Shown: positions 1 to 64,000 of the stretch, piece after piece
Layout: every line of letters starts with the position of its first letter
Position numbering within the stretch: position 1 is the stretch's first letter
Assembly (NCBI GenBank): GCA_964017065.1
Contig: OZ024788.1
Span: 9,527,761 to 9,591,760, forward strand
Source: Haliclona indistincta
Lineage: Eukaryota > Porifera > Demospongiae > Haplosclerida > Chalinidae
Length of the DNA: 64,000 bases
Direction of reading: 5' to 3'
Translations under genes and position numbers: made by a program
Notes under the pieces: generated by a model
What the model saw: the letters and a program-made list of their open reading frames with translations, nothing else
Database searches by the model: none
Told to the model about the DNA's origin: nothing

Positions 1-813
1 TATTGAAGGAATAATAAAGATTAGCATCACAACGTAGTTGACGGCAATGATAGTTGTTGTGTCATCTTGGGGGACGGCCCTCACGATCAGCTGATTGATC
101 CAAGGAGCAATTTTGTCGATAAGTGACAAGATTGAGGATATGATGAAATATGCTAGCACCTTAGCAACGGCTTTCTTTATATCAGTGTTCTCTTCGAGTG
201 TATTTCTCTTGATGAACACGAACGTGAGAACACCATAAACGATTTGAACGCCCAGGAAGAACACTGCTATAGCTCCAGTACTAAAAGCAGCGATTAAGAA
301 AATGGCTTTGCTAGGATCATGAGCACAGAATCCATTGGTAGTGTATATATCTTGGTCAGCATAAGGCAGTGCAGCAATGATGAAGGTCACTAACCACGAC
401 ACAGCTTCAAAAGGTATCACTACACGCCACTTCAGTTTCTTCTGTCCATGCTTGATGAAGGTGTAGACTTGAGTTGCATAGAGTCCTGCAGCCACAAATG
501 CCTGTGTACTTGTGACAATTAATAGACTAAAAAATAATTTACAGGTGAAGATGTTTTGGTACAGTAAGCGAAGCGGCCATGTTAGGTAGAACTCAGTATA
601 GGCCAACCACTTGCATATTTCAGAGACAAAGATGTTGATCAGTAAGAAACGAATCTTGTTATTGATTCCTTTGGTGAAGATAAGTGCCACAGCACACAGT
701 AAGCAGAACAACAGCGACGGAAGTATAATCACAGTGAAGATAGTTCCATTAGCAGCCATGGTATTAGTGAAATACCGACCAGCATCTTCGATAGAGAGAT
801 TGAACGATGCCAT
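1..813 (-). CDS. Divergent 7TM (GPCR-like) receptor, copy 1, C-terminus cut by window edge
   Basis: Open frame of 271 codons from an ATG at 813 to base 1 with no stop; the gene continues beyond the window. It begins MASFNLSIEDAGRYF and is about 85-90% identical to the neighbour at 1468-2391, including a one-codon deletion near TM7. Hydrophobic segments match TM1 to TM7 of a rhodopsin-like fold. A Cys at the start of TM3 and one in extracellular loop 2 (NGFCAHD) could form the usual disulphide. No DRY motif is seen after TM3, so it is a divergent, probably lineage-specific receptor with unknown ligand. The start is supported because the frame upstream of this ATG differs between the two copies while everything after it stays in frame. 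Confidence 0.8.
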   Translation of the reverse strand, partial: MASFNLSIEDAGRYFTNTMAANGTIFTVIILPSLLFCLLCAVALIFTKGINNKIRFLLINIFVSEICKWLAYTEFYLTWPLRLLYQNIFTCKLFFSLLIVTSTQAFVAAGLYATQVYTFIKHGQKKLKWRVVIPFEAVSWLVTFIIAALPYADQDIYTTNGFCAHDPSKAIFLIAAFSTGAIAVFFLGVQIVYGVLTFVFIKRNTLEENTDIKKAVAKVLAYFIISSILSLIDKIAPWINQLIVRAVPQDDTTTIIAVNYVVMLIFIIPSI

Positions 814-1052
814 GCTGCTTGAGATTGATAACAGTAATAGTTCAGTAAATAGTGAGAAACTTTATGGCTATTGTGTAAATGATGACCTTGTGACGTCATC
901 AATGTCAATACCGCATACAATTATTTTAGTGTAATGCCCCTCTTTTTGATGTCTAAAACTTGTTAATAACAGTCTGACTTGGGTTTCAACACTTCACTAC
1001 TACTGTACACACTGACTACACAATATACTGAGATCTGAGTTATAATCTGAAT

Positions 1053-1212
1053 TAGTACAAGTGTGGTGACGTCATGAATATTGCACTCAGGCTCACTCAG
1101 TCACGTTCTGTTATTGCATATTAGTCAACTTTAGCAGCAATTAGCAGAACTACTGTAACAGTGTATGGGTTTAGCACTGATTCTGTGGGGATGTGATGTC
1201 ATTGTTCTCACG
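1053..1212. repeat. Upstream block shared by the two 7TM genes, copy 1
   Basis: This block, about 240 bp upstream of the copy-1 start, matches 3157-3346 upstream of copy 2. Shared pieces include GTACAAGTGTGGT, ACGTCATGAATATTGCACTC, TTTAGCACTGATTCTGTG and TGTCATTGTTCTCACGTGAG. A full CRE-like TGACGTCA lies at 1067-1074. Part of the tandem gene duplication and a plausible promoter region. Confidence 0.6.
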
Positions 1213-1467
1213 TGAGCTTGGGCTGTCTAGACATTGAACAATACACGTGACAATCAACAAAGCTGCATCAAAATTATCATCATGTATCATAAAAATACAT
1301 GCAGCACTGCAAAATTAATGATGATCATCAGAAAATTTTCGTTCACAAAATTCAAGTATTCATGAAACTACAACACAAGAACAGTGTATGCCTCTGAGGC
1401 ATAGTACCTACTACACTTACTACACTATATACTACTGAGTGACTGAACTGATTCATGATCTGAGTTA

Positions 1468-2391
1468 TCAGTTATTGACTGATCGTGTGCGGCAACACAT
1501 GCAAGCTCTCTTGATCATTGCCTTGATGGCGACACGGACTGGTTTGAGGAGACCTATGGTGACAAATGGCATCGCCATTGAAGGAATAATAAAGAACACT
1601 AGCATCATAAGGTAGTTGACGGCAATGATAGTAGTTGTGTTATCTTGGGGGACGGCCCTCACAATCAGCAGATTGATCCAAGGAGTAATTTTGTTGATTA
1701 GTGACAAAATCGAGGATATGATGAAATATGCTAGCACCTTAGCAACGGCCTTTTTTACGTCAGTGTTTTCTTCGAGTGTATTTCTCTTAATGAACACGAA
1801 CGTGAGAATGCCATAAACGATTTGAATGCCCAGGAAGAACACTGCTATAGTTCCAGTACTAAAAGCAGCGATTAAGAAAAGGGCTTTACTAGGATCATGA
1901 GCACAGAATCCATTGGTAGTGTATATATCTTGGTCAGCATAAGGCAGTGCAGCAATGATGAAGGTCACTAACCACGACACAGCTTCAAGAGGTATCACTA
2001 CACGCCACTTCAGTTTCTTCTGTCCATGCTTGGTGAAGGTGTAGACTTGAGTTGCATAGAGTCCTGCAGCCATGAACCCCTGTGTGCTTGCAACAATTGT
2101 TAGACTGTAAAATAATTTACAGGTGAAGGTGTCCTGGTAGATTAAGCGAAGCGGCCATGTTAGATAGAAGACAGTATAGGACAACCAATTGGATAGCTCA
2201 GAGACAAAGATGTTGGTCAGTAAGAGACGAATCTTGTTATTGATTCCTTCAGTAAAGATCAGTGCCACAGCACACAGCAAACAGAACAACAGCGACGGAA
2301 GTACAATCACAGTGAAGATAGTGCCATTAGCAGTCATGGTATTAGTGAAATACCGACCAGCATCTTCCATAGAGAGATTGAACGACGCCAT
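1468..2391 (-). CDS. Divergent 7TM (GPCR-like) receptor, copy 2
   Basis: Single-exon gene of 307 residues starting MASFNLSMEDAG. The frame stays open 36 codons further upstream (to 2499), but that extension is out of frame in copy 1, so the ATG at 2391 is preferred. Seven hydrophobic segments are visible. Asn sites sit in the N-terminus (NLS, NGT), a Cys precedes TM3 (FTCKLF) and another lies in loop 2 (NGFCAHD). The TM7 region reads IIPSMAMPF instead of NPxxY, and no DRY follows TM3. The C-terminus is basic with a CMCC cluster that could be palmitoylated. Role inferred: plasma-membrane receptor, probably G-protein coupled; ligand unknown. It is a head-to-tail tandem duplicate of the gene at 1-813. 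Confidence 0.8.
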   Translation of the reverse strand: MASFNLSMEDAGRYFTNTMTANGTIFTVIVLPSLLFCLLCAVALIFTEGINNKIRLLLTNIFVSELSNWLSYTVFYLTWPLRLIYQDTFTCKLFYSLTIVASTQGFMAAGLYATQVYTFTKHGQKKLKWRVVIPLEAVSWLVTFIIAALPYADQDIYTTNGFCAHDPSKALFLIAAFSTGTIAVFFLGIQIVYGILTFVFIKRNTLEENTDVKKAVAKVLAYFIISSILSLINKITPWINLLIVRAVPQDNTTTIIAVNYLMMLVFFIIPSMAMPFVTIGLLKPVRVAIKAMIKRACMCCRTRSVNN

Positions 2392-2897
2392 TCTGCTTGA
2401 GATTGATAACAGTAATAGTTCAATAAAATAGTGAGAAACTTTATGGCTATTGTGTAAATCATGACCTTGCGACGTCACCAATGTCAATACCGCATACATG
2501 GCATAATGTCCCTCTTTTTACCAGTCTGACATGGGTTTACAACTCTTACCAAATTTAGACCATCTTGTTAGTATTGCTGTATGTTATCCTCATTATTTGA
2601 CCTCCAAATAATAAAATATTATCGTAACTAGTAGCAACACCAACCCAATCACTCAATGAATATCACAACTATTTTATTTCTACGGCACAAAACACATTCT
2701 AATACACATTGCACCACTACATTGACTGTTGTGAGTTAGTATATTAAAATGTCATACTGTGTCTTGAAGTACAAGTAGCATACTTGGTCTGGTCATTGTC
2801 TTGAGTTGGACCTGCATGTCGGGTCCTTGTCTCGTGTCTTGACTGATTGTAGTCGCTGGTTGTTGAAGTCTTGGCAGTAGATCCATTTTGAGTCTCC

Positions 2898-3083
2898 TTA
2901 AAATGATGATTTCAGCATGAGCTTGATCATACAGTATCCGATGAGCACGAGGAACATCGCCAATATGGCAAGAACAACACCGAGCAGAACCCACCACAAA
3001 TGCATGTCGATGCTGAATTGATCGTTGTGCAATGCAGCACACGAGTGTCCTTTTATACCACATTTCATTGTCAAGTGCGTCAT
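2898..3083 (-). CDS. Possible small single-pass membrane protein
   Basis: Open frame of 61 codons from an ATG at 3083. The first ~28 residues contain Cys residues (KCGIKGHSC); then comes one strong hydrophobic segment (WWVLLGVVLAILAMFLVLIG) and a short basic end. It lies in the extra sequence between the copy-2 receptor and its upstream block. No family recognised. It could be a real microprotein, the last exon of a larger gene, or chance. Confidence 0.25.
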   Translation of the reverse strand: MTHLTMKCGIKGHSCAALHNDQFSIDMHLWWVLLGVVLAILAMFLVLIGYCMIKLMLKSSF

Positions 3084-3156
3084 GTAGTGTTGTTTTGACG
3101 TTCTGCATCACGTGCACCTGGCTAGTTACGAGTGCGCCATTGCCCTACATGTAGAA

Positions 3157-3346
3157 CAAGTACAAGTGTGGTCTAGTTGTCTACGTCATGAATATTGCAC
3201 TCAGCTCAGATGACGCATTCTATGTAGATTGCCTGTTAGCAGTAAATTTTAGCAGCAATTAACAGCGGCTGTGTGACTCTGTATGGCTTTAGCACTGATT
3301 CTGTGATGTTGTGATGTCATTGTTCCTAGTTCTCACGTGAGTTTGG
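3157..3346. repeat. Upstream block shared by the two 7TM genes, copy 2
   Basis: Counterpart of 1053-1212. It sits about 770 bp from its gene start instead of 240 bp, so roughly 520 bp (about 2520-3150) are extra here. The CRE-like site is reduced to TACGTCAT. A CACGTGAG E-box-like sequence is kept in both copies. Confidence 0.6.
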
Positions 3347-4505
3347 TCCCTAAATTGTGGACATTCATAAATTTGTGTGGTAATAAAAAATTACAGCTGC
3401 AGCAAAAGTTATCATAAGCAGAGTATAATAATAATGTAACTTTGTCACTATGCTTTCCAATTGAATTCCATACTGAAATATTCAAATACTGAAATACTGA
3501 AGTATTGTTTGATATTTGATATAGTGCTTATACTGCCATGTTCTTGCTCACTAACAAGATAGGCACACAAGTGCTGCTGGCTTGCATTGAAGTGCTCTTT
3601 AGTGCTCTCGCGTATAAAGGGACTTTTTCCTGTGGGTATCAATACTGTACTGTACTATTAGTAAATGACGTCCATTTGCATAATTAAAAAATTTATTCTG
3701 ATATCATTTTGTGGGAATACAACTATGTGGTAAATTCACTGCTTCTGTTCTTGCATATAGCAGGAAAATTTCACGGGAGAAAATTTTCGCGGATTACAGG
3801 CTATTTGCTTATCAAAATATTTAATGTCTTGTCTTAGTTGACAAAGATAGGGCAATAGTGCTGATTCGCGAAAATATTACACGTGAAATGCTCAATCTCA
3901 CGCATTCGCAAAAATTTTCTCCCGCAAAAATTTCCCACTATACGGTATACCCAGTAGTTTAGCAACAATTATACGTATTGTCTTAAATATTTTTACTGCT
4001 ACATTGTGAATGTATACATGTACTGTACAAAGAATTTGTAGAATTTGCTGCAAACTTGTGGTAATCACAATGCCTCTTGTATGTATTGGGTAATACTATT
4101 CTAAAATGATTTGTTAAATGTATTGACACGTTTTGACAGTTAGTGCATGGTGTGAGCTGTGTGTCACCATGATGTAAGGGGAATCCCCATATTAGAATGT
4201 GTATACATGCCTTTTTCAATGAGTTCTTCCTGTTTTCAAGTGTGGTATGTAAGTAATGTTTGCTTAACAGGAAATACCCTTATAGTACAGTATGGGGCAT
4301 GCATGTGTGTATAGTATGTAGTTATTAATAATAGTTAGTTATTAAATAATAGTTATAGGGGTTCTGATATGGTCTGGAATGTGTAATGTTGTCGATCGTT
4401 TATAGACTTTGCTTTGCTTGGAATCAAATAAACAATAATATTATGCACTCTCACGTACGCATAATAAGGCATGTGATATATTCTATTTTAGGATTCAGTT
4501 TCGCT
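3347..4505. other. Non-coding spacer with one inverted-repeat element
   Basis: No supportable gene. A degenerate element lies at about 3756-3947 with ends TATAGCAGGAAAATTT and AAATTTCCCACTATACGGTA. It belongs to the dispersed TACCGTATAG family also seen near 47224 and at 62315-62600. The rest is AT-rich sequence with stops in all frames. Confidence 0.4.
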
Positions 4506-4510
4506 ATTTT

Positions 4511-5214
4511 TAGCAAGCTACATAGAGCTAGCTTTCTCTTTAGCAAGCTACATAGAGCTAGCTTTTTCTTTAGCAAGCTACATAGAGCTAGCTTTTTCTT
4601 TAGCAAGCTACATAGAGCTAGCTTTCTCTTTAGCAAGCTACATAGAGCTAGCTTTCTCTTTAGCAAGCTGCATAGAGCTAGCTTTCTCTTTAGCAAGCTA
4701 CATAGAGCTAGCTTTCTCTTTAGCAAGCTGCATAGAGCTAGCTTTCTCTTTAGCAAGCTACATACAATGTAGAGCTAGCTTTCTCTTTAGCAAGCTACAT
4801 AGAGCTAGATTTTTCTTTAGCAAGCTACATAGAGCTAGCTATCTCTTTAGCAAGCTACATACAGCAGCTAGCTTTCTCTTTAGCAAGCTACATACAGCAG
4901 CTAGCTTTCTCTTTAGCAAGCTACATAGAGCTAGCTTTTTCTTTAGCAAACTACATAGAGCTAGCTATCTCTTTAGCAAGCTACATAGAGCTAGCTTTCT
5001 CTTTAGCAAGCTACATAGAGCTAGCTTTCTCTTTAGCAAGCTACATACAGCTAGCTTTCTCTTTAGCAAGCTACATACAGCAGCTAGCTTTCTCTTTAGC
5101 AAGCTACATACAGCAGCTAGCTTTCTCTTTAGCAAGCTACATAGAGCTAGCTTTTTCTTTAGCAAGCTACATAGAACTGGCTTTCTCTTTAGCAAGCTAC
5201 ATACAGCAGCTAGC
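4511..5214. repeat. 30-bp minisatellite, about 23 copies
   Basis: Tandem units of about 30 bp (TAGCAAGCTACATAGAGCTA plus GCTTTCTCTT), some 33 bp with an extra CAG. Each unit carries palindromic GCTAGC. Because 30 is divisible by three, long repetitive frames open on both strands; these are a by-product and not counted as genes. Confidence 0.95.
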
Positions 5215-5978
5215 AATAAACTTGATTTCCATTGTCAATCCCCACTCCTCAATATGTATGAGATAATGTTTTGACTCATAATGTAAATTTTATTGACTTG
5301 TTGAATAGTGAGCTTTGTTGCCGCAGCATATGAAACAATGATTGATAAAACGTTTCGATCATCAGTTACAAAAGATAAAAACAGATGTTAAGGAGAGTAA
5401 TTCTACAGGTGGAAACACCATGAGGCATGCATGTGAAAAGTTATGTTTATTAAGGGGTAAAACTAGTAAGGTGTAAACAAGAATATCGAACATGATGAAC
5501 ACAATAATCATACTCAAATAAAAACCACACCCAAAAAAACACAAAGTCTTAAATGCTATGAGATGAGAGCCGCCAAACATTGTCTAGTAAGTATCCTTGG
5601 TCGAAATTTATGTCTTTAGTTCTCTTAAGCCTCTTTAACTTTTTACTTTGACAAGAACTATGGAATTTCTGAACAAAAAAACTCCTTTTATGCACATGTA
5701 CATGCAACTGCTTTTTGCCGCTCACGGTCGGGTTTGCATCTTAAAATGTTTCCGGAACACAGATAAAAATGCAGTGCTAGTTGGATATCTCTGAGTGAAT
5801 AACGTAGTTAGCTGACTTCAAAATCTGTATTAAGCGTCTTTGCTTCTATCTAAACCAGAATACACAATATGCAATGTTTCAACTTACTACAGTGGATTAA
5901 CCCCTTACTGATAACACCCCTGAAATAAGGACACACACTATCACTGCATGTGATCCCAAATTGATACTATGTGTGTAC

Positions 5979-6220
5979 AGTGAAACCTGTCTTAAGGACC
6001 ACTTGTGTAATAAGACCACCTCTATATTAAGACCACAATTTTCTATCATTTTATACATGATTTTATATAGGCACTCTCTATTAAGACCACAAATTTTGGT
6101 CCCAAGGGTGGTCTTACTAAGCAGGTATCATCATCATCTTAATTATATGCTCTTGGTATCGCTGTATAACAACTGCTGAGACACAATTTGTGGTGTTCTG
6201 ATCAGAAAGGTTCCACTGTA
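5979..6220. mobile_element. Non-autonomous TIR element (TA target, CAGTGGAA-type ends)
   Basis: The left end reads CAGTGAAACCTGTCTTAAGG and the right end AGAAAGGTTCCACTG, in inverted orientation and each bordered by TA. The interior repeats the phrase AAGACCAC. TA duplication and short TIRs suggest a Tc1/mariner-type MITE. Relatives are at 15191-15358, 36103-36290 and 38911-39053. Confidence 0.55.
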
Positions 6221-7341
6221 GACTGTGGAAACTGCACTTGACAAGTAGTGTGATAACTCTTTGTTGTGACACAAGGAACACTGTTCACAGTTACACTACA
6301 GTATAAATGAAATGTGTTTGTCCTCAAAGCCAGCAAGTGACTGAAATTTTTTTGAAGATTCAGGTTTCCTAATCGGAAGTTTAATGAGGTATTCATAGTG
6401 GAGGCTGTGCGTCATTCTTACAATCCACAGCTCTGAGTTATTTTTCTCTGAACTCACTGAATTCCTCAGCCAGCCTGTGTAGTGGACATTGTTTACAACC
6501 CATTCTGGTTGCCGTGGTGACAGTTGTGATATGGCGCACATTCTATTCAATTAATTCAAGTTGTTGTTTTAATCCAACATGTTAGTCATTGTAACCACAA
6601 CGATGTGTACGCTGTCACTATCCCGTAGGCAGTGATGGTAGCAGGTGTGATGCTAAGGTTGTTAAGCTTTTGAATCATGTATTTCTCATATTGATATGGT
6701 CATTTTGGTTGCTATGACTTATTGCAATTATTTGAAAACCACTTGCATCAGGAGCGTGCTTGCCTATAATATCGTCAAAAAACACGCCTGTTTACGTCTT
6801 ACAGCTCGAAAATCTCCACTAAAACACTCTCTGCAGCTTCTTCACTGAATTTATAGTCCTATGAAGACGTTTTCTGTGCTGGCAAGCCTTGTTCGAGCGG
6901 CTAATCCATGGCTTTCTAAAGCTACGTGTCCTTGGTATTGTGGGTGTGTCACCCAACCTCCTATTCATGTCGATGTCCTCACTCAGTCTCACATGTACCG
7001 TACGTCAGAGCCATTAATTAACGTGCATGTTGCAGTAATGCAGGAGTAGTCGTGTTTAGCTCCTAGCTCAGCGTACAGGTATGTGTTCATTAGAACTCTA
7101 GTTCCATTATGTGATCATTTCAAAGGGATTCCACAGTTGTATAGTTTGCTTACTGTGTATGACCCTCACTCCTCTACAATGAACACTTGCTAAATTCCAG
7201 ATACGTCAAACAATAATTGATTAGATGCAATTTACATTATGTGATCATCTCAGAGAGGTTCCACTGTTATGTTATGTCATGCAAGCCATGCACAAGTTGA
7301 TATTAGTTTGTTTGTTTCTAGCATAGTTTAGCCTAAGCCGA

Positions 7342-7426
7342 TACATGATATACCTAAGGGTGGGTTAGTTTTACCGTGCAAAGTGTACGGTGACATTATA
7401 ATTAACCCCCGAGGGTATATCATGTA
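7342..7426. repeat. 85-bp fold-back element
   Basis: Inverted ends TACATGATATACC and GGGTATATCATGTA surround a small inner palindrome (ACCGT...ACGGT). Probably a MITE remnant. Confidence 0.55.
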
Positions 7427-7994
7427 CTGCTGAGGTACCATGGAGGGTTAACCATTTTGTTGCTCAGGAAGCTCGAGAATACTGTTCTTATGGTTACTAA
7501 ACGAAGCGCTCAAGGTAGTAGAGCCTCCATAGAAGTCACCAGAGGCGAATGGCAGCGTGCTGATGAAAGATGACAGTGTAATCTTGTATGCATTTTTGAC
7601 AACGCCATCTTGTTGCTTTGTGATGTCACTTCCTTAAAACACTCGTATTTTCGATGGTATACGAGATATAACCACTGAGCAGCACCTTTGATCTTACGGG
7701 CTACAATCATTAACAATAACTATATCCCTTTGTTATTGTTTACAACCTTGTACCACATCCCTGTGGTATTGTTTACTACCTGAAGGGGATGTTTACAACT
7801 GAAACTATCACACCACACATGTGCTTCTAATAGTCATTACTGATCAGCTTAAGCACTTCCGGACATAATTATTTCGGTTACTAACTACTAATTGAGCAAT
7901 TATACAATTGTAACTGACTTATGGCAGTTTGATGACCTAACGCAAACTGTTTTAAGTAGCTTTTATTTTTCCATGCTGAAGCAAAATTTAGCAC

Positions 7995-8075
7995 CACCTT
8001 CATGCACTAATGTGTTCGGTCTCTGATCATCCTCCGTAGAGACAACAGTGACTACAGAGAGTGAACACATTGTTG
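7995..8075. repeat. Hairpin element related to the 39.5-kb cluster
   Basis: Starts CTTCATGCACTAATGTGTTC and ends with the inverted GTGAACACATTGTTG. It also carries GATCATCCTCC and CAACAGTGACTACAGAGA in the same order as the third copy in the cluster at 39508-39830. Confidence 0.6.
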
Positions 8076-8520
8076 ACACTCTCCGCTTTTCATATCTGTT
8101 TTGCACATTGCAAGAATACACGAAATTCCTTGAAAATATGATTAGCAAGTGTTGGCTTCTATTGCTTATTGTTGAAGAGTGTACCCCATTTTCATGAATA
8201 CCAAATTATAATGAAGTAGTAGATAACGCGGAAAAACCTTTCATCTGCAAGTACGTATTACGGAGTTTTCCCCTGTTTTGTACAATTAATTGATACACTT
8301 CTCGAAACCACTATTTTTACGATTGTTACTCACTGATTAGAATATTTTTACTCTGTTGCAACACACATGGGCCTATCCCTGTGCCGTTGCCAGGAAGGTG
8401 CTAGCCACATGTTCATTTATGTATGGAAAAGGCACACTCCCTCTTTTGGCTAAAATTCAACACATTCTACTATAGTTCCTAATCCTCTCTATTCTATATT
8501 TAGTTGTGGGCTGTGTGATC

Positions 8521-8985
8521 TCAACGAGGCATAAACATCCTGCAATTGTGATGAATATCAATATCCTGTGCGTGTAGTATGTACTTCATTATAATACAGT
8601 GTTTTGTTTGCATAGCGACGAGGATTTCCTTCATTCCATTGGTAGAAAATGGCGGGGGATGAGTAGATTTTGGTAGGCATTGGTTGCAACCAGCTGTCTG
8701 ATATTGTGTTGTAGTAATAGCTTTGTAGTTTTCCAGGAACTGGTTGTAGAGAGGCAACACGTGTCTAATAATGTCTAATAATGCAGCAGTTATGACGCCG
8801 GCACAGCATGGAATGGCTCCTTGTTGATTCAGTGCAGTGCTGCTTGTGTTACAGCCCGCCATTGCATGATCCTGCATGTACCCAAAACAAGGAGTGCTGT
8901 CTATCGCAGTATCTACCAACGGGGTAGTGTCTAGCAAAAGGACTTTTTGATATTTCAAAACTTGTGTGTTGACGTAAAATTTCAA
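8521..8985 (-). CDS. Hypothetical open frame, 154 codons
   Basis: Longest frame in the 5.2-11.2 kb spacer. The product has several Cys residues (STPCFGYM, AGCNTS, IPCCAG, AGCNQC) and a moderately hydrophobic middle (CAGVITAALLDIIRHVLPLY). No signal peptide or known motif is recognised, and no splice sites were confidently placed. It may be an exon of an unrecognised gene, a decayed gene or chance. Confidence 0.25.
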   Translation of the reverse strand: MKFYVNTQVLKYQKVLLLDTTPLVDTAIDSTPCFGYMQDHAMAGCNTSSTALNQQGAIPCCAGVITAALLDIIRHVLPLYNQFLENYKAITTTQYQTAGCNQCLPKSTHPPPFSTNGMKEILVAMQTKHCIIMKYILHAQDIDIHHNCRMFMPR

Positions 8986-11204
8986 TATTTCAAATTTTTC
9001 CTCTAAAACTGGTATTTTGTTACAATCATAATATAGTGTGTAGACTATTTGACAGGGTCCACTGGTCTCTAGCTAGCTGGCTGGCTATGACTCATTTCCA
9101 CTGTAATGTTTAGTCCCTAACTTATAAGCAGACCATGTGACTACTATGTTTGGTCCATAGCTAGCTGGCTGTTATAAGCAGACAGTGACCACTATAGACG
9201 GGTTCCATTGTACTGTTTGATCCTTAGCTAGCTGGCTGTTATAAGCAGCAGTGACCACTATAGACAGGTTCCACTGTACTGTTTGGTCTGACGACTATAA
9301 GCAGACAGTGACCACTACAGACAGTTTCCACTGTTTCTTTGCTTGCTGGCGGTTACATGTATAAGCAGACAGTGGCTGCAAAGCCGATTTGTAAGTCTAT
9401 CACATGTAGAGATGCTTCCACTCCATAGTCTTAATGCTTTAATGAAATAGTAATCGTTTATGTAAAGCATGACTACAGTTTAGAATTTGCTGAATAGATT
9501 AAGAAATAAAATAACTGTTTGTTGATATTATGAAATACATTATCAGTAATCATTATTCACTTAGTACGCAAATAAGTACACTCTACCAGATGTGTGGTGA
9601 TATTAATACACCTCCAACCACTCGAAACCAGTCTTTTGTCTGCATTAACAAACTTACGTAACTAATACACATTCCTTAATGCTCCACCTAGCACTGGACA
9701 TTGTAATAGCTCTCTTTTACATCATCGTATCCAAAGGCACCATCCTACCTTCATTGTACGCGTTTGTGGGCAAGTGAATTAAATTATGAATGTGTGTTTA
9801 AGTGATCGTAAGCAGGCTGTTGTATGTATCACAGAAACAGACCTATGGGTTTGACCCGAAAACAAAATGGCAGCCAAATTAAAAAACTTGTAGTCGACCC
9901 TGGCCCTGCTTTTAAGTCTATTTTTTAACTTTTCACAGCACTGTGGTCAGTGCAGTTACCTACTAGAGGGAATGGGTTTGCTGTAAAATGCTTGTAAAAA
10001 CAGTAAAATCCATTCAAATGACCAGATTGCACCAAACAGTTTCCTCCTTTGAACACCTCGTCTAATATGATAACGAGCCATCATTATTATATAATAACTT
10101 TATGAAGCATGATAGTTGTCACCGCTTAATGCAGTTTGGTGTGATTGATACTGATAGATTATACTTGTATCGCTTTCATTCAAACTTTCCCAGCGTGCCT
10201 TAGGGCGCAGGTTGGGTTAAATAAGCTTTGCTGAAACCCACAACATCATGCCTTGTCTGAATCACGTGTTTCGTTCATGCGCGCATGCAGACAGACAGCC
10301 TGACTGACTACTGATGGTTAGTCCCTCCTGTTGAAGAGATGATATGTGTGTGTGTGGGGGAGAGGGGGATTGTTAGTGAATGTGGGAGGGGAGGGTGAGC
10401 GAGTGTGTAAGTGAGAGGGAGTTTTATTCATTCGAAATCGACTGCATATCGTTTCTCCCACTCATACACACTCCAAGCCTCCCCTTTTCACACACTCGTT
10501 CTCTGTACACATACACACTCTCTCTCTCGTTCTCCCCCTTCTACACACAATCACCCATTCCTTCTAATCTCTCCCACTCCCACCCCTAGACCTCTCCACT
10601 CCCATGCACTCTCTCCTCCCACTGTCCCCAATAATCTCCCACTCCATTAACTGACAACTCTGCATATCTCATTTTAACGTCTCCCTTTTCACATGTAGGG
10701 ATGGAGCGTGTCTGTATGCTGTTCTTGGGTCTCGGCAACATCAGGAAAACCTCTCTGTTCCCTCGCGACCCTAAGAGGTTAACACCTTAATCTCTGCCGA
10801 CCAGGTACAGCGGGCTCACTACCACACAGCCGGTAGACTTATTAGTAGACTAGAATCAGAACTCACCAATCATTGTGTACTACTCCAGCACTTTGCTGTT
10901 GTGTATTATTAGAGATTTTTGCAATGAAAAAATTGAGTGATTTTGTCTCGTGTTCGTTCAGTGATGTTATTGTGTGTTGATCGTTAATTGCAGACAAATT
11001 TCACTCAATCATGTCTATACGCACACTCCGTGTTTGTCATGCACAGTTGAGGATAGTCTGAACTTTATAATTGTAACAAGATTGTATTTCTCGTGTTATC
11101 GTACGTCTGTAGTTCAATTTTGCACAGTTTGAAGCATTTGAAAGTACATAACAAAGCATTATTCACAGTAATAGTTGAATTTATTAGCTACAAGTGTTTC
11201 TAGT
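8986..11204. other. Non-coding spacer: degenerate repeats and low-complexity tract
   Basis: At about 9060-9400 there are four or five degenerate copies of a ~75-100 bp phrase (TTCCACTGTACTGTTTGGTC, TAGCTAGCTGGCTG, AAGCAGACAGTGACCACTA). At about 10330-10660 a purine-rich stretch is followed by a pyrimidine-rich tract (CTCTCTC, CCCACTC). Nothing gene-like recognised downstream of the ETS gene's stop. Confidence 0.45.
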
Positions 11205-12440
11205 TCAGTAGATCGTGTTGTAGTACCACATGCTACCAGCTGTTTGAGAGAACTGACTGCTAGTGGGCAGAGAAGAGGCTGACATTGTTGGAAAGACGGG
11301 AGCGTCGTCTCCGCATGTTGGGGTTTTGAAGAGATCTTCCTCTGCCTGTGAATGGCTGTCAAATAGAGTGAAAGAGTTCACACGAGGTTTTATATCTATT
11401 GAGTTTGAATATTTGTCAGTAAGTTGTAAGATTTCTTGCATGACCATGTCGACTTGGACCATTTCGCTAGTACTGCTACGTGGAGAGCAGGATTCTGAGC
11501 TAGAGGCGCTGTGTTGCATGAAAGAGAAGTCATCGGTTTTGGGGTAGTTTGAGGCGGTCGTGTCGGTTAGAGAGAGAGGGTAAGAGTTGCTGCGAGCCAG
11601 GTGGTCCTCGTAAGTGGGCAGGGAGGGAGTGGAGGAAAGCAGCTCGTGCGAGTAGAGTCTCGGGCGGACCGCGGGCGGGTTCAAAGAGGTTGGCAGCGAA
11701 TGAGATGATTGGTCGTAGGTGTAGCTGCTGTATTGCGATACTGCTGGTACTGGTGCGGGATAGCTTTGCTGTTGCTGGTAGCAGTGTGGATAGAATAGAC
11801 TCGGCTGGTGCTGCTGGACGTACTTGGACATGCGTTGCTGTACCACAGCCGGGACGAACTTGAGGCTGGGCCGGTTGTCAGAGTTGCCGATGTGCTCGTA
11901 CATAGCCTCAGGGCTCACACAGAATTTGTACAGGAACCGTTCACCTCCCATCTTCCTCAGGATCCCCTTGTCGTAGTAGAACCTCAGGGAACGGCTGAGT
12001 CTCTCGTAGCTCATATTGGGACGATGTTTGATGTAGCCCCACCAAGCAGCAAGGGCTTCTGGCTCTAGCATTCGGAACTCAAGTTCGCTTCTTCGATCTG
12101 TCCATTCAATGAGCTCGCCATACTGTGCAGGGTTTTCGAGCAATGCGTAGAGAAACTGCCACAACTGTAGACCGCCCTTTCTCTGTGGCAGCCGGATCTG
12201 CTTCTGCTCCGATGCTGTCCTGGAACGCTTCCTGCTGGAGGTGACAGGCGCTGCAGGAGGTGAACACGAGCTGGAATCAGACGATAGAGAAACACTGTCA
12301 ACATCCATCGGTTTCCGTTCGCTTGACGAAAAACCCAGGGGGAATTCTCCAGTGGGGTTCATTTCAAACGCTGGGCCCTCTAATAGAAAATCAGCTGTTG
12401 TACTACCAAGACAGCCAGCTGATGACAGTTGTAAAGACAT
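11205..12440 (-). CDS. ETS-family transcription factor, gene 1
   Basis: Single-exon gene of 411 residues. An in-frame TGA directly precedes the ATG, fixing the start. A basic stretch (SSRKRSRTA, about 69-76) precedes the ETS DNA-binding domain at residues ~91-174: LQLWQFLYALLENP, then the recognition helix MSYERLSRSLRFYYDKGI with the two Arg (150, 153) that in this family contact the GGAA core, then GERFLYKFC. The tail just after the domain (SPEAMYEH...DNRPSLK) resembles the PEA3/ETV1/4/5 group (PEAL...DNQRP-LK), so that is the nearest guess. The rest is Ser/Pro/Gln/Tyr-rich and likely an activation region. Nuclear sequence-specific regulator. It is a clear paralogue of the gene at 22740-24680. 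Confidence 0.93.
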   Translation of the reverse strand: MSLQLSSAGCLGSTTADFLLEGPAFEMNPTGEFPLGFSSSERKPMDVDSVSLSSDSSSCSPPAAPVTSSRKRSRTASEQKQIRLPQRKGGLQLWQFLYALLENPAQYGELIEWTDRRSELEFRMLEPEALAAWWGYIKHRPNMSYERLSRSLRFYYDKGILRKMGGERFLYKFCVSPEAMYEHIGNSDNRPSLKFVPAVVQQRMSKYVQQHQPSLFYPHCYQQQQSYPAPVPAVSQYSSYTYDQSSHSLPTSLNPPAVRPRLYSHELLSSTPSLPTYEDHLARSNSYPLSLTDTTASNYPKTDDFSFMQHSASSSESCSPRSSTSEMVQVDMVMQEILQLTDKYSNSIDIKPRVNSFTLFDSHSQAEEDLFKTPTCGDDAPVFPTMSASSLPTSSQFSQTAGSMWYYNTIY

Positions 12441-15400
12441 TCACTGTGTTGCTTGAGCTTGAGGTGGATTCAAATTATAACTCCCCAGTTATCAAAGCTG
12501 CAATTTATACTCTTCGTCGGCTAAAGGGTGGGGCTTGTAAAATGCATTGATTTTGTCGGAGCCCTTATTATCTTCCAGCTAATACAATTTCAAGCATTCG
12601 TCATGTGATTCTAGCGACATACTTGCATCAGTGTAAGATTACTACTACTACACGTACTAGTGTCTGTACTGTTACAACACTGCATTACACACTTCTTTTA
12701 AGATACTAAGATAATGCTTCCTTTTGGGGCCCGGACAGAACAGCTGTCTTTACCTTATCTGGTGGTTTTTAGCTACGATGTCTGTCTGTGTATGGTTGCG
12801 AACTCTCAAGTATACCTGTTGAAAAGGCTAGTATTTGCAAAAAGTTTGTCTAGTGTTGCAGCACAACTGTTACCCTTCAAAAAGTAAACAAGTTGTGATT
12901 AACCGAAGAAAAAAAACGATAAATAATCTGAAAGACGCAACAAGCAACCAGCTATACCTATACCTACAGTAATAGACTGTTGTGCATGAGTTATTTAGAA
13001 AAATACTTACACACGCCCATCTTATGGTCAGTTACACAACTAATTGCTTAGCAACCACTCATTTGTATAGTGCACTGTATACACTGTGGTGAGCCTCCAT
13101 TGTGCAGCTGGAGAGCGAGAGCTGACTTGTTGGTAAGATGTTTTGTCTATGTGTTGCAACAGACTGATTATAATGAAGCTATTATTTCCATGAAACCTGA
13201 AAAGTGGAGATTCTCAGAAGATTAGCTCTCTCTAGACATGTAGCTGTTGGAAGCCAGTGAAGTGTTTGTTTACTATCGTGCATCAAACTAGAGCACGAGG
13301 TCAGGGTCCGTGCAGACATATAAATGTCATAATATTAACATTCCAAGAGAAAGTATAGGAAGGAAACTGGAATAAAGCTGTACCATATTCACACGGTGCA
13401 AGTAAAGTCTGGAGTTCATCGTCCATCCATGGATGATTTCCTGGCTGATCAAGTTGTTGTTTTTTTCCACGTGACTACGCATTTAACACTGCAAGTTATT
13501 TTAACAACAATTTGAACTACATGATGAACCCTCCTAATCCAGACACCCTACATCCAGACACCCTAATCCTACTCCTAATCCAGTGTCTGAGGTCTGCTGA
13601 TTTCATGATCAGGCTATATCGTTGGATCGCATACAGTGTCCCCATTAATACGAAGCCTGCAGTCCACGGTGAGGTGTTCCATTGCATGTACTAACTGCTT
13701 ATTAGCTAATGCTAATTTTAGACAGCTAACTGAAGTGCTAACTAGCAAGCTCATGTGAACCAGAACTTTTAAAAATGTTTGAGTGTACACTCACTGCGGT
13801 ACAGACCATTATGTTTAGATCAAATTTATTTGCACACAATCAGAACAAAAGTAAGTTCATTAGATTAGTCACATACCAATCTTGGTGAAGAAATGACCTC
13901 AGGTACTTTCACAAGGAACTGCTTTGCAAGGGCTTCCACATGAGCCGTATAACAGATCATTATCATTTTCATTTCCACATATCAATCATTAATTTTATTG
14001 GATTGTTATGACTTCATAGGCATGCAAGTACTTCCTGATCTGGATGTGGAACTGCTCTACAACTACTTCCACTGCCACAACATATACATACACAGTGGAA
14101 CTGTAGACTTACTTCTGACTTCAGGTGCTCAGTAAAATTAGTAACCGGTTTATAAATAGTAACAGCAAAAAGAAATGTAGATAGGCTTGCACTCAAGTTA
14201 TTGAAGTTCCAACTTTTCCTGCTAAGTATTTTCATTAATCAAGAACGAAATTTGGGGGTTTGGAGACGATCCACAGTTCTGACCTTTTAGCAGAATTCCT
14301 CTAAAAAATGAACTTAGACTTCGGCTTAGCTATACCACTACACATGATTCCTGATCAGTAGACACCATTTCTCTTTATATAGGACAATTTTTCTCTCTGT
14401 AACGGACAATAATTTTTATCATGCAAAATGTGCAGGTACATTGCTTCAAGTCCACAGCCTGAAAGTTCAGAATCCTAAAATCCTGGGCTATTTCATCATT
14501 GCTTGCAATTTTCACCAAATTGTTTATATCAAAAGTTCTGTATTTCTTTCCTCCCTATCAGAACACAAGTCAGGTTATTAGATTAGACACATACCAATCA
14601 TTTTATCAATGAGAAGCTGACTTCATAGTCTAGCAGGAACTACCACTGACCCATGTAACCAATCATTCATTATCATTTTCACCAATCATGTCATTGGTGA
14701 GAAATTACCTCACAGTACTGCATGCAAGTACTTTCACTGCACAGCACTTACATGCAGTGTGGGTTAAACAAACATACAGCTATACTGTACATTATAGTTC
14801 TAATCAGTTCTAGTGCTAATTTGTATAATCTCATTCTTTAGGTGTTATTCACAGTATAATTAGTAACCTGTTTATTAATAGTAACAGCAAAAAGAAATGT
14901 TGCTTGCAGCTGTCAAGGGTATTTTTATTGATCAGGAACGTTGAAGTTAGAAGATGATACAGAGGTTTTATTACATCATGCAAGGAAGATTTGAGTCATC
15001 TTGCAGTCACTAATGTGTCAAATCACTGGTATTTATTCATACAATGGAGCATGATCAAAGACTCCATGACATTAGTGCTCTACGGTTTACGCTTTACCCT
15101 TGCAAGAAGTAATATGTAGCTCAAACCTTTTAGCAAACTTTCCTGTAAAATTGAACTTAGACTTCAGGTATAGCTACACCACAAACACTACAGTGGAAGA
15201 CCTCTTAGAGGACGCCCTCATCCCTCTATAATGGACACTTACTGAATCCCAAATATAACCTACATAATGTATAATAAACCCCTGACCAGAGGACACCCTC
15301 TCTACAATGGACAACTTTTGTTGGTCCTGATGGCGTCCGTCTTAGAGAGGTTCCACTGTAGTAGTCTACACATAATGTGAAGTCAATTATAGATACATGC

Positions 15401-16157
15401 ACAGGAGTTTGTCAAAGGTGTAGAGAGAGTGATAGCGTCTCCTGAACAATTTTTGTTGGTCCTGATGGCGTCCGTCTTAGACTGTAGTAGTCTACACATA
15501 ATGTTATAGATACATGCACAGGAGTTTGTCAAAGGTGCAGAGAGAGTGATAGCGTCTCCTGAGCAGAAGATTGGCGTAAAGGGTCATGGAATGCCTTTGA
15601 AAGCTTAGAACAAAGAAACAAAGTCTGACACCTAGCATGTACGTAGTCAAATAGCATCAGTACTCCAGTCTCCAAGAGAACTGAACTCCTGATCAGAGGA
15701 CACTCTCTATAACTTAGCAATCTCAATCTCCCTCTCTACAATGGAAAATTTATTTCTCATTTTTGACATCAAGCAGATTAGTGCAAAATGCACATCCCTG
15801 AAGTCCCCCAACTAGGTAGGTATTCTGTTAACATCTTGAAAACAAGCATGAATTTATGGCTTATGACAACTATGGCTTGGAAGTTCAGATATTTAAGTGA
15901 TTCATGCACAACTACACAATTATCCGCAGGTCTGCTAACATAAGAAAAAAGCATTTTTTGAACGATACACAAAATTACAGTCAAAAACAATCAAGATTGG
16001 TAGAGTTCTTTAAAGTCATAACAATCAGAGCACTCTAATAACACACTAAAACAACACAGACAAGGAAATGGATCTCAGCGAAATTTGAGATTTTAAGTGA
16101 TGCAGATTTGTGTATTCACAGGCTAAGCCAAGTGGTAGATCAAAGCGTAGGAGACTG
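12441..16157. other. Intergenic region with local duplications
   Basis: No gene recognised. Two diverged copies of a ~500-600 bp segment lie at about 13830-14330 and 14565-15180 (shared phrases include TTAGATTAG-CACATACCAAT, AGTAACAGCAAAAAGAAATG and TTAGACTTC). A MITE lies at 15191-15358. A ~120-bp tandem duplication at about 15317-15562 copies part of that MITE together with its flank (CATGCACAGGAGTTTGTCAA). Confidence 0.5.
15191..15358. mobile_element. 168-bp TIR element (TA target)
   Basis: Ends CAGTGGAAGACCTCTTAGAGG and the inverted CTTAGAGAGGTTCCACTG, each bordered by TA. The interior (CCCAAATATAACC, AATAAACCCCTGACCAGAGG) is shared with 38911-39053. Best reading is a Tc1/mariner-type MITE. 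Confidence 0.7.
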
Positions 16158-19100
16158 TTACATAGAAATGTCCGTTATTTTTAGCAGAAGGCAATTGTTC
16201 ATGAGGTACTGGGTCGTGTCTGTCACACACTCCAGTTGGCTGTGCGATATAAAAGTAAGGTTTCCCAATCCCTGTTTGGTACGTTCTCCGCTGGTGACCC
16301 TTCCACCGACAGACTCGTCCTGGTTTGCAAATTTTACAACTCCTTCGATATTGTCGCATCCATTGCTCAACTGGTTGACTAACTGGATGGTAACTGTTCC
16401 GGTAAAGGGCCATGAAAGGGTATCATCCTGCTCTCCTCTCATTAGGTAAACTCCAACAGTGACATGAGTTCCTTTCCCAGGGCCGGCCCCGCGTGCTGAC
16501 AGACCTAGGCACATCTTGTAACCTCCAGTGGATGAGTAGAACGGTCGGCTGTACCAGGTGGTACCTTGCTTCTTGTGTTGGGCATAATCGGTCATCGTGA
16601 CAGTACATGGAGGCTGAGGGAACAGGTTGCTCAGCAGACCTATAATAATGAAGATAAAAAATTGTCACTAACATTTACAAAACCATGAACACAAACTTGA
16701 AGTGATCAGGCGACCATAATGTGCACGTAGAAATTTCGCACATGAAAAAATTTCCCTGTTTTCATGGATGCCCTCAGATTTCAAACTATCTCTCCCAGAT
16801 CTCTCCATACATTTTATACCGGAGTAGCAATATTTCTACCAACGAAAAATTTATTCAGACAAAAACAAAATTTTTCAAAGGCAAAATTTACATGCTTATG
16901 GTACAAAATTGTTTATCGGACCCAAGAGTTTATAACCGAGTGTAAACAGTGGTCCAGTTGAGGGTTTGAGGTTTAGGTGTGTAAGTAGGTGTCGATAGCT
17001 GATAGCAAAGCAAGGCAATACTGTACGTTAGCTGTCAGTACTCTTGGACCTTAAAAGAGATTCATTACTCAACTGATGGTGGTTCCTGGAAAACGCTGTT
17101 TATACATAGAATTTAGTGAAGAGGGCAACATTCATATTTCACAATTTAAACTCTTCACAGGCAACAGTTATTATGTTCAATGAGGGCGGTGCCAATTATA
17201 ATACCTCTACAGAGTTCAAAGGGTTAATGGGTTAAAAATTTGTTTCCTCCTTAAAATAGCTAGTGAACACAAATATGCACATAAAATGCACACTGTGAAT
17301 ATCGTTAGGCGGCAACCACATCTGTGCAGTGTGGCGTGGACTTCCTTGTTCTAGCTCAATAAATGGTGACACTCTGGTGAATAGTTTCTGCGTAAAAGTA
17401 TGCGAGCAGCTCTATCCAGAAGACTGTGATCTGGTTTTTCCAGTTGTACAATGTCGTAGGCAGGGACAAGGAGTGGAAATCTTGTCAGAAAAGTTGCCGT
17501 TTGAAAGTTAAGGCTCGAAGAAGGAGCAAGATTGCCCTGGATTTTTGACTACCCAGCTAATTTCTCCACACTAGCTGGATGCCTGCAGACTATCAATGGC
17601 GCTCCGCTAAATGTAGATGCGTTGGTTGGTGCCATTTGTTCGTGTTTCTTAACTTTCTTTGCTACGCCTGGGAAAAAGGTGAAGCAGAAACTCAGAAAAT
17701 TCATGATGCGTGTTTTGGTTGCTGCCATCAAGCTACTTGGTGTCAGAGCTTAGCTTCAGAACTATTGCAGAAGAGCAGTCTTTGGCGTCTCGATTACTTG
17801 TCTTTACAATGTTGTAGCATGTTTCATCTTGACACAGTGTTTGTGTAGTTAACTTATGAATAATTAATGAGCAAACGGGTACCGCCACCTTAAGGTTGCA
17901 GATAGAAAAGATACCAAATGCACCTCACATTAGGAAGCAACTTCATTATCTAAAGGACAGACATCTCATACAATAGTTCATGCAATAGTGGTGTCATCAT
18001 TTTCATTTAAGAGGGAACAGGCGCTACCCCCTTGAACTATTTCCACTCCTCCTACCAAACGAAACAAGCATTATACTTCACTTGCTCTCTGATTTAAAAA
18101 ATGTTTATGCACGCTCTGCCCCCTCTTGGAAAATTCTACATTGGACAGTTTTGAGAGAGTATTACTCAATTTAAAGGTCTTATTACCTAATTTTGTGCTA
18201 GATTGAAAGAAGGGCGTGACATTGCGTGTTGTCATGGCATGCTACACATGCACAGGTGTCCTTTCATAATCCGAATGTCAATGCGTAACAAGGTTTATCT
18301 ACACATGATCATGTACTAGACTCATCCTAGCTAACAATGGATACATGTACGGGCAAGGAAAAGCTGTTATTTCAAGCAGTTCGAAGCGGATGTACTCTTG
18401 CTGTATCTAATCATTCTGAATAATAATTTTATCACAGTGAACTCCTTTCCAGCAGTATAACAAAGCTGAATCGTACCCACACAATGGGGAGGTACAATTT
18501 GTCCTGATTTATAGGGCTTCAGGTACACTTTTGTAATGCCTGCAAAAACATGCTTATAACATGGAGTACGATCACGCTTTTTTCTATTCAGGTCTGCAAG
18601 CAGGCATGCAGAGAGCATGCAGCTATTAGCTAGACTACACTAGAGTGGTATGCATCCATTGGTAATAGCAGTGGTAACCCCCTGTACTATAGTTGCTAAT
18701 AGCAACGCATCAATGGGGACAATAACAGGGTTCAACTCTAACAATGCTTCATTAGCCTCACTATAATCACTATAATCACTATCAAAAAGTTCACAGTATA
18801 GACGAGACACAAACTAATTCTAGGTTTAGGTTCACGGTTGCTGTTGTATCACACATGGCTGGCTCATCGTGATCCAACGCATGTCATGTTGTCATATACC
18901 AGGCGTAAGAAATCCATAACTTTCTAGCAGAAAGGAAGCCACGTACTGCAGATTGTACCTATCTCGCTAGTCGCTACACACATTATAGCTGTTGCAAACC
19001 TAGTTGTGTTGAGTTTTGCAAAATAAGAGTTTTAAAATTGGCTAAAGTGGTCAAAGACTACATAGCACAATGTGCGGTAAAATGATAGAGCAGTTTTTAC

Positions 19101-21543
19101 AGTATGAAAAAACAGTTTTTACAGTATGAAAAAAAACATGTTGAAGTTAAAGATGCTAGCATAGGAACAGACCTCTTTTGCTCACTTCAAAGAGCCCTAA
19201 AAGAGAGTGTGATTATTTTCTTGTCATTGACCTTTCATCTCCGCAGGAATTTGTGCAGACCCATTGTGCAAATATAAGTACACTAAAATGGCGACTGCTG
19301 ACACAGTAACATTAGTGACGCTGTCCTATACAAGCAGGAAGACGTTGTAGGTCACTTCACAAATGAGGTAAGTTCTTGGTGCTCTACCAAGTTCAATGCA
19401 AGAGTGTCAGTTGACCAGGCGTAATCTAGCAAAAATTGTTTTCCTGGAAAGGACAGGAAAAAGCCGCTTCCTACATGAACAGCTCTGGTTTAAACTAATA
19501 TCTGGCTGAGACATATTGATACACTCTTGACTAAGCATACAGACTAGCGAGCTCTATCAAGTGTGGTCAAGCTGTGACATAAATAAGACTCTCTTTCCTT
19601 CGTGAGAGAAAACAAGGCAACTTATTGTGTCATTGCAGATAACTTGAAATTAAGCTATAGCTTCGTAACTCCATGCGATTTTAAAACTCATAATATCGTA
19701 ACCGAATTTTAAAGGAGCAAATTATTGACCTCATGGCAGACAGTGGTTCAATTGCTTCTGATCAAAAGACTATTAGAACAAAATGTGAGGTTCTGAATCC
19801 AAACAAAGAACTGAGAATTTCAAAGCCTCAAATAACAACAGCTGCTGAATGCTTTCTTTGCTCCAGTTCACAAATATGAGTGCTAGAACGAGGCTCCAGA
19901 GTAAAATGTGCATAACTAGTCACACACGAAGACACAACCATTGAGCAAGGTATGTGTGAACTAAGAGCAAGGTACCTTCAGAGAATAAATTACTATCAAG
20001 TCTAAGGCACAATAATAACACATTATTGGAAGAGTGGTTATCATGCATACATTTGTTAGACGCATACGAGTTTTATTCTCGTCAAATTGCACACCTTACA
20101 AGCACATGGAGCAGCCTAGAGTACAAAATCGAGAAGCCAAAAGATTATTGGAAGAGGAGATAGGTGACAACAGAGAGTTTTGAGGCTGGTACAATGATGT
20201 CAACACTTCTCTCGTATTGCTTGTGCACACGCAAAGAGAAGGCAATCTAGTCGTGCACGTATACAGCACTCTAGTGTGCACAGTATTTTGCAAACACACG
20301 TAAACACATAAATGCTGGTTACAATACGATTTGCACTATGTTGCAATGCAGATATAGAACTTAGTTATAATTTTATTTCTGTGTCACGTTGCAATTTGAA
20401 TTAGCAACTCAACGCAGCACTAACCACTGCATTGTATTGTAAACCAGTCATTAGGTATGAACATAAGGTATGTGCCTCTGTACTACTAGCTTGTAACTAA
20501 CACGAAGAAAATGTAGCTAAAGTTGTGAGAACTCATAAAAAACCATATGGGTGCCAGCTGATGTAAAATTGAAATTGAGGCTTGACGGCGGATCACATGC
20601 TTATTTCTGATGTCAGCATTGCCAGACGTTAGTGCAAAAAAAGTTAAACTAAAATTCTGCAGTTTGCTCACTAATGTCAGTCATAATTATGAATCCGGAT
20701 CATTTAAGGAGGTAGGTTCTGGTTTTCATTAACACAATCTCATGCTGTCCTGAGCATGTAGTGAGTGAGAATACACTGGTTAGTAATATTCAGTATCTGG
20801 GATTTTGACAAAATAATTAGAATCACGCTTTGTATTAATGGATGAATTCAGGCCGTTTTTACATGGTCCAGCCATTAAGCCTAATTTTATGGACCTTAAA
20901 TCCCATAAATTAATCCCATACCCTCCTACTCACTCTTTATTTCAGAGCACTCCTTCTCCAGCTGTGCAATCTGATCCTCATGTAGCTTATCCTTCTTTGC
21001 GAGCTCTTTTTTGAACTCATCTCTCAGCACAGCAAACTCTTTACGATGCGACTCTTTTACAACATCCAGTTCTCGGGCAAACTTCCCCGTCACTTTCTCC
21101 AATCGAACACTCAATGGTTGCTTATCACATTCATGGTCCATCAGCTTGGCTCGATTAAACATAGCGCCACAACCATACTCACAAGCGGCATTACCCAACT
21201 CGCATGATTCCGACTTGTGTTTCTCGAGTGCTCGCAACTCGCCCTCCCACTCGCATCCCTCGTCATGTCGAGAACAGCGTACCAGCAACCCGAGAACTTG
21301 ACGCTGAGCTTGCTTATCGACTATACTCGCGAACTCCTCACGACACAAGGGGCAGGTGGCTGGATTACGTTTCTTTATCGGCTCAATACAAGACTCACAG
21401 AATCTGGCTCCACAGCAATCGAGAATGTGCGGGGTCCTAACCGCCAGCAGACATATCGGACAAGTGAGCGAGTCGGAAAGAGGGTTTACGAAGTCGTTTT
21501 GGTAACCGCCTAGGCATTGAGATGAGGTGGAAACAGCCAGCAT
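16158..21543 (-). CDS. TRAF-family signalling adaptor / E3 ligase (RING, TRAF zinc fingers, coiled coil, MATH)
   Basis: Two exons, 20934-21543 and 16158-16639, join in phase (AGA|GTGAGT donor; TTATTATAG acceptor) to give 363 residues. An in-frame TGA lies five codons before the ATG. Exon 1 encodes a RING at ~28-67 (CPICLL...CESCIEP...CPLC), a TRAF zinc finger at 90-114 (C-x6-C-x11-H-x4-C), a second Cys/His cluster at 121-139 and a charged coiled coil at ~143-203. Exon 2 encodes the MATH/TRAF-C domain (RPFYSSTGGYKMCLGL, GTHVTVGVYLMRGEQDD, WPFTGTVTIQLVNQ) down to NNCLLLKITDISM. Known TRAFs trimerise on receptor tails and signal to NF-kB or JNK. Oddity: the C-G-H of the RING reads C-G-A (CCGARFC). 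The 4.3-kb intron could hide another small exon. Confidence 0.88.
16640..20933. other. Large intron of the TRAF-family gene
   Basis: Mostly AT-rich sequence. Short frames exist on the plus strand at 17329-17511 and 17532-17753, but they differ in frame and show no recognised domain. No internal TRAF zinc-finger exon was found by eye. Confidence 0.5.
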
Positions 21544-22739
21544 GTCATGAAGGATTCACGATCTCCTATATACGGTCCAAGCTTATGTCTTTACTCTTTA
21601 TTTACGTCACGTGCCTGCCCACGTGTGTACGTTCGTTCCCGCCGCCCACGTGGATGCAAAATTTCAAATCTTGGGTGCTAAAAGACAAGTGGGGAGTGGA
21701 TTGGTAAAGAAAACAATATTCCTGCAATACGTAACTTGTATTGATGGGAGTTTGCTTGTTCAACACAAACACTGTTAATTTCTTCAGAAATTAGTGCGGT
21801 CTAGAGCAATCAATGAAATCATAAGCGACAGTAAATCGGTAATTACGGTGCATACAAACACTGCATACAACGGTGCTATTTTTCTATAAAGGTCCCTGTG
21901 GTGTGTACGTGACCAGATACAACTCATCAAGTTTGACAATAACAACCAACAAGAAACAAATTATTGTGTGCAAATAAGCACACTGCACATGTACATCTAT
22001 CAATGCACATCTATCTGAGAGACTATGCACCCCAACCGATACTATAGTTTCTCACTAGTGCAGACTAGCTCTCAATTTAACATGCAAGCAAAGGACCGGA
22101 ATAATTTTTCAATTCCTTACGTCTCTAATTTCCACCAAAGACTTAATAGTTGAGGCTTTGTTCCTCTATAATAATTATTGTTTCACACGTAAGTGCAAGA
22201 AGAAGTAATGTAAGAGCACTTTGTTGAATTCATATAGCTGCGTGTGTTGTGAAGGAGATTTAGATCACAATGGATTATGGTTAAGGTTTCCTCAACACAA
22301 CATCATTCAGCTTGAGCATAGGAAATCGATTACGCAACACCACCATTAAATCATATGCAGTGATTTCACTGTCTCTACCTGTGAATCTAACCAGACAATA
22401 AAACAAACATGCTAATTAAAAAATTGTTATAGGTTCAAGTGCCTAAGTTCAACACTGGTCTATATAGTCATAATCATAAAATTATCAGTTGACCGCAGTA
22501 TTAGGTCACACGAGATTCCAGTGTTGTTTACTGGCTTTATTTCCCTTTCCTCACCGCTTAGGTCAAGTATAATCAGGATGTGCACCGGTTTTGAAAATAT
22601 TGCAGAAGGAAATAATGAATGAGCTGTACAGATATGAGAAATGAAATATTTTACAAAAAACTGCCATGTAGTTTTGAGGAATTATAAATAATAATAAATT
22701 GAATGCGCTATAATACAAGTGAATTGAGCTCTTTGTTTA
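21544..22739. other. Spacer between the TRAF and ETS genes
   Basis: Presumed 5' region of the TRAF gene and 3' region of ETS gene 2. A TATATA-like sequence lies about 25 bp upstream of the TRAF ATG (around 21567-21574, minus strand), followed upstream by CACGTG boxes near 21608 and 21649. No gene recognised. Confidence 0.4.
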
Positions 22740-35592: not shown

Positions 35593-38307
35593 TGGTGAAT
35601 AAGAAACACTGTAATACAAATTTTGAAACTCGGAGAAATGGCAATTTGTTTTTCACTTAAAATGAAGCCTTGCCTATATGTAGTACTCGGTAGTTGACAG
35701 CTGCCGTGCTAGTCCCTAATTATCCGAGTAACGCCAAAACACATGCGCACACACACACACGCACAGTTCCAAGTAAAGCTCCCAAAAAAATATCCCGTGT
35801 GAACCACTGGTTAATTCAGCCGTGCCCACTTAATACAAACACAGGTTAATCTAGTAAACTTAATATCTACCATGACTAGGCTAGCCACAGACAGGTGAGG
35901 TCATCTGGCTCGAGCATACAAGCAAGGCATGGCGATGATACAAATAACACAAGTTTAGTCTATAATGCGTATGTCTACTGGATGATATCATCAGGAATCC
36001 ATGTGAAGCTACCTATGGCTTCATATCCTAATGCAGTGTGTTAAACAAGATGCCTTCTAGACACAGCCAATGCAGGATACCTTTGACATGCAGCAGTAAA
36101 CACAGTGGAACCCCTCAAATCCGGACATCATAATATTTTTATGTGTTATATAGCCGTATAATTATTATAACTGTATTTTTTAAATGTACATTCATAGTAT
36201 ACAAAATTTTTTCAGTTGTATACACAGTATCAATTTTGGACCACATTATAGTGTGTCCTTATTTCAGGGGGTGTTATCAGTGAGGGGTTCCCAACTTGTA
36301 ACCATGACAACTACACTATGAATACTCTCTATCACTAAACCACCAAGTGTTCACTTCATAGCTTCATTATTGGTAGAGACCAGCAATGCTGCTATATAGT
36401 ACAGTCACCAGTTCTCACAATTATTTCTCCCTGACGAAGACACTCACAGGAGGTCGAAACGTTGGTAATAACACAATATTCTGGCTAGATATAGCGTGTT
36501 AAGAACGGTGTAAACTACAAAATCTTTCTGTCGTAGCAGCTTTCCCTCCCACACACACACACACACCAAGAAAAGAGAAAAGCTAACCCATCCTGCACTG
36601 ACACATGCCTTCATGTTTCACAGGGTAGCAATATCAACACAAAATGCTTAGTCTGACCACTAATCCAGAGCTAAAATTGTCCTTATATGTTTGCATGTGG
36701 ACCTACAGCACAACTACCACCATGCTCTACCAATCACTTCCTAGTCCCAAGAAACTAAACATTACGTAATAGTTCAGAAGGAAATACACGTACAACACTT
36801 CTATAGTAGGGCCTCGTGACCAGCATTTGAACGCTATACAGACGAGAGCGCAGTGTAGCTTTTTGAGCCGAGCAATTCGCATCTACATGTGAACGCTCGC
36901 GATGCACATTGAATTCGCATTGGCGGTTTTGGGGATACAATGCGCATCAAAAGTGGATTCCACGTGAACGCGCATTTAGACACAAAGAGTCACATGACGG
37001 TTGTCATGCCAACTGGTGTGTTGTAAATGCACAACAACAATAAATTAACATAAATGAGGTTGTTTATTGACAAGAACAAATGTAAACAAACTAGCGAACA
37101 AAAATGGAACAACCTCTGATCTTTGAAATCAGTCAATGGAAACACACACGCATGCACACAACACACACAAACAAACTGAAGAATGCATTGAAAACACCTA
37201 CTCCTTTCCAATGAGTGGTGGTCGACTATATGCACTCCGAAGAAGTTGAACCCATGCTCACTGGAAAACAAGGATTTGAGAGAAACGTACTCAAGTCACT
37301 GAAGAAAATATTCGGCTTTTCAAATTCCCAACTATACGTCATTTCCTGTCTCAAAAAGATGAAAACTTTAAATGCTTGCTGAGTCAAAGGCCGGAGTCCT
37401 AACTATAGTAACCAAGTGAGCTCATTGCACAAAAGTCATACAAGTTTCAAAGCATTTGAACGGCTTAGGGCAAAGGATGTAATTGCTAATATTGCTATCT
37501 GTTGGATTAAAGCGTCACAGAATTCTCAGTAATAGAATGCAGTCTATTTCCTCCCAAACGGAGTTGGCACATTCCAATCCTTTCCTTCAAAGCATACCTA
37601 TAATGAAATTTACCAGGTAACAATAATTATCTAGGTGTTTGCTGACAGAATATATCTGTTGATCATAATCGAGTCAAGACTGCCAAAAGTGGGATAATTG
37701 CGTTATAAATTAATTTTCACCGAAGCTGTCCTTCTCTGAAGCATCATTTCCGACAAAATAGCGATGTGACATGTGATGGACACAAACACGTCTAAATATT
37801 AATGAAATTTATTATTTCGATGTGAAAATATTTTCGGAGTATGCAATACTCATTAAAGCATCAGGAATCTCTTTAAAATTAGGTAGTTTGAGCAATCTAC
37901 ACTAGTCCCAAAATGGAAGTACTTTCTGAAAAGAGAATTATTTTAAATTAAAATTTGGTATACCATTAGTAAGTCACAGCTAAGCGATGTTGACCAATCA
38001 GGTTGCGTAGCTGCGGGTCTCCATAGTTCATAACGGAATGCTTCTAAGTCACGTAGAACTTAGCTTGAATATGCTGTCTAACTAATATTTAGCTATTCGA
38101 GACCCTACATGTAGTTAAGCTTACTATAATACATGACATTATGGTAGAAAAAAAAAGTTAGCTAAAAGATTGTGCGTAATAATTAATAGCATCACCACAC
38201 AGGTGCAATAATGTATGTTATAATTAATTTTAAAATGCAACTTTCACACTAAATTTTAAAAAGTGTATTGCAGTTATACATAACTGTTTTAAGCAGTCCA
38301 ACAGTCT

Positions 38308-38493
38308 TTAACAGAAGTCACTCTCTTGATTATCAACTATAGTGTGCATGGAGCTATTGTCATGACAAGGTCTATGAGGTGGTACAGAACTGATGTTAGC
38401 CATTTCCTTGAGTATGTGTAAGGACAGAAGAGATCTTGTGAGAGAGAACACGAGAGGAAGCACCAACATGATGACTTGAACTGCTAGTAACAA
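38308..38493 (-). CDS. Possible terminal exon with one hydrophobic segment
   Basis: Open frame ending in TAG, preceded (minus strand) by an acceptor-like ATAGTTCAG. It encodes a hydrophobic stretch (LLLAVQVIMLVLPLVFSL) followed by a polar tail (HRPCHDNSS...DNQESDFC). It could be the last exon of a membrane protein. No upstream exon or family was identified; chance is a real alternative. Confidence 0.2.
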   Translation of the reverse strand: MLLAVQVIMLVLPLVFSLTRSLLSLHILKEMANISSVPPHRPCHDNSSMHTIVDNQESDFC

Positions 38494-38910
38494 CTGAACT
38501 ATGAAGCTGTTTCAACACATTAGCTGAGTATCCGTAGCTACACCAAGCCATCACGTTACCAGGAATAACAAACACTCACATGTACTCAAGCATTAGCTAG
38601 TGTATGTACAGGAACAAGGTGTACCTGCACACAAAGTAACGTGACATGTGAGAAATTGTCAAATGATGTGAGTTTTTTTTATTTGTAACGTGCATAGCAC
38701 GTAAGCAAGATTACAAAAGTAAAAATTTGCTCACAAAAGTAATTTAGAAGATTGTAGCTAGCAATGGTTGAAAGAAAGAAAAACTAAGTTTTTACACAAA
38801 GTAATGAAAACCTTCTGTAGGCTACAGACCACTATCATCTTGGAGTTGTCTTTGCTTTAGTGAAAGATGCATAGCACAAAATTTAAGCAAACATGGGCAA
38901 ACCTCAGTGG

Positions 38911-39053
38911 AACCCCTCTTAGAGGACACCCCTCATCCCTACACTTACTGAATCCCAAATATAACCCACATAATGTATAATAAACCCCTGACCAGAGGAC
39001 ACCCTCTCTATAATGGACGGTTTTGTTGGTCCTGTTAAAGGGCTCCACTATAT
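38911..39053. mobile_element. TIR element of the CAGTGGAA family, internally deleted
   Basis: Left end CAGTGGAACCCCTCTTAGAGG; the interior AATCCCAAATATAACCCACA and CCCCTGACCAGAGGACACC is shared with 15191-15358; the right end is degenerate (GGGCTCCACTA). Confidence 0.6.
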
Positions 39054-39507
39054 ACTGCATTGCAATACAGATCGTACTATTATACTACAATGGTACTCGG
39101 TAAACAAAAACAACAAACAAGGGATGAAATTACATAAAGCACGAACCATACAACATAAACGAAGGCCCAAATACAGATCGCAAAAAGTTTAGCTTCTTAA
39201 ATTGTCAGTTCCTTTGGTAAGATTTTAAATTCTCGGTACTGCGTATGAGCTATGAAGTCATTAGTGTTTATATGTATAAAAAATAGTAAATGTTGAAAGT
39301 GATCTAACAATATGTGGTATGTATTAGTACATGTATACTATATTACCACATGCATGTATACATGTACCCGTTCTATTGGGTTGGACATACTTGGCTAGCC
39401 CGCATGGTAGTCAAGTTGTACAGTACATGTCAGCGAACATGTGAACTATCACAGGTGCCTTCAAAACATCACGTGATGAGGCTACCATGATAACAAGCCT
39501 TGTATAG

Positions 39508-39830
39508 CGGCACCTTCATGCACTAATGTGTTCAGTCACCGTTGTCTTTATTCACACGATCAAAGATGATCAGAGACTGAACACATTGTTGCAAGAAGCT
39601 GAAGTGATAGTGTAGAGTGTCACATTCATGCACTAATGTGTTCAGTCAGTCACTGTTGTCTTTATTCACACAATGGAGGATGATCAGAGACTGAACACAT
39701 TATTGCAAGAAGATGACACTCTACACTATCACTTCACCTTCATGCAATAATGTGTTCGGTCTCTGATCATCCTCCATCGTGTGAATAAAGACAACAGTGA
39801 CTACAGAGACTGAACACATTATTGCATGCA
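39508..39830. repeat. Cluster of three hairpin elements in mixed orientation
   Basis: Three ~85-bp units at about 39512-39598, 39626-39711 and 39740-39825. Each is bounded by AATGTGTTC(A/G)GTC and the inverted ACTGAACACATT and has GTTGTCTTTATTCACAC beside GATGATCAGAGA. The third is inverted relative to the first two. Related to 7995-8075. Confidence 0.75.
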
Positions 39831-41280
39831 GCTATATTCTAAAAGACATTACAGGAAATCATCCATTGTTGATTCATGACTTAGTTTACTAAACTTTGAC
39901 ACTGCAATGTGTATAAAATTTGCATATTGCGTAACTAAGCAACAAACTAGCCCCGAAGGTACTCGGAGTCATGCATTATACACACTGTGTATAGGGTATC
40001 ATTACGGAGACAGTGCAGGCGGTAGACTGAGCAACAAAGACAGGCATAGTGTATGCAGTGAGCCATATCAGTGAGATCATGGGAGTCCCTAGTCTAACAA
40101 CCTCCTAGACGCCCCACACACTCACGCAAACAAAGACCAAGACTACACCCATCGCTTAGCAAGACAAAGCATATACACGAAGCAGTGAAATCTTTAATAA
40201 AAAGGTCAGTCACCATTTTATGAGACCCTGCGTACAAAAATAACATATAGCAGTCTCTTCTTTGAGCCTTTGAAGAAAAGAATCTAAACAATGGCACAAA
40301 GGCTGGTTGTGTAATCACACATGTATTGGCTGTAATATGCCCACATTAAACAGGATGAGTTTATACAATCCACTCACTAGTCTAGTGGACCGTATTCCCG
40401 GCGGATGTTATGATTGGTCTATTAAGTGACGTCAAGCCTGGTTATTGTGTCAACTAAGCTAATTTGTGGTGACCACAAGCTTTAATGATTAGGTGCTATC
40501 TTTTAATGCGGTGTCTGGCAGCTCTTAATAACGTGGGCTACAGCAACCTGGTGTAGCCATAGAGAATATGATCATGCACTCGTTTTTAGCACGGATGTAC
40601 TACATTGTAGCTACTAGCACGGGTTGTTTTAAACCACTAAGCATTGAAATATACAGATAACTGCATGCAACGCATGAAGAATGGTCGAGTGTGGGGATTT
40701 TGAGTTTTTAACCAAGCGGGAATCAAACTCGCGACTTCTCACATCGAGATGCAGTCGACAAAGTAGATAACCGGCACTAGTTGTCCATGCTCAATTATTG
40801 TCTTGAAAAGTCAAGTAGCACTCTGAAATGCTAACAGTGGTTTACACAACAGGAAGTTCAAAGAGTCTAAGTAGACCACTTGTGAGCTAGCCCACACAAA
40901 GTAGGTGTTAATTCAAGCCAGGTAAGTGGAAATTCTTGGAACACTGGATTGTGAGTGAGTGGGTAGAGTGGAAGTACTTCCTAGTTTGAAACCTGTCAGC
41001 TGAAAGGTTAAGGTGTGTCTCGAGTAGCTAGCTTGCTACCATTTCTAACCTCCTTGACAAGGAAACGAAGAAATACAGATCAGACAGGAGATCCCAACAT
41101 GTTTTATTGAGTGAACTTGCACAGTTCCTCATGTTCTAGGAATGGGTAGTTGCATATTGTGGCTATGACGTGTGTTTATATTCCGGTTCAAGTACAGCTG
41201 CGGATCGTCTGATTGGTCAAAGACTCAAAAGTGTACCAATGAGACGAGTTTGACGGTCTATATATACTCCTCGTTGCAAG
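39831..41280. other. Spacer before the receptor cluster
   Basis: No gene recognised. Holds a tRNA-like relic at about 40708-40785. The segment at about 41020-41210 is repeated at about 54040-54210 upstream of locus C (CCATTTCTAACCTC-TTGACAAGGAAACGAA). Confidence 0.4.
40708..40785 (-). pseudogene. tRNA-like relic or SINE head
   Basis: The minus strand reads GGTTATCTACTTTGTCGACTG, then GCGAGTTTGATTCCCGC, resembling a tRNA D arm and T arm. The B-box departs from GGTTCGANNCC, and no matching acceptor stem is seen. Not a functional tRNA on this evidence. Confidence 0.25.
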
Positions 41281-41380
41281 CTTTAACAAAAATGAATATT
41301 CTATTCACTATGTTTCCAGATTTTCTAATCCAGTCAAAGAAACATATCCTTTTGAATTCTGTTGCAAGTTGCTACAAGTA

Positions 41381-41640
41381 CCGCAGTTTGCATACACTTT
41401 GACAGGGTGCCAAGCGCTAAGCGCTGAGCCGGCCAGTGATAGCCACGCCCTTTACAGTCGAATGGCTAACTCCAAGATTGGCACTAACTTGACCAACACT
41501 GTAGGTTCTCGAGGGTTTATACGACATGGTGGACCATAGCGCATTGCGGCGCTGACCGGCTTATCGGTTAAACAAGAAAGGTGCCAAGCGATCTTGAAGG
41601 TTATCGCCTGGTAAGTCTTCAAAGTGTATGCAAACTGCGG
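41381..41640. mobile_element. 260-bp TIR element with paralogous empty site
   Basis: Perfect ~22-bp inverted ends beginning CCGCAGTTTGCATACACTTT, flanked by TA on both sides. Unit B lacks it at the equivalent place (46434-46446 reads straight from GCTACAATTAC into CTTGCAAACC). Likely a Tc1/mariner-type MITE. Confidence 0.8.
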
Positions 41641-43082
41641 TACACTTCTTGCAAACCATCACACATCAGCACACGGCTTAAAACAACACCACTACATTTG
41701 CTGTTACCTCTATTCTATTCTTCTATTGTTATTGAGGACACACCCACCTGAAATAAGAACACTGCAAACGACATATTTGTGTGTACCCCTGAAATCAGGA
41801 CACATTCCTAATAAGGACATTATTTGCATGTCTCAAGGGTGTCCATATTAGAGGAGTTTCACTGCAGCTGTTTTTGTTTCAAATTGCAATACAACAGAGG
41901 GTCGATCAGTTTTTAATGGTTTACCATAGCAGAAATGTGTGGCTGTGTTACCCAAATAAGAATTTTTTTAGCTGGGACAAATTATCAAACTGTGGTATCC
42001 ATTGCATCTAGGTAATAACACAAACATCCACTGCTAAACAGATTTGTATAGAGATTAATACATTGCTGCTGTCTACCATCATGGCTGCGAGCGTGGAGAT
42101 GATTAGAAAATTAAATGTTGTGAAATGTTCAAATAATTGGAGAATCATCACGGCACATTGGAAAGAAGGAAAAAAAGGCCAGCAATGCTGAACACAAGCT
42201 ATAGCTAAAATCCAGATTCCAGACTAAATAATTATCGATCGATTCACATTTTCGAGTGCTATTTGTGGTTGGTTCGTACATAAAGCATATGCATTATGTA
42301 ATATACGCACTGCAATCTGATTGGGCACATTAGTGCTACATGTACTTTGGTATACAATTTGTGCCAGACCCTTTTATTAAAGCAAAACCACTATGCTAAG
42401 AGGTAAGGTCTTAAAAATTTGACGTTTGTTATCAAGATCATAAGAACTCAGCTCAACTCATAACTTCCGAGTCTTCTAGGAATTGAGGCTGTATCTTTGT
42501 TAGTGCGGGGTTGTTGACAATGACAAGTGCAGTTAGTCACGCCCACTTGATGATCTACCAACTGTCGTGTGCTAGAATCACTCTCACTGGAGCAAAAAAA
42601 CTCCGCTTCTTTGGTCAAAACAGCATGTGTGAGACAAAGTTAGTGCATGAATGGCTGCTTTTTATGTCAAGAGGGCCTAGGAGACCCAGTAGTGTTAGGT
42701 TTCCACCATCAGTCTGTCTCTGGCCCTCGCCATGGGCCCACCGTCCCACCTCCAATCGCCTTATTTCGCCTATCGGCGAAATAACCTATCTTCGAATTTT
42801 GACGCCCGCTTCCTGTGACGTCAAACTTGCCAGGCAACAATAGTTGCCCATCGCTTGTGAAGCATTAAACAGAAGCTACACTCATTATTAGCTATTTAAC
42901 AACAATAATTCGGGTTCAGAAAATATACACAAGTGTGGGCGAATGATCAAACAGAATCAGTCCCTCATAGCACAACTATAAACACTGCCATAAGCAAAAC
43001 TATAAACACTGCCATAAGCACAATTGAGAAACAGTGTACATTTTGTATGAATAATAGAGATATTTTAAACACAACCATTGAT

Positions 43083-43227
43083 ACGGAGTGTATAGTAAGG
43101 TTCTTCCTTCTGTTGTGCACAAGCTGGTAATTCAATCACATTGAAATCACCTGCGTTTTGGCTTGCGTGTAAACGGGATGTGATCCAGATTATATCCGGG
43201 TCGGAGTAATCCGGATTGGGTGGTAGT
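43083..43227. mobile_element. MITE fragment upstream of receptor A signal exon (inverted copy)
   Basis: Inverted match to part of 43455-43757 (TTTTGGCTTGCGTGTAAACG; GAGTGTATAGTAAGGTTCTT). Unit B lacks it, running from CCATTGATAC to ACAAGACCTGG. Confidence 0.65.
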
Positions 43228-43359
43228 ACAAGACCTGGTGGTACTGACTCAGTACACTTGCAGTACACAATATGTTAGACAAATCTTACACTTGTACTCG
43301 TACTTAAATTGGAACAATCTCTGAGTCTCTGTCAGTATATCACAGTAGGTGTGTTAGTA

Positions 43360-45777
43360 ATGGTGTCCAGTGAGTTGGTGGTTCTACTGATAGTATGTGC
43401 TGGAATCAATACTGGATCAACACAACAACAACAAGGTGAGACTAACTACACCTATTTAGCCCCGTTTACACACATCCAAACCAGAATCACGTCCCGTTTA
43501 TACGCAAGCCAAAATGCAGATGATTCCGAAGTACTATCTTGTGCACAAAAGAAGGGAGAACCTTGCTATACACTCCATGTTTACTTTGTTACAACAATAA
43601 GGACCGAAATAGTCAACCAGTAAGCTTACTTTTGGTAAAACAATTGCACGGTTGAGACTGTGGCGGTAGCCTACAATGCACATGGACCCAATCTGGTCAA
43701 TCCACCTCCGGATGTGGATTGAGCAATCCAGATTGGAGGTGTCGTGTATACGGGGCTTTTAGTGCGAAATTACAAAAAATTCTTTCTTATCTTATGTTGC
43801 TGCTATATCTAACTCTACTATGATGCTTGTTAAAAAATTTTTTTTCTTCATACCACTATTAATTTTAGCACAACTCTCTACCAACAGTACCAAGACAGAT
43901 GATGGTCCTACTATCGATACAGTCGCAATAATAGTAGTACCAATAGTGGTACATGTACTACTACTAACAGTAATACTAGTACAATGTGTACTAATTATTA
44001 CTATCACAGCATATTATAGAGGTAAGCAAGGAGCTAGTGTACTAGTAACTAAACAACAAGAATCAACAAAGTGAGTGATTGTGTCACTGATGCCGCTAGT
44101 ATCCAGCTCATCCACTGTAGTGATACACAAGTAGAGTGTACCAAGAACACAATTTATGAAACTGTGGTGCTTAGCACTCAGCAACAAGAGCCAACAAAGT
44201 GAGTGATTGTGTCACTGATGCAGCTAGTATCCAGCTCATCCACTGTAGTGATACACAAGTAGAGTGTACCAAGAACACAATTTATGAAACTGTAGTGCTT
44301 AGCACCCAGCAACAAGAATCAACAAAGTGAGTGATTGTGTCACTGAAGCAGCTAGTATCCAGCTCATCCACTGTAGTGATACACAAGTAGAGTGTACCAA
44401 GAACACAATTTATGAAACTGTAGTGCTTAGCACTCAGCAACAAGAGCCAACAAAGTGAGTGATTGTGTCACTGAAGCAGCTAGTATCCAGCTCATCCACT
44501 GTAGCGATACACAAGTAGAGTGTACCAAGAACACAAGTTATGAAACTGTAGTGCTTAGCACTCAGCAACAAGAGCCAACAAAGTGAGTGAATGTGTCACT
44601 GATGCAGCTAGTATCTAGCTCATCCACTGTAGTGATACACAAGTAGAGTGTACCAAGAACACAATTTATGAAACTGTGGAGCTTAGCACCCAGCAACAAG
44701 AGCCAACAAAGTGAGTGATTGTGTCACTGATGCAGCTAGTATCCAGCTCATCCAATGTAGCGATACACAAGTAGAGCGTACCCAGAACACAAGTTACGAA
44801 ACTGTGGTGCTTAGCACTCAGCAACAAGAACCAACAAAGTGAGTGATTGTGTCACTGATACAGCTAGTATCCAGCTCATCCAATGTAGCGATACACAAGT
44901 AGAGTGTACCCAGAACACAAGTTATGCAACTGTGGAGCTTAGCACCCAGCAACAAGAATCAACAAAGTGAGTGATTGTGTCACTGATGCAGCTAGTATCC
45001 AGCTCATCCACTGTAGTGATACACAAGTAGAGTGTACCCAGAACACAAGTTATGAAACTGTGGAGCTTAGCACCCAGCAACAAGAATCAACAAAGTGAGT
45101 GATTGTGTCACTGATGCAGCTAGTATCCAGCTCATCTACTGTAGCGATACACAAGTAGAATGTACCCAGAACACAAGTTATGAAACTGTGGTGCTTAGCA
45201 CTCAGCAACAAGAACCAACAAAGTGAGTGATTGTGTCACTGATGCAGCTAGTATCCAGCTCATCTACTGTAGCGATACACAAGTAGAGTGTACCAAGAAC
45301 ACAAGTTATGAAACTGTGGAGCTTAGCACCCAGCAACAAGAACCAACAAAGTGAGGGATTGTGTCACTGATGCAGCTAGTATCCAGCTCATCTACTGTAG
45401 TGATACACAAGTAGAGTGTACCAAGAACACAAGTTATGAAACTGTGGTGCTTAGCACTCAGCAACAAGAACCAACAAAGTGAGTGATTGTGTTACTATAG
45501 TGATGTTGCTAGTCTCATCTACTGTAGTAATGATATTATAGAGTGCTCTCAGAACACATGTTATGAACTTCATGAGCACAACAGCCAGCTAGCTAAGGAT
45601 GAGGACAACAGCCAGCAAACTAAGGATGAGCACAACAGCCAGCAAGCTAAGGATGAGGACAACAGCCAGCAAGCTAAGGATGAGGACAACAGCCAGCAAG
45701 CTAAGGAGCAGCTTTATGATGAACCACAAGTACTACTGAACACAACTGACCCTTCAAATGTCACTGAATACTACTGA
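43360..45777 (+). CDS. Receptor locus A: single-pass membrane protein with 11 ITSM-like tail exons
   Basis: Fourteen exons join in phase to 461 residues: 43360-43435, 43869-44070, eleven 78-nt exons starting at 44121 and every 128 bp to 45401, then 45528-45777. Exon 1 is a signal peptide (MVSSELVVLLIVCAGINTGS). Exon 2 gives a very short ectodomain with an N-glycosylation site (NST) and a TM at ~45-73, containing Gln64. Each 78-nt exon encodes N-D-T-Q-V-E-C-T, then T-(I/S)-Y-(E/A)-T-V, then LSTQQQE. All eleven keep T-x-Y-x-x-V, the ITSM consensus that binds SH2 proteins in vertebrate receptors. The last exon adds TCYELH, a repeated NSQQAKDED-type block, QLYDEP and a C-terminal EYY. An ectodomain exon could be hidden in intron 1. 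Family not recognised; role as phosphotyrosine receptor is inferred. Confidence 0.72.
43455..43757. mobile_element. MITE in intron 1 of receptor A
   Basis: Ends AGCCCCGTTTACAC and the inverted GTGTATACGGGGCT. Absent from intron 1 of locus B, where GAGACTATTTGAGTGCGAAA is continuous. A second inverted piece of the same element lies at 43083-43227. Confidence 0.7.
44071..45478 (+). repeat. Eleven 128-bp exon/intron units in receptor A
   Basis: Each unit is a 50-nt intron (GTGAGTGATTGTGTCACTGA ... CTGTAG) plus a 78-nt exon ending CAACAAA. The period is exactly 128 bp with no indels across 11 units. Units differ by a few substitutions. Exons are phase 2-2, and the first codon forms across the junction as AA|T or AA|C, Asn either way. 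Confidence 0.92.
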
Positions 45778-46457
45778 GCTATGAGCAGAACTATACTGCT
45801 GTACACAGAGTGACATAATCATTTGGTTTCTCTCCTTTTCCTTTCATCTTATTTGTTCAACAGCTGAAACTATTGTATACATGTTGGCTCAATGTATCAA
45901 TACCTGTAAATATCATAAGTTTTGTTTCATAACTGTAGTGATGATTCTAAATTAAGCGAATTCTGTGATACCAACTTGATACAAAGTAGTTTGTACCTTC
46001 AATGGAGGAGCTACATGTAATCGAGCAAACAAAAATGCACATCTACTGGTGGTCTTCATATACTTGTATGTATGTGTACATTCTCAAACTACCATCATGT
46101 ATGAAGTGCAATACTATGTTGTAATTCGTTTATCTACATCTACTTTACCAAAGACAAAAACATGTACATTATGGTACTAGCGGGCAAAATCGTGTAGAAT
46201 TATTTTTAAACTTTGTGAAAGAATTTTTACACGAATAAGGTCACAAAAGTGGAACCTCTCTAAAGCGGGTGCAATTGGGACCCAACAATAATGTCCTAGT
46301 AAAGAAAGAGCTTTACCAAAAATTAATATTTTATTCATTATGTTTCCAAATTTTCTAATCCAGTCAAAGAAGCATACTGTACGGCATGTTGCTAGGCACA
46401 TGCTTTTGAGTTCTGTTGCTCTCACCTCGCTACAATTACATTTCTTGCAAACCATCA
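45778..46457. other. 3' flank of receptor A and start of unit B
   Basis: 45780-45960 is the likely 3' untranslated region: it matches the sequence after the locus D stop (AGCAGAACTATACTGCTGTA; CATGTTGGCTCAATGTATCA). From about 46310 the sequence is the unit-B copy of 41281 onward. No gene. Confidence 0.5.
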
Positions 46458-47110
46458 TAGTAAAGCAGATTAGCTGAATATATGTGCACTTTGTGATAGA
46501 AGCATGGAATTTGTTATGTAGTTTCTAATCACCCTTGAGAACATATTTGGACGTAGAGCCATCTCAAATCTGACCTTTGACGACTTCTACGCATAAATTA
46601 ATATCCGATAAAAGGTGCCCCGCCCTTTATGTCAGACAAGCTTGTTGAGTTTGGTATCAAATGAAAGGCCTCACTATAAGGAATAATTTGGTATATGACA
46701 CATGTTCATGCTCCATTCTGTTCTTAAGATATTACTGTATTTGTATGTGTCACTAACGATCATTATTAGTGACACATTCGTTATTATCATTATTATCATT
46801 ATTAGTGACACGTACAAATACAGTAATATCTTAAGAACGGAATAGAGCATGAACATGTGTCATATACCAAATTATTCCTTATAGTGAGGCCTTTCATTTG
46901 ATACCAAACTCAACAAGCTTGTCTGACATAAAGGGCGGGGCACCTTTTATCGGATATTAATTTATGCGTAGAAGTCGTCAAAGGTCAGATTTGAGATGGC
47001 TCTACGTCCAAATATGTTCTCAAGGGTGATTAGAAACTACATAACAAATTTCATGCTTCTATCACAAAGTGCACATAAACAATGATTTTTTGAGCTAATC
47101 TGCTTTACTA
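46458..47110. mobile_element. 653-bp fold-back element with nearly perfect long arms
   Basis: Two ~290-bp arms in inverted orientation around a short centre (CGATCATTATTAGTGACACA). Ends are TAGTAAAGCAGATTAGCT and its complement. Flanked by TCA on both sides. Unit A has the empty site (ACCATCACACATCAGCAC at about 41654-41672), so the insertion and 3-bp duplication are directly visible. Confidence 0.85.
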
Positions 47111-48070
47111 TCACACATCAGCACAAGGCTTAAAACAACACTACATCATTCGATGTTACAGTGGAACCCCTCACTGAGGACACCCCTGAAATTAGGACAC
47201 TACCTTTGATCTCGATTTAACATACCGTATAGCGGGTAATTTTGGCGGAAGGAAACTTTGGCGAATTGTCAAGCATTCTCCAGCTATAGCTGAAATCCAG
47301 ATTCCAGTCTAAACAATCACCGATCGATTCACATTTTCGAGTGCTACTTGTAGTTGGTTCGTACGTAAAACATACACATTACGTAATATATGCACTGCAA
47401 TCTGATTGGGCGCACTAGTACAACTTTGGTGCACAGTTTGTATTAGACTCTCTTCTCATTGCGAAAAGGTTAGGTCCCTAGACTACACATAGGTGGAGAG
47501 GTAATCAAATGCCTTTGATGCTTGTTTGTACGTCATGATAACTCAGATCAACTCAGTAAGTTCCCCGTGTTTTTGGTTGCATTGAGGATGGTTATAATTA
47601 ATTTATGTAAAGGCATAATCGTTCAACAAACATTATTAGCAAGTGAACAAAAATAATTTGGGTTCACTGGTTCAGATAATATACCCACAAGCTAGCTACT
47701 GTAAGTCAGCAAGCGTACGGCTAATGATCAAACAGAATCAATCCCTCGTAGTAGAACTGTAAACACTGCATAACCACAATCGAAAAACAATGTACATGTA
47801 TGAATAGAAATAATTATTGTAAACACCCCCATTGATACACAAGACCTGGCTCAGTACACCAGCGGTACACATTATGTTGCATACTCAAATTAGAACAATT
47901 TCTGAGTCTCTGTCAGTATATCACAGTAGGTGTGTTAGTAATGGTGTCCAGTGAGTTGGTGGTTCTACTGATAGTATGTGTTGGGATCAATACTGGATCA
48001 GCACAAGAGCAACAAGGTGAGACTATTTGAGTGCGAAATTATAAGAAATGCTGTCTTGCATGTATGTTGC

Positions 48071-48144
48071 TGCTATATCTTAAGCCGTGTCCGCACTACA
48101 AAGCAGTTTCAATGCGCATTGGAACGCCAGTGCGGACACGGCTT
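48071..48144. mobile_element. 74-bp palindromic MITE in intron 1 of locus B
   Basis: Ends TAAGCCGTGTCCGCACT and its inverted complement AGTGCGGACACGGCTTA. Locus A reads TATCTAACTCT at the same place, without it. Target duplication of about 2-3 bp (TA/TAA) is ambiguous. Confidence 0.8.
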
Positions 48145-48446
48145 AACTCTACTATGATGCTTATTAGAAAATTTTTTCCCTTCATATCACTATTAATTTT
48201 AGCACAACTCTCTACCAACATAACCTACAACAAGACAGCTGATGGTCCTACTATCGATACAGTAGCAATAATAGTAGTACCAATAGTGGTACATGTACTA
48301 CTACTAACAGTAATACTAGTACAATGTGTACTAATTATTACTATAGATGGCTTACCTGATAATTCCTTACCGTAATTCCTAAAGCATTAATATTGTGGGT
48401 GTGGTTATTGGACGCCATTTTGGAGGCCTAGTCTGTGTAGTGTATA

Positions 48447-50548
48447 ATGGCGGAAAAGAAGAACGATGCCTATTATTCCTCGCTGCCAGCAGCTGAGAAG
48501 AAGAGGTATAAAGAGAAAGTCGAGGGGTTTACCAAGACCAAGTTTGTCGATCCTTACGAAATTGTGGATGGCTGGAAGGACGATATTTCTCTCTGGCCAC
48601 CAACGGATTTTCCTACATTACATTCCTACTTGATAGATACTTCTGGGCAGTACACATTGGAGAAACTAAAAGCTTTCAAAAGCCTAGAGGCATACAACTA
48701 TTATATTTGGTGAGTATATCGTTCCCTAGCTTGCTCAGTGTCACTAAATTTGTCCTGTTTTTTTTGTAATCATTGCAGTGGCTGGGTTCAGACGGTTTTT
48801 TATCGTTCAGTTCAGTCAAACCCATCTGTTTGCCTCCTCAAAGCTAAAGTTAAACCATCACAGCGCATGAGTGCTGCTCCCCATGAGGCATGGACTGCTG
48901 TCAAGAAAAGGTCTGGGGGTATTATCACAGGACATTGTACCTGTATGGCTGGGTAAGAATGTGTCTTCGCCGTCTCTAGTTACTATCATTTTTCTACAGG
49001 TGTGGTGAAGTGTGTTCGCATGTGGCAGCAATTCTATTTAAGGTTGAGGCATGTATAAGATTAGGGATTGCAACAAAAACCTGCACCTCATTGCCGTGCG
49101 TTTGGAACCAGACATTTACAAAACAGGTATACAGTACACATGGGGCTTTTGTTAAAATTTATTAAATTCCTGTTTAGGTTCAACCAGTTACCATCAGCGA
49201 GATTAATTTTCAGCGGCCATGTAAAAGGTTTCGGACGGAGGGCACAGTTGTGGCTACCTCTGGTCCTACTCCTGACTATGCACCCTCTCTGAGTAGAGAT
49301 ACTTTGTTGAACAAACTACATGAAGTTTGTCCTTCTGCATCTATTTTCACTGTTGTTCCAGGATATCAACGATCCTTGCCTGTTCGACATCGACCTATTG
49401 CTTCGACTAATTCTCAACGTCGACTTACTTCTTTGTCTACTGGTCGCCAACTTACGGCTGCTTCGTCAACTGATCAATCTCCTGCTATATTGACCAGCCA
49501 ACCTGCTTCGTCTACTGATCAAACCAATCCATCTGCTGATCAGCCTGCTCCTCGACAATCTGCTGCAATACCTCCTGATCTACCACAACTTCTCACAAGT
49601 TTATACAATCCAGACATTAAAGATGACGATGATCTTGTTGATCTATGTTCTCAGGCTTTTCAGGAGTTGGCACAGTCAATATCTCATGCTCAGGCAAGCA
49701 ATTTATCTCTTATGACTACACAACAGTCAGATTCAAGCAATTGGTTTGAGCATAGAATTGGACGGATTACTGCATCACATATGCACGACGTAATGAGGTA
49801 CAGTGGACGCAAGTACCCTACAAGTATTGTTAAATCTGTTATGCAGTATTCCAAAGTAAATCCAAACGTGGCAGCGTTGAAGTGGGGGCGAGAACACGAG
49901 CCTGCTGCTAGACGGCAATACTCTAGTCTCATGAAAAAGAACCATCGTAATTTTGAGACATCACTCTCCGGTCTTATGATCGACCCTTCTCTTCCTTACT
50001 TGGGTGCCACACCAGATGGAATCTCAAAATGTGACTGCTGTGGTCAGCGAATTGTCGAAATTAAGTGCCCGTACAAGTATAGACTCGTGTCTCCAGACTC
50101 AGATAGTGCATTGTCTGATCCAAAGTTCTGTCTCAAATTAGATGAAAGGAAACAAGTATCCTTATCTAAAAAGCACCAATATTACATTCAAGTACAAGGC
50201 CAGCTTCTTGTTAGCAAGCAGAAGCAATGTGACTTTATTTGTTGGACTACTGAAGGAATGTTTGTGCAAACTATATCACGTGACAGTGAAATGATGGACG
50301 CAATTGCTACCAAGAGTAAAACTTTCTTTACTTCTTATCTGCTTCCTGAGCTGCTAACACATCGTTTGAAACGTGGAGTAGAATGTGAACCAATAAAAAC
50401 TTACTGTTATTGTGGGAAGCCAGCAGAAGGATTGATGATCGGCTGTGATAATGAATCATGTGCTTTACAATGGTTTCACTACAAATGTGCTGGAATAAAA
50501 CGAAAGCCTAAAGGAAACTGGTTCTGCAAAAATTGTATTAGTAATTGA
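48447..50548 (+). CDS. Transposon-encoded SWIM - YqaJ nuclease - PHD finger protein
   Basis: Four exons (48447-48709, 48779-48952, 49000-49126, 49178-50548) join in phase to 644 residues; introns are 47-69 nt. Starts [19 protein letters not shown] zinc finger spans the exon 2/3 junction at about 139-155 (HCTCMAG...CSHVAAIL, pattern CxC...CxH). A Ser/Thr/Pro-rich linker follows. The YqaJ / lambda-exonuclease-type domain runs from about 377 ([13 protein letters not shown]), with catalytic-type Asp468 in GATPDG and Glu482/Lys484 in VEIKCP. A PHD finger ends the protein at about 598-641 (CYCGKP...CDNESC...WFHYKC...WFCKNC). The nuclease probably processes ends during transposition; the PHD could target chromatin. 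Both roles are inferred. Confidence 0.9.
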
Positions 50549-50605
50549 CAGTTCACATTGAAATAATTATTCATTGAAGTATTACATGTAAAGTACATGT
50601 AATTA

Positions 50606-52514
50606 TTATGACAACACAGGATTTGAAAGATTTATCAAAGAAGCAGCTACAGTTACTATCTTGTCAATAGTAGTAATGTCTTTGTCAGATGGACGTTTCA
50701 GTAGACTAATAGGGATAGTACTTTGTAAAATCTTGTACTTTTTCCGTAAAAGCCCAATTACCCGTTCCACATGAATCCGCACTTGAGCTATCTGTCTGGT
50801 TTTTTCTACTTCAGCTATTGCTAGTTGGTTTTTCCCTCTTGTGAAGGCAGGAATCTCCAAAGTAGCACAACGAACAGCTAGGTCATCACCAATGTTAAAG
50901 CCCCTGTCAGCCAAAACCCTGTCATAACTACATATGTTGTCCAAATATCCAGATTTTTGGGTAATCACCTTATCGGATACTCTGCCGCCCCATCCTTTAG
51001 AAAGAAAGGACACTGCACAAGTTGGCGAAATTCCTATCAGAAACTTGACGGTGTTGTGTTTTTTATACTGACTGTAAGTAGCAGCTTTAGCATCGTGCGC
51101 AGATGGCCTCTCAATAAAGATCTCAAAGCAATCTATTATAGACACAACATCTCCATAGTGTTTTCGAAAACAAGCTGGCAGATTTTTACGGAGTGTTTCT
51201 CGATCTGGCCAAGTAATCAGTTGTCTCAGTTCACGATACATCAAGTCAAGCCATTTGTGAAATATTTTGGAAACTAAAGATTCACTCAGATTTGTTCGAT
51301 AAGCGATATCCTTGTGGAGAAGAGCCAAAGTAATCTTTGTCAAAGTGAGAAACAGTTCGTCAATCAGAGAGCATCGAGGTGTAACCTCTTTTGTTGCACT
51401 TGTTTTTAAGAGATCAAAGAGTGTTGTGAAAGCTGCATACGACGGTAGTCCTGTGTAGAACTTTGTTTTCTCATCATCATTAAATATAAAACTTGCACTA
51501 AAATGCACAACGTTTGGTGACATATCTAGTCGACGCATGTGTCGAAAAGAAGTGGCATAAGCAGCTTGATACATTTGTAAGGACTGGGAACACATTTCAA
51601 ACTTAGCCTTCCACATTTTCAACTCTTCCTCCAATTCCACATTCTTAGCCCGCAATTCTTCGTTTTCAATTTGTAGCTCGCATACTTCAAACTCAGATTG
51701 CAACAATTCTTCACTGACCTCTTCTTCTGTTGTCTGAAATTCATCTTCATTTCCACGCCCATCATCCTGTTCAAACTCGGAGTCTGTTTCCACATCACTC
51801 CACTCATCACTAGGAACCTCCTCTATATGCTCATCATTCTGTTCAGCCTCCTGTAATTGCTCATTGTCTTCCTCCACTTGTTCCTCGTCTTCCTCAGCCT
51901 CCTCCACTTGCTCAACGTCTTCTACTTGCTCATTGTCTTCCTCTACTTGTTCCTCGTCTTCTTCAGCCTCCTCCACTTGCTCAACGTCTTCTACTTGCTC
52001 ATCGCTTTCCTCTACTAGGTCATCATTCTGTAAAACCCGCAAATCGTTGGCTGCACTGTGCTCAATTTCCTCGGCACTATTCTTCTCTGCAAGCTCAATC
52101 CCTTTTTCTGTGCAAGGCCTCTTTTTGCAATTCTGTCCTAAAGAATGCATCTTCCTCTTGCTCCGGTTAATTGCTCTCTTTAAACGATCTGACTGCTGTT
52201 TCACAGTAGCACTACTCGGCGGTGCCTGTCGGTGTTGAAACACAGAAGGGGCATAATCAACAGACCTAGGATCACAGGAATGGTTTCCTATGTGAGCACC
52301 ATCATAAATCAGTTATTCGTGATGTTAATAGTAACTAACCGCTGACAAAATGTGCGCTGCATATCCTCGAATATTCAGTTGGTTGCCAGTTGGCACGATT
52401 TACAGCAGCAATCCAGCATAATCTCTGCTTCTCGTCTTTAGGAAACCTGTAGAATCGCTTCCCTGACTTTCCTTGGCGATTGCAGCAACCAACTGCACAG
52501 CAATACCATGGCAT
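50606..52514 (-). CDS. Transposon-encoded THAP-domain DDE transposase
   Basis: Two exons, 52340-52514 and 50606-52287, joined in phase (618 residues). Exon 1 and the start of exon 2 encode a C2CH THAP DNA-binding domain: MPWYCCAVGCCNRQGKSG, FYRFPKD, ICSAHF, then DPRSVDYAPSVF. An acidic repeat region follows (EEAEEDEEQVEEDNEQVEDV repeated), then a coiled coil, a helix-turn-helix segment (DIAYRTNLSESLVSKIFHKW) and a DDE_Tnp_4-type catalytic domain with Asp444 (SIIDCFEIF), Asp519 (VLADRGFN) and Glu566 (HVERVIGLL). Acts on the element's own TIRs in the nucleus by family analogy. All three catalytic residues are present and the frame is intact. Converges tail-to-tail with the YqaJ gene, with 57 bp between stops. 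Confidence 0.92.
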
Positions 52515-52740
52515 TCTGGCAAGAATATGTAGAGAACGAGCTGAATGGCCAGGCCTCCAAAATGGCGGATTGAAATTTTTAAAAAATTCTTTCCCTATTA
52601 CGGTACTAGATGAATCTCATTAAACAATTATCAGGTAAGCCATCTATAACAGCGTATTATAGAAGTAAGCAAGGAGCTAGTGTACTAGTAACTGAACAAC
52701 AAGAACCAACAAAGTGAGTGATTGTGTTAACTTGAGTACA

Positions 52741-53080
52741 TGAACAGAAGGAGCATGGATCTTTAGTGCCATCATGATGTACTTCCGCTAAATATTTTTG
52801 TGTCACAGAAGCAGCGAGCGATTACGAGTTGTAAGCTGTTCTGGGCGCTTTCAAAGGGTTTGCTTTGTTCGTACAGCATAAACTGGTTCAAGTGACACCA
52901 ACGATGCAATGGTAGCATTCTCTCGACAAAAGAAAGGGCATCAGCTACCAGCCTAATCGCATGCGCAAAAACAATACGACATGCAAGCTCGAAGAAGGAA
53001 GCTTTATCTGAATTTAAACACACTCTGATGGCGCTCACAAACGGTTGACAGTTGTAAGCTCATTCTGTTCATGCGCTCCT
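52741..53080. mobile_element. Insert in a tail intron of locus B
   Basis: The intron after 52713 is ~408 nt instead of 50. The extra sequence is bounded by ACATGAACAGAAGGAGC and the inverted GCTCATTCTGTTCATG. Probably a MITE; exact ends are not certain. Confidence 0.5.
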
Positions 53081-53259
53081 AGAGCTAGTGATGCAGCTAG
53101 TATCCAATTCATCCACTGTAGCGATACACAAGTAGAGTGTACCAAGAACACAAGTTATAATGCTGTAGTGCTTAGCACCCAACAACAAGAAGCAACAAAG
53201 TGAGCGATTGTGTCACTGATGCAGCAACAAAGTGAGCGATAGTGCTTAGCACCCAACAA

Positions 53260-53262
<3 letters not shown>

Positions 53263-53334
<72 letters not shown>
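53263..53334 (+). repeat. (CAG)24 tract in a decayed tail exon of locus B
   Basis: 24 uninterrupted CAG triplets where the sister exons carry only CAACAACAAG-type Gln codons. The neighbouring 53399-53488 exon has a smaller expansion (CAGCAGCAG). The antisense strand shows a spurious poly-Leu/Cys frame. Confidence 0.95.
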
Positions 53335-53337
<3 letters not shown>

Positions 53338-53669
53338 GAAGCAACAAAGTGAGTGATTGTGTTACTGAAGCAGCTAGTATCTAGCTCATCCACTGTAGTA
53401 ATACACAAGTAGAGTGTACCCAGGTCACAAGTTATGAAACTGTGGAGCTTAGCACCCAACAACAGCAGCAGCAACAAGAAGCAACAAAGTGAGTGATGTG
53501 TTACTGATACAATATCCAGCTCATCCACTGTAGCGATACACAAGACAAAGTAGTGCAGAACACAAGTTATATTACAGTATTGCCTAGCACCCAGCAGGAG
53601 CAGCAACAGCCGCCACTGGTCACTAACTCTTCTAACACATCACAAGCTGAGGAGGAGCAGTACTATTGA

Positions 53670-54968
53670 TAGTGACCATAATCAACTATTACAATAGCAG
53701 TATATTGTGTCATAAATGTAGTAAGCAAGTATAAATTTAATGATTAAAGTTGCTAATCGTCAGTGTTTGCAGAAAAATGTGCTACTAAACAGAAGAGCCT
53801 TAAAAATTTATTCAAGACCGAAGTAGTCGAATTCTTATTGTGAAAACCTCAAAACATGATGGCTGTGTTAGTGTGTACTGCCATCCGCCCACACACTAAT
53901 AGACAGAGAGAGGGTCAGCAGCTAGACTATAGCATGCAAAGATTGTCTTGCCGTTGATCTATACCAAAACACATGGATACCCAATAAACGATCAAATCCT
54001 CAGAAAGATATTGGCTGGGCTGTAAAGCTATGTCGCTAAGAGGGAAAGCTAAGGGGATAAGCTAGCGCCATTTCTAACCTCTTGGACAAGGAAACGAAAT
54101 AATCAGGTCACACAGGAGACGTGTTATTGACAGAACTTGCACAATGGGTAGTTGCAAGTTGTGGCTATGTGAGAGTTCATGAATACACAAGTACAGCTGC
54201 AAATCATTGATAGAGAAGAGAACTACTTGCACCGTGATGGCATAGCACAAAAAGAGTTCATCTGTCTTAAAGGGTAACTGAAGACAAAAAATTATTTCTC
54301 TGCAAACACCTTAAAACACATGTCCAAATGATGCACAAACATTTTAGCTCAATACTCAATGGAACCTTAGTTATAGCACCTTAAATTTTATTACATTGCA
54401 ATTCGTTTCCGGTTCAAATTATCCAGTTCCACTCACCTTGACCTCTTCAGTAAGCCACGTCGATCTAGCAGTACTTCTGCAGGTGTGCAGTGTAGTTATA
54501 GAGAGTCGGCATGATTTTCAATCACTGATAGATCGTGTCAGTCTAGCATTGAATTTCCAACCAGCCAGACCTTTCCAGTTCCAATAAGGTTGGTGTAAGC
54601 TATAGAATGCTATGACTGGTGGGCTTCTACGTCCACAGATAAGTTTGTTAGACGTCAAGAGAGCAATCAAACACCAAACTCGGCGATAAAACAGCTGGAC
54701 ATGGAGCAACGATCGAGCACACAGTTGATCACGCTAAACTACAAGGTAGCCAAGGGTTATTACTTTGCTGGAAAGTACTTACAAACTTTCTGAGACTCGT
54801 TATCAGCTAAATCAGGGCTGATGCAGCCAAAGGTACGAGCAGCACTGAGCTAAAAAAATCACATCAACATGCTAAATTCTACGACATTGACGGCTCGCTA
54901 GATTTGCATTAGGGCATTGAACTCACGTGAGGCGTTACCTATCCTGTTTACGTAGTCTAAAAATATCT
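53670..54968. other. Spacer between loci B and C
   Basis: 3' flank of locus B, then from about 54040 to 54210 a copy of the 41020-41210 segment, marking the start of a third duplication unit. No gene recognised in between. Confidence 0.45.
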
Positions 54969-55050
54969 ATGGCACAATATAGGAGTGAGTTGGTGGTTCT
55001 ACTGATAGTATGTGCTGGAATCAATACTGGAGCAACACAACAGCAACAAG
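54969..55050 (+). pseudogene. Receptor locus C: isolated signal-peptide exon
   Basis: ATG-start exon MAQYRSELVVLLIVCAGINT ending in CAAG|GTGAG, phase 1, matching the signal exons of A, B and D after the first five codons. No phase-compatible TM exon follows; the next open frame (55131) cannot be joined without a stop. Read as the remnant of a third receptor copy. Confidence 0.6.
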
Positions 55051-55130
55051 GTGAGATGAATCAGTAACAGCAGGTCACAACACGATTTTCAGCATAAGTA
55101 TTCCTTTAAATGTGCTACTGACATTGTCAG

Positions 55131-55322
55131 ATGATTATCAATGATAAACATGTACTGCAACAAACCATTGCTATGGACACCACGAATAAAATAGTATTCA
55201 CAACTTTATTTACAATAATTGTATTCACATGTACTGTGTTGTTGTTGGGCAAACTAGTCACTAATTCAAATACAGCTACAAGCAAAAGTCTAAAAGCCTT
55301 CAAATCTGGAATAGTGCCATGT
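55131..55322 (+). CDS. Possible exon with one TM segment
   Basis: Open from an ATG preceded by CATTGTCAG to a good donor (CCAT|GTAAGT). Encodes a hydrophobic segment (IVFTTLFTIIVFTCTVLLLG) followed by a Ser/Lys-rich tail. It sits where the TM exon of locus C would be but has no sequence similarity to the A/B/D TM exons, and its phase does not fit. Function unknown. Confidence 0.3.
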
Positions 55323-55860
55323 AAGTGTTTGTTTATGTCATCAGTACAATAATGCATGGTGCATGATGCATGGTGCATGGTAAATAGATACTGTACATGT
55401 AGTTCTGAGCAAATACATGTCTGGTTGCCACGCCCTTTGTATTAAAAGTAGTACCAGAGCAAGTTTTTGTAATTGCAAAATTATGACATTATGTACAATG
55501 TGATGTACCATAAATTTTGTGAAAGCTTAATTCTAGCGAATGCCTTCAATTGTGGAGTGCGATACTCCAAAACACGAAATTTACCAAATGAAACCAACCA
55601 GGAGCAAATAAAATATTGTGACAAATTCTACGGTTTACTGAAACCCAACCAGCAATTACAGGCATAATAATTATAATAAATTGAAACATCATCAAATTAA
55701 TTTTGATGCTGATACTTACTTACTCATGCTCCGGTATGTACATTCTGTTATCTAATAAAATTAAAGACAAAGACCCACCAGCTCATGTCACATGATCCTT
55801 TCATTTATCCAGTGCTACTATTCCATTTCTGCTACTTTTCATTGCTACATCATCTGAAGT

Positions 55861-57514
55861 ATGGCAGAACCTGTACCAGAACCCAATGCAGCTGAGGCCA
55901 ATGTTCTTTCCTTCAATACTGAAATCAGTTTTTGTCTGTGGAGTGTTGATCCAGGAACTATTTCGTACAAGTCAACTTTTAGCAAATCACCATTGTTATT
56001 ACAATTCGATGGAAAAAGAACAGCTATAAGAGCCAGTTCTATTTTTAGAAATGTGACGCCGCCTCCTAAAATTGCTGAAATCATTAGTTCAAAGATGAAC
56101 AAACAACCACCAAAAGAAAAAGATTCCAAACAACCACCAAAAGAAAAGGATTCCAAACAACCACCAAAAGAAAAGGATTCCAAACAACCACCAAAAGAAA
56201 AAGATTCTAAACAACCACCAAAAGAAAAGGATTCCAAACAACCACCAAAAGAAAAGGATTCCAAACAACCACCAAAAGAAAAGGATTCTAAACAACCACC
56301 AAAAGAAAAGGATTCCACCAAACAACCACCAAAAGAAAAGGATTCCAAACAACCACCAAAAGAAAAAGATTCTAAACAACCACCAAAAGAAAAAGATTCT
56401 AAACAACCACCAAAAGAAAAGGATTCCAAACAACCACCAAAAGAAAAGGATTCCAAACAACCACCAAAAGAAAAGGATTCCAAACAACCACCAAAAGAAA
56501 AGGATTCCAAACAACCACCAAAAGAAAAGGATTCTAAACAACTACCAAAAGAAAAGGATTCCAAACAACCACCAAAAGAAAAGGATTCCAAACAACCACC
56601 AAAAGAAAAAGATTCTAAACAACCACCAAAAGAAAAGGATTCCAAACAACCAACTGAAAAAAAGGATTCCAAAAAACCAAAAGAAAAAATGGTTTTGAAA
56701 AAGATTGTTGAAGAATATCTCAAGCCACTAGCCAAAGAAGTTGTGCTTGACAAGAACGACCACACATCCTTACTCGAGACCTGTCCTGTCAAATGCATTG
56801 GGTTAGGATCAAAGGATACCTGGCATGGTACTCCTGATGGGAGAATGAGGGGAGACACAGATCACAACATTTACTACTGCGTACTTGACAAAAAAGAGAG
56901 TATGACAAAAGAGAGCGATGGCAAGAGTAGTGAAGCCAAGAGCAGTGGTGGCGAGAGCAGTGATGGGTCTTCCGTAAACATTGAGTGTAAGCCCTTTGCA
57001 ACAATATTGTCAAATGTGTCCAATGTCTTTTTTCTAGGCAAAAGAGCATCACCAATGAAAAAAGACACGTTATCACAACTTGTGAAAATGACAGTTGTAG
57101 CGTCCTTCACACAGCGTAAAAGACATAAGGATAGTCCCACTGCTGTGCCAGGAGTGCTCGTATGTCCAGACTCATATGTAGTGTGCATATACGACTCAGA
57201 AGAGGATATACTACTCGTGTCTGAAGAATTGACATACAAAGACAATCTGTATTTTCTTTGGTTGATTATCAATTACAGGTAATTTTTGGATCTCTGCATT
57301 GACACTGCTTAAATTTATTTTTCCCAGGAGTGCAATCAAGCAAATACCTGCTTGCTGCCTAGAGAAAAAGTCAAAAATAATTCAATCACTTGAGTGTTCA
57401 GATTCACTGAAAGATTATAAAAAACTAGACACAGTGGATAAAGATTGGAACTGCAGAGTGTCGGGAGTTCGAGATGTTGTTGATCTGAAAGGAACTCCCC
57501 ACTTTATTGACTGA
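55861..57514 (+). CDS. Repeat protein with possible PD-(D/E)XK nuclease-like C-terminus
   Basis: Two exons, 55861-57278 and 57328-57514, join in phase (TACAG|GTAATT; TTTCCCAG|G) to 534 residues; the intron is 49 nt. N-terminus (1-80) has no recognised motif. Residues 81-~285 are 20 near-perfect copies of KQPPKEKDS plus a degenerate one, likely an extended charged linker. The C-terminal part has WHGTPDG with Asp326 and NIECKP with Glu375 and Lys377, spaced like the D...ExK core of PD-(D/E)XK nucleases; the match is by eye only and a Ser/Gly-rich insert lies between. No signal peptide or TM. Locates just after receptor locus C; a decayed copy of its 3' end follows locus D at 63852. Function not known. 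Confidence 0.7.
56101..56670 (+). repeat. 27-bp coding minisatellite (21 units)
   Basis: Units AAACAACCACCAAAAGAAAA + GGATTCC in frame, with a single extra ACC codon after the eighth unit (56317-56319). Near-identical units imply recent expansion and likely length polymorphism. The reverse strand also stays open, a by-product of the period. Confidence 0.95.
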
Positions 57515-58076
57515 AATGTTATACTTTAGTCTTGTAGACATGATTGTAGTAATTATACATGTATTAATGCTTTTAGAGAACTAATTTATCGATATTGTAT
57601 TTTGTAATACAATGACTTCATAAACATGCGTCGTATCTTGTCTGTCACGCTTTTCAGTCTGCACGCTTCTAACGTGACAATGACAACTGTTCACATGCTT
57701 CCACAAGCTGTACAGTGATAGTAGTCCCAGTAGTACTAGTGTACAATACTCCGTATACAGCTTTAGCAGTACAATACTCAGTATCTAAGTGTACACATGT
57801 ATTTTTATACTACATGTATACACGTAACGCATTATAATGCAGATATACGAACTGCAAAGATAAACACCGTATTATAACAAAGTCAGTAAAAATATCATAA
57901 CCACAAGCAATCAGATTCAAATTTACCGAGTTGTGTTGTGTAATTATTTATTTATGCTAGCTTTCACTAAAGTACAGTCATCCCTAGCACAAGTGGGAGT
58001 TCAAACACAGTATCTTTGTTAACACAATATTCATCCGAAATGTGATGTCACAGATAAATAATTCTATGGTGTTACC
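57515..58076. other. Spacer with a receptor TM-exon relic
   Basis: At about 57674-57745 the phrase AGCTGTACAGTGATAGTAGT plus CCCAGTAGTACTAGTG matches the TM exon of locus D but is truncated. Otherwise AT-rich with no gene. Confidence 0.5.
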
Positions 58077-58683
58077 AAGGGCGTATAGAGAAAGAGGGCA
58101 TGCAACCGTCAATCACTCTGTAGGATAGCGAAATATTAATTGTTACTAAAAATAAACATCAATTAAACTCCGTATGCTTTTAGTATACAGTGCATACGTC
58201 AGAGCGTATGCGGAGAGTGCAGAAATGGCTAGTACAGATAGCCAGCTGGTACACCTGTATCTAAACAGCGACGTAGTGACAGTAGTAGCTGCTCGCCCTT
58301 GTCTCCTTGTCTGTAACCGCTAGACGATTGCTTGTTGCTAAATGCGCGAGGGAAGGCACACTAGTCACGCATTCTTCAAGCTGGAGGCCATTGCACTAGC
58401 TATTCAAACACGCAGACGGCAAAGGCGCCAGGAGAACACCGGCGGACTGGTATGCGTCGCTAGCTGTGCCTGAGATCGCAGGACACGTTGCCTAGGCGCG
58501 GCGTAGGTAGGTTGGTTGACTGGTTCATGGATCTGAAAATATATTTATGCGTCATTTGTTACCGCCTACTTTTTTCTACGTCAGTAATTGATGGGCGTAA
58601 CTTCTAATTTTAGTAACAATTAATATTTCGCTATCCTACGGGAGTGATTGACGGTTGCATGCCCTCTTTCTCTATACGCCCTT
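58077..58683. mobile_element. Mutator-like non-autonomous element (9-bp TSD, long TIRs)
   Basis: 607 bp with ~80-bp inverted ends starting AAGGGCGTATAGAGAAAGAG, directly flanked by the 9-bp duplication GGTGTTACC on both sides (58068-58076, 58684-58692). A 9-bp duplication and long TIRs are typical of Mutator-like elements. The GC-richer interior has no transposase frame. Confidence 0.85.
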
Positions 58684-59011
58684 GGTGTTACCAAGCAACA
58701 ATGGACCAAGATTGATTATTAGTCTATCACAGGGCGTATTCAATTTCAGAAAAAAGGATCTACAGCATCGGTGTTTCATTGCCAAAACAAGCAGTGGACA
58801 CGGAGTCAATTTTTCGGATTTTATCTCCTTAATTATACAGCTATGGCAAGCATTGAGTAGTTGACTTCATTGGATGACTCTGCTAGCTGGAAACCTGTTC
58901 CCAAGGTCACTAGTCTCCAGTGATCTCGCCAGAAAAATGGAATAAGGGGGTAATGTAATGCCGCGCGCGAAGCGTGTGCCAACATTTTTGTGCTAATTAT
59001 ATTCATGATGG
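58684..59011. other. Short spacer
   Basis: Resumes the sequence interrupted by the Mutator-like element. No gene or repeat recognised. Confidence 0.4.
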
Positions 59012-59365
59012 GTGTGGTCAATTATTTATAAACAGCACGCGGCATGGCGTCGTCGACTCAAGCTAGATCCACGCCAAAGGCGCTTCGAATTACGGAACGA
59101 CGAGTTACTCCTGACTGGTGGAGCAAGCAGTCTTTCGGATGATTGCGATCAGGACGATGGTATGCAACATAAACGACGAGGAGCGGTTGATAGCTGGAGA
59201 TTGTTTGCTGAACTCGACTGGAAGAAAAAATACCCGTGGATACAAGCAAGGAGCGATGGTATATATTGTGCCTACTGTTCACACAGCCATGCTTCAACCA
59301 GAAATAAAAATAACCAGTTCCAAATAACCAATTTTCTGTTTGATTTGTTATCTGTATGTCAATGA
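59012..59365 (+). pseudogene. Possible hAT/TTF-type zinc-finger fragment
   Basis: Frame of up to 117 codons containing DWKKKYPWIQARSDGIYCAY followed by CSHSHAS, resembling the TTF/BED-like N-terminal zinc finger of hAT-derived proteins (W...G-x-x-C-x-x-C). It is followed by a stop shortly after and no transposase domain is seen. Likely a truncated transposon-derived gene; the identification is weak. Confidence 0.35.
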
Positions 59366-60066
59366 TGAAGGGGGGTACACATATCATTAAAGTGATCAAT
59401 AAGGGGGTGCAACAGCACTATAGGGGGGAATGTACCGCTTTATCCATTGCTAGTGAGATCTCTGCTAGTCTCTGTTCAAATTTTACTACAATCAAAAATA
59501 ATCACCAAATACCTCTGTACATTCCCGTGCTACCTTAGAGAAGTATTTTACAGCAACACATGTTGACTGCTTCCAGGTCATGTGGTTAAATTGCTATAGG
59601 CTGAGCTGTCCATTTTTAAATGCGTTGCTAGCAAATATGGCTATAGTCTATAGCAGCTCTAGTCTAGTTTGTAGTTTGTTGTCTTCTTTGGTATGGAAAG
59701 TGAAAAAGCAGAAAGGTAAATAACCACAAGAGTTTAGTAGAAGTGTCTATAGCATTCAATACTAAATTCCTGGCAATGTCATATGTCATAAAGCAATACC
59801 CTTTTGTGTTCTAGGTTAGACACCGAGGCCATGGGAACTACGCAATATAGAAACCCGAGGAAACCTTATAGAACCCGAGCACGTAGCGCGAGGGTTCTAT
59901 GGCGACGTGAGGGTTTTTATACCGTGTGGATCCCGTTGGCCGGGCTGTGTCTAACTGATTTAGACCATAGCAACTGTTGCTATACAGAAGCTGTTATCGA
60001 TGCAAATTTTACTGAAAGTATCTATCAACTCGCGGCGAGTATCTACATGTATTCATTCGTGTAGGT
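59366..60066. other. Spacer without recognised gene
   Basis: An 86-codon frame at 59804-60064 contains an inverted phrase (AGAACCCGAGCACGTAGCGC / GCGAGGGTTCTATGG), which suggests another small palindromic element and not a gene. Confidence 0.35.
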
Positions 60067-60760
60067 ATGTATATGTTACGACCCGATTCACAACCTGACC
60101 CGTTTCGAAGCCGGCCGCCGGTTTCGAAGCCGGTCAACCCGATTTACAACCACATAACTCAGTTGACCCGGTTTAAAACCGAACGTTTCAATGCTTCAGG
60201 GTGCCCACTAGCACGCTATATCGACAGAACCTACGTAGGAGTGCTGTCGCGGTTGAGCTCACTGCAGTGCAGCGCAGCAAGACTGGAACAGTGTCCGCGG
60301 AGGCGATTTATAGAGCATCATGTGCTACAACAGTCATCGACAGGAGCGTCATTTTAAGTGGTTTAGCAGCGCAGCACAGCAAGCCTACCTGCTAAATTGA
60401 CAGGAATGCCGTTACGAGTGGTTCAGCAACGTAGCACATGCACAGCAAGAAATGTTGTGTGCATGCAACAGTTGTTTTTAACAATCAATTAAACTGCACT
60501 AAAATCCATAGGAACATGTCACAGCTTCTTCTTCAAACGTACGTGACTCCTGTACATCGAAGCAAATTTAAAGAACAGTATGATTGCGATGCAATGTATA
60601 CTGGACACTCAGAGTACACGTTATGTTTAGTCTGTTACACGCGCGCACTTAGCATTATGCACGCTTTGAATCTGGCGCGCAGCTAGCTAACCCGCTTCGA
60701 AACCGGTCGACCGGCTTTGAAGCGGGTCAAAGGTTGTGAATCGGGTCGTAACATATACAT
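60067..60760. mobile_element. 694-bp GC-rich TIR element
   Basis: Inverted ends ATGTATATGTTACGACCCGA...TTCACAACCT (about 30 bp). Subterminal repeats of the phrase TTCGAAGCCGG / CCGGTTTCGAA. No transposase frame. Target duplication not evident. Confidence 0.75.
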
Positions 60761-61051
60761 TCACGTGGTGTCTACAGCATTTAGAGACCTGAATTCAGCC
60801 AATCAAATTACTGCATTCATACATATGCTATGATCTAAACACAAAATTACTATGTCAACAACTCCACAAACAACAGGAAATTGACATAACATTGAGAAAC
60901 TATAACTATATAGTTTCACAGTTGACACAATTGACGACATTTCAACTGTGTTGACAAATTGACATGCACATGTACTTGCACTGCTGTTTGCTGCTATAAT
61001 ATTGCTGGCTACGAGTATCACTCAACTGTCAATATATCAGGTCTGTTAGTA

Positions 61052-63080
61052 ATGGTGTCCAGTGAGTTGGTGGTTCTACTGATAGTATGTGTTGGAATCA
61101 ATACTGGATCAACAAAAGGTGAGACTGACAACACAGAACCAGCATCTTTACTATATAGCCATTAATTTTTGTAACGAATACTGTAAAATCCTTGGTGTGA
61201 TTCATAATACACATGTAGCATAGATCTCAAGGGTTGCTGCAAAGTCCATGTCTATGAGTGTTTTTATCAGGCAGCTATATAAACTGCCTCAGGAGTCGTT
61301 TACACGTACAGATATTTAGGCAAAAACAGAGAAAAGATGTCTCCATTTAGATCCCATGTTTACACGAATACAATGAAAACACGCCTGAAAAAGAAGACTT
61401 TTGAAAACTGGGACTTTAGTGGACTTGAAAATGGAGCAAGTAAAAAGCCTGTTTAAACGCCAAAAACAGACACACACTTTTGATACGAGCATACCTTTGG
61501 CTCCATAGTTGCAGAGAATGCCACCAAGAGTCTTATAAGCACGTCTATATAGTAAACTAGTGGCTTTGGCTTTGTGAGTAGAAGGCACACGAGTGCTTTT
61601 CATGAGTTGCTAATGTTCAAATTGCACCTACGAAGCCTTTTTCCAATAATTTGAACCTACAAATCGAATCTACAAGTGCCTAATACATATAAGCAGTTAA
61701 CTACTGATTCAGAAATTTCAGGGAAGGCTGCAAGCCATAACTCAAAAATGAAAGCATTTGTAGCATGATGGACAGAACGAATGACAAAGCATGTACTGTA
61801 ACCCTCGCGTATGAGCCGAGAATCAGTAGTACAGGTGTACATGAACAAGTAATTGTCTTTTTGTACAGATTATTCTCTATCAACAACTCTATCACCATTT
61901 TCAACAACTCTATCACCATCTTCAACAACTCTATCACCATTTGTAACAACTCTATCACCATTTGTAACAAGTCCATCACCATTTGTAACAAGTCCATCAC
62001 CATTTGTAACAACTCTATCACCATTTTCAACAGATCTATCACCATTTTTAAGAAATCTATCACCATCTTTAACAACTCTATCACCATCTTCAACAAGTCT
62101 CACCATCTTTAACAACAATAATTTACCATCTTCATCATTTCTAGCTTCATCGCCAACAGCACTACCATCTCTACCACTAGTGTGTAAGTACATATACCTA
62201 CACTACACTACGGCACTAGTAACAGACAGAAGCTAAATATACAACACAAGTTCAGTAAATGTTTCACAACAAGCCAAAGTCTTACATTATATTACTAACT
62301 CTACCTTAAATCACTACCGTATAGCTGGTATATTTCGTGAGGCTATTTTTCGTGAGTTATATTTTCGTTTTTAGTCGCCCAAGCAAGCCACACCTGGATG
62401 CCTTTCTCATTCCTCTGGATTTGGTAGCCACCAACCTGGTCACATACTACTGGCTTTAAGTAGCATATGTTCTTGCAAAGTGCAAAGCTATTCTTTGTGA
62501 AGTGCTAGGCTAAATTTTCGCGCACACAAAATTTTTTCTCTTTGACTGGTATAACAAAAAATAAATTTTAACCTCACGAAAGTTACCAGCCAATACGGTA
62601 ATAATTTCTCCCTCACTGCAGCCATTATCAGTATCACTAGTGATGTGTTCAGTGTTACTACAACTGTTACCATGACAGCAACTACAGTGACAACAACTTA
62701 TTGTCTCACACCACAATCCTCAACTAATGTCACTACTGATGCTGCCTCCACTAACTGTACAGTGATAGTAGTCCCAGTAGTAGTAGTACTAGTACTAGTG
62801 ATACTAGTAGAGTGTGTTATAATCATTATAGTGTACTATAGAGGTAAGCAAGGAGCTAGTGTACTAGTAACTAAACAACAAGAATCAACAAAGTGAGTGA
62901 TTGTGTTACTATAGTGATGTTGCTAGTCTCATCTACTGTAGTAATGATATAGAGTGCTCTCACAACACATGTTATGAACTTCATGAGCACAACAGCCAGC
63001 TAGCTAAGGAGCAGCTTTATGATGAACCACAAGTACTACTGGACACAACTGACCCATCAGAAGTGACTGAATACTACTGA
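61052..63080 (+). CDS. Receptor locus D: mucin-like single-pass membrane protein with tyrosine tail
   Basis: Four exons (61052-61118, 61869-62183, 62622-62892, 62942-63080) join in consistent phase to 263 residues. Exon 1 is the family signal peptide (MVSSELVVLLIVCVGINTGS). Exon 2 encodes a Ser/Thr/Pro-rich stalk of about 11 seven-residue repeats (TTLSPF(S/V)-like), likely O-glycosylated. Exon 3 adds a Thr-rich segment with N-glycosylation sites (NVT, NCT) and a TM at ~175-198 with an in-membrane Glu191 (ILVECV), then YYRGKQGASVLVTK as in A. Exon 4 gives TCYELH, QLYDEPQV and terminal EYY. It lacks the ITSM array. The best-preserved family member; ligand and partners unknown. The 3' flank matches that of locus A. 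Confidence 0.78.
61869..62100 (+). repeat. 21-bp coding repeat (mucin-like stalk)
   Basis: About 11 units of ACAACTCTATCACCATTTTC with one variable base, in frame with locus D exon 2. Other frames and the antisense strand also stay open because the period is divisible by three. Confidence 0.9.
62315..62600. mobile_element. TIR element in intron 2 of locus D (TACCGTATAG family)
   Basis: Ends TACCGTATAGCTGGTA and the inverted TTACCAGCCAATACGGTA. Interior has TTTCGTGAGG and CCTCACGAAAG subterminal inverted phrases. Related to 3756-3947 and to the end near 47224. Confidence 0.7.
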
Positions 63081-63851
63081 GCTATGAATTAATGAGCAGA
63101 ACTATACTGCTGTACACAGAGTGACACAATCATTTTGATTTCTCTCCTTTTCTTTTCAACTTATTTTTTCAACAGCTGAAACTATTGCATACATGTTGGC
63201 TCAATGTATCAATACTTGTAAATATCATAACTTTGGTTCATAACTGTAGTACTAACTAAATAATGTGATACCAACTGTAGTGTCCTGGATACTATGTAAT
63301 ACTCATCGAACAAACAAACCTCAATCTCGACATTACTAAGAACGACATCTCATCTCTAGGGCTCATCGAACCTTAGCGATAACAACTGACATAGTTTTTG
63401 TGAGTTATCGTCGATAATGTGAGGAAGCCACTGTGTATTTTCCTCATTTTATCGACATGACTCCAGCAAAACATCGAAAAGGATCCATCATGCCCTCGAA
63501 ACTGTCCTTGGCTTGAAGCTGAGCGCTTCTTAAACACTTGGTAGCACTGCACGTCGAGTAATCATTATTTGAAAATTGTTGCACGTTGAGTGTAAATTGC
63601 GTACTCCGCACTTTGCAGATTTTGTCGAGTCGCTGGCCATGTAGGGACGCAAGTTGTGATGCTGTAAAGCAAGTTCTGTGCTGTATGCTCCTTTTTGTCA
63701 GACGGCGCAGACAAAAGAACTTTGCTCATTAATATTCATAACAAAGGGGGATTCGCCAAGTATGAGCACAAATGCTTGAATTGGTCAAAATGTTTGAAAG
63801 CACTGTCACTTTAGTAATAGTGCTTTTAGCACTAGCACAAAAATGTCTGAC
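63081..63851. other. 3' flank of locus D and spacer
   Basis: 63081-63260 closely matches the region after the locus A stop, so it is probably 3' untranslated sequence. 63290-63850 shows no gene. Confidence 0.45.
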
Positions 63852-64000
63852 CCATCTCTGGTATCTAAAGAATTGACATGCAAACACAATTTGGGTTTAT
63901 TATCAATCACAGGTATTTTTCAGATCTCTGCATTGACACTGCACAATTAAATTTATTTTCCCAGGAGTACACTCTCGCCAATACCTGATAGCTGCCTAGA
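63852..64000 (+). pseudogene. Decayed copy of the 3' end of the repeat/nuclease-like gene
   Basis: Matches 57211-57365 across the exon-intron-exon junction: GAATTGACATGCAAACACAA, ATCAATCACAGGTATTTTTC, GATCTCTGCATTGACACTGC, TTTTCCCAGGAGT and GCTGCCTAGA. The second exon has a premature TGA (CCTGATAG). Cut by the window edge. Confidence 0.8.

Follow-up and report, generated by a model that had tools for sequence, protein, structure and literature searches.

The window analysed here, a stretch of 64,000 nucleotides from the genome of the sponge Haliclona indistincta, contains a tandem array of short exons which a first-pass annotation had read as eleven copies of an immunoreceptor tyrosine-based switch motif (ITSM) in the tail of a membrane receptor. 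The locus raises the question of whether such a gene is present, whether its repeated motif deserves that name and which proteins of the sponge could read it.

Structure of the array gene

The eleven 78-nt exons at an exact 128-bp period were borne out by the donor and acceptor positions and by TRF (period 128, 11.3 copies, 95% matches). The exons lie at 44121+128k to 44198+128k (k = 0–10), and the twelve splice donors, at 44071+128n, read GTGAGTG in 11 cases and GTGAGGG in one. Introns one to eleven have 50 nt each and end in TGTAG; the twelfth has 49 nt. Splicing on paper of 43360–43435, 43869–44070, the eleven array exons and 45528–45777 yields 461 residues and a stop in an unbroken frame. 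The parts of the gene are the following:

43360..43435, + strand: exon 1, leader exon MVSSELVVLLIVCAGINTGSTQQQQ(A), carrying the 35-nt leader counted 80 times in the genome
43869..44070, + strand: exon 2, short Thr/Asn ectodomain AQLSTNSTKTDDGPTID, transmembrane helix (by eye), juxtamembrane YYRGKQGASVLVTKQQEST
44121..44198, + strand: tyrosine-motif exon 1, NTIYETVVL
44249..44326, + strand: tyrosine-motif exon 2, NTIYETVVL
44377..44454, + strand: tyrosine-motif exon 3, NTIYETVVL
44505..44582, + strand: tyrosine-motif exon 4, NTSYETVVL
44633..44710, + strand: tyrosine-motif exon 5, NTIYETVEL
44761..44838, + strand: tyrosine-motif exon 6, NTSYETVVL, Cys replaced by Arg
44889..44966, + strand: tyrosine-motif exon 7, NTSYATVEL
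45017..45094, + strand: tyrosine-motif exon 8, NTSYETVEL
45145..45222, + strand: tyrosine-motif exon 9, NTSYETVVL
45273..45350, + strand: tyrosine-motif exon 10, NTSYETVEL
45401..45478, + strand: tyrosine-motif exon 11, NTSYETVVL
45528..45777, + strand: last exon, with diverged module NDIIECSQNTCYELHEH, 27-bp repeat (NSQQAKDED)n, LYDEP, terminal EYY and stop

All eleven units read ND-TQVE[C/R]T[K/Q]NT[I/S]Y[E/A]TV[V/E]LSTQQQE[P/S]T in one frame, and the in-phase consensus proposed at first reading needs amendment only for the Arg of unit 6. The predicted product is a type I membrane protein with a leader, about 20 residues outside, a transmembrane helix, the eleven units and a YDEP-bearing tail; the signal peptide and membrane segment expected ahead of the array are supported, both having been called by eye without a predictor. 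The last exon encodes CYELHEH, LYDEP and a terminal EYY, so that of the YxxL/YxxP motifs announced downstream the YxxP is present and YxxL is absent. Each array exon is symmetric (phase 2-2), and unequal crossing-over or exon skipping would therefore alter the number of sites while keeping the frame. At all twelve donors AAG-TGA stands in frame, so that a retained intron would stop translation at that unit, and docking valency could in this way be under splicing control.

The retention of Thr, Tyr and Val in all eleven units, which had been taken as a sign of constraint, is real and yet uninformative on selection: nonsynonymous variants occur in 6 of the 26 codons, and the chance that all three residues escape them is 0.44, so that the argument from retention fails. 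The array contains six synonymous variants on 16 sites and six nonsynonymous ones on 62 (ratio 0.26, Fisher p 0.013), while the same twelve substitutions placed randomly on matching bases give P 0.16, and codon position alone gives 0.18. The selection signal inside the array is weak. Variable sites are equally frequent in the exon (12/78) and in the intron (8/50).

The clustered family and its tyrosine module

The 35-nt leader has 80 copies (64 exact) in the 144-Mb assembly at up to 3 mismatches, all on contigs C5 and C6, with none for the reversed control. On C5, 37 copies lie at 1.47–1.60 Mb and 6 at 5.34–5.36; on C6 there are 8 at 9.57–9.63 (the window and its 3' side), 1 at 11.71, 5 at 13.22–13.25, 5 at 13.61–13.65 and 18 at 14.07–14.15. 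Other parts of the genes were counted separately from the leaders and as lower bounds. A transmembrane-plus-module query of the C6:13.6 type matched at least 78 places (E <= 10), none of them outside C5 and C6 (69 in the transmembrane part, 9 in the module only), and a tail query at least 58, every one on these two contigs. A query with a Cys-rich ectodomain gave at least 77 at E <= 1, of which 75 were on C5 and C6 and two weak ones (E 0.1–0.2) on C4.

The plan of a family gene would be a leader exon, often a Cys-rich ectodomain exon, a Thr-rich stalk and transmembrane exon, and tail exons with tyrosine motifs. Models built by hand at C5:1491389, C5:1493718 and C6:13631827 have leader, Cys-rich exon, Thr-rich stalk with transmembrane exon, and tail; at C6:14116356 only the leader and Cys-rich exon were found, and at C5:5344831 the stalk and transmembrane exon directly follows the leader (both by hand). 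The Cys-rich exon is missing from the array gene, including its 433-nt first intron, and the array gene is the extreme member of this large clustered receptor family. Among the matches listed in a word search of open-licence literature, no paper described a family of this kind in a sponge or in any other organism, which agrees with the earlier statement that no sponge receptor of this build is known to have been described.

The Cys-rich ectodomain of the C5 and C6 clusters has the pattern C..C..CVxxTLxC..C..I..RxC..CCxC..WxC and is predicted, with moderate confidence, to be all-beta. It found no match in sequence comparison with Pfam and PDB, the best Pfam match over 39 ectodomain homologues being only E 0.079, and a Pfam scan of four gene models of the family gave no family up to its cut-off. 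TMEM154 (PF15102) was considered and rejected, its 22.7 bits for the array gene and 24.5 bits for the gene at 61052 being below the Pfam gathering cut-off of 30.3. At C5:5336134-5336775 a single leader and a single transmembrane match enclose two ectodomain matches, which are on the same strand with 0.1 kb between them; the Cys-rich exon too may be duplicable.

The leader exon (window 43350–43425 and 61042–61115) was compared in 27 copies from the fetched loci. Between -10 and +39 relative to the ATG, 96–99% of them have the majority base; agreement is 87% as far as +59 and mostly 36–47% in the flanks farther out. Over codons 1–13 synonymous sites differ by 0.0148 and nonsynonymous ones by 0.0140, the latter value being increased by a single leader that lacks 3 nt. 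At the DNA level the exon is frozen, and no explanation was found in RNA folding. Conotoxin gene superfamilies resemble the array gene in the leader exon only, since there too, in the accessible part of PMC3862624, the signal-sequence exon is the most conserved in both Dn and Ds; in contrast to the array gene they encode secreted venom peptides, with no membrane receptor and no tyrosine tail.

Two further paralogues lie in the window:

47941..48345, + strand: leader and transmembrane region, the 5' part of a tandem paralogue that a DNA transposon-like insert has cut
52645..53670, + strand: 3' part of the cut paralogue, three diverged tyrosine modules TSYNAV, TSYETV, TSYITV
61052..63080, + strand: paralogue of 4 exons (61052–61118, 61869–62183, 62622–62892, 62942–63080)

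The gene at 61052 has the same leader, juxtamembrane part and last exon as the array gene, a Ser/Thr-rich ectodomain and zero array units. In the cut paralogue all three modules keep TxYxxV. Its first two module exons measure 78 and 90 nt, and the introns ahead of the second and third modules 50 and 45 nt; the 12-nt gain in frame and the intron shorter by 5 nt fit the exons being coding and the introns non-coding. The insert (48346–52644) interrupts the transmembrane region of the paralogue. Its ends are inverted (GATGGCTTACCTGATAATT / AATTATCAGGTAAGCCATC), TATA is duplicated, and its minus strand has a THAP-like frame, recognised by eye only. A perfect CAG run of 74 bp (24.7 copies, 53263–53336) adjoins the tyrosine modules of the cut gene, and isolated remnants of the family, resembling its leader and its transmembrane part, lie at 54984–55050 and 57700–57745.

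The recurrence of the module was followed in fetched loci, comprising 166 kb taken by region in and around the family clusters plus small matched loci and covering part of the 80 leaders. The seed was the acceptor with the codons up to Cys, the Tyr codon being left out. Forty places were found, six of which were dropped by eye as unrelated, leaving 34 modules (11 in the array, 23 elsewhere on C5 and C6). Tyr is retained in 33 of the 34, the exception being C5:5355405, where it is lost; the seed missed at least three modules, all with Tyr (C6:13624526, the third one in the cut paralogue and the one in the array gene's last exon). This recurrence in divergent paralogues supports the coding reading by more than one array. 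The notion of a modular tail of variable copy number was supported, as a difference between paralogues, by tblastn positions: full copies ahead of the last exon number 2, 0, 1 and 1 in four genes at C6:13.61–13.63 Mb, 0 in the gene at 61052 and 11 in the array gene. Nine of nine last-exon proteins from ENA contigs have EC-x-x-N-T-C-Y, with Val at +3 in five, a result that leans towards this core, which was included in the search profile.

Other tails of the family have amplified different tyrosine sequences within exons, namely PPIYSA[V/I] (three copies in L029, two in L031) and G[LM][VM]YSAV followed by xxDGKKT (two to three in-exon copies in tails across L026–L031). Tyrosine sites have been multiplied in parallel in these tails. 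The in-exon repeats begin at 1243 in L029, 1282 in L031 and 718 in L026. Yxx[VIL] exceeded composition shuffles in three of seven hand-picked other tails (P <= 0.0006) and not in the remaining four (P 0.11–1.0); the excess in the array tail itself is inflated by duplication.

The repeated exons might alternatively be mainly a spacer or a Gln/Thr-rich low-complexity tail in which the tyrosines are incidental. The units do end in STQQQEPT, and related tails have polyQ and NSQQAKDED repeats, but the near-universal Tyr of the modules and the amplification by other subfamilies of unrelated sequences, with the tyrosine motif alone in common, make this explanation very improbable. The array could also have expanded in the manner of a minisatellite, in a paralogue that is decaying or not expressed, with the motif as a passenger. 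This would be in keeping with the transposon-like insert that cuts the adjoining paralogue, with the equal variability of exon and intron and with the loss of significance of within-array selection under the stricter control. Splice sites and frame, on the other hand, are intact in all 14 exons, with zero internal stops, the module is maintained across many divergent paralogues and one module exon of the cut neighbour grew in frame while one intron was shortened out of step with it; we consider a passenger motif unlikely.

Conservation and identity of the motif

Constraint on the module was compared across 24 paralogous modules (one array unit and 23 others) as uncorrected pairwise proportions between related sequences. 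At the N, T and Y codons pN was 0.068 (0.048 without the relic) and pS 0.000; the unnamed positions between them gave pS 0.27 and pN 0.28, Y+1/Y+2 pS 0.39 and pN 0.48, and Y+3 pS 0.63 and pN 0.71. A pattern of 21 modules gave a similar figure, which is biased by having required the conserved residues and is relied on nowhere. With pS at 0.000 the N, T, Y block may be frozen as DNA, and the value fits either protein-level constraint or frozen DNA or gene conversion.

The ITSM consensus is given as TxYxxV/I/L in the part of PMC3958483 consulted and as TxYxxV/I in that of PMC8631942. T-x-Y-x-x-[V/I/L] occurs in the cytoplasmic part of the array gene in 11 of 11 units and fits this consensus. Across the family position +3 is free: the 22 non-array modules with Tyr have Val 7 times, Thr 9, His 4, Ser 1 and Gly 1, with I or L in none. 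As the N-T-x-Y side is kept among paralogues while pY+3 is free, the ITSM assignment of the first-pass annotation stands as a label for the array and not for the family. The array sequence is close to ITSM2 of CRACC, whose peptide is listed as PANTVYSTVEI in the accessible text of PMC3958483 and shares N-3, T-2, T+2, V+3 and E+4 with KNTSYETVEL of unit 10; E at +4 is found in four of the eleven units. The ITIM consensus [S/I/V/L]-x-Y-x-x-[I/V/L] does not occur in the tail of the array gene and is present in other members (LVYSAV, SVYSTL). The NPxY motif is likewise absent from that tail, where the array has N-T-x-Y.

The same pattern of conservation bears on a different reading of the module, as a PTB-type (N-x-x-Y) signal or a Yxx-phi sorting signal; the array would then be a multiplied adaptor or endocytosis signal. 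The residues recognised by PTB domains lie on the N-terminal side of the Tyr, and those recognised by SH2 domains mostly on its C-terminal side. The conserved E-C-x-x-N-T-x-Y sits N-terminal of the Tyr, Y+1 to Y+3 vary freely among the 24 modules, and NPxY is found in other tails of the family, as in L026 (DNPAY). This reading is opposed by the presence of T-x-Y-x-x-V in every array unit and every module of the cut paralogue, and by the Pro at -2 of the canonical PTB motif, where the array has Thr. The SH2 domain of SAP also reads Thr-2, so that N-terminal conservation is compatible with SH2 reading. A PTB or sorting signal is the main alternative, which we take seriously and consider somewhat unlikely.

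Candidate readers and comparable systems

SHP-2 was found on C9 (L032:2406-4100, minus strand) as a single frame of 564 residues with two Pfam SH2 stretches and a Y_phosphatase domain, its best PDB match being human PTPN11 (E 1.9e-181). By its domains and this match the genome encodes an orthologue of SHP-2 (PTPN11), which would be the expected phosphatase reader of the motifs. SH2 matches in the genome number at least 90, and a second tandem-SH2 open frame lies at C9:7650603-7651151, 2–3 kb from the SHP-2 frame. According to the available part of PMC3958483, binding of SHP-2 through its tandem SH2 domains is some ten times better for tandem ITSMs than for single ones.

From these features we infer the expression and splicing of the array gene, the phosphorylation of its product, its partners and its output as follows. 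Duplication of one phase 2-2 tyrosine exon would have produced its eleven copies, so that the tail has eleven T-x-Y-x-x-V sites in addition to YDEP. Clustering of the receptor would lead to phosphorylation of the motifs by tyrosine kinases, and neighbouring pairs of phospho-motifs would be bound by tandem-SH2 proteins, foremost the sponge's own SHP-2, while YDEP would draw in another SH2 adaptor; avidity would be set by the number of tyrosine exons. We give an even chance to the proposal that the product is a high-valency tyrosine-docking receptor with avidity tuned by copy number. Against it speak the variability of Y+3 across the modules, the weak selection signal inside the array, the N, T and Y codons that lack synonymous variation, and the combination of eleven sites with almost no ectodomain and no obvious ligand-binding part. 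A bolder version, in which the exons act as a counted rheostat, splicing and unequal crossing-over setting from 0 to 11 phosphotyrosine sites and inhibitory or switch strength being a copy-number trait, appears improbable to us.

Vertebrate SLAM-family proteins (CD244, CRACC) resemble the docking receptor proposed here in being membrane receptors with several T-x-Y-x-x-V motifs that SHP-2 may read. The largest number of ITSMs given in the part of PMC3958483 seen is the four of CD244, whereas the array gene has eleven, one per symmetric exon. Pfam scans of four gene models (E <= 10) listed no Ig family, and an Ig V/C2-type ectodomain of the SLAM/CD2 kind was not found in these models. The likeness of a short motif suggests convergence.

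The ectodomains of Hydractinia Alr proteins are Ig-superfamily-like, while ectodomains in the array family are either almost absent or a Cys-rich domain with no match in Pfam. The Alr genes are alike in being candidate allorecognition genes with ITIM/ITAM-type motifs (PMC12065747, in part). The fester co-receptors (FcoR) of Botryllus are similar as clustered invertebrate receptor genes with tyrosine-motif tails (ITIM/hemITAM), for which motif-swapping splicing is reported in the same text (PMC12065747); they differ in their Ig and sushi ectodomains, and an exon array is not described in the accessible part of that paper. Among the matches listed, FcoR and Alr are the closest known systems.

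The best-known cases of tyrosine-based inhibitory and switch signalling are immune receptors of vertebrates; allorecognition in cnidarians and tunicates is an outlying case. In a sponge, a clustered family of about 80 genes with ITIM- and ITSM-consensus tails together with SHP-2 would be a candidate for receptor–phosphatase signalling at the base of the animals. Self/non-self recognition is perhaps the role of the family; according to the portion of PMC12065747 available, no conservation is seen among the proteins proposed for allorecognition in sponges, cnidarians and ascidians. Genes with 0, 1, 2 and 11 module copies offer a natural series for relating the number of docking sites to signal strength.

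The window also contains tandem repeats elsewhere. A 27-bp repeat of about 22 copies at 56100–56687 encodes KQPPKEKDS in an open frame apparently starting from 55861, two separate arrays at 29570–30181 and 32136–32401 have a nearly identical 73-bp unit, and a 30-bp array of 22.8 copies occupies 4509–5211.
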